Part shown: in pieces, positions 1 to 64,000 of the stretch
Position numbering within the stretch: the first letter of the stretch is position 1
Layout: each line of letters begins with the position of its first letter
From: Halohasta litchfieldiae
Lineage (GTDB): Archaea; Halobacteriota; Halobacteria; Halobacteriales; Haloferacaceae
DNA length: 64,000 nucleotides
Assembly: GCF_002788215.1 (NCBI RefSeq)
Contig: NZ_CP024845.1
Coordinates: 310,001-374,000, forward strand
Reading direction: 5' to 3'
The notes under the pieces: generated by a model
The model's input: only the letters and a program-made list of their open reading frames with translations
Told to the model about the DNA's origin: nothing
The model's database searches: none
Position numbers and translations under genes: made by a program

Positions 1-163
1 GGGCGCTGTATCCCAGCACGCCGACCGAAAGCAGGATGAAGACGGTTCCGGTGGCGACGATTACCGCCGACAGGGGGCTTCGAAGCGCGACCTCGCCGAG
101 CAGCCCCGGCATCTGGATCGCATCAGTGAGCAGGCGGACGATGAAGTCGACGAACACATTCAT
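1..163 (-). CDS. Small membrane protein, 3' end outside the window
   Basis: The reverse strand starts at ATG 163 and reads open to the window edge for 54 codons, beginning MNVFVDFIVRLLTDAIQ. A hydrophobic stretch (AVIVATGTVFILLSVGVL) near residues 33-50 looks like one membrane segment. The gene is divergent from the protease gene at 254, and the roughly 90 bases between them must hold both promoters. No family was recognised and the C-terminus is missing. Confidence 0.5.
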   Translation of the reverse strand, partial: MNVFVDFIVRLLTDAIQMPGLLGEVALRSPLSAVIVATGTVFILLSVGVLGYSA

Positions 164-253
164 AGCTCCTGTTTTGAACTCCCGGTATATGTGTGTTCAG
201 GTATCACCGACCAGTCGAGACCCGAACCGCTTTCGTGTTAGGGAAACCAAGCA

Positions 254-2089
254 ATGGCAATGAGTACCCTACTCTGGATTCTCACTGGGATTTTGGCCTA
301 CTCGGTCATTGCGGTCCTCCTCGATAGACGGGGGGTGTTGCCCGACTCCTTCAAGGTGTCTGGCCCGCTGATGACGATCCACACCGGCCGCGGCCGTGCC
401 TTTCTCAACTGGTTGTCGACCCCGAAACGCGCTTGGCGAGCGCTTGCGAACATCGGCGTCGGGATCGCGCTGGTGACGATGGTCGGCACGTTCTTCATGC
501 TGATCGTCCAGAGCGTCTCGATCCTGCAGTCGCCGCCCGCCGAGACCGTCCTCCAGAACCCACGTAACGCGCTGGTCATCCCCGGCGTCAACGAGTTCCT
601 CCCGCTGTCTGTCGCGCCCGAAATCATCATCGGGCTCCTCGTCGGGCTGGTCGTCCACGAGGGTGGCCACGGACTGCTCTGTCGCGTCGAGAACATCGAT
701 ATCGACTCGATGGGGGTCGTGCTGTTCGCCCTGCTGCCCATCGGTGCGTTCGTCGAACCCGACGAGAAGAGTGCCGGCGAGGCAAATCGCGGGGCCCGAA
801 CCCGCATGTTCGCCGCGGGCGTGCTGAACAACTTGTTGATCACCGCGCTCGTGTTCGCACTGCTTTTCGGCCCGGTCGGGAGTGCGATTGCGGTCGCTCC
901 GGGTGCGGGCGTCGGCGGAGTCTTCCCGAACAGTGCGGCCGAGTTTGCCGACATCGAGCAAGGAGATCGGATCGTTGCCGTCGACGGAGTCACCGTCGAT
1001 TCGAACGCAGATCTGTCGACGGTGCTCGACGAGACCACCGCCGAGACGCTGTCGGTCGAACTGGCTGACGGTCGGACAGTGACTGTCGAACGGTCGGCGT
1101 TCGTCACCGGACTATCCGAGGATTCACCGTTTGCTGGCGAGACGGGACTCTCGGTCAACGATACGATTACCGCGGTCAACGAGACGCCCGTCTCGACCGA
1201 ACGCGGGATCAAGGCGGCGGCCGCAAATGAGTCAGTCGTCACCCTTACCTACAGTAACAGTACCTCCGGCGAAGAGCGGACGACTACCGGCCCGCTGGGT
1301 GTGTTGACACAGGTCTCGGATGGTGGACCACTGGACTCCGACGGCGCACCGACCGGCGAGCGCATTGTGATAACCAGTATCGATGGCGAGCGAATCCTTG
1401 ATTTCGAGGACGTCACAGCGGTACTCGATGATCGAGAGCCCGGCGAGACTGTCTCGGTCGTCGCCTACGTCGACGGCGAGCGGGACCAATACAGTGCCGA
1501 GCTCGCCAGCGAACCCGACGGCTGGGTTGAGTCCACTGTCGAGTTTTTCACTGGTGAGTCCGACGACGACGACCGGGCCATCGTTGGGATTCTCGGCGGT
1601 GCGTCGCTGAGCGGGGTCGGCGTCGACGGGTTCGGTATTCAGTCATACCCCGCCGATCAGTTCCTCGCTGTGCTCTCCGGAGATATCGGTGACGGGCTGG
1701 CAATCTCGCTGTTGTTCCTGCTGATCTTGCCGTTTGCCTCGATTGTCGACCCAGCGTTCGGCTTTAATTTCGCTGGCTTCGTCGACGCCAACGCCGCCTT
1801 CTACGAGGTCGTCGGTCCGCTGTCGGTACTCGGCGAGGGCGGGGTGTTCCTGCTGGCCAATATCCTGTTTTGGACCGGCTGGATCAACGTCAACCTCGCG
1901 CTGTTCAACTGCATTCCGGCGTTCCCGCTCGACGGGGGTCGGATTCTGCGAACGTCGACCGAATCGATTGTCTCGCGGCTCCCGATTGACTCCAAACCCG
2001 CCTTCACGCGGGCGATCACCACTAGCGTCGGTCTGATTATGCTGGTCAGCCTCGTGCTCATGATCTTCGGGCCGCGGCTGTTGAACTGA
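254..2089 (+). CDS. Site-2 protease family membrane metalloprotease (M50) with PDZ domains
   Basis: This is a zinc metalloprotease of the site-2/SREBP protease type, which cleaves substrates inside the membrane. The HEGGH zinc motif is at residues 135-139 in a transmembrane helix, and the second conserved motif, FPLDGG, is at about 557-562. Between them lie two PDZ-like segments (about 215-275 and 280-350) with acidic extracellular stretches. Hydrophobic helices occur at both ends, as in archaeal M50B proteins of around 600 residues. The start is ATG 254 or ATG 260; I cannot decide between them. Neighbours give no substrate. Typical roles are regulated proteolysis of membrane-bound regulators, which is inference here. 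Confidence 0.88.
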   Translation: MAMSTLLWILTGILAYSVIAVLLDRRGVLPDSFKVSGPLMTIHTGRGRAFLNWLSTPKRAWRALANIGVGIALVTMVGTFFMLIVQSVSILQSPPAETVLQNPRNALVIPGVNEFLPLSVAPEIIIGLLVGLVVHEGGHGLLCRVENIDIDSMGVVLFALLPIGAFVEPDEKSAGEANRGARTRMFAAGVLNNLLITALVFALLFGPVGSAIAVAPGAGVGGVFPNSAAEFADIEQGDRIVAVDGVTVDSNADLSTVLDETTAETLSVELADGRTVTVERSAFVTGLSEDSPFAGETGLSVNDTITAVNETPVSTERGIKAAAANESVVTLTYSNSTSGEERTTTGPLGVLTQVSDGGPLDSDGAPTGERIVITSIDGERILDFEDVTAVLDDREPGETVSVVAYVDGERDQYSAELASEPDGWVESTVEFFTGESDDDDRAIVGILGGASLSGVGVDGFGIQSYPADQFLAVLSGDIGDGLAISLLFLLILPFASIVDPAFGFNFAGFVDANAAFYEVVGPLSVLGEGGVFLLANILFWTGWINVNLALFNCIPAFPLDGGRILRTSTESIVSRLPIDSKPAFTRAITTSVGLIMLVSLVLMIFGPRLLN

Positions 2090-2162
2090 TTCCTCGGGAC
2101 CGTCGCTTTTTGGGTCGGCTCGACACGCAAAACCCATACTTCCAGCGAGAGAAGGGTTAGCT

Positions 2163-3710
2163 ATGCCCGAAGCTCCACAGACAGAGGAAGGCTGGTACGT
2201 GCTGCACGATTTTCGGACGATTGATTGGGACGCGTGGCGCGAAACCCCCGACGCAGAGCGACAGCGCGCGATCAGCGAGGGCGTCGACTACTTCGAGCGC
2301 CACGAGGCGGTCGACGAGGAAGCCTCGGCGGTGTTCTCTATCCTCGGTCACAAAGCCGACCTGCTGATTTTGCATCTCCGACCCACGCTCGATGCGGTCT
2401 CGCGTGCCGAACGCCAGTTCGAAACCACTGCCCTTGCAGGCGTCACCGATCAGTCGACGTCCTACGTTTCGGTCACCGAGGTCTCGGGCTACGTTTCGGA
2501 CGACTACTTCACCGAGGGCGGCGAGGTCGACACGGGCCTCAAACGATACATCGAGGGGAAACTCGAACCCGAGATCCCGGACGACGAGTACGTCTCGTTT
2601 TACCCGATGAGTAAGCGTCGCGGCGAGGAGTACAACTGGTACGACCTCTCGTTCGACGACCGCGCCGAACTGATGAGCGGCCACGGCGAGACCGGCAAAG
2701 GGTACGCCGGCAAGATCAAACAGGTCATCTCTTCGTCGGTCGGTTTCGACGACCACGAGTGGGGCGTGACGCTGTTTGCGGCCGAGCCGACTGATATCAA
2801 GGATATCGTCTACGAGATGCGGTTCGACGAGGCAACCTCGAAGTACGGCGAGTTCGGCTCCTTCTACATCGGTCGACGCTTCCCGCCGAGCGATCTGGGA
2901 GCGTATCTCGCTGGCGAGACGGTCCCGACGGGCGAGGCCGACCAGTCGGGAGGCCACCCACACGGGGAGACTGCGGGCCACGGTGAGGGCCATGCACACG
3001 GTGACTCCCACGATCATGACGAGGACCATGCTCACGGTCATGACGAAGATCACGCCCACAGTCATGACGAAGATCACGCCCACAGTCACGACGAGTCGAC
3101 CGCCGACAGCGAGGACCCAGCAGACGAGGAGTCGATCCGCGGCGAGTTGGCCGATCTCGACATCTATGCGGGCAAACCCCACGGCGAGGACGTGTATGCG
3201 ACGGTGCTCTACTCGAAGGCCGACCGAACCGAGCTGTTCGAGGAGGTCGACGGACTCAGAAAGAACTTCGATCACTACGATACCCACGTCAAAACCGCTG
3301 TCTACGGCGCGAAAGACGACAGCCGAAACGCGGTCGTCTCCATCTGGGAAACCGCCAGCGCCGCCGACACCGCCGCGGGCTTCCTCTCGGAACTCCCCGA
3401 CATCGTCGAGCGGGCAGGCGAGGAATCGGGCTTCGGCACGATGGGGATGTTCTACACCGTCAAACCCGATTCCCGCGAGGACTTTGTCGACAAGTTCGAC
3501 ACCGTCGGCGAGGTGCTCGCCGAGACGGAGGGCCACATTGAGACGGATCTCATGGTGAACCACGAGGACGAAAACGATATGTTCATCGCCAGTCAGTGGA
3601 ACTCCCAACAGGATGCGATGGGCTTCTTCGGCTCCGAGGAGTTCCGCGACACCGTCGAGTGGGGCCGTGATGTACTGGCCGACCGGCCGCGACACGTCTT
3701 CTTGGCCTGA
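2163..3710 (+). CDS. pitA: PitA-like heme protein: chlorite dismutase-family domain fused to ABM-type domain
   Basis: Residues 1 to about 255 resemble the chlorite dismutase/HemQ family (opening GWYVLHDFRTIDWDAW). Residues about 330-515 form a second ferredoxin-like domain of the antibiotic-biosynthesis-monooxygenase type. They are joined by a His/Asp-rich linker at about 262-312. This fusion with a His-rich linker is the PitA architecture described in haloarchaea. The family binds heme, and a role in heme biosynthesis (HemQ-like coproheme decarboxylation) or heme handling is likely but inferred. The gene starts about 70 bases after the protease gene. The linker is encoded by a 24-bp tandem repeat listed separately. 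Confidence 0.85.
   Translation: MPEAPQTEEGWYVLHDFRTIDWDAWRETPDAERQRAISEGVDYFERHEAVDEEASAVFSILGHKADLLILHLRPTLDAVSRAERQFETTALAGVTDQSTSYVSVTEVSGYVSDDYFTEGGEVDTGLKRYIEGKLEPEIPDDEYVSFYPMSKRRGEEYNWYDLSFDDRAELMSGHGETGKGYAGKIKQVISSSVGFDDHEWGVTLFAAEPTDIKDIVYEMRFDEATSKYGEFGSFYIGRRFPPSDLGAYLAGETVPTGEADQSGGHPHGETAGHGEGHAHGDSHDHDEDHAHGHDEDHAHSHDEDHAHSHDESTADSEDPADEESIRGELADLDIYAGKPHGEDVYATVLYSKADRTELFEEVDGLRKNFDHYDTHVKTAVYGAKDDSRNAVVSIWETASAADTAAGFLSELPDIVERAGEESGFGTMGMFYTVKPDSREDFVDKFDTVGEVLAETEGHIETDLMVNHEDENDMFIASQWNSQQDAMGFFGSEEFRDTVEWGRDVLADRPRHVFLA
3015..3086 (+). repeat. 24-bp tandem repeat coding for the His-rich linker of PitA
   Basis: Three consecutive 24-bp units occupy 3015-3038, 3039-3062 and 3063-3086. 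The last two are identical and the first has diverged, and a partial unit follows. Each unit encodes eight residues of the type HDEDHAHS. The identity of two units at the DNA level points to recent expansion by slippage, so linker length may vary between strains. Confidence 0.9.
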
Positions 3711-3722
3711 TCGTCACTCCGA

Positions 3723-4139
3723 CTACCGATTTCGGACCGTCATTTCTTCGTCGACCGGTTCGTGATTCGCTATTTCAGCTGCCCGCTCTTCGGTTTCCAA
3801 CAACCGTTCGAGCCGCCGCTCGAACGTTTCCTCGTCAATCTCACCGGTTGCGTACCGACGCTTGAGCAGGTCGAACGGCGTTTCGGCGTCGGCTCGTTCC
3901 TCGCTGGCCTCGGTCGACGCGTCCCCGGAGCCGGGTCGACCGTACCGCTCATACAGGAGGTAGCAGGCCAGCACGATCATCGGTCCCATCGTGACCAACG
4001 TCGCCATCGAAACCCATAGCGGAACCGTCGGTATGATGAACGTCGGCATGACCAAAAACAGCGTCACCGCAGTTCCCGTCCAGAACGGTGAGTGGAGGAG
4101 CCGTCGACCGTCAGCTTTGATCCGTGACGCAATCGACAT
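3723..4139 (-). CDS. Two-helix membrane protein with C-terminal SHOCT domain
   Basis: The 138-residue protein has two hydrophobic segments at about residues 20-65 and then an acidic linker. At about 88-116 there is a short helical segment, PFDLLKRRYATGEIDEETF, which is the SHOCT pattern (short C-terminal domain, common at the end of small membrane proteins). Function is unknown; SHOCT is thought to mediate oligomerisation. The stop codon lies 13 bases from the convergent pitA stop. Confidence 0.75.
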   Translation of the reverse strand: MSIASRIKADGRRLLHSPFWTGTAVTLFLVMPTFIIPTVPLWVSMATLVTMGPMIVLACYLLYERYGRPGSGDASTEASEERADAETPFDLLKRRYATGEIDEETFERRLERLLETEERAAEIANHEPVDEEMTVRNR

Positions 4140-4322
4140 GTTAGATCTGTCGTGAGACAGTCACTTACAGATTGTGTCTCTCCCGCCATTGGCCACAGAT
4201 TCAGTTGACCTGTTGTTCGCGGACAGCTTTTATGCCTCGGAGTGAAAGTGGTTACAGACGATCTACCACCGCTGCTGTCCTGCGGTTTCAAGCGGAACCA
4301 GAGGGGAAGCCGTCGACGTGAA

Positions 4323-4508
4323 CTACCGATCCAACAGGTAGCCCGCGACGCCGAGGAGACCGAAAACGAACGTAAGCGGAATCCAGATTCCGGCCTCGCG
4401 GTCGGTCAGTCGACTGTGGATGACCACGCCCACCGCGAGGATCGCGTGGGTCACGGTCGTCAGTTTCAGGACCGCCGTCAGTCGTCGCCGCACTGCCAGT
4501 CGACCCAT
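4323..4508 (-). CDS. Small two-helix membrane protein
   Basis: A 61-residue protein begins MGRLAVRRRLTAVLKLTTVT and has two hydrophobic helices split by SRLTDREAGIW. A longer upstream reading frame overlaps the aldo-keto reductase gene, so the ATG at 4508 was chosen; it lies 2 bases after the end of that gene, suggesting co-transcription and coupling. No family was recognised. Confidence 0.55.
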   Translation of the reverse strand: MGRLAVRRRLTAVLKLTTVTHAILAVGVVIHSRLTDREAGIWIPLTFVFGLLGVAGYLLDR

Positions 4509-4510
4509 CG

Positions 4511-5578
4511 TTAGTCGCCGGCTACTTTTCGGGCGAGCCCAGCGTCTCGGAGATCCTCCCCGTCGACCGAGGACCGAAGGCTGTCCATCCCATCGAAGCG
4601 GTCGATGTCGAAGTTCGTCTCGTAGAGGTCGTCGACGCGGTCGACTTCCCCATCCGTGAGCGGAACCTCCGAGGCACCGGCCCACTCGGTGATGTCGGCT
4701 TTCGTCCGGAACGTCGGGGTCACCGTCGCCACGTCCTCGTGGCTCAGCAGGTAGGCGATGGCGGCCTGACCCATCGTTCGTTCTGGAACGCCATCCTTGC
4801 TGCCCTCAAGGAACCGAAGCGTTTCGAGCTTCTCCCAGCCCGTCTCGTACCACTCGTCGGGTCGGAAGCCGCGATGGTCGCCCTCGCCGAGTTCGGTTTC
4901 GGGGGTGACCTGCTCGTTGAGCAGTCCCGAGGAGTGGGGGACTCGCGGGATCAGACTCGTCGACGACCCTGTCTTTTCGATGGTCTCCAGGAAATGGTTG
5001 CCGACCTCCTGTTCGAAGACGTTCCAGACCAACTGGAGACAGTCGAATTCCTCGGCAATCGCCATATCGCCCTCGGCGAGCCAGCCAATCGAGGGACCGA
5101 GCGCCCAGCCGGTTGCCTCGATTGTGCCCTCTGCTTTGAGTTCGTCAAACACTTCGAGGATATCTTCGTCGACCTCCTCAACGTTGGCGTTGTGGAGTTG
5201 GAGCACGTCGACTGAGTCGACGCCGAGTCGGTCGAGGCTCTTTTCGGTGGCCTCGCGGACGTACTCAGGAGTGATCTCCTTGGGAAGCTCACCGTGGCCA
5301 GCCTGTGGATTGTTGTAGAAATCGTAGCCGACCTTGGTGGCGAGCGTGACCTCGTCGCGGCGGTCGACGAGTGCCTCGCCAAGGACTTGTTCGGAGTTGC
5401 CGTGGCCGTAGACATCGCCCGTATCGAAGTAGGTGATCCCCTCATCGATAGCGTGGTGGATCATCTCGATAGCCTCGTCTTTCGACCGGTCGCCCCACCA
5501 GTCGGTGCCGACGACCCATGCACCGAAGCCGACCTCGCTGACCTCAACACCGGACTCGCCGAGTTCTCGCTGTTGCAT
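4511..5578 (-). CDS. Aldo/keto reductase
   Basis: The 355-residue TIM-barrel NAD(P)H-dependent oxidoreductase has the expected catalytic tetrad: Asp52 and Tyr57 (FDTGDVYG), Lys82 (ATKVGY) and His129 (QLHN). It opens with the family pattern RELGESGVEVSEVGFGAWVVG. The length suits AKR families related to YajO/general stress protein 69. The substrate is unknown. The gene probably leads a two-gene unit with the small membrane protein at 4323. Confidence 0.88.
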   Translation of the reverse strand: MQQRELGESGVEVSEVGFGAWVVGTDWWGDRSKDEAIEMIHHAIDEGITYFDTGDVYGHGNSEQVLGEALVDRRDEVTLATKVGYDFYNNPQAGHGELPKEITPEYVREATEKSLDRLGVDSVDVLQLHNANVEEVDEDILEVFDELKAEGTIEATGWALGPSIGWLAEGDMAIAEEFDCLQLVWNVFEQEVGNHFLETIEKTGSSTSLIPRVPHSSGLLNEQVTPETELGEGDHRGFRPDEWYETGWEKLETLRFLEGSKDGVPERTMGQAAIAYLLSHEDVATVTPTFRTKADITEWAGASEVPLTDGEVDRVDDLYETNFDIDRFDGMDSLRSSVDGEDLRDAGLARKVAGD

Positions 5579-5640
5579 ACTCCTCCGTAGGAAGCCGGGC
5601 CACTTAGCGAAACTGGTTCGTTTTCACTCAGTGGGAACGG

Positions 5641-6087
5641 TTAGTCGTCGTTGCCCCGCCACTCGTCGGGGTCTCGGCTCCCGTGGCCAGATTCGAGATT
5701 TCGGGCTTCGGTCAACAGTTCGCCGTGGTTTCTGACGATATCCGACATCGTCAGCATGCCGACGAGATCGAACCCAGAGACTACCGGGAGCTTTTTGACT
5801 CCCTGTTTTTCCATACGACCGATTGCCGTCTGGATGGTTTTGCTCGGCTCGATTGTGACCAGCGGTCGACTCATCACTTTCCAAACGGGCACGTTCTCGA
5901 AGGGTCGGTTAGTGCCGTAACCGACACGCAGCGCGTCCATCTCGGTGATGATTCCGGCGGGCGTCCCGTCGTTCATCACGATGACACTGCCGACACCGTT
6001 GTGGAGCATCTGCCCGGCAGCCCCCTTCATCGTTGCTCCCGATGGAACTGTCACAATATCAGCACTCATCAGTTCCTTGACGCGCAT
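5641..6087 (-). CDS. CBS-domain pair protein
   Basis: The 148-residue protein is made of two CBS domains (about residues 8-60 and 70-125), starting MRVKELMSADIVTVPSG and including VMSRPLVTIEPSKTI and the second-domain pattern LPVVSGFDLVGMLTMSDI. CBS pairs usually bind adenosine nucleotides and act as sensors. There is no attached enzyme domain. It is divergent from the acyltransferase gene at 6202, with a shared intergenic region of about 110 bases that includes AT-rich TATA-like stretches. Confidence 0.85.
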   Translation of the reverse strand: MRVKELMSADIVTVPSGATMKGAAGQMLHNGVGSVIVMNDGTPAGIITEMDALRVGYGTNRPFENVPVWKVMSRPLVTIEPSKTIQTAIGRMEKQGVKKLPVVSGFDLVGMLTMSDIVRNHGELLTEARNLESGHGSRDPDEWRGNDD

Positions 6088-6201
6088 TCGAACAACTCCG
6101 CACTCAAACTATATTGATTTTTCGGGGACAATAGGCGCGATGGCTGGACAGACCGAATGCACAACCGAATTCCTTTACATACTCGCCGCCAACGAGAGGC
6201 A

Positions 6202-7170
6202 ATGACGAAGCGACACGTGTCACTGCCTGCGGATGCCGCCGTGGGGGTCCGAGGATTCATCGACGAGGTGGATGAACGCCTGTCCTCGGATGAAGAAACC
6301 TGCAAGGTCGTCGAAGACGTTCTCGTCGACCTGTTTGGCGACCGAGAGGCCTACGAAGCCTGGCAGGCCGGAGAGTCTGTCTCGCCGGCGACACGCGTCC
6401 GACTGCAGGGGTACGATCCCTGTAACACGACTGTCGAGGCGGAGTACTACGCCGAAAAAGACGAACAGAAGTTCGAACGCTCGAAGCATCTCCAGTGGCT
6501 CTGGCGACAGTTCGACGCGACACCGATGGCCGACAACGTCGAGTTCGCCCTCCAGTTCCGCCGCATGCTCGCCGACCACCTCTTCGAGGAGTGTGGCGAC
6601 AACTGCCGATTCTTCAAGGGTATCAGTTTCACCTACGGCCACAACATCACCGTTGGCGACAACACGGTCGTCCACGACGACGTCCATCTCGACGACCGCG
6701 GCAAACTCACTATTGGCGATCAGGTTTCGATCTCCGATGGGGTTCATATCTACAGCCACGACCACGACATCGTCGACCAGACCTCCGTGCGAAACTACCA
6801 CACGATCATCGAGGACGATGCCCGCGTCACCTACGACTCGATGGTTCGGGCCGGCTGTCGGATCGGCGCAAACTCTATCGTCGGCGCGCGTGCGGTGGTC
6901 CAAGGCGACGTGCCGGCTCACCACATTGTCGTCGGGATGCCAGCCAAGAGCGTCAAAATCAAACCCGGCTGGGAATCGGTTGCCGACCCCATCGATGACG
7001 GTCGACTCGACACCAACCAGACCGACCGCGAAATCGAATACGAGATCGACAACGAGATTGAAATCTTCGACGAGTTCCAGCGGACGCTGTCGCCGCCGGA
7101 TGCCAAGCAACCTCCGGAACACCCCGACGCTGCTGACCTGCCGGACGCAGGGCAGCCTGACGCCCAGTAG
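6202..7170 (+). CDS. Hexapeptide-repeat (left-handed beta-helix) acyltransferase
   Basis: The 322-residue protein has an N-terminal helical region and a central hexapeptide-repeat fold (ITVGDNTVVHDDVHLDDRG, then KLTIGDQVSISDGVHIYSHD). A catalytic-type His pair and the closing segment HHIVVGMPAKSVKIKPGW follow. This resembles maltose/galactoside O-acetyltransferases. I chose ATG 6202, preceded by GAGG, rather than the upstream in-frame ATG at 6157, because the family-like sequence begins there. The C-terminal tail is acidic and Pro-rich. The acceptor substrate is unknown. The next gene starts 8 bases later, so the two are probably one transcript. Confidence 0.82.
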   Translation: MTKRHVSLPADAAVGVRGFIDEVDERLSSDEETCKVVEDVLVDLFGDREAYEAWQAGESVSPATRVRLQGYDPCNTTVEAEYYAEKDEQKFERSKHLQWLWRQFDATPMADNVEFALQFRRMLADHLFEECGDNCRFFKGISFTYGHNITVGDNTVVHDDVHLDDRGKLTIGDQVSISDGVHIYSHDHDIVDQTSVRNYHTIIEDDARVTYDSMVRAGCRIGANSIVGARAVVQGDVPAHHIVVGMPAKSVKIKPGWESVADPIDDGRLDTNQTDREIEYEIDNEIEIFDEFQRTLSPPDAKQPPEHPDAADLPDAGQPDAQ

Positions 7171-7178
7171 TCGACCGT

Positions 7179-7922
7179 GTGGCCCGAAGCATCGCGATCA
7201 ACGTCGCCGCCAACACCAACCTCCCGGGGTTTCGCGGCCCGATCTATCCCGACGGCAGGTTCGTTTATATACCGATTCCGGAACGCGAGCCGACAACGAC
7301 TGCGGTGCCGACGTACGCCGACCTGCTTGATCGACTCGATCCACTTCCGTTTGTGGTCGACGATGAGATCCGACAGCTTCCGGTTCATCTCGATCCCGAG
7401 TTCGCGGGCTATCCCACCTGTTCGCAGTACACCTATGGTGATGAACACGGCGTCAAAGCCGGACCGCTGTCCGAACTCCAGCCCGGTGATTCGCTCTACT
7501 TCTATGCCACGCTGAGCTACCACGAGCCACCCGACTCGCTAAACACTGGCCCGGCAGTCGACTGGGTCGCCCCCGACTGGGGTGCATACATAATTGGCGA
7601 GTTCCGGGTCGACCGCGTGTTCGATGCCGAGGCCTGCGCGAGCCTCTCGGAGACCGACCGTGAACGCCTCGCCAGCAACGCCCACTGCAAGCGCGACCCC
7701 TTTGACGCGAAGGTGCTCGTGGTCGGTGATTCGGACTCACAGCTCTTTGACCGGGCCGTCCCGCTCAGTTCGGTCGACAGTGGGTCGACGGCCAACCGAC
7801 TCGTCACCCAGCTCTCGAACGATTCGGGCAAGGGACCGTGGTGGCGTCGACGGCTCTGGTTCGACGAGGCGGCGACCGAACAGCTCAGAGAGATCGTGGA
7901 TAGTAAACAGCCATATAACTGA
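7179..7922 (+). CDS. Nmad3-like protein (nucleotide modification associated domain 3)
   Basis: The 247-residue protein starts at GTG 7179. Its N-terminal half matches what I recall of the Nmad3 domain: a GPIYPDGRFVYIPIPE segment, a VHLDPEF motif, YTYGDE, then LQPGDSLYFYATL and YIIGEFRVDRVF. That family was predicted computationally to take part in DNA or nucleotide base modification. No methyltransferase or restriction gene is adjacent. The 8-base spacing from the acyltransferase suggests a two-gene operon. The assignment rests on motif recall and a profile search would settle it. The C-terminal 60 residues have no clear match. Confidence 0.6.
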   Translation: MARSIAINVAANTNLPGFRGPIYPDGRFVYIPIPEREPTTTAVPTYADLLDRLDPLPFVVDDEIRQLPVHLDPEFAGYPTCSQYTYGDEHGVKAGPLSELQPGDSLYFYATLSYHEPPDSLNTGPAVDWVAPDWGAYIIGEFRVDRVFDAEACASLSETDRERLASNAHCKRDPFDAKVLVVGDSDSQLFDRAVPLSSVDSGSTANRLVTQLSNDSGKGPWWRRRLWFDEAATEQLREIVDSKQPYN

Positions 7923-8019
7923 CCAAAGAGTCTCTGCGGTTCGTGCTGAATGGTCGGTATGCATAGTAGTCAGTGGCTACCGTCGACGGTGACACCAGCA
8001 GTTTGGGGAGGCCCATCCC

Positions 8020-8451
8020 ATGACGAGTGACGAACTGCTCTCCCGTCCGGTTGTCCCGATTTCGGGACCCGAGGATGCCGAGGCGACCTACAACGCCTTG
8101 GTGGCCCACACCGATCCAGCGGACTGCCGACCGCTCGTGTTGCATGTGATCGTCGACACCGAGGGTAGCGACAGCATCAACGCCCAATACCAGCACGCCA
8201 ACGACGCCTGCGAGCAGTTCAAATCACGGGCCGCTGCTGATGGGATGATAGTCGGGACCGAAATCAGGTACGGAAAACCGGTCTCCGAGACGATTATCGA
8301 CGTCGCCGAGGAGTACAATGGGTCCTCAATTGTCTTTTGTTCCCGCGACGATGGTGCGTGGTTCGATCTGCTTTTAGGTGGCGTTCGGACCGCACTCATC
8401 ACCAAAAGCAAGCGGCCAGTTGTGATGCTCCCGGTCGACGAGGACTACTGA
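8020..8451 (+). CDS. Universal stress protein (UspA) family
   Basis: The 143-residue alpha/beta protein has the Usp layout: an N-terminal strand (RPVVPISGPEDAE), a long helix rich in Gln/Ala, a segment ending SSIVFCSRDDGAW, and the C-terminal block VRTALITKSKRPVVMLPVD. The usual ATP-binding G-x2-G-x9-G(S/T) motif is not clearly present, since the region reads GGVRTALITKS, so nucleotide binding is uncertain. It stands alone, about 100 bases after the Nmad3-like gene. Confidence 0.82.
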   Translation: MTSDELLSRPVVPISGPEDAEATYNALVAHTDPADCRPLVLHVIVDTEGSDSINAQYQHANDACEQFKSRAAADGMIVGTEIRYGKPVSETIIDVAEEYNGSSIVFCSRDDGAWFDLLLGGVRTALITKSKRPVVMLPVDEDY

Positions 8452-8468
8452 TCGACGTTCTGTCCCAG

Positions 8469-8732
8469 TCACTCGGAGTCGCTGATCGGTGGCTCGGTCA
8501 TGCTCCCCTCGGTTTTGAGGCGAAGATACAGATAGGCGAAAAAGACGATTGGCGGGAGGATTAGGACGCCAACCGCCCATATCGCAGCGACGATGATTGA
8601 TTTTCCACGGCGGAGAGCATCACGGAACAGCCACACTGCGACGGCAATCGTCACGAGGTAGATCACGGCTAAAATCGGCTGGTCAAGGAAGACTGAGACA
8701 ACCAGTGGTGCAGTGGTTGTGAGTGGTGACAT
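8469..8732 (-). CDS. Small membrane protein, two helices
   Basis: An 87-residue protein with hydrophobic segments at about 10-35 and 46-70 and a charged tail (RLKTEGSMTEPPISDSE). It is convergent with the Usp gene and the two stop codons are about 18 bases apart. No family was recognised. Confidence 0.55.
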   Translation of the reverse strand: MSPLTTTAPLVVSVFLDQPILAVIYLVTIAVAVWLFRDALRRGKSIIVAAIWAVGVLILPPIVFFAYLYLRLKTEGSMTEPPISDSE

Positions 8733-8791
8733 AGCTACTCCTTTTCCGAGAGACGAAAGAAGCCAGCGGTTTAGCCTTTAGTAGTCGGTGG

Positions 8792-10078
8792 CTATTCCCA
8801 CGGCTGAGATGCTTCAGTAATCTCTCCAGCGAGCGAGCGACCCATCGCCTCGCCCGGCGCGCTGAGATTCGCCAGTGCCCACATGAGTTTGACTTTCGCC
8901 GTGCCGGGGAGCGTATCACCGGCTTCGATAACACCCGCATCGATGAGGTCACGACCGGTGTCGTACACTCGATCACAGACGCGGCCTTCGAGACACTGGC
9001 TGGTCATGGCAACAACGGTTCCGTTGTCGACCAACTCCTCGATCCGTGGAATCAGGTCCGTATGCACGTGGCCGAGGCCGGTGCCCTCGATGATGACGCC
9101 CGCCTTGTCATCAAGGTAGTCCCACGCCGCGGGGTCCATACCGGGGGTGAACTTGACGAGTTCGACCGAAGAGTCGAGGTCGTCGTCGAGTGCGAGGTCG
9201 ACTGCGCCGCGTTCGGTGTACTCCCGACGGAACTCGAAGGCATCGGCGGCGACGTCGCCGTCCGCGCCATCGTCTTGGGCGGCTGCGTACTCGATTTGGG
9301 CCAGTGGCTTGTTGCCGATGGTTTCGAACGCATCCCGGCGAGAGGTGTGATTCTTCCGGACGCGGGTGCCGCGGTGGAGCGCACAGTGATCGTCGCTGGC
9401 CGAATCGTGCATACAGAGGAGGATCTCAGCGCAGTCGGCTTTGGCGGCTTCGACCGCACAGACCGCGTTCATCACGTTGTCGGAGGACGGCCGGTCGGCC
9501 GAACGCTGGCTCCCTGTGAAGACGATTGGGACGGGGGTATCGAGCATGAACGAGAGCACCGAGGCCGAATACTGCATCGTGTCGGTGCCGTGCATGACGA
9601 CGACACCGTCGGCTCCGGCCTCGATCTCTTCATGGACAGCCTGAGCGAGCTGCTGCCAGATCGAGGGGTCCATATTCTCGCTGAGGATGTTGGCGACGAC
9701 ACGGCCCCGATAGTTGGCGCGCCCGGCGAGTTCGGGGACGGCCCGAAGCACGTCTTCGGCGGTGAACTGGGCGGTGACCGCGCCGGTTCGGTAGTCGACC
9801 GTCGAGGCAATCGTCCCGCCGGTCGAAATAAGCGAGATCGTCGGCAGGTCGTCGTCGAACTCGATCTCCGAGACGCTGCCGTCGTCCGGTTCGTCCTCAT
9901 CGCCGACATCGTACACGTCGGTTTCGAGGACCTCGACGGTCGCGTCTTCGCGGTCGATACCGATGTTGTAGCCCCCATCGAGTTTGAGCACGAGATGGTC
10001 GGCAGTCGAGGAGGGCATCAGGACGCCCTCGTTGTCGACGCCGCCGGCCTCAATGCGGATGCGGTCGCCTGGATTCAT
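8792..10078 (-). CDS. gatD: Glu-tRNA(Gln) amidotransferase subunit D
   Basis: GatD is the asparaginase-like subunit that releases ammonia from glutamine so that GatE can convert Glu-tRNA(Gln) to Gln-tRNA(Gln) in archaea. The 428-residue protein has an N-terminal SH3-like domain (MNPGDRIRIEAGGVDNEGV), an acidic linker, then the asparaginase domain with ISTGGTIAS (Thr86, Thr89) and MHGTDTM (Thr165, Asp166). These are the two catalytic Thr motifs of the family. Length is standard. gatE is not adjacent in this window. Confidence 0.93.
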   Translation of the reverse strand: MNPGDRIRIEAGGVDNEGVLMPSSTADHLVLKLDGGYNIGIDREDATVEVLETDVYDVGDEDEPDDGSVSEIEFDDDLPTISLISTGGTIASTVDYRTGAVTAQFTAEDVLRAVPELAGRANYRGRVVANILSENMDPSIWQQLAQAVHEEIEAGADGVVVMHGTDTMQYSASVLSFMLDTPVPIVFTGSQRSADRPSSDNVMNAVCAVEAAKADCAEILLCMHDSASDDHCALHRGTRVRKNHTSRRDAFETIGNKPLAQIEYAAAQDDGADGDVAADAFEFRREYTERGAVDLALDDDLDSSVELVKFTPGMDPAAWDYLDDKAGVIIEGTGLGHVHTDLIPRIEELVDNGTVVAMTSQCLEGRVCDRVYDTGRDLIDAGVIEAGDTLPGTAKVKLMWALANLSAPGEAMGRSLAGEITEASQPWE

Positions 10079-10194
10079 ACCGCAGGGTTGCCCAGCGGCT
10101 GACTTGAAACCATGCTTTCGGATCGAGCGCCGGCGCTCCGTGGTGAAGCGAACAACGCCACAACATCCATACCTCGGGCTTCCAATACTGGGGT

Positions 10195-10686
10195 ATGGCG
10201 CGTTCCGACGAGGAGATAGTCGACGAAATCGTCAGCGACGAGGTGGCACCCGACGAGTCAACTACTGGCTCGGCAGCCACCAACACCAGCGATGACGGCT
10301 CGACTGGTCGACTTGCAGGACTGTTTTCGCTCAAAGCGTTCTTGTTGTCGGCGGCGCTGATCGGCGTCGGTGTCGTTGGCGGCGGCGCGATCCCGCTTGT
10401 GGGAACCCTCGGCTCACTGGGTGGGCTATTTGTTGCCACGTTCATCATCGGCCTCATAGCCAGCGAACGACGGTATCTCGAAACAGCGCTTGCTGGCGGC
10501 GGGATCGTGGGCGCGAGCTTCGCAGTAAGTCTGCTGTCGACCGGCGTCCTGCCGGTCGGCATGGACTTTTTCAGGGAGTACGGCCTCGCCTTCGGAGGCG
10601 TCGGTGTCGCTCTCGGCGTGGTCGTCGGCCTCCTTGGCCACTACTTCGGCCGAGATCTTCGCGATGGATTGACCCAAGAGGTCTAA
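10195..10686 (+). CDS. Haloarchaeal membrane protein of unknown function
   Basis: The 163-residue protein has an acidic N-terminal tail of about 45 residues followed by four hydrophobic segments rich in Gly, Ala and Val, ending GLLGHYFGRDLRDGLTQEV. Similar proteins are common in haloarchaea but no function is known to me. It is convergent with the ArsR-type regulator gene, the stops being a few bases apart. Confidence 0.7.
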   Translation: MARSDEEIVDEIVSDEVAPDESTTGSAATNTSDDGSTGRLAGLFSLKAFLLSAALIGVGVVGGGAIPLVGTLGSLGGLFVATFIIGLIASERRYLETALAGGGIVGASFAVSLLSTGVLPVGMDFFREYGLAFGGVGVALGVVVGLLGHYFGRDLRDGLTQEV

Positions 10687-10690
10687 CTGG

Positions 10691-11395
10691 TCAGGCGTCC
10701 AGCGACCCGATCTGCCAGCAGTTGCCATCGTATTCGATGACATCGGCACGTTCGAGCCGGGAGAGAGAGTCTTCGATAACGTCGCTGGACGCAGTCAGCT
10801 GGTCGGCGACCGCCTCAGTCGATCCATCAGTTTCGACGATTGCGGCCAGTATCTTGGCGTAAAACCGGCAGTCGGCATCGATGCCGGTTCGACTGGTCAG
10901 CTCCTCGAGCGTCTCGGTGAGTCGACCGTGAACCCAGCGCTGGGCCAACGACAGCTCCCGATCCAGTGATTGGAGTCGACCGAATTCGGCCGCAAGCTCC
11001 TCGATGTCGCCCCGGTCGCCCTCCGTGTGGTCGCTGTCCCCATCGTCATGTCCGTTTTTCGCCGTCTCTTCGAGCGAGAGATGTGGACACCGACCGGACA
11101 TATCCAGCGTCGAACTGGCTGGATAGGCGCTTTTCGCACCGAAACTGTGTGGCGAGACGTCGACCTCCAGTCGGAGGCTTCGGGTAATGTGGAAATATTT
11201 CCGGCGCTGGTCGTCGGTTCGGCTCTCGATCAGCCCCGCTTCTTCGAGCTTGCGGAGGTGGTCGATGACAGCTTTCGGACTCACGTCGATATATTCGCTA
11301 ATCTCGGTGACATAACAGGGCTTCTGTGAGAGCAGCCGGAGGATCCGTCGACGGTTCTCGTTGCCGAGGAGATCCAAGAGTACCGCCGAATCCAT
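10691..11395 (-). CDS. ArsR-type winged-helix transcriptional regulator
   Basis: The N-terminal 80 residues form a winged helix: LLDLLGNENRRRILRLLSQ, then EISEYIDVSPKAVIDHLRKLEEAGLIES, and a wing RRKYFHITRSLRLEV. The middle is charged. The last 50 residues contain a second helix-turn-helix-like segment (EAVADQLTASSDVIEDSLSRLERADVIEYD). This two-HTH layout is typical of a haloarchaeal regulator group. ATG 11395 was chosen over an upstream ATG because the conserved domain starts there. Targets are unknown. Confidence 0.8.
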   Translation of the reverse strand: MDSAVLLDLLGNENRRRILRLLSQKPCYVTEISEYIDVSPKAVIDHLRKLEEAGLIESRTDDQRRKYFHITRSLRLEVDVSPHSFGAKSAYPASSTLDMSGRCPHLSLEETAKNGHDDGDSDHTEGDRGDIEELAAEFGRLQSLDRELSLAQRWVHGRLTETLEELTSRTGIDADCRFYAKILAAIVETDGSTEAVADQLTASSDVIEDSLSRLERADVIEYDGNCWQIGSLDA

Positions 11396-11493
11396 ACCGG
11401 ATAATACGTGAGCGCGAATAAAACGTTGTCTACCACGCTGATGAGTCCCTGTCACACATTGTCAGATCGCTGTACGGGATGGTGATGTCCTGC

Positions 11494-12159
11494 TTAGCCG
11501 TCAGCAAGCGGCTCAAACTGCCATGCGGCTAGTGCGACGACCCCGACCGAGAGACTGACCGTTACTACTGGTAACACGACCCCCGGTTCGTACCGAAGCG
11601 GTGGATGGAGGCCGACCCCGTAGTCGACCAAATCATTGACAACGAGTAACAGAAGCGACACGCCGAGCGCCCCGCGTGTCGTCCGGCCGTAGTGGAGCAC
11701 TGCGAACGCGAGCACGACAAACAGCAGATGTGTGCCGATAATAAACCAGTAGTCGTAGACTGCCGTCCCGCTGAACCCGAAATACAGCGCGGGTCGAAGG
11801 TTCAGCGCAATCGCGGTCCACAGACCGTATTTGATGAGCCAGACGAATGCCAACGTGTGGAGATAGGCCAGCGGTCGATTGCTCGGGGCCGAGCGCAGTC
11901 GACGCCCCACATTCGGCAACAGCGTTGCCAGCGACAGTGTCACTAGGGCAATGGCGGTCGGTGAGTCCGCATACAGCGGCCACAGCAGGGTCGGCACGTC
12001 CGGCATTGTGTCGACATAGAACCGAATCCCGACCAGAAACGCCGTCGCGGTGACGACAAGCAAGGCGACCAAACTCGGGCCGTCGGAGAGATACGACTCG
12101 GCGTATTGCTCGGGGAGCGGTCGACGGAGCGTCGGCGACTGGCCCTCGGAGCCTACCAT
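11494..12159 (-). CDS. DUF1405 family membrane protein
   Basis: The 221-residue protein has about six hydrophobic helices with the DUF1405 patterns: FYVDTMPDVPTLLWPLYADSP, LAYLHTLAFVWLIKYGLWT, and NDLVDYGVGLHPPL near the end. The family occurs in archaea and Bacillus and has no established function. It is divergent from the phosphoglycerate mutase gene. Confidence 0.8.
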   Translation of the reverse strand: MVGSEGQSPTLRRPLPEQYAESYLSDGPSLVALLVVTATAFLVGIRFYVDTMPDVPTLLWPLYADSPTAIALVTLSLATLLPNVGRRLRSAPSNRPLAYLHTLAFVWLIKYGLWTAIALNLRPALYFGFSGTAVYDYWFIIGTHLLFVVLAFAVLHYGRTTRGALGVSLLLLVVNDLVDYGVGLHPPLRYEPGVVLPVVTVSLSVGVVALAAWQFEPLADG

Positions 12160-12259
12160 TGACAGTTGGTTCGTGATGCCGACTCAAACCGGTTTCTCTC
12201 CCGGACAGTCGACCGAATGAAGCAAAGCGTAATTAGTTCCGGCGGGAGAACATTCACGC

Positions 12260-13774
12260 ATGCGAGGCGCACTCATCGTACTCGACGGCTGGGGACTCGG
12301 CGATCACGACCATCTCGACGCCGTCCGTGCGGCCGACACCCCGAACTTCGATAGACTCCGCGAAACCGGCGCGTTTGGGACGCTCCAAACCCACAGTCGA
12401 CCAGTTGGCCTCCCCGACGGACAGATGGGCAACAGCGAGGTCGGCCATCTCAACATCGGCGCAGGCCGGGTCGTTAAACAGTCCTTTACGCGTATTCAGG
12501 ACTCCATTGAAGACGGGAGCTTCCGTGAAAACGAGGCGATTAACTCCGCCCTTGACTATGCGACCGACCACAACGGAAAGGTACACCTGATGGGCTTGGT
12601 CAGCGACGGCGGCGTCCACTCCGACATCAGCCATCTCGAAGCGCTGATCGAACTCGCGGGTGACCGCGACGTTGAGGCGGTCACCCACGCCTTTACCGAT
12701 GGGCGGGATACAGCCCCGAAATCCGGCGCTGGCTATCTCGCCGAAGTCGAAGCAATGATCGACGACCACGAGACTGGCGATGTTGCCACTGTCTCGGGTC
12801 GCTACCACGCAATGGATCGGGATCAAAACTGGGAGCGAACCAACAAAGCCTACGATGCAATTGTCAACCGCAAGGCCGAGTATACGGCCCCAACAGCGGT
12901 CGAGGCTATCGAGAACAGCTACGAGCGCGGCGACACTGACGAGTTCATCGAGCCGACCCTGATCGACGATCAGCCCGCACTCGATGATGGCGATTCAGTG
13001 CTCTTCTTCAACTTCCGTGCGGACCGCGCCCGCCAGATCGTTCGGATGCTGGCGAACATCGACCCCGCCTGGGAGATTGATACCGCTTCCCCGGACATCA
13101 GACTCGTTACGCTGACACAGTACGACAAAACGTTCGGCCTGCCGGTGGCCTACCCGCCTGAACAGCCCGAAAACACTATCGGCGAGATCGTCTCGGATGC
13201 CGGGCTGAAACAGCTCCGGCTGGCCGAATCCGAAAAGTATGCACACGTTACGTACTTCCTCAACGGGGGCCGGGAGGTCGAATTCGAGGGCGAGCGCCGA
13301 GAGATCGTCAAAAGCCCCGACGTGCCGACCTACGACCTCCAGCCGGAGATGAACGCCGCAAAAGTGACCGACACCGCCCTCTCGGTGATTGACTCCGACA
13401 ATCCTGACTTCCTCGTGATCAACTACGCGAATCCGGATATGGTGGGCCACACCGGCGACTACGAGGCCGCTATCACGGCTGTCGAGGCCGTCGACGAACA
13501 ACTCGGTCGACTCGTCGAGTCGATCCAGAACGCTGGCGGCCACGCACTGATCACCGCCGACCACGGCAACGCCGACGATATGGGCACGGTCGACGACCCC
13601 CACACGGCCCACACGTTCAATCCGGCCCCGGTAATCTACCTCACGCCCGATGGCGATAACGGCGGTCGAACCGTCCGCTCGGGCGGTGCGCTCTGTGATC
13701 TGGCCCCGACCCTGCTCGAACTGATGGAGCTAGAGCCCTCCGCGGAGATGACCGGCGAGTCGTTGCTGGAGTAA
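12260..13774 (+). CDS. gpmI: 2,3-bisphosphoglycerate-independent phosphoglycerate mutase
   Basis: The enzyme interconverts 3- and 2-phosphoglycerate in glycolysis and gluconeogenesis and needs manganese. The 504-residue length is typical. It begins ALIVLDGWGLGD and contains the catalytic Ser59 in GQMGNSEVGHLN, the phosphotransferase motif FTDGRDTAPKSGAGY, the FFNFRADRARQ segment, and the metal-binding C-terminal blocks NYANPDMVGHTGDYEAA and ITADHGNADDM. It is a single gene, convergent with the TVP38-type gene. Confidence 0.95.
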   Translation: MRGALIVLDGWGLGDHDHLDAVRAADTPNFDRLRETGAFGTLQTHSRPVGLPDGQMGNSEVGHLNIGAGRVVKQSFTRIQDSIEDGSFRENEAINSALDYATDHNGKVHLMGLVSDGGVHSDISHLEALIELAGDRDVEAVTHAFTDGRDTAPKSGAGYLAEVEAMIDDHETGDVATVSGRYHAMDRDQNWERTNKAYDAIVNRKAEYTAPTAVEAIENSYERGDTDEFIEPTLIDDQPALDDGDSVLFFNFRADRARQIVRMLANIDPAWEIDTASPDIRLVTLTQYDKTFGLPVAYPPEQPENTIGEIVSDAGLKQLRLAESEKYAHVTYFLNGGREVEFEGERREIVKSPDVPTYDLQPEMNAAKVTDTALSVIDSDNPDFLVINYANPDMVGHTGDYEAAITAVEAVDEQLGRLVESIQNAGGHALITADHGNADDMGTVDDPHTAHTFNPAPVIYLTPDGDNGGRTVRSGGALCDLAPTLLELMELEPSAEMTGESLLE

Positions 13775-13796
13775 CCGTTCGGGGAGTAGGCGCGGC

Positions 13797-14453
13797 CTAC
13801 TCGGTCGACGGCAGTTCCATCGACTGCTCAGTCGACAGCAGTCGGTAGCAAGGGCCAGCCAGCAACAGAACAGCCACGGCGGTCATCCCAGCCAGCAGCC
13901 ACGGATCGACCGCCCCCGAGAGCTCACCGGTGGTGAGATGGTCGACCGACCGGCCGACGATAACGCCGAGAATCGCCCACGGGAGCTCACCCAGAGCAGT
14001 CCCGGCGAGGTATGGACGAAGTCGAACACCCACAGCCCCCGCTGCAACCGACACCGCATCCGATGGGAGGGGAAACAGGCGGGCGGCGGTCATTCCACGA
14101 ACGCCACCGGTCTCGGCCCCCAGTGTTTGTCCCGCGGTCGTGAGTCGACCGTCTCCGGTAGTCGAGGCTCCAAACCAGTACGGCGGGAGGCTCGTAATCA
14201 CGAGCGCGGTCAGCGCAAGCGGAAGGCCAGCGAGCCCGTAGGCATAGCCTACGCCGATTGATAACAGGAGCGTTGGCCATGCACACACCGGGCGGACGAT
14301 GGCAACCGCAAGCACCACGGCCCCAAACAACAGCGGCCTGCTTGCGAGCGCCTCGAACCGGGCGAGCGCGACCGCGGGTGAGACGAACCACGCCATGAGG
14401 CAGACACCCAACAGTGTCAGACCGCCAATCCCGAGGCGTGTTCGTCGCTGCAT
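13797..14453 (-). CDS. TVP38/TMEM64 (VTT domain) membrane protein
   Basis: The 218-residue integral membrane protein carries the VTT/DedA-like core: VRPVCAWPTLLLSIGVGYAYG, then a hydrophilic loop, and MTAARLFPLPSDAVSVAAGAVGVRLRPYLAGTAL-type residues with the Arg-Leu-x-Pro motif. TVP38/DedA proteins are implicated in lipid scrambling and membrane homeostasis; the role here is inferred only from family. It is convergent with gpmI. Confidence 0.8.
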   Translation of the reverse strand: MQRRTRLGIGGLTLLGVCLMAWFVSPAVALARFEALASRPLLFGAVVLAVAIVRPVCAWPTLLLSIGVGYAYGLAGLPLALTALVITSLPPYWFGASTTGDGRLTTAGQTLGAETGGVRGMTAARLFPLPSDAVSVAAGAVGVRLRPYLAGTALGELPWAILGVIVGRSVDHLTTGELSGAVDPWLLAGMTAVAVLLLAGPCYRLLSTEQSMELPSTE

Positions 14454-14522
14454 ACCTGTCGGCTTTCAGGCACTGACATACGCTTTGTGTTCGACGCCAA
14501 ACGAACGATTATGTAACCCGGC

Positions 14523-14942
14523 GTGAAATCACCGCGTGTGACAGAGATGCCGGGCGACGAAGACGGGACAATACCAACTAGCCGACAGTCGAAAATAGAG
14601 CTCGGCGTCGACCTGCTGGCCCACCTCGAAACCGAGGCACTCGACCTTGCCGAGGCTATCGACCGGCTCGAGTGCGTCACCACAAACCCCACGCTCACGC
14701 GGGAGATCTTGGATACGGCCGATAAACGGGGAATCATCGACCGCGAGGACGGACGGCTTCGGACCCGGCGTGGTGGTACCTTCGTTCGGTTCGAGAGTCA
14801 GGTGACCGTGCGTGAGGGCGAGTTCGAGTGTCGACGCTGTGGATCTGGGCTGTCGACGGGCCATTTCATCGAGTTCGAATCGGGCGAACTCGGACCGTTC
14901 GGCTCGTCGTGTATTCGGAAAGTTCTCGGCCGCGAGGAGTAA
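14523..14942 (+). CDS. DUF5830-type protein with C-terminal zinc-binding-like Cys pair
   Basis: The protein is up to 139 residues long. It has a helical N-terminal half (VDLLAHLETEALDLAEAIDRL) that reads like a winged-helix domain, then RRGGTFVRFESQVTVREGEFECRRCG and GPFGSSCIRKVLGREE. The Cys residues (CRRC and a later Cys) could bind zinc. The start could be ATG 14523 or ATG 14547; the first is preceded by a plausible promoter. I recall it as a haloarchaeal DUF5830 protein; function is unknown. Confidence 0.65.
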   Translation: MKSPRVTEMPGDEDGTIPTSRQSKIELGVDLLAHLETEALDLAEAIDRLECVTTNPTLTREILDTADKRGIIDREDGRLRTRRGGTFVRFESQVTVREGEFECRRCGSGLSTGHFIEFESGELGPFGSSCIRKVLGREE

Positions 14943-14944
14943 TC

Positions 14945-16087
14945 CTACCGGCCGCGGCGGAGTTCTTCGATGAGAGTCTCAAGAAGCTCGGCCTGCCGGG
15001 CGAGCTGGCGTTCCTGCTGGTCGACGCGTTCGGTGAGCGCGGCGATCTGGGCCGAGAGATCCTCCTCGTCGACTGGGCCAGCCGATTCGAACGGCGAACC
15101 CTCGAAAGCATCGACCGTCTCGGCTTCTGCTGGCTCCGATTCGGGTGTCGATTCGATGATGGCCTCTGTCTGCTCAGTCGACTGGGCTGTGTCGGCCGGT
15201 CCCGTCTGGTCGGGTGACTGAGCCTGATCGACCGACTGAGACTGATTAGTCGCTTGCGCCGTGTCGGTCGACTGTGTATCGGTCTCCTCGAGTGAGGCAG
15301 CCAGCTCCTCGTCGGTTGTCGTGTCGGTTGCGGCTGTCTGTGTCGAGTTCGTCGGTGTGTCTTCGAGTTCTCCCGGTTCGGCGCTCAGTGGATCGGGACC
15401 GTCGCCGAAATCGAGTCGGTCGACGGGTTCGGCATCACCCTCACCCTGACCGGCCATCGCCCGGCGGAGTTCGTCGATGCTCGTCACGCCGTGGAACTCA
15501 CAGACCGCCTCGACGATGGCTTCGCGGACCGCTCTGGCGTCGTCGTTTGGGGTTTTAAATCGGTTCTGTCGACCGTTGTGGGTGAGGACAATCGAGGTCG
15601 CAACGCTTCCTTCCTCGAAGTCGACGTCGGTCAGTCCGCTGTACTCGAAGGCTTCGAAATCGGTGTCCCAGACCGCCGAGCCGATGTGTTTGATGACGCG
15701 CTTGCTCGTGACGATCAGCGTGAGATCGCTGAAACGGAACGTTTTGTGAACCGTTTCGCCGGCCTCGGTGATTCCTGCGGCGCTGATAACGCCTGCCAAA
15801 ATGGGATGCAGCACCTTTTCCACGCGCTTGGCCGGAAACCCGAGCGTTTCGGACCCGTCAAGCCCGTAATCTAAGGAGAGTTTGGCCTTCCGTCGACCAA
15901 CTGAGAGATCGAGCCGTTCGGCATCGTGCGGGTAGCTCTCGATTGATTCGTCCGACAGCAGTCCGTCCGCGCGGTAGACCACTGTCCGGCTCGGGGTGAC
16001 GACTAACACGTCTTCCCCGCCGAGTTGGACCTGTGCAACAGATGGTTCACCGTCCAGGGCGGACTCGAGTAGCTCGGGCAGGCTCAT
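14945..16087 (-). CDS. Haloarchaeal protein with PH-like N-terminal half and coiled-coil C-terminus
   Basis: I chose ATG 16087 (MSLPELLESALDGEPSVAQ), giving 380 residues; the upstream extension lacks conserved character. Residues 1 to about 200 contain repeated beta-rich units (EDVLVVTPSRTVVYRADGLL and LTLIVTSKRVIKHIG) like bacterial PH-type domains. Residues about 210-330 are a low-complexity Thr/Gln/Ser/Asp linker. The last 40 residues predict a coiled coil (ALTERVDQQERQLARQAELL). No enzymatic motif is seen. The architecture suggests a scaffold or membrane-associated role, which is inference. Confidence 0.6.
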   Translation of the reverse strand: MSLPELLESALDGEPSVAQVQLGGEDVLVVTPSRTVVYRADGLLSDESIESYPHDAERLDLSVGRRKAKLSLDYGLDGSETLGFPAKRVEKVLHPILAGVISAAGITEAGETVHKTFRFSDLTLIVTSKRVIKHIGSAVWDTDFEAFEYSGLTDVDFEEGSVATSIVLTHNGRQNRFKTPNDDARAVREAIVEAVCEFHGVTSIDELRRAMAGQGEGDAEPVDRLDFGDGPDPLSAEPGELEDTPTNSTQTAATDTTTDEELAASLEETDTQSTDTAQATNQSQSVDQAQSPDQTGPADTAQSTEQTEAIIESTPESEPAEAETVDAFEGSPFESAGPVDEEDLSAQIAALTERVDQQERQLARQAELLETLIEELRRGR

Positions 16088-16277
16088 TGTGAGGGAGTAC
16101 CGTCCGTGGCTGATAAATCCGCGGGTCTGAACATTAGTATTTCTGATCTGTTCGCTGGGTTGGGACTGTCGACTGACCGTCGTCTGTGACTGACTCACAG
16201 AGAGTGACCTGATCGCATGCCACGAAGCCGGTGGAGATGAGAAGCTTAAAGAGTGCAATCGGGTTATAGGAAGGTGA

Positions 16278-16429
16278 GGCCGGGTGGCTTAGCTGGACAT
16301 AGCGCCGCACTCATAGGGTTACTGAGATTCGGTGCGGTAATCGCCTTGGAAGCGTCCGCCCCATTGAGGCCTGCCGAGCCTCGTACCTGGGTTATGCGGA
16401 GATCGTGGGTTCGGAGCCCACCCCGGCCA
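16278..16429 (+). tRNA. Elongator tRNA-Met (CAU) with intron
   Basis: The acceptor stem GGCCGGG (16278-16284) pairs perfectly with CCCGGCC (16422-16428), with discriminator A16429. The anticodon stem CCGCA (16305-16309) pairs with TGCGG (16395-16399) once an intron of about 78 bases, 16316-16393, is removed. The loop is then CTCATAA with anticodon CAT at 16312-16314. The T arm GTGGG-TTCGGAG-CCCAC is intact. An intron just 3' of the anticodon is known in haloarchaeal elongator tRNA-Met and is removed by the archaeal splicing endonuclease. CCA is not encoded. A T-run at 16431-16435 follows. Confidence 0.95.
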
Positions 16430-16430
16430 C

Positions 16431-16435
16431 TTTTT
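16431..16435 (+). terminator. Oligo-T terminator after tRNA-Met
   Basis: Five consecutive T residues begin two bases after the tRNA-Met 3' end. Short T-runs are the usual archaeal transcription stop after stable RNA genes. Confidence 0.5.
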
Positions 16436-16531
16436 GTCCGACACGTCACAACGTCTAAGTGATACGTCTGTCTTTGCTATCTTCACACTGAGAACTACAG
16501 TAGAGACCATTTACGCCGTAGTAGTAACTCT

Positions 16532-16602
16532 CTAACCGAGTCACGGCTCGCCGACACGATGACTAACCGAGTCACGGCTCGCCGACACGATGACTAACCG
16601 AG
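16532..16602. repeat. Direct tandem repeat, 31-bp unit, 2.3 copies
   Basis: The unit starting CTAACCGAGTCACGGCTCGC occurs at 16532-16562 and again, identical, at 16563-16593. It is followed by the first 9 bases (CTAACCGAG) of a third copy. Each unit contains a short inverted repeat (CCGAG/CTCG flanking TCACGG). It lies between tRNA-Met and a small membrane protein gene and is not coding. Confidence 0.9.
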
Positions 16603-16616
16603 ACAAACAGTTGGTT

Positions 16617-16802
16617 TCAGACCGAGCGGCCGGGTTCGCTAGTACCGAACAGATAGGTGCCGATAGTCAACAGCACTGATGCAGCCACCAACGAGGCGAG
16701 GATAGGTCCACTGGTGCTGACTCCAGCACCGGGGATGAAAAGCAGCGTCCCGATGACGATCAGTCCGATGCCGAGGCCTGCTTGGTTCGGTACGTCTACC
16801 AT
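16617..16802 (-). CDS. Small two-helix membrane protein
   Basis: A 61-residue protein, MVDVPNQAGLGIGLIVIGTL onward, has two hydrophobic helices separated by PGAGVSTSGP and ends GTSEPGRSV. ATG 16802 was preferred over the ATG 15 bases upstream. It is a typical haloarchaeal small membrane protein with no known function. Confidence 0.5.
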   Translation of the reverse strand: MVDVPNQAGLGIGLIVIGTLLFIPGAGVSTSGPILASLVAASVLLTIGTYLFGTSEPGRSV

Positions 16803-16878
16803 ACATTGTCGACACAAGCGGACGATATTGAGCGTTTTCCTTCAGTCGACTCGGAGTGTCGACCGATTCACACAGGTA

Positions 16879-17469
16879 TTACTCGTCGACGATTGCTTCG
16901 GGTGGCTTCTTTTCGCCGGCCGGAACGACGACCTCAAGCCAGTTTTCCTCCGGCGGAAGCGGGCAGGCGAACGTCTCGGCGTAGGCACAGAAAGGGTTGT
17001 AGGCGAGATTGAAGTCGAGGGTCACCACATCGCCGTTGACGAGATCGTCGTCCGGTTCCATCTCCATGTATCGACCGCGGTGGTAGGTCTGCTGGCTGGT
17101 CGTCTTGTCGCGGAACGGAATAAATATCGTCCGGTCATCGTCGCTTTCCTGCCGGTAGCCGGCCATCTGAATCCGCTCGCCGCGGAGTTCGAACTCGAAG
17201 ATCACCGAGCGGAGATACCGAATCGGCGAACCGGCGGTCACATCGAGTTCGATTGGATCGGGGTTGCCGTACACGCGAACGCGGGCCGGAACCCGAAACT
17301 CCGGGTCCGGTTCGAAGTAGTCCAATCCTTCGAACGCATCGCGGTAGTCAGGATCGATTGGCGACTGTGGATGGTCGGTGAAGAACTCGTCCTTGTCGGC
17401 GCGCATCTGCCGGATTTCCGTCATCCAGCGGTCGACATCCTCGAGCGTCTCATCGTCAGTCTCAGTCAT
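16879..17469 (-). CDS. DUF1684 family protein
   Basis: The 196-residue protein matches DUF1684: an N-terminal segment with FFTDHPQSPI, a DYFEPDPEFRVPARV strand pair, and the signature block LDFNLAYNPFCAYAETFACP followed by LPPEENWLEVVVPAGEK. ATG 17469 was chosen because homologues begin near this acidic helix and the upstream extension is unlike the rest. The family is widespread and uncharacterised. Confidence 0.85.
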   Translation of the reverse strand: MTETDDETLEDVDRWMTEIRQMRADKDEFFTDHPQSPIDPDYRDAFEGLDYFEPDPEFRVPARVRVYGNPDPIELDVTAGSPIRYLRSVIFEFELRGERIQMAGYRQESDDDRTIFIPFRDKTTSQQTYHRGRYMEMEPDDDLVNGDVVTLDFNLAYNPFCAYAETFACPLPPEENWLEVVVPAGEKKPPEAIVDE

Positions 17470-17653
17470 AGTTCCCACTCCGTCCCGAGGGAACCTAACC
17501 CCATTGGAATGGAACTCTCTTACCGTGCCAACCGCCTGTTCGCTCACCGAAAGCCCGGTCCGTCTCAGTGGCACGGTTTCAAGCGACATGACTTCCTCTC
17601 AGAACTCGAGGAGACCAAAACTAGGCGTCAGTGAGAAAAGCCGAAACGATGGA

Positions 17654-17890
17654 TTAGCGATGGTAGGAGTGGCCAACGACCAGTGCAACGATGTTAATAA
17701 CGAGGAGGACGACGAACGTCTCCAGGGAGAGCTGGACCATCTCAAGGCCGAACATCGGCAAATAGCCGAACGGAAGGGCAATCGCAGTCCAGAACGCGAT
17801 ACCACGGGCTGAGGCAAGCAAATAGCCACTGGAGAGCGGGAAACTGTGCAGTAAGCGACCGAGACGGCTAATGGAAGGCGGGAGCGACAT
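17654..17890 (-). CDS. Small membrane protein
   Basis: A 78-residue protein starting MSLPPSISRLGRLLHSFPLS with two hydrophobic segments at about 25-45 and 50-72 and a C-terminal GHSYHR. No family was recognised. The AT-rich 200 bases on its 5' side separate it from the divergent gene at 18094. Confidence 0.45.
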   Translation of the reverse strand: MSLPPSISRLGRLLHSFPLSSGYLLASARGIAFWTAIALPFGYLPMFGLEMVQLSLETFVVLLVINIVALVVGHSYHR

Positions 17891-18093
17891 CTGTGGGACC
17901 ACTAAGAACGAAACGGTTGGCCAACCACAAATACCCCGCAGAGCGTTTGCACTGCTTGAGACCGTTGCGACAACAGTAGGAACTACATACTATTACTATG
18001 GGTACAGTTGCTGGTCACAATCAATCGGAAGCTGGAACGTAATCAGCAGTCGAAACCGTCGACGTTTATTCGAGCCGACGCCAACGCCCTCGT

Positions 18094-18372
18094 ATGGCGG
18101 ATCTCAACCCGATTGCAAAGCGGATTCACAATCTGACGCCGAAACCGATTCGGCTCACACTCGACGACGGCACCGAGGCAGTTTTTCAGATGTCGTCGAC
18201 CCAGTTTTTCCAACAGGAGTTTCAGGCCGAAGCGACCCGCGAAGACGACGACGCCGACTACCGACTCGTTTCAAGCGAGGACAACGAGTCAATTTTGGTC
18301 GGCCGCAGTGGCGCAGATGAGGACGGGTGGTCGATGATCGGCTCGGTCATCGAGGCCGAAGCCGCCGAGTAG
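18094..18372 (+). CDS. Small haloarchaeal protein of unknown function
   Basis: The 92-residue acidic protein opens MADLNPIAKRIHNLTPKPIR and alternates short strands (IRLTLDDGTEAVFQM, YRLVSSEDNESILVGR). It has no membrane segment. A TATA-like GTTTATTC sits about 27 bases before the ATG, consistent with a leaderless transcript. I recall similar proteins widely in haloarchaea without known function. Confidence 0.6.
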   Translation: MADLNPIAKRIHNLTPKPIRLTLDDGTEAVFQMSSTQFFQQEFQAEATREDDDADYRLVSSEDNESILVGRSGADEDGWSMIGSVIEAEAAE

Positions 18373-18441
18373 TCGGTGGCTACTGCCTGTGGGAGCCGGA
18401 TATCACGAACACAAACAGTGGCTGAGGTGGGTCGGTTCCAG

Positions 18442-18912
18442 TCAGTGTTTGTTGACGGCTTCGACGAGGTTGAACGCACAGGTGATCTTCTTCTGTGCGG
18501 TCGACAAATGGTCGTTGAGCAGGGTTTCGGAGATACCAAGCAGTTCCGACGCCGTTGTGCTGTCGACGCCCGAGATCCGACAGAGAGCGTATGCCTCTTC
18601 CTGTCTCAGCGTGAGGATGCGAACGTCCCGAAACGAGGCGACGTTCCGGAGGAACTCGCCGAGTTGGTTCAGTGTCCACACACTGCCGTCACGTTCGGTT
18701 CGGTGAATGTACTCGCCGACAGTCTCCTCGGAGAGCCGGTAGGTTTCGGCGTCGTCCGGCGCGGTCTCCGGCGCCTCGGTTTCGATGATCAGGTTCTTCG
18801 GGACGTACCAGTAGACCTCCCTTTCGTTTTGCGAGCCGATCCGGAGTGCGCCCGCAAACTCGCCACTCTCGATCCGTTCTGGAGCCGATAGCTCGGGGCC
18901 TCGCTCAGCCAT
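18442..18912 (-). CDS. Small regulator-like protein with sigma-region-4-type helix-turn-helix
   Basis: The 156-residue protein starts MAERGPELSAPERIESGEFA. Residues about 100-145 form the HTH: LTLRQEEAYALCRISGVDST followed by ASELLGISETLLNDHLSTAQKKI, reminiscent of LuxR/sigma-70 region 4 helices used by haloarchaeal regulators. The N-terminal half is beta-rich without a known domain. ATG 18912 was chosen over ATG 18930 because the remainder then begins with a typical acidic start. Confidence 0.6.
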   Translation of the reverse strand: MAERGPELSAPERIESGEFAGALRIGSQNEREVYWYVPKNLIIETEAPETAPDDAETYRLSEETVGEYIHRTERDGSVWTLNQLGEFLRNVASFRDVRILTLRQEEAYALCRISGVDSTTASELLGISETLLNDHLSTAQKKITCAFNLVEAVNKH

Positions 18913-18971
18913 ACGACAACCAATAGACAATCAGATTATAAATATGTATCATACATTCGTGCAACGAGAAA

Positions 18972-19228
18972 CTACTCCGATTGGGCGTCGACGACGGCCA
19001 TACCGGCGATATTCGCCGTAGGTCCCATCGAGAATGTCCTCGACGACAGCCTTGGCGGTGTCCTGTAGGCCTGATCCGGGTCGACGGCGATATCCCGACA
19101 GGGAGCACCGACGCCCGGCGAGTAGGCGAGGCTCAGATCCCGCTGGGTGTTCGTCGGTTTCGTGGTTGCTATCTCGATCTTGCCGGGCGGATCACGTGAT
19201 ACTCCCGTGTATCGTCATCAAAACTCAT
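18972..19228 (-). pseudogene. Decayed malic enzyme remnant
   Basis: The reverse strand from ATG 19228 reads MSFDDDTREYH, then loses frame. In the shifted frame it reads KIEIATTKPTNTQRDLSLAY then SPGVGAPCRDIAVDPDQAY, which is the conserved N-terminus of haloarchaeal NADP-type malic enzymes (MaeB). After a further break, one frame ends NIAGMAVVDAQSE before TAG 18972, resembling the far C-terminus of the same roughly 750-residue protein. So about 90 percent of the gene is deleted and at least one frameshift is present. Confidence 0.7.
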
Positions 19229-19301
19229 ACCAAGCGGTGCGGAAGGTAGTTGAAAAAGTTATGTGTGGTTCATCGGTTCGATGACTGTCGACTCCGGTGG
19301 G

Positions 19302-20354
19302 CTACACCGACGATGTCGACGCTGGTGCGGTACTGTCCTCGCTGGAGTCCGGAAGGAGTCGGAGGTCCTCGTCGGCGGCCCCAAGCACCGACAGTTCATA
19401 GCTGAAGACGTAGGTGAGCACGACGATGTTGATCGGCAGGAATAACACGAACATCGCAAGCAGCGTTAGCGCCACGAGCAAGCCGATTGCAACGAGCCCG
19501 GCCGTCGACGCGAGTGTCGCGCCGAGTCCCCCGAAGATGCCGACGACCAGTAGCAGGCCGATGAGTCCGCCAACCGTGCCAACGATGCCGAGGATGATGA
19601 CAGCGAGGATCGACTGTCCGATTGAGATCGCCAACAGCAACAGAAAATGAACGACGACGTAGACGCCGAACTGGGCCAGATTTCCTCGAAGCACCGGCCA
19701 GAATTGCCGCCATGCGTCGAGCACACCGCTGTCGGTCAGCACCATTATCGGCGCGACGAACTCGTTTGTGGCCCGATTGATGACAAGATAGGCGATGAAC
19801 GACAGTATGCCGATGACTGCCGCAAGCAGTGCTCCGACGATGAGTGCTGGTCCACCGCCGAGGTCGAAGCCGGTCAGTGCAATGGTCGCGCCGATCACCA
19901 CAAACGGGATCGCGAAGGCGGCACTGACTCCCAATTTAAACCCGAACAGTCGAACGGCCTGTCCAAACCGTCGACGGAATGGCTTCCGAAGCCGAACGGT
20001 TTGGGTGCGGAGAGCATCATACAGAACGAGTCGGAGCGTCTCCGACAGCAGTGTCAGCGCAAGGATGAAAAGGAACACGACCCCCACGATAGCAGCAATC
20101 ACGGCCGGGTCAGTCGGGACGAGATCCGGCATTTGTTCGGCTGGTGCCCCCGCAGACGGCTGTGTGGCGGGGTCAGAAGGGGTCTCCGAGGGAACACCAC
20201 CCAGATTTGACACTGAGGAGATGCCGCCGCCACCTACCCCGACGAAGATCGAGATTAGGGCCAGTTTCAGCCACGTGGAGAGCTCAACGGGGAACAGGAA
20301 CGACCGAGTGGCTTCGATAGCGTCGTCGACGCTTTCGATAGCATACCATGACAT
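19302..20354 (-). CDS. Multispanning membrane protein of unknown function
   Basis: The 350-residue protein opens MSWYAIESVDDAIEATRSFL, has a Pro/Ala/Thr-rich loop (about 55-80), six or seven long hydrophobic helices rich in Gly/Val/Ile, and a charged tail. Similar proteins with the same opening are frequent in haloarchaea. I know no function. The upstream AT-rich stretch at 20355-20405 likely carries its promoter. Confidence 0.65.
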   Translation of the reverse strand: MSWYAIESVDDAIEATRSFLFPVELSTWLKLALISIFVGVGGGGISSVSNLGGVPSETPSDPATQPSAGAPAEQMPDLVPTDPAVIAAIVGVVFLFILALTLLSETLRLVLYDALRTQTVRLRKPFRRRFGQAVRLFGFKLGVSAAFAIPFVVIGATIALTGFDLGGGPALIVGALLAAVIGILSFIAYLVINRATNEFVAPIMVLTDSGVLDAWRQFWPVLRGNLAQFGVYVVVHFLLLLAISIGQSILAVIILGIVGTVGGLIGLLLVVGIFGGLGATLASTAGLVAIGLLVALTLLAMFVLFLPINIVVLTYVFSYELSVLGAADEDLRLLPDSSEDSTAPASTSSV

Positions 20355-20413
20355 AGCTCACTGTTTTCGTTCAACTGAAAAATAAGTTACTAGTTCGTAA
20401 TGAGGCGTCGACC

Positions 20414-21535
20414 TCACACCGACAGCGGTGCGGGACGCTGGAGGGTGAGATCACTCCCAACCGACTCGACAGCCGACACCGACCGCGTCGGCCACGAGTC
20501 GGTCAGCGTCAACGGTTCGATTTCGTCGGCGGTCACCAACACCGTTCCCTCGCTTTTGGCCCCCTGAACGGTTGGATTCCACGCATACCCCTGTGGTTCG
20601 ACCACGCGCGCCGAGTGGGTAGGTGTCGCGATCCACTCCCGGCCCGCGAACCCTGCCGCCCCACCCTGATGATGCTGTTTCCATTCGTCGGGCCACCCAA
20701 CCGCGTCGTAGGCTCGCTGGATCGCCCCGAACACATCGCCAGCTGTCGACTCCTCGTGGGCGGCCCGTTGGGTGGCCGCCAACGCGCTTACTTCGACCTT
20801 CGCGGCCGCCTCGAACCGCTCTGTAAGCCACTCCGGCGCGTCGAAGTCGACTGTTCGGGTTGTACTTGCATACAGCCCACCGCGCTGGGCCGTGACAGAG
20901 ACGAGTGCGTAGTCGCCCAACTCCGCGGTCGTCGGCGTGTAGTGCCGGTACTGTTGGGCGCGCTCGTCGCCGCCGACGAGCACGACCGGGGCTTCGATCC
21001 CGCGTGCTTCGAGTGCGGCCCGAACGTCGACCGCCGCCGCCCGTTCGGTTTGGGTCGACGAGAGCTCTCGGCAGACGGATTCGACGGCGGTAGCGGTCTC
21101 CTCGCCGAGCGCGCGGTATCGGTCTATGTCGAACTCGGCCAGTGGTTGTCTGAGGTGTGAGAAATCCGGCTGGGCGAGTCCCGGAACATCGAAGTCGGCA
21201 GCCGCAGGTGTTGGTGACTCCGCGGCAACCAAATCCGCCAGCGACCCCGAGTACCAGTCGGCGGCCGTCAGGGTAAACCCCTCAGGAAGTGCCTCGTCTC
21301 GCAGTCGGGGTGCTTCAATCGTGTTTGTGAGAACCTGAAATCCCGCGTCTCGACTGTAGCCAGCCGCCGCGACACCAATCGGCGAATCACGGTCGACGAC
21401 GTTGGATGCTCCAGTTAGCCACGCAAAGTTGGCCGGTCGGGCAAGCCACAGCGCGTCGAGACCGTGATCGTCGAGAAACGCTGTGATGTGAGTTCGGCGC
21501 TCCGCTGACTCCGAGGAACGATGTGAGTTGGACAT
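20414..21535 (-). CDS. M24 (Xaa-Pro peptidase) family protein, probably non-catalytic
   Basis: The 373-residue protein has an N-terminal creatinase-like domain (FLDDHGLDALWLARPANFAW) and a C-terminal pita-bread domain (EQHH-type segment WKQHHQGGAAGFAGREW). The two metal-binding Asp of M24 enzymes fall in a block that here reads VSVTAQRGGLYASTTRTVDF, where Asp would be expected at two positions and Thr/Ala are found. At least two of five metal ligands therefore seem lost. It may be a pseudo-peptidase or use another chemistry. Confidence 0.75.
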   Translation of the reverse strand: MSNSHRSSESAERRTHITAFLDDHGLDALWLARPANFAWLTGASNVVDRDSPIGVAAAGYSRDAGFQVLTNTIEAPRLRDEALPEGFTLTAADWYSGSLADLVAAESPTPAAADFDVPGLAQPDFSHLRQPLAEFDIDRYRALGEETATAVESVCRELSSTQTERAAAVDVRAALEARGIEAPVVLVGGDERAQQYRHYTPTTAELGDYALVSVTAQRGGLYASTTRTVDFDAPEWLTERFEAAAKVEVSALAATQRAAHEESTAGDVFGAIQRAYDAVGWPDEWKQHHQGGAAGFAGREWIATPTHSARVVEPQGYAWNPTVQGAKSEGTVLVTADEIEPLTLTDSWPTRSVSAVESVGSDLTLQRPAPLSV

Positions 21536-21809
21536 ACGTCCACTACAGGCGCAGGCTACTTCAATCCGAACCGACCCGTACTGCGATCTTATTCACAGCC
21601 GAGATCCGCCGTAAACGGCGTATATTGCTGATTAATCACTCTCTACTATCAGTAAGAGGTTCCTACTCACGCGTGGTCGTGACGAATATAACAGCCGATA
21701 TTAGCAACGATTCGCAACGGATTATAAACAGGTTTGCGTGTGAGTTTTTCAGCCATTATCCATATTTCTCACCGACTAACAATACACGGCTACACAGTAT
21801 ATCACCTGT

Positions 21810-22109
21810 ATGACTCAGATATTCGAACTGACCGGCTTCCAGCGCGACCTCCTGTACGTGATCGCAGGCTCCGACAAGCCCTCGGGCCAGACAATCCGCC
21901 GTGAGATGGAACAGCATGTCGACAACGTCAACCACGGTCGACTGTATCCGAACCTCGATGCGCTCGTCGAACACGACCTCGTCGAGAAAGGCAGTCAAGA
22001 CCAGCGAACCAACTACTACGAACTCACCGAGAAGGGCGACGAGCTGATCGAAGACCGGCGTCGATGGGAACGACAGTACGTCTCACCCACGCAGGAAGCA
22101 CAGCAGTAA
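21810..22109 (+). CDS. PadR family transcriptional regulator
   Basis: The 99-residue winged-helix protein starts MTQIFELTGFQRDLLYVIAG and contains VNHGRLYPNLDALVEHDLVEKG, the PadR DNA-recognition and wing region. It is closely similar to the regulator at 23619, which shares ELTGFQRDL-type and NHGRLYPNLD sequence. It precedes the heme A synthase gene by 60 bases in the same direction. The upstream 270 bases are AT-rich and carry no gene. Confidence 0.85.
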   Translation: MTQIFELTGFQRDLLYVIAGSDKPSGQTIRREMEQHVDNVNHGRLYPNLDALVEHDLVEKGSQDQRTNYYELTEKGDELIEDRRRWERQYVSPTQEAQQ

Positions 22110-22169
22110 GCACTCCCTCCTCGCTGCAGTTGGATAACGATAAGTAGCCTGCGGCCCGACAGACAACCA

Positions 22170-23036
22170 ATGACCGACCGCCTCGATTGGCTGTCTTTTC
22201 GTCGGTTCGCGGCGTTTACAACCGCACTCACACTGTCGTTGATCACGCTCGGTGTGTACACCGCAGCGACCGGCTCCGGACTCGCATGTCAGGCCCAATG
22301 GCCGCTGTGTTCGGACCAACTGATTCCGGCACTGACGATCAATCCGGACTTCATCGAATGGTTCCACCGTGTCGTCGCGATGATTACCGGCTTTTTCATC
22401 CTCGGCACGGCTGGCTGGGCGTGGACACGCGGTAACCGGCAGACAAAGTTCTCGGCAACGCTCGCAGTTGTCCTGCTGCCGCTCCAGATCACAGTCGGCG
22501 CGATTACGGTGACGATTGGTGGTCTCGTCCCCGGCGGCTACTCGCCGCCGACACACGCGGCCCATCTCATCGTCGCGCTGTCGATCTTCACGCTCCTGAC
22601 GATGACGACCCTGTTTGCCTATCGAGACCACCACCGTCGACCGCCACGAAGTCGGAGTCGACTCGCTGTCGGTGTCGCCCTCGGCGCGCTGCTCGTCAGT
22701 GGGCTGTTCAGCCGTGGCGTCCCACTGCTGAGCTACTCGCCGGGGGCACAGGCTTGGTTTTATGCCATCTCGTTGCTCGCAGTCGCCGCATTGCTTGCGA
22801 CAGTTGTCTGGCTTCAGTCAGTCGACCGGCGCGGGGCGTGGCTGGCCGGCAGCGCACTCGCGGTGCTGTTCGTCTCGATGCTCCTCGGACGCGATCTGAT
22901 ACTTTACACCACCACCGTCCAATCGATCAACTTCGGCCTCTATCTCCTCACTGTTGGTCTCGTAGTCGCTACCCAGCTCCGGCTCCGAAGCGAGGCTCCG
23001 AGAGTTGCGATACGCCAGTCGACACAAAGCGAGTAA
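22170..23036 (+). CDS. ctaA: Heme A synthase (CtaA/Cox15 family)
   Basis: CtaA oxidises heme O to heme A for terminal oxidases. The 288-residue protein has eight hydrophobic helices and the family landmarks: GVYTAATGSGLACQAQWPLC, the heme-ligand region EWFHRVVAMITGFFILG, and THAAHLIVALSIF with paired His. The Cys residues near the N-terminal loop match those of class-B type synthases. A PadR regulator is just upstream on the same strand. No cytochrome oxidase genes lie in the window. Confidence 0.88.
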   Translation: MTDRLDWLSFRRFAAFTTALTLSLITLGVYTAATGSGLACQAQWPLCSDQLIPALTINPDFIEWFHRVVAMITGFFILGTAGWAWTRGNRQTKFSATLAVVLLPLQITVGAITVTIGGLVPGGYSPPTHAAHLIVALSIFTLLTMTTLFAYRDHHRRPPRSRSRLAVGVALGALLVSGLFSRGVPLLSYSPGAQAWFYAISLLAVAALLATVVWLQSVDRRGAWLAGSALAVLFVSMLLGRDLILYTTTVQSINFGLYLLTVGLVVATQLRLRSEAPRVAIRQSTQSE

Positions 23037-23037
23037 C

Positions 23038-23256
23038 CTACTCCCAGTTGTCGAACCGATCACGCACAGTAACGGTCGTGTTGCAGTTGGGACAGAGATA
23101 CACGTCGCTGTCGGGTTTCCGGTGGATGATCCACGGCCCGTCGGGTGGCCCCTGATACTCACAGCCTCGACAGAAGAGGACTGTTTTCCGCCGCGTTGGC
23201 GTCTGTTTTGTGGAGGGCTGTCCGTTCATGCGCGAAACTAGGGTCTCGACGGTCAT
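23038..23256 (-). CDS. Small zinc-ribbon-like haloarchaeal protein
   Basis: A 72-residue protein with a Cys-x2-Cys pair (FCRGCEY) and a second pair (YLCPNCNTTV) some 30 residues later, the spacing of a zinc ribbon. Start could be ATG 23256 or the internal ATG at 23229 (MNGQPSTKQ). It is convergent with ctaA, the stops being one base apart. Similar small proteins occur throughout haloarchaea; function is unknown. Confidence 0.65.
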   Translation of the reverse strand: MTVETLVSRMNGQPSTKQTPTRRKTVLFCRGCEYQGPPDGPWIIHRKPDSDVYLCPNCNTTVTVRDRFDNWE

Positions 23257-23382
23257 AACCCTGTTTGCGATGATTGTTACTGAGGTTCATACCACTGCGT
23301 TGATATGTGGTGGGTAGTCGGGTTGTATCTGAAAGTTGGCTCCGTCGACTGGGTTCTGTGCTCTGTTTTCGATGAATCAACC

Positions 23383-23414
23383 GAGCAAAAACGGGGTGGA
23401 CGCGATTTGAACAC
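23383..23414. repeat. Partial duplicate of the tRNA-Lys 3' end
   Basis: The 32 bases here match 23486-23517 with two mismatches. The second copy covers the T arm and acceptor 3' end of the tRNA-Lys gene plus 9 bases beyond it. The first copy lacks the rest of a tRNA. Next to it, GATTTGAAC (about 23404-23412) and GTTCAAATC (about 23443-23451) form a 9-bp inverted repeat. Confidence 0.85.
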
Positions 23415-23494
23415 TCACTCGCTCACTGCGTTCGCTCGCTGCGTTCAAATCACTGTAACCGCGTTGCTCCTCACGAGAGTGTTCGGAGCAAAAG

Positions 23495-23568
23495 CGGGCT
23501 GGACGCGATTTGAACACGCGACCGACGGATTAAGAGTCCGTCGCTCTGCCAAACTGAGCTACCAGCCC
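23495..23568 (-). tRNA. tRNA-Lys (CUU)
   Basis: On the reverse strand GGGCTGG pairs with CCAGCCC to form the acceptor stem with discriminator G. The D arm GCTC...GAGC, anticodon stem ACGGA/TCCGT with loop CTCTTAA (anticodon CTT) and T arm with TTCAAAT all fit. No intron is present and CCA is not encoded. The 3' end is partly duplicated about 100 bases away. Confidence 0.95.
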
Positions 23569-23618
23569 TCACTCCCTTCTATCCGACACCACCTAAAAGG
23601 CGTTTCCTTCTGCGGCCG

Positions 23619-23894
23619 TCAGTCGGCCAACTGGCTGTCTTCCCAGATCCGCCGTTCGTTGACTGCCGTTCTGGCACTCTCGGTCAACGTGTAGAGATTC
23701 GTCCGTCTGTCTTTTGCCCGTTTCTCTACGTATCCCTTTTCGACGAGCGTATCGAGGTTCGGATACAGTCGACCGTGGTTGACCTCTTCGTTACGATACT
23801 GTTGGAGGGCTTCTTTAATGGCTAACCCGTATGGCTCCTCAGTTCCGCTGATTGTGTAAATCAGATCCCGCTGGAACCCGGTTAGATCGTACAT
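23619..23894 (-). CDS. PadR family transcriptional regulator (paralogue)
   Basis: The 91-residue winged-helix protein starts MYDLTGFQRDLIYTISGTEE and contains EVNHGRLYPNLDTLVEKGYV. It is a paralogue of the PadR protein at 21810, to which it is nearly collinear. It is divergent from aglJ, with an AT-rich region of about 170 bases between them, so it could regulate itself and possibly aglJ; that link is speculative. Confidence 0.85.
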   Translation of the reverse strand: MYDLTGFQRDLIYTISGTEEPYGLAIKEALQQYRNEEVNHGRLYPNLDTLVEKGYVEKRAKDRRTNLYTLTESARTAVNERRIWEDSQLAD

Positions 23895-24066
23895 CCGCTG
23901 TATATTTCTCCCTCTGTTTGTTATAGCATTTGGTATTTAATGTATAAATTTAAATCACATTATAATGTATTATGAATTTCAGACGAGGGATTGCGTCTCT
24001 CAGTTCGGTCGACAGATATCCACAAAACGAACACAGTTTTACCTACTGGCTCGTGACACCACGGTA
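23895..24066. promoter_or_regulatory. AT-rich divergent promoter region between padR paralogue and aglJ
   Basis: The interval is unusually AT-rich, with several TATA-like words (TATAATGTATTATG at about 23962, TATAAATTTAAATC at about 23942). It separates two divergent genes. I cannot assign individual start sites. Confidence 0.5.
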
Positions 24067-25059
24067 ATGCCACCCAGCGCGGATATCTGTGTTCTCCTGC
24101 CGACCCTCGACGAGTCCGCAACAATTGTCGACGTGATCGAGGCCTATCAGGGGGTTGGGCTTCGGAATATCCTCGTCGTCGACGGCGGTTCGGGTGACGA
24201 CACGTGCGAACTCGCACGCGAGGCCGGTGCAACCGTGATAAAACAGTCGGGGACCGGCAAGGGCCAGGCAATCCGCGAGGCCGTCGCGCGGATCGACGCC
24301 GAGTACGTACTGATGGCCGATGCAGACATGACCTACCGGGCCGAAGACGCCGAGCGGATGCTCGAACCCCTGCTCGTCGGTGATTTCGAGCACGTTATCG
24401 GCAACCGATTCGCGGATATGGAATCCGGCGCGATGACGAAGCTCAACCGGGTCGGCAACCGGATGATCAATCGCGGGTTTACGTTCATTCACGGCGAAAA
24501 TTACCGCGACATCCTCTCGGGGTACCGTGCGTTTCGGACCGACTCGTTCAGACAGCTCACGCTGTCGGCCGACGGATTCGGCATCGAGACCGAGATGGCC
24601 GTCGAATGTGCGAAAAACGGGGTCAAAACCGAGGTCGTCCCTGTCACCTACCGCCAGCGACCCGATGGTTCCTCGACGAACCTTCACCCGGTCAAGGACG
24701 GGGGCATCATCTTTCTGGAGCTCTACCGGAAGGCCAAAACGAGCAATCCGTTGTTCTACTTCGGAAGTGTCGGTCTCGCCTCGACGATCACCGGTCTCGG
24801 CCTGGCCGCCTTCGTCATCTTTCGCTGGATCGTCGACGGCATCGGTCATGAGATCATCGCGGTCGGTGCCACCGCATCGCTCCTCTTTGGCGTCCAACTG
24901 CTGATGTTCGGCGTACTCGCGGATCTAATTCTGTCACTGCACCGCGAACAGCTTACCCGGATCGACCGCCTCGAATCCGATAACTTCGAGGACTCGCCGT
25001 CTCAGCCTCGCGAGTCGACCGAGACTGAGACGGATTCGCCACCGCAGAAACCGGAGTAA
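24067..25059 (+). CDS. aglJ: AglJ: dolichol-phosphate glycosyltransferase of S-layer N-glycosylation
   Basis: AglJ adds the first hexose to dolichol phosphate in the haloarchaeal N-glycosylation pathway. The 330-residue protein has a GT2 domain: ICVLLPTLDESATIVDVIEA, VVDGGSGDDT and the DADMTYR motif. The AglJ-specific blocks LSGYRAFRTDSF, GFGIETEMAVECAKNG and SNPLFYFGSVGLAST precede two C-terminal membrane helices, and the tail is charged. ATG 24067 was chosen because the GT2 fold starts there; an in-frame upstream ATG adds unrelated residues. No other agl gene lies nearby. Confidence 0.9.
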   Translation: MPPSADICVLLPTLDESATIVDVIEAYQGVGLRNILVVDGGSGDDTCELAREAGATVIKQSGTGKGQAIREAVARIDAEYVLMADADMTYRAEDAERMLEPLLVGDFEHVIGNRFADMESGAMTKLNRVGNRMINRGFTFIHGENYRDILSGYRAFRTDSFRQLTLSADGFGIETEMAVECAKNGVKTEVVPVTYRQRPDGSSTNLHPVKDGGIIFLELYRKAKTSNPLFYFGSVGLASTITGLGLAAFVIFRWIVDGIGHEIIAVGATASLLFGVQLLMFGVLADLILSLHREQLTRIDRLESDNFEDSPSQPRESTETETDSPPQKPE

Positions 25060-25101
25060 CCGGAGTAACCAGAGTAATCAGAGTAATGAAGTCAGTTCTG
25101 T

Positions 25102-25428
25102 TCAGAACGGCAGCAGTGTCCGAAGCCGACCGAAAATGCTGTCTCCAGCCTGCTTTCGGTACTCCTCGAACACCGGGTGCAACATATCGAGGAGCGCCGA
25201 TTCGTTGTCGAAGCGGTCCTGTGGAAGCCGCTGGAGCGCCGTCTCCAACTCCATGGTGTTGCCCGCTCCGTCGACCGGTATCGCGGTGTCGTCGACCGCT
25301 GCACAGAGTTCGCTGCTCGTTGCCGGAAACTCGACAGCTGCCTCATCAAGCCGTGCAGAAAGCGCGGCAATACCGAACTCGATTACTTCGGGCTCCGAGC
25401 TATCGTTCTGCGGCGGTCTGGCTCCCAT
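25102..25428 (-). CDS. DUF5789-type small protein
   Basis: A 108-residue acidic protein from ATG 25428: MGARPPQNDSSEPEVIEFGI, then VEFPATSSELCAAVDDTAIP and ALLDMLHPVFEEYRKQAGDS. The pattern of a DNA-binding-like helical protein with the HPVFE motif agrees with what I recall of haloarchaeal DUF5789. Function is unknown. An upstream ATG (25467) is possible but less conserved-looking. Confidence 0.6.
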   Translation of the reverse strand: MGARPPQNDSSEPEVIEFGIAALSARLDEAAVEFPATSSELCAAVDDTAIPVDGAGNTMELETALQRLPQDRFDNESALLDMLHPVFEEYRKQAGDSIFGRLRTLLPF

Positions 25429-25538
25429 CAGTTTGTATTCGAACTCACGGAGTAAAAAGCCAGCCACATCGGCAGTACGTCACTGACTGAAACGACAAAA
25501 ACACGTATTTTATTCAGCGTGCCAACCGTTGGGTCGAT

Positions 25539-25763
25539 ATGGCCGACTATACCACGGTTTCGATCCCAAAAGATCTCGCCGAACGTGTCGACGAGACAAT
25601 CGAGGGGACGAGTTTCACCTCGACGAGTGATCTGGTTCGATTCCTGCTGCGAAGTATCGTGATCCAACACCAACAGGATGTGGATGAAGCCGACGGCAAA
25701 CTCACCGAAGACCAGTTCACCGAAATCACCGATCAGCTTCGTGATCTTGGTTATCTAGAGTAA
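25539..25763 (+). CDS. Ribbon-helix-helix (CopG/MetJ-type) DNA-binding protein
   Basis: The 74-residue protein begins with a ribbon strand (TTVSIPKDLAERVDETIEG) followed by the RHH helices (FTSTSDLVRFLLRSIV) and an acidic helical tail. This fold binds DNA as a dimer and is often autoregulatory. No toxin partner is adjacent; the next gene is convergent. A TATA-like TTTTATTC lies about 30 bases before the ATG. Confidence 0.82.
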   Translation: MADYTTVSIPKDLAERVDETIEGTSFTSTSDLVRFLLRSIVIQHQQDVDEADGKLTEDQFTEITDQLRDLGYLE

Positions 25764-25765
25764 CG

Positions 25766-26194
25766 TTAGTCGATTGTTTCGACCGGTGGCTCCGCATCGA
25801 GCTGCACGAGGTTCAGTCGATTCCCACTCCGGTCGAAGGCGGCGACTGTCTCGGTCTCCCACGGCGGAACCGCAACCAGCATGATTCCCGCCAGATCGTC
25901 CGTTTTCGTCACTGCCTGTGGCCCGGTTGGATGAGAAACGAACCGTGCCTGTGCACCCCCCGACGGCGTCCCCAGATCCATCCCGAAGACGGCGTTGACC
26001 GAGCCGGCGGCATCGGGTAAATAAAAGTGAGTAAGCACCGGCGTCTCCGGATCTAACCCCGACAGGTGGCCGTCGACTCCCTCCAGTTCACCGGCGGGCG
26101 TGGCAGCAATGGGCACGTTTGCCTCCTGTGGCTCCCGGTCTTCGGCGAACTCGATGAGGACTTCGATGAGTCCCTCAGTAGCGTAAACGGCCAC
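25766..26194 (-). CDS. Haloarchaeal protein of unknown function
   Basis: The 142-residue protein begins MAVYATEGLIEVLIEFAEDR and contains PVLTHFYLPDAAGSVNAVFG then ARFVSHPTGP. The layout, with a helical start and His-containing strands, superficially recalls JAB/MPN proteins, but the metal motif is not evident. It ends two bases after the RHH gene on the opposite strand and begins 2 bases after the gene at 26197, so those two are likely one transcript. Confidence 0.6.
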   Translation of the reverse strand: MAVYATEGLIEVLIEFAEDREPQEANVPIAATPAGELEGVDGHLSGLDPETPVLTHFYLPDAAGSVNAVFGMDLGTPSGGAQARFVSHPTGPQAVTKTDDLAGIMLVAVPPWETETVAAFDRSGNRLNLVQLDAEPPVETID

Positions 26195-26196
26195 TA

Positions 26197-26883
26197 CTAC
26201 CCCAGTAGGAACTGCTTAACGGTTTTTCCATACAGTGAGGCCGCATCCCGTGTCGAGGTCGACAGGGCTGTATCCAGCGCGCTCGCGGCATCCGTGAGCA
26301 CGCCATCGCCGTGACCGACGAGAATTCGGTCGGGACTATATCGGTCGAGCGCGTCTCGTGGCGGACTCAGCCGGAGCATGGGATGGACGCCGAGTCGTTC
26401 GCCATCAGTGAGGAAGTAGTCGGCTGTGCCGACCGACTCGGGGACGACGAGCGTTCCGGTGTCGGGGTTGTGGAGTCCAGCCTCCTGCCACGGCGGGAGC
26501 GACGAGGTGCGGATCTCGAATAGTTCGTAGCCGGACTCGCCGAGTTCTCCGGTGAACCGCTCGATGGGGGCGTCTATCTTCGAGGCGACGCCGCTCATCC
26601 ACGTCGGGAGGTGGACCGCAACATCGTGTCGACGGGCTATTTTGGCGGCATCGCGCTTGTGGCGATCCAGACAGACGACGACGCCAGCGACGTCGCCGAA
26701 CTCCGCCAGCAGGTCGTCGAGACCGTCGGCGTCGACCGGGTCGACGAGCCAGAGGCCGTCGTCGGTGGCAAGGGCGTGACTCGCGCGTTCCATCGCCTCA
26801 TCGGGGTAGGCGATCCATCCCACGCCACCCTCGAAGCGGTCTATCTCGCGAAGCGCTGTCGACCCGTTTCCTTTCATCGGCAT
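26197..26883 (-). CDS. Metallo-beta-lactamase-fold-like protein, active site apparently degenerate
   Basis: The 228-residue protein has alternating strands reminiscent of MBL-fold hydrolases: GLWLVDPVDADGLDDLLAEF, VVVCLDRHKRDAAKIARRHD and RILVGHGDGVL near the C-terminus. The usual HxHxDH motif is replaced by LDRHKRDA, so metal-dependent hydrolysis is doubtful. It is likely co-transcribed with the downstream gene at 25766. Confidence 0.55.
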   Translation of the reverse strand: MPMKGNGSTALREIDRFEGGVGWIAYPDEAMERASHALATDDGLWLVDPVDADGLDDLLAEFGDVAGVVVCLDRHKRDAAKIARRHDVAVHLPTWMSGVASKIDAPIERFTGELGESGYELFEIRTSSLPPWQEAGLHNPDTGTLVVPESVGTADYFLTDGERLGVHPMLRLSPPRDALDRYSPDRILVGHGDGVLTDAASALDTALSTSTRDAASLYGKTVKQFLLG

Positions 26884-26938
26884 ACCGGATACAGGTGCCG
26901 AACAGGCTTAAAAACCGGGCAAGCGGCGGTCGAGTCGG

Positions 26939-27223
26939 CTACAATCGGTCGGTATTGATCTGTATCTCCGCCGGCGTGACGACCAGAAACTCTCGGAAAT
27001 GCATGAGTTCGCCGCCCATATCCTTGACCTCACGGGCGAAGCCGGAGGCCAGTGTGTTGAGATCACCCTCCACCGAGAGGACGAGGATGTTGCCCTGTGT
27101 GACCGCCTGAATCCACTCCTCGGAGGATGTCTCGCCGTTGAGTACGCCCAGCACTACCTGATCGCTCGGGAGGTCGCCGAGTTCCGCCTCTGCGTCCCGC
27201 AGATCGAGATCGAAATCGGTCAT
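26939..27223 (-). CDS. DUF5779 family protein
   Basis: A 94-residue acidic protein, MTDFDLDLRDAEAELGDLPS onward, with VVLGVLNGETSSEEWIQAVT and the closing MGGELMHFREFLVVTPAEI. I recall this as a conserved haloarchaeal DUF5779 protein. Function unknown. It is a single gene just before the leuA regulatory region. Confidence 0.7.
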   Translation of the reverse strand: MTDFDLDLRDAEAELGDLPSDQVVLGVLNGETSSEEWIQAVTQGNILVLSVEGDLNTLASGFAREVKDMGGELMHFREFLVVTPAEIQINTDRL

Positions 27224-27534
27224 ACCCGTTCGTTATCACCGGAGACGAAAAGCGTTCGGACGCAGGGACCTATTTGAACGGCTGACTGCTGGCCTCGGTC
27301 GACCGTCTCTCTCCATCTCGTGGCCCGAACAGTGGACTCGTACTGTCGAGAGCTGTATATAAATGTACGATTGGGAACCGTTTCGACGATCAGTCCGTGG
27401 TCGACCAACTGGATGGGGCAGGGCTGAAACCCGAGATGTCTCCAGAGAGATTCGAACGGTACCGGTCGACGGACGGTCATCCGACCCACAAAAACGGAGG
27501 ATTTATATACACTGTCGGCCATGCCATGAAGTAC
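27224..27534. promoter_or_regulatory. leuA upstream region with two TATA-like boxes
   Basis: This 311-base interval holds no convincing gene. TGTATATAAAT at about 27354-27363 and ATTTATATAC at about 27501-27509 are both good haloarchaeal TATA boxes on the plus strand. The second lies about 25 bases before ATG 27526/27535 and fits a leaderless leuA transcript. The first would give a transcript with a leader of about 150 bases. Open frames across it look like chance. Confidence 0.55.
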
Positions 27535-28762
27535 ATGTCTCACAACGACACGGAGGACTCGTCGGATTCACCGGCGGATCGAGTTCTTCGAGGGCACATT
27601 AGACAGCACTGACGAAATAGAGTCAGTACGTATTTTCGACACGACGCTGCGTGACGGCGAGCAGTCGCCACGGACGTCGTTCGACTACAATGATAAGCGC
27701 GCCATCGCCGAGCTGCTCGACGAGATGGGTACCCACGTCATCGAGGCTGGGTTCCCCGTCAACTCCGAGCCGGAGTTCGAGGCGGTCTCGGACATTGCGG
27801 CCTCAACCGATGCGACGACCTGTGGCCTCGCCCGGGTCGTCGACAAGGACGTCGAGGCGGCGATTGACGCGGGCGTGGATATGGTTCACGTCTTCGTGAG
27901 CACAAGCGACGTGCAGCTCCAGGACTCGATGCACGCGAGCCGCGACGAGGCAATCGATCGCGCGGTCCACTGCGTCGAGATGGTACGGGACGCTGGGCTG
28001 GAGGTCATGTTCTCACCGATGGACGCCACCCGGACCAACGAGGCGTTCCTCATCAAGGTAGTCGAGGCAGTCACCGAGGCTGGCGTCGACTGGATCAACA
28101 TCCCCGACACCTGCGGTGTCGCAACCCCCTCGCGGTTTGCGAAGCTCATCGAGGTAGTCGGCGAACACACCGACGCACGGATCGATGTCCACACCCACGA
28201 CGACTTCGGGCTGGCCAGCGCAAATGCCCTCTCGGGCTTCGAGGCCGGTGCCCATCAGGCACAGGTCTCGGTCAACGGGATCGGCGAGCGCGCCGGCAAC
28301 GCGGCCTACGAAGAGGTCGTCATGTCGGCCGAGAGCCTCTACAACGTCGACACCGGGATCGATACAACCCGGATCACGGAGTTGGCTCGCTTGGTCGAAG
28401 AGAAGTCGGACATCCCGATTCCGGTCAATAAGGCGGTTGTCGGCCGCAACGCGTTCGCCCACGAGAGTGGGATTCACGCCGCTGGCGTGATGGAAAACAC
28501 CGACACGTTCGAACCCGGCGTGATGACCCCCGAGATGGTCGGGGCCTCCCGAGAGTTCGTCCTCGGCAAACACACCGGGACCCACTCGGTGCGCAAACGG
28601 CTGGAGGAGGCTGGCTACGCGCCAACTGACTCCGAAGTGCGGGCGGTCACCAAGCTCGTCAAGGAGTTCGGTGCTGAAAAGCAGAAAGTCACCGACACTG
28701 TCATCGAGCGGTTTGCCGACGAGGTTGGTGTTCAGCGGGAGCCCGAGGAGGTCCGGACCTGA
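27535..28762 (+). CDS. leuA: 2-isopropylmalate synthase (LeuA type), 5' end frameshifted
   Basis: The enzyme condenses acetyl-CoA with 2-oxoisovalerate in leucine synthesis. The conserved reading frame covers about 27578-28762, with IEFFEGTLDSTDEIESVRIF, the catalytic FDTTLRDGEQSPR, HTHDDFGLASANALSGFEAG and NAFAHESGIHAAGV. No start codon precedes this motif in frame. An in-frame TGA lies at 27527, and the next ATG (27725) would remove the active-site motif. The promoter-matched ATG 27535 is in another frame. The C-terminal LeuA regulatory domain is absent. Citramalate or homocitrate synthase is the alternative; the ilv/leu cluster favours LeuA. Confidence 0.8.
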
Positions 28763-28829
28763 TGGCCTCTCCCGGGACAGCTTTTACCGGTGAGCAACAG
28801 CAGTATCCCGAGGCTCGTCTAACGCGTAA

Positions 28830-28838
28830 GTATTATAA
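28830..28838 (+). promoter_or_regulatory. TATA box for the ilvB leader
   Basis: GTATTATAA is a TATA-type element about 27-35 bases before the leader peptide ATG at 28865. It would place transcription start at or just before that codon. Confidence 0.55.
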
Positions 28839-28864
28839 TGACAGACCGTGTTCCATCGGGTACA

Positions 28865-28945
28865 ATGCGACAGCGCACCTCAACTCGCGGTCTTCGGTCC
28901 CGTCGAGCGGTCGCTGTCGACGTCCTCGGTATTGTAGGGGCCTAA
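28865..28945 (+). CDS. Putative 26-residue leader peptide of the ilv operon
   Basis: ATG 28865 opens a 26-codon frame that is too short for routine ORF calling. It is Arg/Ser/Thr-rich first (MRQRTSTRGLRSRR) and then ends AVAVDVLGIVGA, with seven Val, Leu or Ile among the last eleven residues, the products of this pathway. Its TAA stop lies in the loop of the GGGGC-CTAA-GCCCC hairpin at 28937-28950. A TATA box is correctly spaced upstream. This resembles amino acid attenuator leaders of bacterial ilv operons; function in an archaeon is inference. Confidence 0.5.
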   Translation: MRQRTSTRGLRSRRAVAVDVLGIVGA

Positions 28946-28950
28946 GCCCC
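28937..28950 (+). terminator. Attenuator-like hairpin enclosing the leader stop codon
   Basis: GGGGC (28937-28941) pairs with GCCCC (28946-28950) around the loop CTAA. The loop contains the stop codon of the leader peptide, and CCTTTTA follows about 8 bases later. A ribosome at the stop would prevent folding. The T-run is short, so intrinsic termination is uncertain. Confidence 0.45.
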
Positions 28951-28991
28951 ACATACACCTTTTACCACCGAGACGAGCCGAGTTTCCAGCC

Positions 28992-29010
28992 GACCACCCA
29001 GTTGGTGGTC
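28992..29010 (+). promoter_or_regulatory. Second hairpin in the ilvB leader
   Basis: GACCACC (28992-28998) pairs perfectly with GGTGGTC (29004-29010) around a CAGTT loop. It lies between the leader peptide hairpin and the ilvB ribosome-binding region. No T-run follows, so it is not a simple terminator. Confidence 0.5.
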
Positions 29011-29040
29011 AGTTCCCAACATAACCCGAGCCGACAGCAT

Positions 29041-29130
29041 ATGACCAGATTCACACACACATCACAGCCCGGACGCACAGCCAGCGGATCGAAACTGACA
29101 CCTACTCCAGCGGGAGGAGCCTATACATGA
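29041..29130 (+). CDS. Possible second leader ORF, Thr-rich, overlapping the ilvB start
   Basis: A 29-codon frame starts MTRFTHTSQPGRTASGSK and ends AYT, with its TGA overlapping the ilvB ATG as ATGA. Thr makes up about a quarter of the residues. The overlap would couple ilvB translation to it. A good GGAGG at 29114-29118 lies inside it and serves ilvB. Whether it is translated is unknown. Confidence 0.3.
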   Translation: MTRFTHTSQPGRTASGSKLTPTPAGGAYT

Positions 29131-30899
29131 GCGACTCCGCACAGACTACTCCCGACACCGATGCTGACTCCGAGGCGTCGACGGCAGCTGACGACGCCCA
29201 CGAACAGGAGCCCGTCACTGACGGCTCGTCGTCGGTCGTTCGCGCCCTCGAAAACGCCGGCGTCGAACACGCCTTCGGCGTTCAGGGCGGCGCAATCATG
29301 CCGATCTACGACGCGCTGTGGAACTCCGATATCGAACACATCACGATGGCCCACGAACAGGGTGCCTCCCACGCCGCCGACGCCTACGGTGTCGTCGCTG
29401 GCTCGGCGGGCATCTGTCTCGCCACGTCGGGGCCGGGCGCGACGAACCTCGTCACCGGGATCGCGGACGCCAACATGGATTCGGACGCGATGGTCGCACT
29501 CACTGGCCAGGTGCCGAGCGATATGGTCGGCTCCGACGCGTTCCAAGAGACCGACACCACCGGCGTCACGATGCCGATCACCAAACACAACTGGTTTGCG
29601 AACTCCGCCGACACCATCGGCAACACGGTTGGCAACGCGCTTGCGCTGGCCGAATCCGGTCGACCGGGGCCGACGCTTGTCGACCTGCCGAAAGACGTGA
29701 GCTTCGAGGAGACCGATGTCGAACCGGGCGAGCCACAGGTTCCGGCTGGCTCCGAGCCGCCGACCGAGGCCGACGCCGAGCAGATCGACGAGGCCGCCCG
29801 CGCAATCGAGCGCGCAGAGAAACCGCTTCTCCTGCTCGGTGGCGGCGTGATGAAGGCCAACGCCTGCGAGACCGCCCGCGCCTTCGCGCGCGATCACGGT
29901 ATCCCGGTCGTCACAACCATGCCCGGTATCGGCACGTTCCCCGAGGACGACGAGCTGTGTCTCTCGTGGGCGGGCATGCACGGCACCGGTTACGCCAACA
30001 TGGCGATCACCCATACCGACTGTCTGATCGGTGTCGGTACGCGGTTCGACGACCGACTCACCGGTGGGATCGACACCTTCGCGCCCGAAGCGGAGGTCGT
30101 CCACGTCGACATCGATGCCGCCGAAATCAGCAAGAATATTCACGCCGACTACCCCTGTATCGGGGATGCTGGCACGGTCCTCGATCAGCTGACTGACGAG
30201 ATGGAGCACAACCCGGATGCCCGCGAATGGCGCGAGCAGTGTCTGACGTGGCAAGACGAGTATCCGATGGATTACCCGGTCGACGAGAACGCTCCCCTGC
30301 GACCGGAGTTCATCGTCGAAGCCTTCGACGAGGCAACCGACGACAACACCATCGTGACATCTGGTGTCGGCCAACACCAGATGTGGGCCGCCCAGTACTG
30401 GGAGTTCACCCAGCCCCGGACGTGGGTTTCCTCCCACGGACTGGGGACGATGGGGTATGGGCTTCCGGCAACTATCGGCGCGCGGTTTGCGGCCGACGAC
30501 GACCAAGACATCGTCTGTTTCGACGGCGATGGCTCGTTCCTCATGACGCTGCAGGAGCTTTCGGTCGCGGTCCGCGAGGATCTGGATATCACGATTGCAG
30601 TGCTCAACAACGAGTACGTCGGGATGGTCCGGCAGTGGCAGGACGCCTTCTTCGATGGCCGCCACATGGCCTCGGAGTACAACTGGATGCCGGAGTTCGA
30701 CAAACTGGCCCAGGCCTTCGGCGCACAGGGCTGGCGCGTCGACAACTACGACGAGGTCGCCCCCGCCGTCGAAGAGGCACTCGCCTACGACGGCCCCTCG
30801 GTGATCGACTTCCATATCGACCCCGAAGCGAACGTCTACCCGATGGTCGCCAGCGGCGCACCAAATGGCAAATTTGCACTCTCGGAGGATCAGCTATGA
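29127..30899 (+). CDS. ilvB: Acetolactate synthase, catalytic subunit
   Basis: This thiamine diphosphate enzyme forms acetolactate or acetohydroxybutyrate, the first common step of Val/Leu/Ile synthesis. The 590-residue protein has an acidic N-terminal extension of about 35 residues, catalytic Glu77 (MAHEQGASHAADAYG), the FAD-domain block GIGTFPEDDELCLSWAGMHG and the TPP motif GDGSFLMTLQELSVA at about 467 followed by VLNNEYVGMVRQWQ. GGAGG sits 9 bases before ATG 29127. The stop overlaps ilvN as ATGA. Confidence 0.95.
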   Translation: MSDSAQTTPDTDADSEASTAADDAHEQEPVTDGSSSVVRALENAGVEHAFGVQGGAIMPIYDALWNSDIEHITMAHEQGASHAADAYGVVAGSAGICLATSGPGATNLVTGIADANMDSDAMVALTGQVPSDMVGSDAFQETDTTGVTMPITKHNWFANSADTIGNTVGNALALAESGRPGPTLVDLPKDVSFEETDVEPGEPQVPAGSEPPTEADAEQIDEAARAIERAEKPLLLLGGGVMKANACETARAFARDHGIPVVTTMPGIGTFPEDDELCLSWAGMHGTGYANMAITHTDCLIGVGTRFDDRLTGGIDTFAPEAEVVHVDIDAAEISKNIHADYPCIGDAGTVLDQLTDEMEHNPDAREWREQCLTWQDEYPMDYPVDENAPLRPEFIVEAFDEATDDNTIVTSGVGQHQMWAAQYWEFTQPRTWVSSHGLGTMGYGLPATIGARFAADDDQDIVCFDGDGSFLMTLQELSVAVREDLDITIAVLNNEYVGMVRQWQDAFFDGRHMASEYNWMPEFDKLAQAFGAQGWRVDNYDEVAPAVEEALAYDGPSVIDFHIDPEANVYPMVASGAPNGKFALSEDQL

Positions 30900-31597
30900 G
30901 TCAGAACGAGCAGGGTCTCGAAGGCCCACGACCTGAAGAACGACCACACCCAGATGGACGGCGCAATAGCCAAGGAATTCGGATCGACCCCGAGGTCGAA
31001 GCCGAGCCTGACAGCCGGACCGCGATGGTGTCGGCGCTGGTCGAACACGAACCGGGCGTGTTGGCCCGTGTCTCGGGACTGTTCAGCCGTCGACAGTTCA
31101 ACATCGAGAGCCTCACCGTCGGCCCAACGACGGTCGACGGCAACGCCCGAATCACGCTGATCGTCGAAGAGACCGAGCCCGGCATCGATCAGGTCAAAAA
31201 ACAGCTGGCAAAGCTCAAGCCGGTGATCTCGGTGGGCGAACTCGAAGAGCGCGCGATTCGCTCCGAACTCGTGCTCCTGAAGGTCAACGGCGGCGAGCCG
31301 GACAAGGTCCAGGCGATCACCGAGATGTACGACGGGACAACGCTGGATGCTGGTCCGCGAACGATCACTGTCCAGTTGACCGGCAAACACGACGAGATCG
31401 AAGACGCACTCGACGCCTACCGGCAGTTCGGCATCATCGAGATCGCCCGGACGGGGCCAACCGCGCTTTCGCGCGGTGATCGGCCCACAACCCCCGGCGA
31501 GAAGCCCGCTGCGGAGGCAACGGCGGTCGGCGTCGAGCCAGACGGCGGCAGTGAACAGACCGGCGAAAGCGAGAGCCAAGCCGAAACCACCAACTAA
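30896..31597 (+). CDS. ilvN: Acetolactate synthase, regulatory subunit
   Basis: The ACT-domain subunit stimulates IlvB and confers Val feedback inhibition. It begins at ATG 30896, overlapping the ilvB stop. After about 40 acidic residues comes the ACT domain ([34 protein letters not shown]), then the C-terminal domain ([40 protein letters not shown]). A low-complexity tail of about 40 residues with many Glu/Gln/Thr extends beyond the usual family end. Total 233 residues. Confidence 0.94.
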
Positions 31598-31619
31598 CAG
31601 CGGAGTAATTTACACATAC

Positions 31620-32627
31620 ATGGCAGACGAACTCGACGCGACAATCTACTACGACGACGACGCAGACAGCACGTATCTCGACGACACGACGGTTGCGGTC
31701 CTCGGCTACGGCAGCCAGGGCCACGCCCACGCCCAGAACCTCAACGACAGCGGTGTCGACGTGGTTGTCGGGCTCCGAAAGGGCTCGTCGTCACGCAAAG
31801 CCGCGAAAGCAGACGGACTCGATGTCCTGACCCCGGTCAAAGCCGCCGCACAGGCCGAGGTCGTCTCGATTCTGGTCCCTGACACGGTTCAGGCAACCGT
31901 CTACGATCAGATCAAAGACGAACTCGACGAGGGAGATACCCTCCAGTTCGCCCACGGCTTCAACATCCACTACAGCCAAATCGAGCCACGAGACGATATC
32001 GACGTGACGCTCGTCGCCCCGAAATCGCCGGGCCACCTGGTCCGCCGGAACTACGAGGCCGACGAGGGAACGCCCGGACTGGTCGCGGTCTACCAGGACG
32101 TCACCGGCGACGCCAAAGAGCGCGCGCTGGCCTACGCAAAAGGAATCGGCTGTACCCGTGCAGGCACCATCGAGACCACGTTCCGCGAGGAGACCGAAAC
32201 CGACCTATTCGGTGAACAGGCCGTCCTCTGTGGCGGCGTCACCAGCCTCGTCAAACAGGCCTACGAGACGCTCGTCGAAGCAGGCTACAGCGAGGAGATG
32301 GCCTACTTCGAGTGTATGAACGAACTCAAACTGATTGTCGACCTCATGTACGAGGGCGGACTCAGCGAAATGTGGGATTCAGTCTCTGATACCGCCGAGT
32401 ACGGCGGTCTCACCCGCGGCGACCGCGTCGTCGACGAACACGCACGCGAGCAGATGGAGCAGGTTCTCGAAGAGGTCCAAGACGGCACGTTTGCCCGCCA
32501 GTGGATTCTGGAGAACCAGGCCGGTCGACCAGGCTACAACCAGATTCGAGACGCCGAGAAGAACCACGAGATCGAAGCCGTCGGCAAGGAGCTTCGCGGC
32601 CTGTTCTCGTGGGCCGACGAGGAATAG
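31620..32627 (+). CDS. ilvC: Ketol-acid reductoisomerase
   Basis: IlvC isomerises and reduces acetolactate with NADPH. The 335-residue class I enzyme has [20 protein letters not shown] as the dinucleotide-binding site, then [34 protein letters not shown] and the metal-binding helix with [15 protein letters not shown] and [23 protein letters not shown] 31620 was chosen because the upstream part of the open frame is the ilvN coding region. Spacing to ilvN is 22 bases. Confidence 0.96.
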
Positions 32628-32631
32628 ATAT

Positions 32632-32871
32632 ATGACAGACGACCAGACGATGAGCGAAACCGATCACACTCATCCACACACCGGCGATACGTTTGGGTCG
32701 GTCTACCGGCGCGGGCCGGTGGCCGCCGACGGTGGCACGGATGCGGCGACAGACAAATCAACCGTTGAGGACGTAGAGACGCCTACAATGAAAGACGTCG
32801 ACCACACCTCAACGGCTGGCACGGTACGACACATCTGGGATCGCGGGACCCAGAACGGAGCACACAGATGA
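32632..32871 (+). CDS. Small conserved ORF between ilvC and leuC
   Basis: A 79-residue hydrophilic protein starts at ATG 32632, five bases after ilvC, and its stop overlaps the leuC start as ATGA. It is His/Asp/Thr-rich, with segments [17 protein letters not shown] and [17 protein letters not shown] recall a short hypothetical gene at this position in other haloarchaea. No domain is recognised. Its position argues for co-translation with leucine enzymes. Confidence 0.65.
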
Positions 32872-34289
32872 GCAAGGGAACACTGTACGACAAGGTATGG
32901 GAGCAACACAAGGTAACTGAACTGCCGACCGGACAGACACAACTGTTCGTCGGCCTTCACCTCATTCACGAGGTGACGAGTCCACAGGCCTTCGGCATGC
33001 TCCGCGAGCGCGGACTCGATGTCGCCTACCCGAAGCTCACCCACGCAACTGTCGACCACATCGTTCCGACCGCCGACCAGTCCCGTCCCTACGGCGACGA
33101 TGCGGCCGAAACGATGATGGCCGAACTCGAAGAAAATGTCCGTGACTCGGGCATCGTCTTCGACGACCCCAACACCGGCAACCAGGGAATCGTCCACGTT
33201 ATCGGACCCGAGCAGGGAATCACCCAGCCCGGGATGACGATTGTCTGCGGTGACAGCCACACGTCGACCCACGGCGCGTTCGGCGCGCTTGCGTTCGGGA
33301 TCGGCACCAGCCAGATCCGCGATGTCCTCGCGACGGGGACGATTGCGATGGAGAAACAGAAGGTCCGCAAGATCGAAGTGACTGGTGAACTCGGTGAGGG
33401 CGTCACGGCCAAGGACATCATCCTCACGATCATCCGGAAACTCGGTACCGACGGCGGCGTCGGCTACGTCTACGAGTACGCCGGCGAGGCCATCGAGAAC
33501 CTCGGGATGGAAGGCCGCATGAGCATCTGTAACATGTCCATCGAGGGCGGTGCTCGCGCGGGCTACGTCAACCCCGACGAGACCACCTACGAGTGGCTCG
33601 AACAAACTGACGCGTTCAAACACGAACCCGAGCGATTCGCGGAACTCAAAGAGTACTGGGAGTCGATCAGCAGCGATGACGACGCTGAGTACGACGATGT
33701 CGTCACCATCGATGGTTCGGAAATCGAGCCGGTCGTCACCTGGGGAACGACTCCCGGTCAGGGGATCGGCATCTCCGAACAGATTCCGGAGCCAGAAACG
33801 CTGTCGAAGGAAAAACAGGAGACCGCCCGTGGCTCGATGAAACACATGCGCGTCGAGCCCGGCGAGTCGATGGAGGGCTACCCAATCGATGTCGCCTTCC
33901 TCGGTTCCTGTACGAACGCCCGATTGCCAGATCTGCGCGCAGCCGCCGAACTGGTCGAAGGTCGAGAGGTCGACCCAGACGTCCGAGCGATGGTCGTCCC
34001 CGGCAGCCAGCGCGTCAAAGCCGCCGCTGAGAAAGAGGGTCTCGACGAGATCTTCAAGGAGGCTGGCTTCGACTGGCGCGGTGCTGGCTGTTCGATGTGT
34101 CTCGGCATGAACGAGGATCAGCTGGAAGGCGACGAAGCCTGTGCCTCGTCGTCGAACCGGAACTTCGTCGGTCGACAGGGCTCGAAGGATGGCCGAACGA
34201 TCCTGATGAGTCCGATCATGGTCGTGGCCGCCGCGGTGACCGGCGAGGTCACTGACGTCCGCGAACTCGAGGAGGTGGTCGCCGCATGA
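32868..34289 (+). CDS. leuC: 3-isopropylmalate dehydratase large subunit
   Basis: With LeuD it isomerises 2- to 3-isopropylmalate. The 473-residue aconitase-family protein begins [20 protein letters not shown]. It carries [20 protein letters not shown] and the three [4Fe-4S] ligands Cys348 ([11 protein letters not shown]), Cys408 and Cys411 ([11 protein letters not shown]). It overlaps the preceding small ORF and leuD, each by an ATGA junction. Confidence 0.95.
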
Positions 34290-34918
34290 GCGACGGACCA
34301 GCAGAGATCGTTACGTCCGTTTCGGGAACCGGTGTTCCGGTCCGCGGCAACGATATCGACACCGACCAGGTCATCCCGGCGCGGTTCATGAAGGTCGTCA
34401 CCTTCGAAGGCCTCGGCGAGTTCGCCTTCTTCGACCTCCGGTTCGATGACGACGACAACGAGAAGGACCATCCGTTTAACGAGCCGCAGTTCCAGAACGC
34501 GAACGTGCTGGCGGTCAACAACAACTTCGGCTGTGGCTCCTCCCGCGAGCACGCCCCACAGGCGCTGATGCGCTGGGGGATCGACGCCATCGTCGGCGAG
34601 AGCTTCGCCGAGATTTTCGCGGGCAACTGCCTGGCACTCGGCATTCCGACGGTGACGGTTTCGCCCGATGAGGCCGAAGCCCTGCAGGACTTCATCGATG
34701 AGAACCCTGATGCTGAAATCGACGTCGACGTCGAAAACGAGACCGTCTCCTACGGCGAGACGGTCGTCGAGGCGACGGTCGACGATGCCCAGCGAAAGGC
34801 GCTGGTCGAGGGTGTCTGGGATACGACCGCGCTGATGAAGTCGAACGCGAACACGGTTCGTGAGAAGGCCAAGTCGCTGCCGTACGTTCGGGACAGCGAG
34901 ATTCCGGCCGACGACTGA
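34286..34918 (+). CDS. leuD: 3-isopropylmalate dehydratase small subunit
   Basis: The 210-residue swivelling-domain partner of LeuC contains [16 protein letters not shown] and the substrate-binding block [20 protein letters not shown]. The length is a little above archaeal LeuD because of a C-terminal extension (after about 165). It overlaps leuC by four bases. Confidence 0.95.
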
Positions 34919-34972
34919 GAACTGACCACCTGCTGCGGCTCTCAGCTACTCGGTCGACACATCGACATTCTC

Positions 34973-34980
34973 TTTATATT
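34973..34980 (+). promoter_or_regulatory. TATA box of leuB
   Basis: TTTATATT is centred about 24 bases before ATG 35000. This suits a leaderless leuB transcript separate from the upstream operon. Confidence 0.55.
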
Positions 34981-34999
34981 CCTCCGTAGAGAGTACTCC

Positions 35000-35983
35000 A
35001 TGAGTGAACGTATCGCCGTCATCGAAGGCGACGGCATTGGACAGGAGGTTATTCCGGCAGCTATCGACGTTCTCGAATCGCTCGATCTCGATTTTGAATT
35101 CGTCGAGGGCGAGGCGGGCGACGCAGTCAAAGAGGCAACGGGCGAGGCACTCCCACAGTCGACCTACGACCTCGCGGCCGACGCCGACGCCACCCTCTTT
35201 GGAGCCGCTGGCGAGACCGCCGCCGACGTAATCCTCCCGCTCCGGGATGCCGTCGACTCCTTTGTCAACATCCGACCCGCGAAAGCCTATCCCGGCGTCG
35301 ACGCCGTCCGCCCCGAAACCGATCTGGTCTTTCTCCGTGAGAACACCGAGGGCGTTTACTCGGGCCACGAGGACGACCTCTCGGATGACCTGTCGACGCT
35401 CACGCGCGTCGTCACCACCTCGGCCTCGGAAAAACTCGCTCACTTCGCCTGCGACTACGTCGAGGATAGCGACGACCACGACGACTTCAGCGTCGTCCAC
35501 AAGGCCAACGTGATGCGGAAAACCGACGGCCGGTTCCGCGATGCTGTTGTTGGCGTCGCAGAAGAGCAGGGCGTCGACACCGACGAGGTGCTGATGGATG
35601 CCTTTGCAACGCACGTCTGTCTTGATCCCGAGCAGTTCGACGTGATCGTCTGTCCGAACCTCGCGGGCGATGTGTTGTCTGATCTCGCAGCTGGCCTCGT
35701 CGGTGGGCTCGGCCTGCTGCCATCCGCAAATATCGGCGACGACAACGCCCTGTTCGAGCCGGTCCACGGCACCGCACCCGACATTGCGGGCCAGGGCATC
35801 GCCAACCCGACCGCAACGATCCTCTCGGCGGCTTTGATGTTGGACCATCTCGGCTACACCGAGGAGGCCGACCGGGTCGAAACCGCTGTCGAAAGTGTGC
35901 TGGCTGAGGGCCCACGAACGGGCGATCTCGGCGGCGACGCCGACACCGACGAGGTTACGGCCGCAATTGTCGACCGACTGTAA
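35000..35983 (+). CDS. leuB: 3-isopropylmalate dehydrogenase
   Basis: LeuB oxidatively decarboxylates 3-isopropylmalate with NAD in leucine synthesis. The 327-residue decarboxylating dehydrogenase has [20 protein letters not shown], the substrate motif [15 protein letters not shown], the Lys-containing [13 protein letters not shown], and [20 protein letters not shown] with [20 protein letters not shown]. Archaeal members can also use 3-methylmalate or homoisocitrate; the cluster supports LeuB. It has its own TATA box, 82 bases after leuD. Confidence 0.93.
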
Positions 35984-36054
35984 AATCGTCGACCGACAGT
36001 AGCCGATCTCGTGGCGTCGGTTTCAGTGGTAAGTATACGAGAGGTTCACCACAA

Positions 36055-36062
36055 TTATATTA
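36055..36062 (+). promoter_or_regulatory. TATA box of the FIST/kinase operon
   Basis: TTATATTA lies about 27 bases before ATG 36089, giving a near-leaderless transcript for the FIST gene. Confidence 0.55.
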
Positions 36063-36088
36063 CTGTTTGTTGTGAATGATCATATACA

Positions 36089-37195
36089 ATGGAGGTCACG
36101 TACAACTCGACTGTCGACGGGCTTCGAGAGACGCTCGCGTCGACGGCGAGTTCGGATTCCGTCGAGGGAATCTTGCTGTTGGCGGCCCCTGACGAGGAGT
36201 TGTTGTCCGACGACTTCGAGTCAGTACTCCGGGCTCTCGACGTGCCCATCTTCGGCGGCATCTTCCCGGAGATCCTGTATCAGGGCGACCGGAAAGACAC
36301 CGGCGCACTGACCGTTGGGCTGTCGACCACACCGGATGTCACCACCGTCACGGACCTCAGCGATCCCACGACAACGTTCAGGGACGAACTCGATCCGGAT
36401 CTCCCCGCCAAGGGGTACGAAACGGCGTTCGTCTTCGTCGACACCTACGCCACCAACGTCGAGGAGTTCATCGAGGCCCTGTTCCGAACCTACAGCGTCG
36501 AGTTGAACTTCCTTGGAGGAGGCGCTGGCACGGTGGACGGCGACCAACGACCCGTGTTGTTCACCAACGAGGGCGTGATCGAAGACGGGGCCGTCATCGC
36601 AACGCTCAGAGAGCCGATCAAAATCGGCGTCAACCACGGTTGGCAGGAGATTGCCGGCCCATTTAGAGTGACCGAAGCCGAGGGGTCGACGCTCAGTACG
36701 CTCGACGGAAAACCCGCCTTTTCGGTCTACGGTGAGGCTATCGGCGAGGCCGCAGGCGAAACTGTCACGAAAAAGAACTTCTTCGAGAGCGCGAAATCCT
36801 ATCTGTTCGGTATCAGCCGGATGGCTGCCGAGCAGATCGTTCGTGATCCCTACCGCGTGGCCGCGGATGGTTCGATGACCTGTTTCGGTGAGATGCCGGA
36901 AGGTGAGTTCGTCACGGTGTTGCAGGGCGATCCCGATTCGCTTGTCGCGGCGGCCCAAGCGGCCCACGACCACGCGCTGAGTGGGGCACGGCGGCCCGAC
37001 GCGCTCTGCGTGTTCGACTGCGTGTCGCGGATGTTATATCTCGATGAGGAGTTCGACCGTGAACTGGACGCCGTTCGGTCCGAAACGCTACCGCTGTTTG
37101 GTGCTCTGACAATCGGTGAGATCGCCAACGATGGGTCGGGGCATCTGGACTACTACAACAAAACAGCCGTCGTTGGGGCACTCTCGGACGTATGA
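36089..37195 (+). CDS. FIST domain sensory protein
   Basis: FIST proteins are predicted small-ligand sensors, often of amino acids. The 368-residue protein has the FIST N domain with LNFLGGGAGTVDGDQRPVLF and IKIGVNHGWQEIAGPFRVTE. The C-terminal FIST_C domain has GEMPEGEFVTVLQGDPDSLV, SGARRPDALCVFDCVSRML and a PLFGALTIGEIAN block. Its stop overlaps the histidine kinase ATG by four bases (ATGA), so the two are made together and probably form one signalling unit. Confidence 0.88.
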   Translation: MEVTYNSTVDGLRETLASTASSDSVEGILLLAAPDEELLSDDFESVLRALDVPIFGGIFPEILYQGDRKDTGALTVGLSTTPDVTTVTDLSDPTTTFRDELDPDLPAKGYETAFVFVDTYATNVEEFIEALFRTYSVELNFLGGGAGTVDGDQRPVLFTNEGVIEDGAVIATLREPIKIGVNHGWQEIAGPFRVTEAEGSTLSTLDGKPAFSVYGEAIGEAAGETVTKKNFFESAKSYLFGISRMAAEQIVRDPYRVAADGSMTCFGEMPEGEFVTVLQGDPDSLVAAAQAAHDHALSGARRPDALCVFDCVSRMLYLDEEFDRELDAVRSETLPLFGALTIGEIANDGSGHLDYYNKTAVVGALSDV

Positions 37196-39078
37196 TCGAC
37201 AGACAGCAACGGATTCAGGCACTGTACGAGATCTCGCTGTCAATCGGGCCGAAGGAGACGCTCAAAGCGACCGCCGACAACGCACTCTCTGGCTATTTGA
37301 AGAAACTGAACTGTTCGGTCGGGACGATATTCCAGCGGACGCTCAACGACGATGACGTTCGATACGACATCACAGCGACGATTCCTGCGTCTCCACACGG
37401 CAACGACACGTTGATGGCTGCAATCGATCACCTTCCCGGAACGGTCGACGACCACCGGTCGTTCATCGAGGCGCTTCCGATTTCGGGCGAGACCGACAAC
37501 GGTGCCCACTACTATCTGATGGAACTGCCGGAGTTCGGCGTGCTCGTGCTCGGCAAACGCGGCGGCGAGATCGACGAGATCACCCAATCGGCACTCAAAC
37601 CGCTCAACGAGAAACTGGCCGAAGCCTGTCGGAGCCAGCTCGTCGAAGGCCAGCTCCGCACCGAACGGAACCGGTTCGAAGCCGTGTTCGATGCGATTCC
37701 GGAGCCGGTGGTCAACACGGTGATCGAACACGGCGAGGAGCGCGTCAAACGGGTCAACAGACCGTTCGAGAACACGTTCGGCTACACCGAACAGACGGCC
37801 CGTGACCGGCCAATCACCGATCTCATCATCCCCGAGGGAACTGATGGGGACATCTCACCGACCAGTCTCCACGACGGATCGGAGCCACGAGAGGTCCGGT
37901 GTGAGACCGCCACCGGTATCGGCGAGTTCCTGTTTCGCCGGGTGCCGGTCGACTCCCAAGGGTCCAGAGAGTATATCCATCTCTACGTCGACATCACGAG
38001 CCAAAAGAAGCGCCAACAGGAGTTAGAGCGTTACGAGCGGCTCGTCGAGAACCTCCCGATTGGCGTCTTCCGGACGACACCGGGTCCCAAAGGAGAGTTT
38101 CGACTCGTCAATCAGGGGTTCGTCGACATCTTCGAGGGCGACTCCAGCGCCGACTTCGAGGGGCTGTCGGTCGCCGATATCTACGTCGACCCAACGGATC
38201 GCGAGCGGTTCAGCAACCAGCTGTTGGAACAGGGATCGGTCGACGGGGTCGAACTCCAGCTCCAGACGGTCGACGGCAACCCAATCTGGTGTGAGATCTC
38301 CGGCATCGCCGTCGAAGAAGACGGCGAAACGGTATTCGAGTTGGCGCTTCAGAACATCACCGAGCGGAAGGAGCGCCAACAGCAGTTGGCCGTGCTCAAC
38401 CGGGTGTTGCGGCACAACCTCCGCAACGGGATGAACGTTATTCGGGGCAACACCTCGCTGCTCAGTGCCGAAATCGACGACGGGACGCTCCAAACACACG
38501 TCACCGCAATCGAACAACGCGTCGAGAACTTAGAGCAGCTCAGCGAGAAGGCCGGCACCGTTCGGTCGTTGTTCGATCAGGGCCGAGAGGTCAACGTCAC
38601 CTGTGACGTGGGCGAACTCCTCTCGGAGCTCAAAAGCGAGTTCGAAGAGCGCCATCCCACGGCGGGACTGACAATCGAACCGTTCGAACCGGTTGCGGTC
38701 CGGGCCGACGTCCGCCTGAAAATGGCGCTGTTGGAGATCGTCGACAACGCCGTCGTCCACAACAATCAGGCGGTGCCGGCGATCAGCGTCGCTGTCGGTC
38801 GTTCCGAAACCAAGGGGTCCGACGACTGGGTCGACATCACGATCACCGACAACGGTCCCGGGATTCCGGACGACGAGCGGCGGGCTATCGAAACCGGCGA
38901 GGAGACGCCGCTCCAGCACGGCACCGGGCTGGGATTGTGGCTCGTCTACTGGACCGTCTCGCTGCTCGGCGGCGAGATTACGATAGCCGACCACGATGCT
39001 GGCACGCGAATCATCCTGACGCTCCCACGTGCCTCGGCCCATCAGTCGACTCACGCGGCGAACGTCGACTCACACTAA
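37192..39078 (+). CDS. PAS-domain sensor histidine kinase
   Basis: The 628-residue soluble kinase has an N-terminal GAF-like region (1 to about 150) and two PAS domains (about 160-275 and 280-395; note VLNRVLRHNLRNGMNVIRGN right after them). The phosphoacceptor His is at 408. The HATPase domain has DNAVVHNNQA, TITDNGPGIPDDE and LQHGTGLGLWLVYW. No membrane helix is seen. It is translationally coupled to the FIST gene, so FIST ligand state may set kinase activity. No response regulator gene is adjacent. Confidence 0.92.
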   Translation: MIDRQQRIQALYEISLSIGPKETLKATADNALSGYLKKLNCSVGTIFQRTLNDDDVRYDITATIPASPHGNDTLMAAIDHLPGTVDDHRSFIEALPISGETDNGAHYYLMELPEFGVLVLGKRGGEIDEITQSALKPLNEKLAEACRSQLVEGQLRTERNRFEAVFDAIPEPVVNTVIEHGEERVKRVNRPFENTFGYTEQTARDRPITDLIIPEGTDGDISPTSLHDGSEPREVRCETATGIGEFLFRRVPVDSQGSREYIHLYVDITSQKKRQQELERYERLVENLPIGVFRTTPGPKGEFRLVNQGFVDIFEGDSSADFEGLSVADIYVDPTDRERFSNQLLEQGSVDGVELQLQTVDGNPIWCEISGIAVEEDGETVFELALQNITERKERQQQLAVLNRVLRHNLRNGMNVIRGNTSLLSAEIDDGTLQTHVTAIEQRVENLEQLSEKAGTVRSLFDQGREVNVTCDVGELLSELKSEFEERHPTAGLTIEPFEPVAVRADVRLKMALLEIVDNAVVHNNQAVPAISVAVGRSETKGSDDWVDITITDNGPGIPDDERRAIETGEETPLQHGTGLGLWLVYWTVSLLGGEITIADHDAGTRIILTLPRASAHQSTHAANVDSH

Positions 39079-39141
39079 CTGACGTGTTCTCAGTATGTGA
39101 ACTGCCAGTCGACCTAAGAGGTCCGAAACCGTACTGTCGGC

Positions 39142-39288
39142 ATGGTCCAGATCGAACTCGACGAGGCGACTGTCGACCGGCTCGACCAGCTTCGTCAGGA
39201 CGACGAAACGTACGACGAGATCGTCACCGAACTCATCAACATCTTCGAGACCGAGGAGCTTACCATGTTCAGAAGCGGCGACCTCTGA
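39142..39288 (+). CDS. Small antitoxin-like protein (DUF7557/VapB-like)
   Basis: A 48-residue protein, MVQIELDEATVDRLDQLRQD onward, is too short for the usual ORF length cut-off. The N-terminal strand plus two helices (DETYDEIVTELINIFETEEL) resemble small ribbon-helix-helix antitoxin-like proteins found in haloarchaea. No toxin gene follows. The ATG is 63 bases after the kinase stop. Confidence 0.6.
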   Translation: MVQIELDEATVDRLDQLRQDDETYDEIVTELINIFETEELTMFRSGDL

Positions 39289-39313
39289 GTGTGCTTATCG
39301 ACCTCTCCCCCGA

Positions 39314-39775
39314 TCAGCTTTCACGATAGGCGGCTCTGGCCTGCTCGAAGCTCCCGCTGTCTTCGAGATGCGCCTGCAGAGCCTCGGCGTACTCCTGTGT
39401 GAGTCCCTCTGCCGCCGCTAGCTTCTCGGCGTCGACCTCATCTTCGTCACTGTCCTCACCGCCGAATCCGAGTGCCCGCTTAATCGATTCAAGAATACCG
39501 CCACCCGATTGCTGACTGTCACCGCCGGGCTGGCCAGCCATTGAGGCCGTTTGAGCGCGGATACTCGCAAGCTCCGGAATGATCGCCGCCACGCTGTCGG
39601 TGTCGGCGACGATCCGTGCGGCTTCGGGGTCGTCGGCGTTCTCCATGTCGAGGTCAGTTGCGGTCATGATCAGGTCCCATTCGGCATTGCTGAACTGCGA
39701 GGCCGCCACGCGGTCGCTGAACTGTTGGTCGACGGCCATTCGCTCGCCGATGATCGCATCCGTCCAGTGGCTCAT
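39314..39775 (-). CDS. DUF5799 family protein
   Basis: The 153-residue acidic protein starts at ATG 39775 (MSHWTDAIIGERMAVDQQFS) and contains FSNAEWDLIMTATDLDMENA then DDPEAARIVADT, the DUF5799 pattern as I recall it. A Gly/Ser linker and a C-terminal helix (QEYAEALQAHLEDSGSFEQA) follow. Function is unknown. Confidence 0.72.
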   Translation of the reverse strand: MSHWTDAIIGERMAVDQQFSDRVAASQFSNAEWDLIMTATDLDMENADDPEAARIVADTDSVAAIIPELASIRAQTASMAGQPGGDSQQSGGGILESIKRALGFGGEDSDEDEVDAEKLAAAEGLTQEYAEALQAHLEDSGSFEQARAAYRES

Positions 39776-39870
39776 GGGCACGGCTACGAACCCCCAGCGT
39801 TTCAGCCTACGGGATCGCAGTCGTCGACCTGAAAAGCATGACTCTTTGGTACTGAGTTCCTACGCCGTCT

Positions 39871-40302
39871 ATGGACGAAGCTCCGCGTCGACGTGCCGTG
39901 CTCACAGCCGCTGCCAGTGGGATTGCGGCCGCAACCGCAGGCTGTCTCGGCGGCGACGGCGGGACCACCGAACAGTGGCTGAGCAACGCGAACAACTACG
40001 ATGGCATGGTCGACCGGACGGGCCAAGAGACAGTGACCGTCGCCGTGGGAGCCGTCGACGGCTTGTCTTTCGATCCGGCAGCAGTTCGTATCACAACGGG
40101 GACAGAGGTTCTGTGGGAGTGGACCAGCTTCGGCGGTGGCCACAACGTTGCCGAGGAAAACGGCGTCTTCGAAAGTGAGATCCAGTCCGGAGAGGGCGAG
40201 ACGTTCTCCCACACGTTCACCGATTCTGGACAGTATCGGTACGTCTGTACGCCCCATCAGACACAGGGTATGCTCGGCGTCGTCGAAGTCGTCGACGAGT
40301 AG
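39871..40302 (+). CDS. Halocyanin (blue copper protein), lipid-anchored
   Basis: A small type 1 copper electron carrier exported to the cell surface. It has a Tat-type signal (PRRRAVLTAAASGIAAATAG), with a lipobox Cys at residue 25 and a Gly/Asp-rich stretch after it. Copper ligands fit His91 (GGGHNVAEENG), Cys126, His129 and Met134 (YVCTPHQTQGML). The length of 143 suits a single-domain halocyanin. It could exchange electrons with a quinol-linked system; the nearby menC-menA genes make menaquinone precursors. Confidence 0.9.
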   Translation: MDEAPRRRAVLTAAASGIAAATAGCLGGDGGTTEQWLSNANNYDGMVDRTGQETVTVAVGAVDGLSFDPAAVRITTGTEVLWEWTSFGGGHNVAEENGVFESEIQSGEGETFSHTFTDSGQYRYVCTPHQTQGMLGVVEVVDE

Positions 40303-40321
40303 CCACTGACTAATCTATTTT

Positions 40322-41368
40322 CTAGCGTCGCAACTCGGCAAACCCGTCCCCACAAACTCCGTCACCTACCGGTAGCTGTGCGCGCCCATCAGCTATCGAG
40401 ACCGGATCGGTTGCGAGATCACCTGCAAGCAGTGAGCCAGTTGCCAGCCCACAGGCAGTCACAGCAGGAATCGCGGCCGCCGTGTGGACGGCCGCCGTTC
40501 TGGCAACCACACCGTCGACTGTCGTCGTCACGCCTGGCTCGACACCCGCGGCTCGGGCGGTGGCTGCGGCCTCAACAGTCCGACGTGGGCCACCGACTGC
40601 CATCGGTTTGAGCACCGCGACATCGGCCGCCCCCGACGCAAGCACCGCCGAAAGCGACCGCTCGGCCAGCGATTCGTCGACTGCGATGTCGACACCGTGG
40701 CCGCGGAGTTCGGCAAGCCCCTCGATGTCGTCGGCTGGAAGCGGCTGTTCGAGATACTCGATGTCGACTACCGCGAGCTGGTCGACCATCGCTCGCGCCG
40801 TCGAGCGATCCCACCCACCGTTGACGTCTAGGCGGAGGCTAACACCGTCGTCGACCGCCTCACGGACTGCCTGAACCCGCCTGAGATCCTGATCCGGCTC
40901 GCGTGCGCCAACTTTGAGTTTGAGCCAGTCGAACCCCTCGTCGACAGCGGTAGTAGCCGCATGCACTGTCTCCGCGACAGTTCCGTCGCCGATGGTTGCG
41001 TTGACAGGGACCGAGTCGGGAAGCGGGCGGTCGGCATCGAACACACCCTCACGGAGCACCGCGGCCAGCGGTCGGTTGTCGCGCCGGGCAATTGCATCGA
41101 GGTGGGCGAGTTCGACCGCGTGGGCGGCCGCCGGCGTGTCGGTTGGATCCGGCGGCTCGGTCTCCGAGTCGGTCGACTGAGCAACGGTCTCAAGTGCAGT
41201 CCGACAGGCATCGTAGGATTCCGTCCAGCCGGGTAGTGGGGTCGCCTCGCCGAGACCCGAGACGCCATCCTGTTGGATGCCGACAAGAAACCCCCGACGC
41301 TCGGTGATCTGTCCAGCAGCGGTCGTCAGCGGCGAGTCGAGCCGGAGCGAAAACGCGTCGACCCACAT
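40322..41368 (-). CDS. menC: o-Succinylbenzoate synthase (enolase superfamily)
   Basis: MenC dehydrates SHCHC in menaquinone synthesis. ATG 41368 starts [20 protein letters not shown]; the longer upstream frame runs into menA. The 348-residue protein has the enolase barrel with KLKVGAREPDQDLRRVQAVR (Lys pair), RLDVNGGW (Asp ligand), YLEQPL (Glu ligand), DIAVDESLAE and AVLKPMAVGG (Lys). Muconate cycloisomerase or dipeptide epimerase is an alternative on sequence, but the TAATG one-base overlap with menA supports menC. Confidence 0.85.
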   Translation of the reverse strand: MWVDAFSLRLDSPLTTAAGQITERRGFLVGIQQDGVSGLGEATPLPGWTESYDACRTALETVAQSTDSETEPPDPTDTPAAAHAVELAHLDAIARRDNRPLAAVLREGVFDADRPLPDSVPVNATIGDGTVAETVHAATTAVDEGFDWLKLKVGAREPDQDLRRVQAVREAVDDGVSLRLDVNGGWDRSTARAMVDQLAVVDIEYLEQPLPADDIEGLAELRGHGVDIAVDESLAERSLSAVLASGAADVAVLKPMAVGGPRRTVEAAATARAAGVEPGVTTTVDGVVARTAAVHTAAAIPAVTACGLATGSLLAGDLATDPVSIADGRAQLPVGDGVCGDGFAELRR

Positions 41369-42303
41369 TAGAATGCCAACCCGAGCCCGAACAGCAGCGA
41401 GTAGGCCGCCAGCAGTTTCCCTGCCGTTTCGAGCGCCGGATTGAGTGCCGTGCCAGCGGTCTGGTTCCAGACCGTCCGTGTGACCTGTCCCGAAATCGGG
41501 ATCGTAAGCAGTGGGAGCAGTACTGTCGACCCAAAGCCTTCGGCCAGCCAGAGCCAAACCGGGATCAGGTAAGCAAGCGTTGCAAGCCCGGCAAACTGGA
41601 GTCGACTGAACCGGTAGCCGAACCGAACTGCGAGAGTGTGTTTGCCGGTCGTGGCGTCCTCCTTCCGATCACGGATGTTATTGACGACCAGAATGTTCGT
41701 CGACAGGGCCGCCACCGGCAGGCTAGCGAGAAACGCCGTCCACGTGATCGTATTTGGAGGGATTGTGGTCGACAGTGGCGCAGCGAGAACGGCAGTAGCC
41801 TGTACATAATAGGTCCCCATGACGGCGATCACGCCGAAGAAGACGAAGACGAACAGATCGCCGAGTCCGTGGTAGCCCAGCGGGTAGGGACCGCCGGTGT
41901 AGGCGATGCCTGAAAGAACTGATAGGAGGCCAATAACCAAGATGGGGAGGCCACCGACGTAGACGAGGTAGCTGCCGACGCCGATGGCGGCGGCGAACGT
42001 AAGGTACATCGCCCGTTTGACGCTCTTGGGTGCGATCAGCCCCGACTGGGTGACGCGGGTGAACCCTTCGCGGGCGTCGGTATCCGCGCCCTGTATGGCG
42101 TCGTAGTAGTCGTTGGCGAAGTTAGTGCCGATCTGGATGAGTGCCGCGCCGACGAACGCCGCCAGCGTCGGCAACAGTGCGAAGATGCCGTCGTGCCACG
42201 CGAGCCCAGCACCGACGACGACGGGTGCCGCGGCCGCTGGCAGCGTCTGAGGTCTGGCTGCCAGCACCCACGCACGGGTTTGTGAGAGTTCCGTCCCGCT
42301 CAT
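41368..42303 (-). CDS. menA: 1,4-Dihydroxy-2-naphthoate polyprenyltransferase
   Basis: MenA attaches the prenyl chain to DHNA in menaquinone synthesis. The 311-residue UbiA-family membrane protein has the two Asp motifs [19 protein letters not shown] and [20 protein letters not shown], with eight or nine helices. It begins [19 protein letters not shown]. Its TAA stop overlaps the menC ATG by one base. Confidence 0.92.
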
Positions 42304-42488
42304 TGGTGTCGTTCAGGCTGCCGAGGGAGTGAATCTTCGGGTTCGTCGACGAGATCTCCGAGAAGTCGCCTCAACATGAAAATATTTACTCGAAGTACAA
42401 TAAATTTTCTCTACCAGGCGTTTATGCGGGGTATGACGCCTGTCGACGAACGCCAGTACTATTTACCGTTAGGAATAGATACCGGAGT

Positions 42489-43724
42489 ATGGTCAGCTAC
42501 GACGAACTCCACGATCCGAACGCGGAGTACACGATGCGGGAACTTTCCTCGGAAACGATGGGTGTTACCGGCGAGCGCGGCGGCGGCCGCGACGTCGAGA
42601 TTACCGACGTACAGACGACGATGGTCGACGGCAACTTCCCGTGGACGCTCGTCCGGATCTACACCGACGCGGACGTCGTCGGCACCGGCGAAGCCTACTG
42701 GGGCGCGGGCGTCCCGGAACTCATCGAGCGGATGAAACCGTTCGTCATCGGCGAGAACCCGCTGGACATCGACCGCCTCTACGAACATCTCGTCCAGAAG
42801 ATGTCCGGCGAGGGATCAGTTGAGGGCGTCACCGTCACCGCCATCTCCGGTATCGAGATCGCGCTCCACGATCTGGCGGGCAAGATCCTCGGCGTTCCGG
42901 CCTACCAGCTGCTCGGCGGCAAGTACCGCGATCAGGTCCGGGTCTACTGTGACTGCCACACCGCCGACGAGGCCGACCCGCAGGCCTGCGCCGACGAGGC
43001 CGAGCGCGTCGTCGAGGAACTGGGGTACGACGCCCTGAAGTTCGACCTCGACGTCCCCTCGGGGCTCGAAAAGGACCGCGCCAACCGCCATCTCCGACCC
43101 GGCGAGATCCGCCACAAAGCCGAGATCGTCGAGGCCGTCACCGAGCGCGTCAAGGACCGGGCCGACGTGGCCTTCGACTGCCACTGGACGTTCTCCGGTG
43201 GGAGTGCCAAGCGGCTCGCGGCCGAACTCGAAGAGTACGACGTCTGGTGGCTCGAAGACCCCGTCCCGCCGGAGAACCTCGAAGTCCAAGAGGAAGTCAC
43301 CAAATCCACGATCACCCCGATCACTGTCGGCGAGAACCGCTACCGCGTCACCGAGGAGCGTCGACTCATCGAGAACCAAGCCGTCGACATCATTGCCCCA
43401 GACCTGCCGAAGGTCGGCGGAATGCGCGAGACCCGCAAAATCGCCGATGTCGCCAACCAGTACTACATCCCCGTGGCGATGCACAACGTCTCTTCGCCGG
43501 TGGCGACGATGGCCTCGGCCCACGTCGGCGCGGCGATCCCCAACTCGCTGGCTGTCGAGTACCACAGCTACGAACTCGGCTGGTGGGAGGATCTGGTCGA
43601 GGAGGACGTCATCGAGGACGGCTACATCGAGATCCCTGAAAAGCCGGGTCTCGGCGTGACCCTCGACATGGATGCCGTCGAGGAACACATGGTCGACGGC
43701 GAAACGCTGTTCGATGAGGCATAG
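42489..43724 (+). CDS. gnaD: D-gluconate dehydratase
   Basis: GnaD converts gluconate to 2-keto-3-deoxygluconate in the haloarchaeal semi-phosphorylative Entner-Doudoroff pathway. The 411-residue enolase-superfamily protein matches what I recall of the Haloferax enzyme across its length: DVEITDVQTTMVDGNFPWTL, GTGEAYWGAGVPELIERMKP, YCDCHTADEADP, FDCHWTF, WWLEDPVPPENL, TVGENRYR and PVAMHNVSSP. The 3' end of the gene, including the stop, forms one arm of a palindromic repeat listed separately. Confidence 0.85.
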   Translation: MVSYDELHDPNAEYTMRELSSETMGVTGERGGGRDVEITDVQTTMVDGNFPWTLVRIYTDADVVGTGEAYWGAGVPELIERMKPFVIGENPLDIDRLYEHLVQKMSGEGSVEGVTVTAISGIEIALHDLAGKILGVPAYQLLGGKYRDQVRVYCDCHTADEADPQACADEAERVVEELGYDALKFDLDVPSGLEKDRANRHLRPGEIRHKAEIVEAVTERVKDRADVAFDCHWTFSGGSAKRLAAELEEYDVWWLEDPVPPENLEVQEEVTKSTITPITVGENRYRVTEERRLIENQAVDIIAPDLPKVGGMRETRKIADVANQYYIPVAMHNVSSPVATMASAHVGAAIPNSLAVEYHSYELGWWEDLVEEDVIEDGYIEIPEKPGLGVTLDMDAVEEHMVDGETLFDEA

Positions 43725-43869
43725 CCTCATCGAGCCAGCAAATCTCCGATTTGCGCTGTTCGACTGAGCGTAGCGAAGTCGTGCTGGAAAATCTTTGATT
43801 TTCCCTGTTCGACGAGGCGTAAGCTTCGTCAAGCCAGCGGAGCTTTGCTCCGCGCTGTTTGACGAAGCC
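43705..43869. repeat. Four-unit palindromic repeat array, period about 49 bp
   Basis: The core CGCTGTTCGAYGAGGC-like word recurs at about 43705, 43754, 43803 and 43853. Each full unit contains a palindrome around GAGGC-n3-GCCTC-type arms and a second hairpin of different sequence: AAATC-TCC-GATTT, AAAATC-TTT-GATTTT and GGAGC-TTT-GCTCC. The first core overlaps the gnaD stop codon. The remainder of the 297 bases up to 44021 holds no gene, only the glutaredoxin promoter. Confidence 0.85.
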
Positions 43870-43993
43870 GAAACACGATCAGATACCGTAAGTCGACCAT
43901 CTGTGTCGACCGGTCCTGTCCGATACGACGTGGATCTGTGTTCGCTGTCGGTGCCGCGTTTGGCGGTTGTGTACCACTCATACATCGCAGAAA

Positions 43994-44004
43994 TACATAT
44001 ATAA
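43994..44004 (+). promoter_or_regulatory. TATA box of the glutaredoxin gene
   Basis: TACATATATAA lies about 18-28 bases upstream of the ATGs at 44022 and 44028, which fits a leaderless start. Confidence 0.5.
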
Positions 44005-44021
44005 TTGAGAGACACATACGG

Positions 44022-44276
44022 ATGCATATGCCACCACTCGAACTGTACGACCGGCCGGATTGTCCGTATTCGAAACGCGTGCGACGTGTCCTCGATGTGC
44101 TCTCGGTCGACTACGAGGAGGTCGTCGTCCCCGAGTCGAGGGACGACCGGAACGAACTCGAATCGATTACCGGCCAGCGTGGCGTCCCGGTGTTGGTCGA
44201 CGACACCCACTCTGACGGCTTCATTGCTGACAGCGGTGAGATCTCGACGTATCTCAAAGACAACTACAGTTCCTAA
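44022..44276 (+). CDS. Glutaredoxin-like protein, CPYS active site
   Basis: An 84-residue thioredoxin-fold protein begins LELYDRPDCPYSKRVRRVLD. The active site is Cys14-Pro-Tyr-Ser, a monothiol form, followed by the cis-Pro loop GVPVLVDD. The C-terminal helix SGEISTYLKDNYSS completes the fold. The start may be ATG 44022 or ATG 44028. It could also belong to the GST N-terminal-like group of small glutaredoxins. Confidence 0.85.
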   Translation: MHMPPLELYDRPDCPYSKRVRRVLDVLSVDYEEVVVPESRDDRNELESITGQRGVPVLVDDTHSDGFIADSGEISTYLKDNYSS

Positions 44277-44348
44277 GAGCGGTCGACGGTTTCTATCCGG
44301 ACTACTGTTTGGCACGATTCACAATGAGCGGCGGCTGTCAGTCGAATT

Positions 44349-44367
44349 AATAATAAGGTCTATTATT
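44349..44367. promoter_or_regulatory. Candidate NikR operator on its own promoter
   Basis: AATAATA (44349-44355) and TATTATT (44361-44367) form a perfect 7-bp inverted repeat with a 5-base spacer. A wider pair, GTCGAAT (44341) and ATTCGAC (44365), surrounds it. The right arm sits at the expected TATA position, about 22-28 bases before ATG 44389. NikR proteins bind AT-rich inverted repeats, so autoregulation is plausible. Confidence 0.5.
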
Positions 44368-44388
44368 CGACGCACCATGTGTTAATAT

Positions 44389-44817
44389 ATGACCGTTGTC
44401 AGCGTTTCGATGCCGGAAGATCTACTCAGCCGAATCGACTCCTTTGCCGATGAACACGGCTACACAGGGCGAAGCGAGGTCGTCCGCGAGGCCGCCCGGA
44501 ACCTGTTGGGCGAGTTCGAGGACAAGCGACTCGAAGACCGAGATCTGATCTCGATTGTGACGGTGATGTTCAACTACGAGACGACCACTGTCGAGGAACG
44601 CATGATGCATCTGCGGCACGAACACGAAGAACTCGTTTCGTCGAACTTCCACAGCCACGTCGGCAACCACTACTGTATGGAACTGTTCGTCCTCGAAGGC
44701 CGATTGGACGAGATTTCGACGTTCGTCGGCAAGATCCGGGCCACCAAGGACACGCTGACAGTCGACTACTCGGTGATGCCGGTCGACGATTTTAGTTCGC
44801 TCGAAAACCTCGGCTGA
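44389..44817 (+). CDS. nikR: Nickel-responsive regulator NikR
   Basis: NikR is a ribbon-helix-helix repressor with a C-terminal ACT-type nickel domain. Residues 1-45 are the RHH ([34 protein letters not shown]). The Ni ligands known in the E. coli protein (His76, His87, His89, Cys95) align at His77, His88, His90 and Cys96 here, in [20 protein letters not shown]. Length 142 is standard. No nickel transporter or urease genes are adjacent, so targets are unknown apart from the probable own promoter. Confidence 0.9.
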
Positions 44818-44835
44818 CCGGCTCCCACGGTCCGA

Positions 44836-45645
44836 TCAGTCGATATACCGCTCGGCAATGTACACCGAGAACCCCGCGAGTCCGAGGCCGAAGAGAATGT
44901 CGACGGCCCAGTGGATACCGAGGTACATCGTTGAGATGATGATGCTGGCCGCGAGGACGGTCGCGATGCCGAGCCATATCGGATAGTCCTCGCGTGTTTT
45001 GTAGGCGAACAGCGCGACGGTCGCCGAAAGCGAGGTGTGCAGCGACGGGAAGACGTTGGTGCGGCTGTTGACCTCACTGGTGAGTAACTCGTTTGCAGTT
45101 CCCGAGTTCGTCACACTGTACAGGAGGTTCTCATAGACAACTGCGCCTGCATCTACCCCTAAATACCAGTTTCGTGGACCGTACGCAACAAAGAGAATGT
45201 ACAACGTTAAGCCGATGAAATAGTTGATACTGTAGGCGACGACGAGCCGCTGGAAGTGCTTGCGATCCGACAGCGCGATGTACGCCAAAACCGGGAAGGC
45301 GAGCACGAAGACGTAGCCATAGACGTAGACGGATGAAAAGTACGTCGTCAGTGCGTCGGATTTGAAGGATTGAATCGCAGCGACGATACCAGCGTCGTAC
45401 TCCGCCAGCAAGTACGTGATTTCGAAGCCGATCTGCCAGGAGAGATCCTGAGCCGAGTCACGGATAACCGAGTTGAGTATCAGCACGGCGGTGAGGACCG
45501 CCAGATAGGGAGCCGAGTCACGGAGACGTGGCTGTAGTTCCGTGCGGAGTTCCATGAGCCGGTTCCGGCCGACAATGGTAACTGCACCGATGAGACAGAG
45601 TGTCGCAACGACGGCTGTGACTTCCACGAGGATTGCACGTAACAT
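44836..45645 (-). CDS. PAP2-family membrane phosphatase
   Basis: The 269-residue membrane protein has about six helices and the PAP2 catalytic motifs: VFPSLHTSLSATVALF (central PSxHTS) and TMYLGIHWAVDILFGLGLAG (the SR/YLGxHxxxD-type motif). A motif-1-like segment occurs at YGPRNWYLG. Such enzymes dephosphorylate lipid or polyprenyl phosphates. The gene ends 18 bases from nikR and starts 2 bases after the solute-binding protein gene, suggesting one transcript with it. Confidence 0.82.
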   Translation of the reverse strand: MLRAILVEVTAVVATLCLIGAVTIVGRNRLMELRTELQPRLRDSAPYLAVLTAVLILNSVIRDSAQDLSWQIGFEITYLLAEYDAGIVAAIQSFKSDALTTYFSSVYVYGYVFVLAFPVLAYIALSDRKHFQRLVVAYSINYFIGLTLYILFVAYGPRNWYLGVDAGAVVYENLLYSVTNSGTANELLTSEVNSRTNVFPSLHTSLSATVALFAYKTREDYPIWLGIATVLAASIIISTMYLGIHWAVDILFGLGLAGFSVYIAERYID

Positions 45646-45647
45646 AG

Positions 45648-47672
45648 TTATATTTTTGAAATAAGTTCGGTATCGCTGTTGTACTCGTAGCCGAGCGAGC
45701 GGAACCGGTCACGTACGTCTTCGACCGACAGCTCACCATCAGTGCCGAGAAACGGGACCGTCGGATCAGTGTCTGTGTCCTCGTCCCACTGGAGGGAGTC
45801 GGCAAGCCAGTCGGTCCCGGCAAGCGGACTCGCTGCCGGCGAGGCATAGCCATCGAAGTTCTCTTGAGCGAGTGTCGACTTGTCGACGAGCTGGGCGACA
45901 AGCTGTCGAACGTCCGGATCCCGAAGCGGCTCTCGACGAGTATTGAAGCCGAGATGATAAAACGCGTTTGACCGATTCTCGATAAGTTCGATATCGGAGC
46001 TATTGTCGGCAATCGACGCGATCTGCGGACTCACAGGCCCCAGCGTGGCGTCGACACTGCCCGAGGCGAGTAGGCCGACAACCGCGGTCGTCGACACCGA
46101 CTCCAGCGTGACCGTCTCGAACGGCGGGCGGCCACCATACGGTTCTGGCGGCGGCGCGAGGTCGCTGTCAGCTGTCAGCTGCGAATCGGTTTGTGGGGCA
46201 GTGCTGTTGGTCGTCGTGTTCGTCGTGTTCGTCGTGTTCGTTGTGTTCGTCTTGTTTGTCGTGTTTGTCTTGTTTGTCGTGTTTGTCGTCGACGCGGTGC
46301 TGTCATCGTCGCCGCCGAAAAACGGGAACGACCACCCGTTTTCGTTCGAATCGCCAGTCCCGTCTGGGGTCGACGTCTCTGACGGCCAGAGGAAGTGATC
46401 GTCGAACAGGGAGAACTCGACAACGCTGCTGTCTGCGGTTTCGAACTGGAGTGGCCCGCTCCCGATTGCCGCGCTGTTGTTCGTCGTGAGTGCCTCGGTC
46501 GTCGGGCCTGCGCGACTCGACGGTCGGCCGATTTGTGTCCGCGGCTCCCAGATGTCTTCACGCAAAATTGGGACGGTGAGGGCTCGCTGGGCGACAGCCC
46601 GCGTGGTATCGGTAAACGTGAGCCGCAGTCGCCGGGAGTTTTTCACCGTCACCTCGTCGACAACTGAGACCTCCCCACCGAACCGTTCCGAGGGGATCGG
46701 TTTGCTCGCCGCTCCGAGCGAGGTGTCCTGGAGGAACTCGTAGGTAAAGCCGACATCGAAGGCCGACAGCTGCTTGCCGTCGTGCCACAGCAACTCGTCC
46801 CGGAGCCTGATTTCGACCTCAGGTGTGTCCGTGCCGTCGACCCAGCTAATCTCGCGAGCGAGCCACGGAACGTACTCCGAGCCCTGTTCGAGAGCGACCG
46901 AATCGTAGACGAGATCGAGCAGCGACTGCTCGCCCTGATAGGTCGACACAATCGGGTTCCGGTTCGAGGTGAGTCGGTCGTTGGCGGTCGCAAGTCGGAG
47001 CGTGGGTTGTTCGTTGTCGCCTCCCTCTAACAACAGGAGGTTGTGTGGCCGTGTCGGTTCTCCAAGCGCGGGATCACGCTCCTCGGGATCCCAGCCCGTA
47101 AACCGGTCGGTCCGAACCCCCGTGAGCAGGTCCGGAAAGACAACTGGCGATATCGGTTGGGAGCGGGCGAGTTCCTCTTGGAGTGCCGTCACGTCCTGTT
47201 GTCGCTTATCTCCTGTGTGTGAGCGTTGGGCCGCCAGAAGGGTATCACAAGTTTGATTGGTAAACCCAAAGGGGTTCTGCCAGCCGTTTTCAGTTGTGTA
47301 CGCCGAGTTGAATAATGGATACAGTGCGTCAGGATCGGGTGGGCGTGCGAAGGGGGCCTGTCCAACGTAGATGTCGAAGTCGTGGTTCAACAGCACCTGT
47401 TGGGTGAACTGTCCGATACTGACCAGACTCAGGCGGACATTGATGCCGACCGCTTCGAGGTTCGACCGCAGCTGTTGAGCGATTTGAATCCCAAAGGGGT
47501 CGCTGTCGGCAGGCAGCACCTTGATATCGAGCGAGAGCTGTGATCGCTCGGAATCGTCGCCAATGTTCTGAAATTGGCCCACACAGCCTGCTGTCGAGAC
47601 TGTCGAGGCCGCGGCTCCAGCAATTACTGCACGGCGGGAGAGCGACGAAGATGTATTGGGGGGAGTCATCAA
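45648..47672 (-). CDS. Exported solute-binding lipoprotein (SBP family 5), apparently circularly permuted
   Basis: A 674-residue lipoprotein has a Tat-type signal (LSRRAVIAGAAASTVSTAG) and lipobox Cys. Residues about 45-230 resemble the C-terminal lobe of oligopeptide-binding proteins (SDPFGIQIAQQLRSNLEAVG, PPDPDALYPLFNSAY). Residues about 235-650 resemble the N-terminal and middle parts (PTLRLATANDRLTSN, LRDELLWHDGKQLSAFDVGF, YHLGFNTRREPLRDPDVRQL). This order is the reverse of the family's. A Thr/Asn-rich loop lies at about 460-490. No ABC permease or ATPase gene is adjacent. Confidence 0.8.
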   Translation of the reverse strand: MMTPPNTSSSLSRRAVIAGAAASTVSTAGCVGQFQNIGDDSERSQLSLDIKVLPADSDPFGIQIAQQLRSNLEAVGINVRLSLVSIGQFTQQVLLNHDFDIYVGQAPFARPPDPDALYPLFNSAYTTENGWQNPFGFTNQTCDTLLAAQRSHTGDKRQQDVTALQEELARSQPISPVVFPDLLTGVRTDRFTGWDPEERDPALGEPTRPHNLLLLEGGDNEQPTLRLATANDRLTSNRNPIVSTYQGEQSLLDLVYDSVALEQGSEYVPWLAREISWVDGTDTPEVEIRLRDELLWHDGKQLSAFDVGFTYEFLQDTSLGAASKPIPSERFGGEVSVVDEVTVKNSRRLRLTFTDTTRAVAQRALTVPILREDIWEPRTQIGRPSSRAGPTTEALTTNNSAAIGSGPLQFETADSSVVEFSLFDDHFLWPSETSTPDGTGDSNENGWSFPFFGGDDDSTASTTNTTNKTNTTNKTNTTNTTNTTNTTTNSTAPQTDSQLTADSDLAPPPEPYGGRPPFETVTLESVSTTAVVGLLASGSVDATLGPVSPQIASIADNSSDIELIENRSNAFYHLGFNTRREPLRDPDVRQLVAQLVDKSTLAQENFDGYASPAASPLAGTDWLADSLQWDEDTDTDPTVPFLGTDGELSVEDVRDRFRSLGYEYNSDTELISKI
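46205..46290. repeat. 9-bp minisatellite encoding a run of N-glycosylation sequons
   Basis: About nine degenerate 9-bp or 6-bp units of the type GTCGTGTTC run along the plus strand. On the coding strand they give alternating Asn and Thr (TNTTNKTNTTNKTNTT and onward). The purity of the units suggests slippage expansion. Confidence 0.85.
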
Positions 47673-47755
47673 ATATGGCGAAATCTGTTCGTCATGTATT
47701 GTTCGCAGGTAGATATAATAAGACTACGATCATAACCCTGCAGTGGTATCGGTTC

Positions 47756-49006
47756 TCAAAGATAGCCGAACAGCGGGAGTCCAAGCCCGACAAACCAGCC
47801 GAGACAGGCGATCACGATCAGTGGCGGATCCGACTCCGTGACCGTTCCCTCCTCGCCGAATCGTCCCGAATTGTGTGAGTTCACGACCCCGACTGCGAGC
47901 AGACCCAACGTGAATAGCAGGCCAAGTCGATGTAAGATAAGCTGGAGCGGCACCGTGCCGACATCGATGGCGGCGAAATCGTAGACGAAGCCGGCACCCA
48001 GCCCAGCAACTGTAAATCCAAACGCCCCCTGCGGGCGGAGCCGCGGGGCCAGTAGGGCAACAAGAGTTGGTGGACCAAGGGCGATAAGGGGGTACAACAG
48101 CCCCGCAAACAGCTGTGGTGACTGGGTTGGAATCGCCGTTTCGAGTGCGATTCCGGCGATCCGAACCCCAAGTAGAAGCCCGGCCAACGCTCCCGCCAGC
48201 AGGAACCCGTATCGGTTTCTGATCGCCGCACGGCTGAGATCATGCCCGGCACGCCGGAGTTGCTGCCGGCTCTGTGGGGCGAGGATCGTCGACAGCAAGA
48301 GGCCAACAGTGAGTTGGATCTCGGTGATCCAGCCGTCGTTCCAGCCCCCAGTGGTGCCGTAGTAGGTCCGACTCACTCCGTCGACGAACGGCTGGTCGAT
48401 AAACGTCCGCTCGATGAGCCGCGAGGAGTCGTGAATGTCGGTCACGGTGTGTCGGAGCCGGAACCAATCGAAGTACTCCTCGTGAACTTGGATGGCTGTC
48501 CACTCGCCGGATGGAGGGCTGTAGGCTCGGATATGGGACCGCGAGCCGAGATAGGAGCCGGTGTGGAGTTGGTAGCTCTCGTCGACCCACTGCTGTTGGC
48601 CGTCATCGAGTCGTTGGTCGACGTAGCTGTAGCGCGTCGACCCGGCCGCATCGTCCCAGTCGACGCCGTCGTCGACGACATAGCTCTCGGCGTCGGCGTC
48701 GGTCTCGGAGTCGTTGACCGGCTCCCAATCTAGATTCGCGGAGTCGACGAGCGCAGTTCGCGTCCGATCCGGCGGGCCGTAGATGATGACGTTGACCGCG
48801 AGTGTCCGCCCACTGGCCGACGCCGAACGACTGGTGTAGGGCCACAGATAGCTTCCGTTGTCGACGGGCTGGATGAGTTGTGACTCCCGCACTGTCGAGA
48901 CACCGTCTCCGGGTTCGTCTACGGTCGTTCCGATACCGGTGGCTACGACGTAGGAGCCAGCCAGCAACACCAGCAGGACGCTGAGTATCGTGCGCCGACG
49001 GTTCAT
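47756..49006 (-). CDS. Membrane protein with LssY-like domain
   Basis: The 416-residue protein has one N-terminal helix, then an extracytoplasmic domain (about 60-240) with LAVNVIIYGPPDRTRTALVD and SYVDQRLDDGQQQWVDESYQ, and then five or six C-terminal helices. The soluble part resembles the LssY C-terminal domain, often found together with PAP2 phosphatases. Two genes downstream lies a PAP2 gene, in agreement. The match is by recall and the function unknown. It is separated from the solute-binding gene by about 80 AT-rich bases. Confidence 0.6.
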   Translation of the reverse strand: MNRRRTILSVLLVLLAGSYVVATGIGTTVDEPGDGVSTVRESQLIQPVDNGSYLWPYTSRSASASGRTLAVNVIIYGPPDRTRTALVDSANLDWEPVNDSETDADAESYVVDDGVDWDDAAGSTRYSYVDQRLDDGQQQWVDESYQLHTGSYLGSRSHIRAYSPPSGEWTAIQVHEEYFDWFRLRHTVTDIHDSSRLIERTFIDQPFVDGVSRTYYGTTGGWNDGWITEIQLTVGLLLSTILAPQSRQQLRRAGHDLSRAAIRNRYGFLLAGALAGLLLGVRIAGIALETAIPTQSPQLFAGLLYPLIALGPPTLVALLAPRLRPQGAFGFTVAGLGAGFVYDFAAIDVGTVPLQLILHRLGLLFTLGLLAVGVVNSHNSGRFGEEGTVTESDPPLIVIACLGWFVGLGLPLFGYL

Positions 49007-49192
49007 CTGAATTGTATACAGGGGTACCTCTCAAAAAGCATGTTGTTCAGTCTGCTGACACCTGATCAACGATATACTAATTCGTGGACAATCAGCTGTC
49101 GACGCCTCGTAGACGTGTAATTTCGATAACCAAGTTTTGTCTACCTGTATACATCAGCGTAGGTTTATGTCTTCGCAGTAATTGATACGAAT

Positions 49193-50098
49193 GTGGCGTT
49201 ATCATTGATACTTCAGGGGATTCCAACCAGTGTAGATGGCATTCTCACACAGTACGGCGGGGCATTGCTATCGGTCGCGGTTACAGCACTCACGTTCATC
49301 ATTGCGTTTTTCGTCATTTACCGAATCGGAAAGTCGGTCCTCGTTCGGGCGACGAAACGAGCGCTCAACGCACGTGAGTTCTCCACGGCGGTCGTCAGTC
49401 TCGGATCGAGTATTGCCGGGATTGTCGCGCTGTTCGGCGCGGTGGCAATCGCGGCGACCGTCGCCGGGTTTCCGGCGATCCTCACGGCGTTCGCAACGAT
49501 CTCCGGTGCGCTTGCACTGGGCTTTGCGTTCGCCGCGGGCGATATCATCGAGAACTTCGTCGCGGGCATCTTCATTCTCAAGGACAAGCCGTTTACCGTC
49601 GGTGACCACATCCAGTGGAGTGGCAACGACGGGATCGTCCGCGAGATCAACCTCCGGGTCACGAAACTCGATACGTTCAACAACGAACAGGTCACGGTGC
49701 CGAACAGCGATCTGGCCAACTCCGTCGTGATGAATCCGGTCGCCAACGAGACGCGCCGGGTGCCGTTCGACTTCGGCATCGAGTACGACGCTGACATCGA
49801 GTTGGCTCGTGACATCATCATCGACGAAGCAAACAAGATCGATGGCATTCTCGCTGACCCAGCACCGACCGCACCTGTTACCGGGCTCGCAGACTCGGCG
49901 GTCGTCCTCAACGGTCGCGTCTGGATCAACCCACGCGAGACGGGTGCCGGTGGCGTGAAAACGAAGTGGGTCGAGGCTGTCAAAAACCGCTTCGATGCAG
50001 AGGGAGTCGGGATGCCGTACCCGCACACGGAACTCACTGGATCGGTCGAAGTCGACTCCGCGGAGTTCGAGCCGACCGGGCCAGTCACCAACGACTAA
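49193..50098 (+). CDS. Mechanosensitive ion channel (MscS family)
   Basis: The 301-residue channel has three N-terminal helices, the Gly/Ala-rich pore helix (FATISGALALGFAFAAGDII), then the beta domain (KPFTVGDHIQWSGNDGIVRE; VTVPNSDLANSVVMNPVANE) and an alpha/beta C-terminal domain. GTG 49193 is the chosen start. MscS channels open on membrane tension to release solutes after hypo-osmotic shock. Confidence 0.9.
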   Translation: MALSLILQGIPTSVDGILTQYGGALLSVAVTALTFIIAFFVIYRIGKSVLVRATKRALNAREFSTAVVSLGSSIAGIVALFGAVAIAATVAGFPAILTAFATISGALALGFAFAAGDIIENFVAGIFILKDKPFTVGDHIQWSGNDGIVREINLRVTKLDTFNNEQVTVPNSDLANSVVMNPVANETRRVPFDFGIEYDADIELARDIIIDEANKIDGILADPAPTAPVTGLADSAVVLNGRVWINPRETGAGGVKTKWVEAVKNRFDAEGVGMPYPHTELTGSVEVDSAEFEPTGPVTND

Positions 50099-50213
50099 CG
50101 CGAGAGTCAGTCTCGCTGGATTCTTTTTATATTGGGTTACGACCGAGCACGTCGACAGCACCAGCTCCTCGCGTACTGTAAGGTTCAAATGGGATGGGAA
50201 CAGACCACTCGGT

Positions 50214-51368
50214 ATGAATGGCAATCGGTTCGGTCGACTTTTTCAGGTGACGACCTACGGCGAGAGCCACGGCGAGGCGATGGGCGTCACTGTCAGTGGC
50301 TGTCCAGCAGGGCTTGAACTGGACGAAGACGACATTCAGGCGGAACTCGACCGGCGGAAACCCGGCCAGTCGATGATCACAACCTCTCGTGGGGAGCCGG
50401 ATGCAGTCAAGATCAACTCTGGAACCCAAGACGGCTACACGACCGGCACTCCCATCGGGATGGTCATCGAAAACAAGGACGCCCAATCGGGCAAGTACGA
50501 ACCGTACGTCACCGCGCCGCGGCCCTCACACGGCGACTTCACGTACTCCGCGAAATTCGGGACCCGAAACTGGGGTGGCGGTGGCCGATCCTCTGCACGG
50601 GAGACGGTGAACTGGGTCGCCGCCGGGGCGATTGCCAAGCAGATCAACGAAGCCCACGGCATCGAGGTCAAGGCCCACGTCAACCAGATCGGCGACGTGA
50701 AAGCTGGCGACGTGACGTGGGAAGACATGCTCGAACACACCGAGGACAACGAGATCCGGTGTGCTGACCCCGAAGCCGCTGAGGAGATGCGAGATCTCGC
50801 GGATAAATACCAGCAGGAGGGTGACTCCATCGGTGGCTCGATCTACTTCGAGGCCCGCGGGGTTCCCCGCGGTCTGGGATCGCCCCGATTTGATTCGTTC
50901 CCCTCGCGGCTCGGCCAAGCGATGTTCTCGGTTCCGGCCTGTACCCACGTCGAGTTCGGCCTCGGCAAGGAGGCCCGCGAATGGACCGGCAGCGACCGCA
51001 ACGAGGACTGGGCGTTCGACGACAACGGCGACCCGGTTCCGAAGGGCAACAAACACGGTGGCCTGCAGGGCGGGATCACCACCGGCCAGCCGATCTGGGG
51101 CGAGGCGACGTGGCACGCGCCGACGTCGATTCCGAAAAAACAGGAGACCGTCGACTGGGAGACCGGCGAGTCCAAAGAGATCCAAGTGGTTGGTCGACAC
51201 GACCCTGTCCTCCCGCCACGCGGCGTCCCGGTCGTCGAGGCCATGCTGAATCTGCTGATCGTCGACTTCATGCTGCTGTCGGGGCAGATTAATCCCGACC
51301 GACTCGACGGCGACGTCGGCGAGTACGATACGGACTACCACCCACGCAGTCCGGGCAATATGGACTGA
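50214..51368 (+). CDS. aroC: Chorismate synthase
   Basis: AroC makes chorismate from EPSP with reduced FMN, the last shared step of aromatic amino acid synthesis and a precursor step for menaquinone. ATG 50214 gives 384 residues. Family motifs are GRLFQVTTYGESHGEAMGV, ELDRRKPGQSMITTSRGEPD, YTGTP-like TTGTPIGMVIENKD, GGGGRSSARETVNWVAAGAI and the C-terminal RHDPVLPPRGVPVVEAM. The long upstream extension in frame is not conserved. Confidence 0.95.
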   Translation: MNGNRFGRLFQVTTYGESHGEAMGVTVSGCPAGLELDEDDIQAELDRRKPGQSMITTSRGEPDAVKINSGTQDGYTTGTPIGMVIENKDAQSGKYEPYVTAPRPSHGDFTYSAKFGTRNWGGGGRSSARETVNWVAAGAIAKQINEAHGIEVKAHVNQIGDVKAGDVTWEDMLEHTEDNEIRCADPEAAEEMRDLADKYQQEGDSIGGSIYFEARGVPRGLGSPRFDSFPSRLGQAMFSVPACTHVEFGLGKEAREWTGSDRNEDWAFDDNGDPVPKGNKHGGLQGGITTGQPIWGEATWHAPTSIPKKQETVDWETGESKEIQVVGRHDPVLPPRGVPVVEAMLNLLIVDFMLLSGQINPDRLDGDVGEYDTDYHPRSPGNMD

Positions 51369-51916
51369 GGGTCGACTGTCGGACTCGAATTTCGTTCCTC
51401 TTTGTCACTGCTTGATCGACTGCCGCTGTCGAGTTTATATCTATTTTCAAGCGATCGGTCGACAGTGTTCCCACGCTCGGGGTTGTAACTCTCAAGAAAG
51501 TTGCCTCCACGGCGTCGTTTCGGTCGCCATCGACGGCTCTCGGCGACATTTGTTCTCGGAAACGGTCTGTGGTACAGCCGAATGGGGTGTCGACCTTCAC
51601 TTGACAATTTTGAGACATTTATTTGGAGCTTATCTGTGACTAATCTGACCCGTTCTGTACCGCCTCGGCTCAATTTGACGTGTCGACGGCCAGATTCGGT
51701 GGGAATTCGTATGACATTCACTATCGTAATTAAGTATAGTTAAACTCAATGTGCCATTACATTCTGTATATCTGCACAGACACGACTAACCACTGGACAT
51801 TTATTCAACAAACTAAATCTTTCATTATTGTTCCTTGTCAATCCATAGCAAACTCTTTTACCCCGGACTGGCAAACAACGCCTACGAGTGGCCCAGAGGG
51901 GCCGTGAGATCAAATT
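51369..51916. promoter_or_regulatory. AT-rich 548-base gap upstream of porA with promoter and 5' UTR hairpin
   Basis: No credible gene was found on either strand. The interval becomes strongly AT-rich from about 51600. CTCTTTTA at 51853-51860 is a probable porA TATA element, which leaves a leader of roughly 35 bases. GGCCC (51890-51894) pairs with GGGCC (51899-51903) around AGAG, ending 13 bases before the ATG. A leader with a stable hairpin is unusual in haloarchaea, where most mRNAs are leaderless. Confidence 0.5.
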
Positions 51917-53815
51917 ATGACTGACAACGAACTTATCTGGCGAATTGCAGGAGGTTCCGGTGACGGAATTGCCTCAACAAGCCAGAACTTCGCCAAAGCA
52001 CTGATGCGTTCAGGGCTGGACGTATTCACGCATCGACACTATCCATCGCGGATTCGCGGTGGTCACACCTATACCGAAATTCGTGCCGCCTCGGAGACGG
52101 TGAAATCCCGTGGTGACGGCTACAACTTCCTGCTCGCGCTGGGTGACTCCTTTGCGCGCAACCCGAAGGAAGGCTCCGTCTACGGCAACGAGGAGATCAA
52201 ACCGCTCTCGGAGAACCTCGACGAACTCCGCGAGGGCGGCGTCATCATCTACGATTCCGGGCTTCTCGACGCCTCGGAGATCGAAAACTTCGACGAGCGC
52301 GTCGAGGAGAACAACTGGCACGTCTACGATCTCGATCTCCGAACGATGGCCCGCGAACAGGGCCGCGAGGTCATGCGCAACACCGCCGGTGTCGGCGCGA
52401 CCTGCGCGCTCGCAGGCATCGAACTCCAGTGGATCGAAGACCTCATGACCGAGGCGATGCCGGAGAAGATTCTCGACCCCAACCTCGAGATTCTCCACAA
52501 CGCCTACGAGATGGTCAACGAGGAGTACGACGTCGACGCCCACGACATCAAGGTTCCCGAGGGCAGCCACGATGAAGAGCAGGTCCTACTGTCGGGCTCC
52601 GATACAATCGCCTACGGCTCGATTGACGAGGGCTGTCGGTTCATCGCGGGCTACCCGATGACCCCGTGGACCGAAGTGTTCACCATCATGGCCCAGAACC
52701 TGCCCGAACTGGGCGGGATCTCCGAGCAGGTCGAAGACGAGATCGCCGCAGCCGCACTCGCCATCGGTGCCAGCCACGCTGGTGCGAAGGCGATGTCCGG
52801 GTCGTCCGGTGGCGGTTTCGCCCTGATGAGCGAACCGCTCGGTCTCGCAGAGATGACCGAGACGCCGCTGGTCCTCATCGAGGCCATGCGCGCGGGACCA
52901 TGTACGGGGATGCCGACGAAGCCCGAACAGGGCGACCTCGAACACGTGCTGTACACCTCACAGGGTGACTCCCAGCGCGTCGTCTTCGCCCCCGGCACCG
53001 TCGCCGAGGCCTACACCCAGACCCGCCGAGCGTTCCAGATCGCCTACGAGTACCAGATCCCAGTGATCGTGCTCTACGATCAGAAGCTCGGCGGCGAACT
53101 GATGAACGTCGACGCCTCGGTCTTCGACGAAGCACCGAACCCATCGCTGGGTTCGACGCTCACCGAAGCCGAGCTCGAAGACGCACCACACGACCAGAGT
53201 GGGAAGTACAGTCGCTTCCAGCACGACGTCGACAATGGCGTCAGCCCGCGGTCGATCCCCGGCCAGAAGGGCGGTCGCTTCCTCGCAACCGGTAACGAGC
53301 ACACGCCGGAGGGACACATCGAAGAGTCCCCGGAAAACCGTGTCGCTCAGATGGACCGCCGCGAGCAGAAGCTCAACGCCATCGCTGACGACCTGACCTC
53401 TCAGGACGAGAGTCACCAGACCTACAACGGTCCCGACGAGGCGACCTACGGGCTGATGACCTTCGGCAGTTCGCAGGGAACCGTCGAAGAGGCTGTCGAC
53501 CGACTCAACGATCAGGGTTACTCGGTCAAATCCCTCGGTGTCTCGGATATGGCACCGTACCCAGTTGAGGAAGTCACGGCGTTCATCGAGAGCGTCGACG
53601 AGGTGCTCGTCGTCGAGATGAACGCCTCCGCACAGTTCCGCGGACTAACCCAGAAAGAACTGGGTCAGTACGGCGAGAAACTATCGAGCTTGCTCAAGTA
53701 CAACGGCAACCCCTTCGAGCCAGCCGACATTGTCGAGGGCTTTACCACGACAATCGTCGAGGACGAAGAGCTAACTGGCATCGAGACCAAGTTCGTACCA
53801 GCCGCAGGTGACTAA
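51917..53815 (+). CDS. porA: Pyruvate:ferredoxin oxidoreductase, alpha subunit
   Basis: This subunit of the two-subunit haloarchaeal 2-oxoacid:ferredoxin oxidoreductases provides the gamma and alpha domains. At 632 residues it has the gamma domain first (WRIAGGSGDGIASTSQNFAK; HRHYPSRIRGGHTYTEIRA). The alpha domain follows (GSDTIAYGSIDEGCRFIAGY; ASHAGAKAMSGSSGGGFALM), then domain II (YGLMTFGSSQGTVEEAVDRL). Length and the ending FVPAAGD match the pyruvate enzyme as I recall it, rather than the shorter 2-oxoglutarate KorA. The beta gene follows after 2 bases. Confidence 0.88.
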   Translation: MTDNELIWRIAGGSGDGIASTSQNFAKALMRSGLDVFTHRHYPSRIRGGHTYTEIRAASETVKSRGDGYNFLLALGDSFARNPKEGSVYGNEEIKPLSENLDELREGGVIIYDSGLLDASEIENFDERVEENNWHVYDLDLRTMAREQGREVMRNTAGVGATCALAGIELQWIEDLMTEAMPEKILDPNLEILHNAYEMVNEEYDVDAHDIKVPEGSHDEEQVLLSGSDTIAYGSIDEGCRFIAGYPMTPWTEVFTIMAQNLPELGGISEQVEDEIAAAALAIGASHAGAKAMSGSSGGGFALMSEPLGLAEMTETPLVLIEAMRAGPCTGMPTKPEQGDLEHVLYTSQGDSQRVVFAPGTVAEAYTQTRRAFQIAYEYQIPVIVLYDQKLGGELMNVDASVFDEAPNPSLGSTLTEAELEDAPHDQSGKYSRFQHDVDNGVSPRSIPGQKGGRFLATGNEHTPEGHIEESPENRVAQMDRREQKLNAIADDLTSQDESHQTYNGPDEATYGLMTFGSSQGTVEEAVDRLNDQGYSVKSLGVSDMAPYPVEEVTAFIESVDEVLVVEMNASAQFRGLTQKELGQYGEKLSSLLKYNGNPFEPADIVEGFTTTIVEDEELTGIETKFVPAAGD

Positions 53816-53817
53816 CT

Positions 53818-54756
53818 ATGAGTGCATTTTCAGCAATCGGTGAAGGACGCGAGATCGAACAGGACGAGTACACGCCGGGGCTCGAACCCCAGGCGACTTG
53901 GTGTCCCGGCTGTGGTGACTTCGGTGTCCTGAAGGCACTGAAGGGCGCCGCCCAGGAACTCGGCAAATCCCCCGAAGAGATGCTGCTCACGACGGGGATC
54001 GGCTGTTCAGGCAAACTCAACAGCTACTTCGACAGCTACGGGTTCCATACGATCCACGGTCGTTCGCTGCCGGTCGCGCGAGCGGCCAAACTCGCCAATC
54101 CCGGCGTCGAAGTGATCGCCGCGGGTGGCGACGGTGACGGCTACGGGATCGGTGGCAACCACTTCATGCACACCGCCCGCGAGAACCACGACATGACCTA
54201 CATCGTGTTCAACAACGAGATCTTCGGCCTCACGAAGGGCCAGACCTCGCCAACGAGCCCGAAAGGTCACAAGTCGAAGACCCAGCCACACGGCAGCGCC
54301 AAAGAGCCGCTTCGCCCGCTCTCGTTGAGTCTAACCTCGGGTGCCTCCTACGTCGCCCGGACGGCCGCCGTCAACCCGAACCAGGCCAAAGAGATCATCA
54401 TCGAGGCGATGGAGCACGACGGCTTTGCGCACATCGACTTCCTCACCCAGTGTCCGACCTGGAACAAGGACGCCCGTCAGTACGTCCCGTACATCGACGT
54501 CAACGAGTCCGACGACTACGACTTCGACCCAACGGACCGACGTGAGGCATCCGAGATGATGACCGAAACCGAGGAAGCCCTCCACGAGGGCAAGGTCCTC
54601 ACCGGTCGGTTCTACGTCGACGAGGATCGACCATCCTACGGTCAAGAAAAGCGCGCAATCGGCGAAATGCCCGAGGAACCACTGGCAGAGCGCTACTTCG
54701 ACGACGACTACGAGTGGGAACGGTCGGCTGACCTGTTCCTCGACAAACACAAATAG
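53818..54756 (+). CDS. porB: Pyruvate:ferredoxin oxidoreductase, beta subunit
   Basis: The 312-residue TPP and iron-sulfur subunit has WCPGCGDFGVLKALKGAAQE and GIGCSGKLNSYFDSYG with cluster-ligand Cys residues. The TPP motif GGDGDGYGIGGNHFMHTARE comes next, then YIVFNNEIFGLTKGQTSPTS. Length matches PorB. Together the subunits decarboxylate pyruvate to acetyl-CoA and reduce ferredoxin. The gene follows porA directly. Confidence 0.88.
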   Translation: MSAFSAIGEGREIEQDEYTPGLEPQATWCPGCGDFGVLKALKGAAQELGKSPEEMLLTTGIGCSGKLNSYFDSYGFHTIHGRSLPVARAAKLANPGVEVIAAGGDGDGYGIGGNHFMHTARENHDMTYIVFNNEIFGLTKGQTSPTSPKGHKSKTQPHGSAKEPLRPLSLSLTSGASYVARTAAVNPNQAKEIIIEAMEHDGFAHIDFLTQCPTWNKDARQYVPYIDVNESDDYDFDPTDRREASEMMTETEEALHEGKVLTGRFYVDEDRPSYGQEKRAIGEMPEEPLAERYFDDDYEWERSADLFLDKHK

Positions 54757-54792
54757 AGCGGGTCGACCGCTCCGGTTTGCTGTACCGAAAGC

Positions 54793-54819
54793 GTTTTTCT
54801 GTTCGCAAGATATTTTTTT
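54793..54819 (+). terminator. T-rich terminator after porAB
   Basis: Two T-runs (five T at 54793-54798 and seven T at 54813-54819) follow the porB stop. They are typical of archaeal transcription termination. The second run may overlap the promoter of the next gene. Confidence 0.4.
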
Positions 54820-54840
54820 GTTGGAGCAAAACAGTTACTC

Positions 54841-55269
54841 ATGAGCACTACCGCAACGGAGGATCGTATTCTCTCTGTGCTGGAAGACGACGCACAGGCC
54901 TCCTACTCCGAGATTGCCGACCGTGCGGAGGTCTCGAAGCCGACGGTTCGCAAATACATTCAGAAACTGGAGTCCGAGGGCGTGATCGTCGGCTACTCGG
55001 CCGACGTCGACCCGAAAAAACTCTCCTCGCAGACGATTGCCCTCGTTGGCATCGACGTCGCCAGCGAACTGTATGTCGAAGCCACCCGCGCGCTCAAATC
55101 GCTGGCTGCTGTCGAATCGCTCTACACCTCGTCGGGCGACCATATGCTAATGGCCGAGGTCCGTGCCCAAGACGGCGACTCGTTGGGCGATGTGATCAGC
55201 GATGACATCCTCCAGATCGAGGGAGTGACCGCGGCCCATCCCTCCTTCCTGCAGGAACGGTTGAAGTAG
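54841..55269 (+). CDS. Lrp/AsnC family transcriptional regulator
   Basis: The 142-residue protein has an N-terminal HTH (ATEDRILSVLEDDAQASYSE; ADRAEVSKPTVRKYIQKLES) and a RAM/ACT-like effector domain (IALVGIDVASELYVEATRAL; SLYTSSGDHMLMAEV). Proteins of this group sense amino acids and control metabolic genes. It sits 84 bases downstream of porB on the same strand, so regulation of por genes is possible but unproved. Confidence 0.9.
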   Translation: MSTTATEDRILSVLEDDAQASYSEIADRAEVSKPTVRKYIQKLESEGVIVGYSADVDPKKLSSQTIALVGIDVASELYVEATRALKSLAAVESLYTSSGDHMLMAEVRAQDGDSLGDVISDDILQIEGVTAAHPSFLQERLK

Positions 55270-55368
55270 TCTCGCCGCCCACCTCTCTTCAGTTGCACTC
55301 GATTACTTGTTTAAGCGCAGTTGTCTCGGAAACTGTGTCGACACCTAAAAATAGGTCGCAATGAGATC

Positions 55369-55863
55369 TCACTGCGCTGGCGTCGACATCCCTTTGTACG
55401 CCAGTACGACACCGCCGACGAAGACAGCCGTAGCCAGATAGATCGGTCCGAGATGAGTCACCCAGTCGTGGGCGAAGCCACCGATGTAGTGCATCGGCAG
55501 TGCGATTGCCAGTCCGGTGACTGCGGTGATGACGGCGGTGGCCCATGCCCACCGGAGTCGCTGGCGGACCCCGAACCACGAGAGAGCGGTCACGGCGATT
55601 CCGGTCGAGATAATGAACGCCGCTGTGGCGACATGGAGGTGGCTAATGTAGAACGCAACCGTGGGGTCCAGTTGGGCGGGCGTCATGCCACCGAGATGGC
55701 TCACACCGAGTTCAAATCCGCCACCAACGAAGTTCAACACGAGAAAGACGATCCCGTAGCCGATGAACGCGACACCGGCAAGCGCCATCAACAACGCACC
55801 GTTCCAGAGCGTTGAACCGAACTCGACTGCTTGTTCCTGTTGTACTGATTGTTGTGTCGACAT
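55369..55863 (-). CDS. Four-helix membrane protein of unknown function
   Basis: The 164-residue protein has a polar start (MSTQQSVQQEQAVEF) and four hydrophobic helices. His residues lie near membrane boundaries: FYISHLHVATAAFI, IALPMHYIGGFAHDWVTHLG. The His placement could ligate a metal or heme but this is speculative. A strong GGAGGT lies 8 bases before the ATG, unusual among the leaderless genes here. The 250 bases on its 5' side hold nothing recognised. Confidence 0.6.
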   Translation of the reverse strand: MSTQQSVQQEQAVEFGSTLWNGALLMALAGVAFIGYGIVFLVLNFVGGGFELGVSHLGGMTPAQLDPTVAFYISHLHVATAAFIISTGIAVTALSWFGVRQRLRWAWATAVITAVTGLAIALPMHYIGGFAHDWVTHLGPIYLATAVFVGGVVLAYKGMSTPAQ

Positions 55864-56113
55864 GTGATTACCTCCGTTTCTGGTGTGTTGGCACCACAGC
55901 TACCGCTGTGTTGGTCCACACTCCATGTGCAATGATACCATGGGTCGTATTTGGTGTTCCGAATATGTCGGTATTATAAACGGAGCTGAGAACCTGTTCG
56001 GAGTATCGAAGCTCAATACACCAGTACAGCAGCAGTAGATGGCGACCAAGTAGTATGGCCGTTCCAGACTGGTTCGGATACGAGAGGTTCTGTCGCAGAT
56101 TGACTGCAGACGG

Positions 56114-57418
56114 TTATCCAAGCCGGTCGACAAACCGGTCAAACGCCCCACTCTCGGCATGGACGTGGGCGTAGGTTCCCAGTGATTCGTATTCGAGCAG
56201 GCCGTCATGATCTCCATCGATTCCGTCGCCGCGGACAGTTTTAAAGCCGAATCGGGCATCGTTGTCGACCGACGCCGTCGAGTAGTGGAACTCGTGGCCC
56301 CGGATCGTCTCTCCCGACCGTGCAGTCAGCGTGCCCGACGTGGCTTCGAGTTCGACGTGATCCAGTGCCTGATACCGATCACACATCGTTACGTCCGCCG
56401 GGAGAATACCGGCCATCGCATACATCTGGTCCTCGACAGTCGTCAGCGACTGACTCATCGCCATGAGGCCGCCACATTCGCCGAAGACCGGCAGGCCGTC
56501 GCTGGCCAACTCGCCGAGGTCCGAGAGTGTGTCCGTCGACGCCAACTCCTCGGCATGGAGTTCGGGGTAGCCACCCGGCAGATACACCCCATCGCAGTCC
56601 GGCACTGGGTCGCCAGCAATGGGTGAAAAAGTCCGTACAGTAGCCTGCTCGCGGAGTCGTTCAATGGTGGCTGGATACCGAAAACAGAAGGCGGCGTCGC
56701 TGGCGACCGCGACTGTTGGACCCGCTTTGCCGCGCGGTGAGGGCTCGGGGTCGACTTGCGGTGGTTGGCGTGCCACGTCGACCAGTCGGTCGGTTTTGAG
56801 ATGTTCGGCGGCCGCCGAGAGTGCCTCGTGGGGAAGCGCGGCTTCCGCGCCCATCTCCAGTCCGAGATGGCGGTCGGGGATTTCGAGATCGCCGGACGGT
56901 GGAATCCGCCCGAAGTAGGTCATGCTCTCGGGGAGCGCATCACGAATGCCCTGCTGGTGTCGACCACCATGGGCACGCTGAGCGATGACCCCTGCCACAT
57001 CGATATCGCGGTCAATCGTCTCGGCGTACTCCCGGAAGCCGTAGGCGGTGGCGGCGACGCTCTCCATGCCTGCTTTGGCGTCGACAACCAAGACGACCGG
57101 CAGATCGAGGGCTTCGGCGACCATCGCCGTACTTGAGCCGTCGCCGTCGTACAGTCCCATCACACCCTCAACGACACAGATGTCGCCCTCGCCGCGGGCG
57201 TAGTTGCGAGCCAATCCGTCGTCGCCTTCGAGCCACAGATCGAGTGTTCGAGAGGGTCGACCGGCGACGGCCTCGTGATGACTGGGGTCGATGAAGTCGG
57301 GACCTGCTTTTGCTGGCTGGACCGCGTAGCCAGCCTCATCGAGGGCGCGGATGATCGCCAGCGTGGCGACCGTTTTGCCGACGCCGGAGCTGACGCCCCC
57401 AAGGACGAATCCCTTCAT
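56114..57418 (-). CDS. cobB: Cobyrinate a,c-diamide synthase
   Basis: CobB/CbiA amidates the a and c side chains of (hydrogeno)cobyrinate with glutamine and ATP. The 434-residue protein has an N-terminal P-loop ATPase (GGVSSGVGKTVATLAIIRAL; GPDFIDPSHHEAVAGRPS) and a C-terminal class I glutaminase domain with the nucleophile in FGECGGLMAMSQS and GHEFHYSTAS. Its ATG overlaps the cbiE stop by four bases. Confidence 0.92.
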   Translation of the reverse strand: MKGFVLGGVSSGVGKTVATLAIIRALDEAGYAVQPAKAGPDFIDPSHHEAVAGRPSRTLDLWLEGDDGLARNYARGEGDICVVEGVMGLYDGDGSSTAMVAEALDLPVVLVVDAKAGMESVAATAYGFREYAETIDRDIDVAGVIAQRAHGGRHQQGIRDALPESMTYFGRIPPSGDLEIPDRHLGLEMGAEAALPHEALSAAAEHLKTDRLVDVARQPPQVDPEPSPRGKAGPTVAVASDAAFCFRYPATIERLREQATVRTFSPIAGDPVPDCDGVYLPGGYPELHAEELASTDTLSDLGELASDGLPVFGECGGLMAMSQSLTTVEDQMYAMAGILPADVTMCDRYQALDHVELEATSGTLTARSGETIRGHEFHYSTASVDNDARFGFKTVRGDGIDGDHDGLLEYESLGTYAHVHAESGAFDRFVDRLG

Positions 57419-58206
57419 TGGTCGCCCCCTGAGTCGCTCTGCGGTTCAGTCCGTCGAACAGCCAGCACCGAGAGGTCCGAAAACGGCGTGTCGTCGACTC
57501 CCGAGCCACCGGCGTGTTCCGACAGCTCTGCCAACGAGAACCGAGAGATTGACTCGTCGTCGTGGGTGAGTTGTTCGAGGACCAGCGCCTCCAGATCGGG
57601 GTCGGCTCCGTGGTCCAGCAGATGCGCCGCAATATCGCCGGGCATCCAGTCAAATGGTCGCGGAAGCACAAGCAGATGTCGACTTCCGACTTTATTTATA
57701 AGTCGATCCAGTCCCGGCGTGATGTCTCCGCTTTTATGAAGCGTGACGAACTCGGTGTCCTCCATCGGCGTCCGGGCACGACTCGCGGCCATCTGGAGCG
57801 AGGAGATTCCTGGAATCACGCGGACGGGGGTGTCGACAACCCCCTGTACTTTGCCGACGAACTGGTAGCCCGAGTGGTTCGGATCGCCCATCAACACCGC
57901 CGTCCCCTGCTCACCGTTGGCCACGCGATCCGCAAAGGTGGTTAGGGCCTCTCTTTCGTCTCGGTAGCCACAGGTTAACAAGTCGGCGTCGGTGAGATCA
58001 GCGATGAAGTCGACCACTGTCGAAAAGCCGACGACGACATCGGCTTCCTCGATAGCTCTGCGGCCGCGGGGCGTGAGATACTCCAGATTTCCGGGGCCGA
58101 TACCGACCGCGTACACTGGCGAGTCGACTGAGTCCGGATCGGCTTCAGCCGCGGCTGCCGCAACTGTTGCCGGATCGGGACCCGAATCAAGGTCGTAGTC
58201 GCTCAC
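57415..58206 (-). CDS. cbiE: Precorrin-7 C5-methyltransferase (CbiE type)
   Basis: The 263-residue tetrapyrrole methylase begins with an acidic tail, then VYAVGIGPGNLEYLTPRGRR. The segments IPGISSLQMAASRARTPMED and VTLHKSG and the late block RFSLAELSEHAGGSG, FSDLSVLAVRR follow the CbiE pattern better than CbiH/CobJ, though the latter is the main alternative. It overlaps both cbiC and cobB by four bases. Confidence 0.75.
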   Translation of the reverse strand: MSDYDLDSGPDPATVAAAAAEADPDSVDSPVYAVGIGPGNLEYLTPRGRRAIEEADVVVGFSTVVDFIADLTDADLLTCGYRDEREALTTFADRVANGEQGTAVLMGDPNHSGYQFVGKVQGVVDTPVRVIPGISSLQMAASRARTPMEDTEFVTLHKSGDITPGLDRLINKVGSRHLLVLPRPFDWMPGDIAAHLLDHGADPDLEALVLEQLTHDDESISRFSLAELSEHAGGSGVDDTPFSDLSVLAVRRTEPQSDSGGDQ

Positions 58207-58958
58207 TGGTCGACCTCGATATCGACGCCGAGATCAAGATCCAGTTCACCGGTTCGGACGTCTTTGGCGACGTGAATCAGTTCGTTCGTGAGCGCGGCGG
58301 CCAGTCCACTGCCGCCACGTCGACCGACGTTCGTGATCGCGGGCACGTCGTACTCTTCGGCAACCTCGCGGATTCGCTCGCGGCTCTCGACGGCCTTCAC
58401 GAAACCGACCGGTGTAGCGACGATCACCGCCGGGCGAGTGCCGTTTTCGATACAATCCGCGAGCGCGAACGCCGCGGTTGGGGCGTTGCCGATCACCGCG
58501 ATTGCGTCGTCGTAGACGCTCTGTTTGTCGAGTTCGAGGACAGAGGCCGCAGTGCGGGTCATCCCTGTTTTCTTGGCGAGTTCCGCACCGTTGCCGATTG
58601 CCTTGCGTTTCTCGCAGTTGTGACCCCGCCCCGTGACGCCAGCTTTCGACATCGTGATGTCGGTGACGATTGTCGACTCCCGAAGCACTGCGTTAGCTCC
58701 GGCCCGAATCGGAGCCTCGTCGTCCGGCTCGCCTGCCTCGTCGGTGCCGGTAAACCGCAGGAGGTGCTGAAACTCGATATCGCCCATCGAGTGGACCGAT
58801 TTTTGGCGAAAGCGGTCGGCCAGCGTCTCGTCGGGAACGAACTGCCGAACGATGTCCATGCTCGTCTCCGCAATGTCCATCGCCTCTTGGGTCGTCGCGC
58901 CGAGATCGGCGTACTCCTCTTCGAAATCGTCGTCGGATTCGGTTTCTTGCTCAGTCAT
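58203..58958 (-). CDS. cbiC: Precorrin-8X methylmutase
   Basis: CbiC/CobH moves the C11 methyl to C12 to form (hydrogeno)cobyrinate. ATG 58958 gives 251 residues. It contains SVHSMGDIEFQHLLRFTG with the catalytic His, IVTDITMSKAGVTGRGHNC, SVYDDAIAVIGNAPTAAFAL and ATPVGFVKAVESRERI. The ATG lies inside the end of cobN (8-base overlap), so translation is coupled. Confidence 0.93.
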   Translation of the reverse strand: MTEQETESDDDFEEEYADLGATTQEAMDIAETSMDIVRQFVPDETLADRFRQKSVHSMGDIEFQHLLRFTGTDEAGEPDDEAPIRAGANAVLRESTIVTDITMSKAGVTGRGHNCEKRKAIGNGAELAKKTGMTRTAASVLELDKQSVYDDAIAVIGNAPTAAFALADCIENGTRPAVIVATPVGFVKAVESRERIREVAEEYDVPAITNVGRRGGSGLAAALTNELIHVAKDVRTGELDLDLGVDIEVDQ

Positions 58959-61900
58959 CGGATACCTCCGCAGCCGGGGTACTGGCACGTGCTTCGAGAT
59001 CACCCTCGACGCTGAGGTTGATATCTCGGAGCTGGTCGACCGTCTCTTCGTCGGCCTCCCAGAGGCCGCGCTCGATGGCCTCCAGAAGGGTATCAGAAAT
59101 CGATTCGAGCGCCCACGGGTTCACCTCCCGCATCCACTCTTGTCGGTGCTCGTCGAAGGCGAATTTGTCAGCCACATCCTCCCAGAGCGTGTCGCTGATG
59201 ACGCCGGTGGTGGCATCCCACCCCATGACGACGTCGACCGTCGTCGAGAGGTCTCCGGCTCCCTTGTAGCCGTGTTCCTCCATCGAATCGAGCCACTCTG
59301 GGTTGAGCACGCGTGCTCGCATTGCCTTGCGAACTTTTTCCTCGTTGGTGTACACCGAGACGTTTTCGGGGTCCGAGGAGTCGCCGACATAGGAGGCTGG
59401 CTCGCTGCCGGAGATTCCCGAGACGGCGGAGATGAAGCCACCGTGGAAGGCATACCAGTCCGACGAATCGAGTTCGTCCTGTTCCATCGTGTCCTCGATT
59501 TTGACCGTCGCGTCGACACTCGACAGTCGCCGCTCGAAGCTATCGTGGGCCTCGCTCACTTTCCCGCGTTTGCCCATCGCGTAGCCGCCCCACTGGACAT
59601 ACACGTCGGCGAGATCGGATCGGTCCTCCCAGTTGCCCTCGTCGACGGCCTTGTTCGTCCCCGCGCCGTAGCCGCCGGGCCGGGTGGTAAACACGCGGTT
59701 GGTCGCCGCGCTTTTGGCTTCCGTGGCATCCATGCCGTTGGCCTCCAGTTCCTCGGCTTCCTCCTCGACGTGCTTTTTGATGTAGTTCATCTCGTGTGGC
59801 TCGTCGAGGTCGACCACTGCCGAGACGGCGTCGTGGATAACACCCGCCGCGGCGGGGAACGCATCCCGGAACAGTCCCGAGACGCGGGTCGTCACGTCGA
59901 TTCGTGGTCGACCCAACTCGTCGAGCGGAATCGGGTCGACATCGTCAATCCGACCCGCTTCGGTCCACTCGGGTTTGACGCCCATCATGGCCAACACCTG
60001 GCCGATGGTCTCACCTTTGGTTCTGACTGTGGGTGTCCCCCATGCGACGACGCCGATTTCCTCGGGGTAGGCGTCGTGTTCGTCGTGATGGCGGTCAAGC
60101 ACGCCCTCGGCGACATTGCGGCCGACCTGCCACGCGTATTTGGCGGGCACTTTCCGCGGGTCGAGCGTGTAGAAGTTTCGGGCCGTCGGTAGGAGGTCGA
60201 CACCTCCACGCGTTGGCGCACCGGAACCGCCCGGTGGGACGTATTCGCCACTCAGGGCGTCGGCGGTTCGAGGGATCTCGTCTTCGGCACCTTGGACTCT
60301 GGGTGCGGCTTCCTCACAAATGAACGCCAGTGCCTCCCGGAGGTCGTTGTGTGCGCCGGACTTTGCTCGGCCATCGCCCAGCGTGTCGATGTCGACCACG
60401 AGCAGATTGACGTTGACCTCGTCATCTGGCCCCGCCTCTCGCTCCGAATCAGGCACGTCGAACTCGTGTTCTGCAAGGGTGTTGATAAGGTCGAGGCTCG
60501 TCTCGTGGACGTGGTCGGCGGCCTCGGCGTAGGTCATGCCCAACGCCTCGTCGTACTCGCCGGGAGCATTGCGCAGGCGGTCGTAGTCGACGCCTAACAC
60601 ACCTGCAACGCTCTCTCGGAGGCTCGGCGCGTCGCCGTTTTCGAGTCGCGTGAGTGCGACCAGATACTCCACGAGGCGGTCGTCGACCGGCGGTTCGCTC
60701 ATCGTGTGCAGCCCCAGCCGAATCTGAGTCGTTTTGACATCCGTGAGATACTCGTGGATACGTTCGACCAGTTCGTCGATAGCGAGGTCCTCGCCGTCGA
60801 CTGCGCCCTCAGCCAGCGTCGACCCCGTTTCGTCGGGCCCACGGACCTCCATCTGCTGGTCGATGGTGCCTGTCGTTCCGAGTTCGACTGCGAGATCGAG
60901 TTCGTCGACGCGGCTTCGGATGAGGTCTTCGAGATGGTCGCCGTCATCCTCGCGAGCGTCTTCCATTCCGGCCTCGCGGTACTGATTGGCGAGTTCTTCG
61001 AGGTCGGCCAGCTCGTCGTAGGTGCCGGCGTTGCTCATGACCGGTGTGAGGTAGTCGACAATCGCGGCGTAGGATCGTCGCTTGGCTTGGGTTCCCTCGC
61101 CGGGATTGTTAACGATGTATGGGTAGACGTTCGGCAGGTCGCCGATCAGTTGGTCCGGCGCGCTTGCACCGTTGAGACCCACCGTCTTGCCCGGCAGCCA
61201 TTCGAGCGAGCCGTGCGTGCCGAGATGGACGACTGCGTCGGCTTCGAAGGAGTTGCGGAGCCACGCGTAGAAGGCGTAGTAGTCGTGTGGCGGCTGGAGA
61301 TCCGAATCGTGGTAGACCTTCGAGGGGTCCATCCCGAACCCTCGCGGTGGCTGAACCGTGACGAGAACGTTGCCGAACTCGGCTCCCGGAATCGCAAAGG
61401 GTCGCTCCGGTGGCTCGCCCCATTCGTCGACGATATTATCCTGAAACCGCTCGTCGGCCTGTTCGAACCACTCGGCGTACTGGTCGGTGGAAACAACGTC
61501 GACCGACCGCTCTCGCACGTCTTCGGGCGCAACCCAGCGGTTGTCGAGGGTGAGTTGGCTCGTGAGCGTGTTTATAAGCGTCTGGCCGGAGTCCGGTACA
61601 GCACCGCCGAGATCGTAGTTTCGTGTGTCGAGTTCTTTTAAAAGATTGACCGTACTTTCGGGGGAGTCGAGGCCGAAGGCGGTCCCGATCCCGTCATCAC
61701 TCGGCGGGTAGTTGTGGAGGACGACCGCGACCTGCTTGTCTTCGTTCGGCGTGTGTTGGAGATTGGCCCAGTTGACCGCGAGTCGGGCGGCGTGGTCGAC
61801 CCGATCCTGGATGGGGAAATGCTGTTTCGGCGCGCTGCCGATCCCCGCGTCGTCGTCCATTCGCTCCTTGCCCGAAATCGGGTGGGTGATCACGTTCCCG

Positions 61901-62841
61901 TCGAATTCGGGGAGGGCGACAGACAAGGCGAGTTCGAAGCCCATCACGCCCGTATCGCTGGACTCGTAGCGCGAGCGCGAGCGCATGGTCGTAATCGTCT
62001 GGAGGACGGGGACGCCAAGCCGGTCGAGAAAGACGTCTTCGGCGCTGTCGCCTTCATCGCTGGCCGACCGACCGCGTTCGTCCATCGAGAGTGAGAACAT
62101 AAACGAGGAGAGAACCGCGTCGACAATCGGCTCGTCATCCTGCAGGAGCCAGTTGTCGGTTATCCACTCTGCGTTCTCCTGGCCCTCCTCATCGGCAGCC
62201 GGATTGCAGAAGATCGGCAGTGCGTTTGCACCCTGTGATTCGAGGGCGCGAACTTGGGCGTCGACGTAGCGGGTGTTCTCGTGGGTCCAGTGGGATTCAT
62301 AAAACCAGACCGCCACGGTCGGCGCGTCGGGATCGAAGCTGTCGAGTAGTTCCTCGTAGCCGATTCCGGGATGGTCGGGGTGATAGACACCCTCTGTTGG
62401 GAGTTCGGTCGGCGTATCATAGACCATCGAATCCAGGTCGTCGGTCCCGTACTCGATGGCCAGAAACCGACAACAGTTCTCGATGTTTATCGTGCCGCCG
62501 CGTTCGAGGTATTCATAAACGAGATCTCGGTCCGAATCGGCGACGGAGGTGTCTTCGAAGGCGAACGCATCGCCGGTCGCCTTGACGATCAGGGGGACGC
62601 CCATCTCCCGCAAGCGTTCGACGGCGTACTCGTAGCCGGGCATGCTGTCCTCGCCGCCGTGGAGCCAGAAACAGACCGCCGCGGCGTCCTCGCAGTCGTC
62701 GACGAAGTCTTCAACGTCGGTCTGCTCGTCGAGATCGCTTTCGGAGCGGACGACGAGTTCGATACCATCGAGTCGGCCCGCCGCCCGCTGGACGGAGCCG
62801 AGTTCGTTTTCAGTTGCCGTGTAGAGGCCGATCCGTGTCAT
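58951..62841 (-). CDS. cobN: Cobaltochelatase subunit CobN
   Basis: CobN is the large subunit of the ATP-dependent chelatase that inserts cobalt into the corrin ring, working with BchI/BchD-like ATPase subunits. The 1296-residue protein has IGLYTATENELGSVQRAAGR at the start, VCFWLHGGEDSMPGYEYAVE, VVHLGTHGSLEWLPGKTVGL, VDIDTLGDGRAKSGAHND and RVSGLFRDAFPA. It leads the cobN-cbiC-cbiE-cobB operon and is divergent from a chelatase ATPase gene that could supply its partner. Confidence 0.95.
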   Translation of the reverse strand: MTRIGLYTATENELGSVQRAAGRLDGIELVVRSESDLDEQTDVEDFVDDCEDAAAVCFWLHGGEDSMPGYEYAVERLREMGVPLIVKATGDAFAFEDTSVADSDRDLVYEYLERGGTINIENCCRFLAIEYGTDDLDSMVYDTPTELPTEGVYHPDHPGIGYEELLDSFDPDAPTVAVWFYESHWTHENTRYVDAQVRALESQGANALPIFCNPAADEEGQENAEWITDNWLLQDDEPIVDAVLSSFMFSLSMDERGRSASDEGDSAEDVFLDRLGVPVLQTITTMRSRSRYESSDTGVMGFELALSVALPEFDGNVITHPISGKERMDDDAGIGSAPKQHFPIQDRVDHAARLAVNWANLQHTPNEDKQVAVVLHNYPPSDDGIGTAFGLDSPESTVNLLKELDTRNYDLGGAVPDSGQTLINTLTSQLTLDNRWVAPEDVRERSVDVVSTDQYAEWFEQADERFQDNIVDEWGEPPERPFAIPGAEFGNVLVTVQPPRGFGMDPSKVYHDSDLQPPHDYYAFYAWLRNSFEADAVVHLGTHGSLEWLPGKTVGLNGASAPDQLIGDLPNVYPYIVNNPGEGTQAKRRSYAAIVDYLTPVMSNAGTYDELADLEELANQYREAGMEDAREDDGDHLEDLIRSRVDELDLAVELGTTGTIDQQMEVRGPDETGSTLAEGAVDGEDLAIDELVERIHEYLTDVKTTQIRLGLHTMSEPPVDDRLVEYLVALTRLENGDAPSLRESVAGVLGVDYDRLRNAPGEYDEALGMTYAEAADHVHETSLDLINTLAEHEFDVPDSEREAGPDDEVNVNLLVVDIDTLGDGRAKSGAHNDLREALAFICEEAAPRVQGAEDEIPRTADALSGEYVPPGGSGAPTRGGVDLLPTARNFYTLDPRKVPAKYAWQVGRNVAEGVLDRHHDEHDAYPEEIGVVAWGTPTVRTKGETIGQVLAMMGVKPEWTEAGRIDDVDPIPLDELGRPRIDVTTRVSGLFRDAFPAAAGVIHDAVSAVVDLDEPHEMNYIKKHVEEEAEELEANGMDATEAKSAATNRVFTTRPGGYGAGTNKAVDEGNWEDRSDLADVYVQWGGYAMGKRGKVSEAHDSFERRLSSVDATVKIEDTMEQDELDSSDWYAFHGGFISAVSGISGSEPASYVGDSSDPENVSVYTNEEKVRKAMRARVLNPEWLDSMEEHGYKGAGDLSTTVDVVMGWDATTGVISDTLWEDVADKFAFDEHRQEWMREVNPWALESISDTLLEAIERGLWEADEETVDQLRDINLSVEGDLEARASTPAAEVSDD

Positions 62842-62842
62842 A

Positions 62843-62850
62843 TTTATAAA
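62843..62850. promoter_or_regulatory. Shared TATA region between cobN and the chelatase ATPase gene
   Basis: TTTATAAA is palindromic and lies 23 bases before the plus-strand ATG 62873, which suits a leaderless start there. The whole cobN-ATPase gap is only 31 bases, so the same element lies just before the cobN ATG. The cobN promoter must overlap the other gene's start; TAATACAA at about 62855-62862 is a candidate. Confidence 0.45.
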
Positions 62851-62872
62851 CCACTATTGTATTAGCGCAAGT

Positions 62873-64000
62873 ATGGTTGCAGATCCCGCGAGCAAAAAGC
62901 CGTCGACAGTGTCCTTCCCCGCGATTGTCGGCCAGCCGGATCTCAAACAGGTCCTGCTGCTTGCTGCGGCCCACGATGACCTCAGTGGCGCCGTGATTTC
63001 GGGCGAGAAGGGGACCGCCAAGTCGACCGCGGTTCGGGGGCTGGTCGACCTCCTTGGCGACCAGCGGGTGGTCGCCGACTGCCCCTACGGCTGCGATCCT
63101 GACGACCGTGGTGGGCAGTGTGCCGAGTGCCAAGCGCGGCCAACAGCGGAGTTGCCGGTCGAGACGCGGTCCGTCCCGCTGGTGACGCTGCCGCTGGGTG
63201 CAACGCGGGATCGCGTGGTTGGGACGCTCTCAATCGAGGATGCGATGGCTGGCGAAGCGGAGTTCGATCCGGGTCTGCTCGCCCGCGCGAATCGTGGGAT
63301 TCTGTACGTCGACGAAATTAATCTCTTAGACGACCACTTGGTCGACGTCCTGCTCGATGCGGCCGCAAGCGGTGTCAACACGGTCGAACGCGATGGAATC
63401 AGCGTCTCCCATCCCGCGGAGTTCACCATTATTGGGACGATGAACCCCGAGGAGGGCGAGCTGCGGCCCCAGCTCAGAGACCGGTTCGATCTGCAGGCAA
63501 CCGTGACTGGGAGCCAAGAGATTGACGACCGTGTCGAGATCATCGACCGTGCGCTCGGTGCTGACGACGAGGCGGCCACCGAGAAGTTCAGCGAGGAGAT
63601 CGACGTCCTCCGCGAGTCGATCCAAGACGCCCGCGAGTCAGTCGACAGCGTCTCATTGCCCGCGGAATTTAAACGGACAATTGCGGAGCTCTGTACCGAC
63701 GCCGAGGTCGACGGCCACCGTGCCGATATTGCGACTGCCCGGGCGGCTTTGGCATTGGCCGCGCTGGATGGTCGACCGAAAGTCATCGAATCGGATATTC
63801 AGGAGGCCGCCAGCTACACCCTGCCACACCGCCTCCAGAGCCAGCCCTTCGAGGAGCCACCCGATCCCGAGGAGCTACTGGACGACCATTTTGATAACGA
63901 GGACGGCGACGATGAAGACGACTCGGAGTCGACAGATGACTCGGAACCAGCCGATGACAACAGCGAGTCGACTGGTGAAGGGTCCGATGACGAGTCGACT
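62873..64000 (+). CDS. Magnesium/cobalt chelatase ATPase (BchI/ChlI part of a ChlID-type protein), truncated by window end
   Basis: The open frame runs 376 codons to the window edge. It starts ADPASKKPSTVSFPAIVGQP and has a Walker A GEKGTAKST at residues 44-52, a Cys cluster (CPYGCDPDDRGGQCAEC), Walker B GILYVDEINLL, the sensor region TMNPEEGELRPQLRDRFDL, and then a Glu/Asp/Ser-rich acidic linker. In ChlD-like proteins a von Willebrand A domain follows such a linker, so the gene probably encodes a fused I-D protein working with CobN. Confidence 0.9.
   Translation, partial: MVADPASKKPSTVSFPAIVGQPDLKQVLLLAAAHDDLSGAVISGEKGTAKSTAVRGLVDLLGDQRVVADCPYGCDPDDRGGQCAECQARPTAELPVETRSVPLVTLPLGATRDRVVGTLSIEDAMAGEAEFDPGLLARANRGILYVDEINLLDDHLVDVLLDAAASGVNTVERDGISVSHPAEFTIIGTMNPEEGELRPQLRDRFDLQATVTGSQEIDDRVEIIDRALGADDEAATEKFSEEIDVLRESIQDARESVDSVSLPAEFKRTIAELCTDAEVDGHRADIATARAALALAALDGRPKVIESDIQEAASYTLPHRLQSQPFEEPPDPEELLDDHFDNEDGDDEDDSESTDDSEPADDNSESTGEGSDDEST

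Follow-up and report, generated by a model that had tools for sequence, protein, structure and literature searches.

In the enterobacterial trp, ilv and leu attenuators, a leader peptide with codons for the end product is followed by an RNA hairpin upstream of the biosynthetic genes. The ilvB and ilvH RNA motifs of Rfam and the T-box elements are further cis-regulatory RNAs of bacterial branched-chain amino-acid genes. The closest known cases to the leader described here are those of actinobacterial ilvB (the Corynebacterium ilvB-II motif, Mycobacterium, Streptomyces), where a short ORF rich in Ile, Val and Leu is likewise located upstream of ilvBNC and over a candidate terminator hairpin (PMC1262725, PMC10272879); the likeness is one of architecture. 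In the ilvB leader of Streptomyces coelicolor, mutations of the control codons had no effect (PMC1262725). Leader-peptide attenuation depends on the coupling of transcription and translation, and such coupling has been proposed and little tested in archaea (PMC8116511, PMC8576121). The literature that we searched, outside of which most subscription journals lie, contained no report of archaeal attenuation or of leader peptides of this kind. As far as we found, leader-peptide attenuation is known from bacteria and an archaeal instance is apparently unreported.

The leader element of Halohasta litchfieldiae is situated in the gap between leuA (ending at 28762), its upstream neighbour, and ilvB (29127..30899, + strand); all positions refer to the window, i.e., the whole analysed stretch of 64,000 nucleotides at 310001-374000 of a single-contig genome. 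The presumed controlled gene ilvB encodes the large subunit of acetolactate synthase (TIGR00118, E = 1.7e-203). The order of the locus is leuA, ilvB, ilvN, ilvC, a small ORF, leuC, leuD and leuB, of which ilvN, leuD and leuB were assigned by eye from their translations. The TATA box of the ilv leader promoter (TATTATAA; 28831..28838, +), whose position is kept in the homologs, is followed by the 26-codon reading frame uORF1 (28865..28945, +; ATG at 28865, TAA at 28943-28945), which encodes the leader peptide MRQRTSTRGLRSRRAVAVDVLGIVGA. The proposed control codons ATT-GTA (Ile-Val; 28931..28936, +) immediately precede the RNA hairpin GGGGC-CTAA-GCCCC (28937..28950, +), whose loop contains the uORF1 stop codon. 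Then come a G-free tract of A and pyrimidines with TTTT at 28960-28963, which is the first candidate termination zone (28951..28969, +), and a second candidate zone, namely the counterpart of a conserved block CGCAYCGTTTTC that is degenerate in H. litchfieldiae (28974..28988, +). The interval is completed by uORF2 (MTRFTHTSQPGRTASGSKLTPTPAGGAYT; 29041..29130, +), whose TGA overlaps the ATG of ilvB at 29127. The original prediction had named the TATA box, the 26-codon ORF ahead of ilvBNC, the 5-bp GC hairpin with the stop codon in its loop and a CCTTTTA shortly after it (found at 28958-28964), and all of them were recovered here; its count of seven Val, Leu or Ile among the last eleven residues has to be corrected to six (VAVDVLGIVGA). 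Rfam covariance models detected no family above noise in the window between 28600 and 29300.

The leader motif occurs a single time in the whole 3.33-Mb genome of H. litchfieldiae and is present in 267 of the 293 investigated genomes of the Halobacteriales, with merely sporadic control matches; outside of the order, matches to the motif are background-like only. The strict pattern, AT(T/C)-GTA-GGG with a stop within a few codons, was sought by demanding Ile at position -1, any Val codon and GGG, a search that left the choice of GTA free. It is represented by 145 distinct ilvB-upstream sequences with both ORF and hairpin, which are related by descent so that counts among them are not independent events, and some of the sampled genomes may belong to the same species. 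Nearly all collected loci have, ahead of ilvB, a small ORF whose product closes with IVG[A/V](x), and the C-terminal consensus of uORF1 is mostly (I/V/L)-Val-Gly-(Ala/Val). The genomes missed by the strict pattern were inspected and hold about 20 variants. The Natrialbaceae-type variant has kept IRIVGA with a stop shifted 3' of the hairpin, and other leaders end in LALVLVGAL (G003), AVVGAR (L098), VVVGAV (L104) or, in two AT-rich genomes, AVQV(F/S)VGA (L252, L253). Three further variants (L152, L173, L174) retain GTA and have the stem recast as CGGGCC...GGCCC, and one has lost the stop (L125). The leader is absent from five divergent genomes (G009, G011, G025, G037, G248), the first four of which harbor no comparable leader region between the upstream gene and ilvB. 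A chance ORF or hairpin is ruled out by the conservation in 267 of 293 genomes and in the 145 sequences. The relatives have kept the frame of the ORF, the codons at its end, the hairpin and the distance to the promoter; conservation in relatives was among the checks that the original prediction had called for.

The start of uORF1 was identified by locating a TATA-like box regardless of frame and taking the first ATG 20-48 nt beyond it, which yielded 128 homologs; 17 further sequences have no ATG in this interval and stand outside the 128. In all but two of the 128 homologs (126 of 128), this ATG shares its frame with the GTA motif. As in attenuators, a short ORF is thus situated between the promoter and the first structural gene. 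The TATA-like box precedes the leader ATG by 30-36 nt, and the mode of 32-33 nt is indicative of a leader mRNA that is probably leaderless. Stops are missing from the 12 codons preceding GTA in all 145 sequences (0/145), and 38% of these codons specify Val, Ile or Leu, a figure that counts the Ile demanded by the search. The corresponding share is 16.5% for ilvB and, when the leader is read out of frame, 18% and 4%. The N-terminal part of uORF1 exhibits neither codon periodicity nor peptide conservation among the homologs, which suggests that the peptide is free except for its end. The leader Val codon is GTA in each of the 145 strict homologs, so that the codon pattern, which had been proposed as a check, turned out to be a fixed one; the same codon is rare in the downstream ilvB genes (34 of 6501 Val codons, 0.5%). 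Together with the share of Val, Ile and Leu and with the Ile-only leaders of the paralogs (see below), GTA places end-product control codons near the end of the ORF, as in attenuators.

The hairpin starts at the codon directly after GTA. All 145 homologs can form a stem of 5 bp or more, usually with the stop in its loop, and folding within a stretch of ~170 nt gave a mean probability of 0.99 for the pairing of the GGG triplet with the 3' arm. Stem scores average 18.0, compared with 12.6 for shuffled 3' parts. Covariation, another check named in the original prediction, is seen as compensatory changes in several lineages: G-C and C-G are found as alternative pair types at the first and the fourth stem G (1 to 3 sequences each), and the next inner pair has C-G, T-A and G-C variants. 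The geometry of the element suggests that the hairpin would depend on the position of the ribosome, as it does in attenuators. A classical antiterminator was rejected, since no species-specific pairing of the upstream leader with the 3' arm was found in the homologs.

Downstream of the stop codon, the homologs show a G content of 1-2% at +6 to +17 and a T peak of 38%. A second T-enriched zone extends from +30 to +42 and holds the block CGCAYCGTTTTC, which is conserved ~30-45 nt past the leader stop and may represent a termination site. A pairing of this block with the leader start was noticed on visual inspection in some species (CGATGCG) and is missing in others, and this candidate was dropped. 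Of the 145 sequences, 57 have TTTT in the first 70 nt past the stop, and none has it at 70-140 nt (0/145). The T tract begins ~7-15 nt behind the stem, i.e., not contiguous with it, and many species have no TTTT, so that termination is not certain. The tract resembles the terminators of Haloferax volcanii, which are T stretches with TC and an upstream hairpin at part of the sites; termination in vivo was observed for one hairpin as well (PMC7237163). The study in question (Berkemer et al. 2020) mapped 3' ends genome-wide, and its text does not mention attenuation or premature termination (PMC7237163).

Four genomes harbor second ilvB copies (L249, L265, L266, L269), clearly followed by ilvN in three of them, and these paralogs are preceded by a leader that is built alike, with Ile codons in place of Val. 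The leaders end in GIIGIIGIIGAPQ, ASIIAIIAIIGVS, NSIIGASY and LAIIGAPQ (GIIGIIGIIGA is one example of the repeats), and each is followed by a GGGG...CCCC hairpin. This swap points to the sensing of specific amino acids and suggests the existence of Val-tuned and Ile-tuned acetolactate synthases. The exchange of Val for Ile with retention of the hairpin fits a sensor of tRNA charging; it is predicted neither by a DNA operator nor by a fixed arrest peptide. The regions upstream of trpC in about 20 related genomes contain no comparable Trp-rich leader, and those upstream of hisG in about 20 related genomes yielded a single weak His candidate, in one AT-rich genome. Short product-rich ORFs are thus not a general background here, and their general occurrence before amino-acid genes was rejected on the basis of these two regions.

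Our comparative analysis makes it probable that a cis-acting leader couples the expression of ilvBNC to the availability of charged branched-chain tRNAs, with the architecture of a one-hairpin attenuator. We infer the following course of events. The mRNA would begin at or beside the ATG of uORF1, leaderless as judged from the TATA spacing, and a ribosome would translate uORF1 in the wake of the RNA polymerase. If Val-tRNA for GUA or Ile-tRNA were scarce, the ribosome would stall on AUU-GUA, its footprint would lie over the 5' arm, no hairpin would form and the polymerase would continue into ilvB. With ample amino acids, the ribosome would reach the stop and depart, allowing the hairpin to fold and transcription to terminate in the G-free, T-rich zones downstream, either alone or with aCPSF1/FttA. 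Read-through transcripts would be translated via uORF2, with ilvB coupled to it by the ATGA overlap. As the control codons are located directly 5' of the stem, a stalled ribosome would mask the 5' arm by itself and a competing helix would be unnecessary.

The attenuator model is supported by the 145 ilvB-upstream leaders and the variants in most genomes missed by the pattern, by the invariant rare GTA, whose frame is tied to that of the first ATG following the TATA box at leaderless spacing, and by the hairpin with its pairing probability and compensatory changes ahead of a G-free, T-enriched tract like those of Haloferax terminators. Further support comes from the Ile swap of the paralogs with the hairpin kept and from the lack of comparable leaders at trpC and hisG. 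It is weakened by the missing antiterminator helix, by the set-back T tract and the many species without TTTT, by a stop that is located beyond the hairpin or lost in a few genomes, and by the ineffective control-codon mutations in the similar S. coelicolor leader. The haloarchaeal leader shares with the enterobacterial attenuators a leader peptide with product codons and a subsequent hairpin, but no competing antiterminator helix was found in it, direct occlusion is proposed because its control codons border on the hairpin, and archaeal RNA polymerase and termination are involved. Given the failure to find an antiterminator, we do not file it as trp-type, although we propose that it works like one. 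The actinobacterial ilvB leaders differ in being bacterial, in having several branched-chain amino-acid codons instead of one invariant rare Val codon and in their poly-U directly behind the hairpin, and the Corynebacterium leader has a predicted antiterminator. Unlike them, the haloarchaeal leader is apparently leaderless and is distinguished by the G-free tract and by a uORF2 that overlaps ilvB. The original prediction of an attenuator-like leader is supported in part: the homologs share the reading frame, its final codons, the hairpin and the distance to the promoter, and the paralog swap adds to this. A classical trp-type switch, with an antiterminator helix and a T tract directly behind the stem, is not supported.

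The main rival to the attenuator retains the same sensor and assigns it another output: a ribosome that stalls or terminates on uORF1 would set translation or mRNA stability instead of transcription termination, through reinitiation at uORF2 and ilvB or through decay of the leader. An ORF that runs into the ilvB start with its TGA over the ATG (ATGA) is found in 105 of 142 homologs, compared with 11 and 4 in the other frames, and 104 of 144 have a GGAG/GAGG/AGGT motif ahead of ilvB; both fit such an output, as does the missing bacterial-type U tract directly behind the stem. Termination-reinitiation at overlaps of this kind is documented in H. volcanii, but the reported reach of coupling is 30-40 nt (PMC12548453), whereas typically 60-100 nt separate the stop of uORF1 from the start of uORF2. 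Sequestration of the ilvB ribosome-binding site was rejected as well, because the tract past the stop pairs with this region no better than expected and without species-specific pairing. The G-free, T-rich tract would moreover be left unexplained, and we consider an output at the level of translation or stability possible, yet rather doubtful.

The two other explanations dispense with the tRNA sensor, and both appear very unlikely. The palindrome TGTAGGGG-n-CCCCTACA could be a DNA operator past the promoter for a repressor, e.g., of the Lrp type, with an incidental ORF. Its inverted repeat of 8-10 bp, where complete, is indeed located just downstream of the promoter, but two equal half-sites at a fixed spacing are not what the homologs show: GTAGGG is present in 145 of 145 and CCCTAC in 64 of 145, and the spacer varies between 7 and 14 nt. 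The lock of the motif to the reading frame, the one-sided G-free tract and the exchange of GTA for Ile codons in the paralogs equally render an operator unlikely. A comparably small chance is left for uORF1 as an arrest peptide, whose nascent C-terminus (IIVGA), possibly with a small-molecule effector, would stall the ribosome regardless of tRNA charging. The strong conservation of the peptide end agrees with this proposal, since arrest peptides exert their effect at just this extreme C-terminal position. However, it is the codon GTA itself that is fixed, beyond the residue, while neighbouring residues drift (IVRAR, RVRAA, LVLVGAL, PVVGAS, MVGA), and the Ile-only repeats of the paralogs are better explained by amino-acid sensing.

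We return to the attenuator in its most specific form, to which we give somewhat better than even chances: a minimal one-hairpin, ribosome-mediated archaeal attenuator, in which a leaderless ORF would end in one invariant rare codon, the decoding time of this codon would set the masking of the hairpin before termination at the T tract and/or by FttA, and paralogous operons would be tuned to Val or Ile by a codon swap. If true, a bacterial-type mechanism would operate with a eukaryote-like RNA polymerase. Nearly all haloarchaea have the leader, the genetically tractable Haloferax among them, which would make archaeal coupling and premature termination directly testable by a reporter.

A second copy of leader and hairpin away from ilvB was observed in several genomes, most of them from one genus (L114, L117, L118, L119, L122; near base 1500). 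In three of these genomes, the second copy is followed downstream by a small gene with a DVDHTPP motif. The 79-aa ORF between ilvC and leuC in the window (32632-32871, +) has two similar DHT motifs and resembles these small genes; it has no match in Pfam or NCBIfam.

The 5' end of leuA (27502-27730, +) is conspicuous in its own right. The leuA frame RRIEFFEGTLDSTDEIESVRIFDTTLRDGEQ has no ATG, GTG or TTG start before 27725, and a start codon near the 5' end is missing in 29 of 56 distinct homologs. A TATA box at 27502-27509 is followed 33 nt on by an ATG at 27535 in a non-leuA frame, which encodes MSHNDTEDSSDSPADRVLRGHIRQH and extends to 27612. An upstream ATG in the other frame at constant phase is common to all 56 leuA homologs, and the ORF has the core CGAGTTCTTCSAGGGCAC. 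A programmed +1 frameshift or a non-canonical start of leuA is possible, the codon-position test being weak. In genome G248 (L251), which has no ilvB leader, an overlapping ORF of the leuA type with the core GGCGGATCGAGTTCTTCC is located ~450 nt upstream of ilvB and is possibly a leuA remnant.
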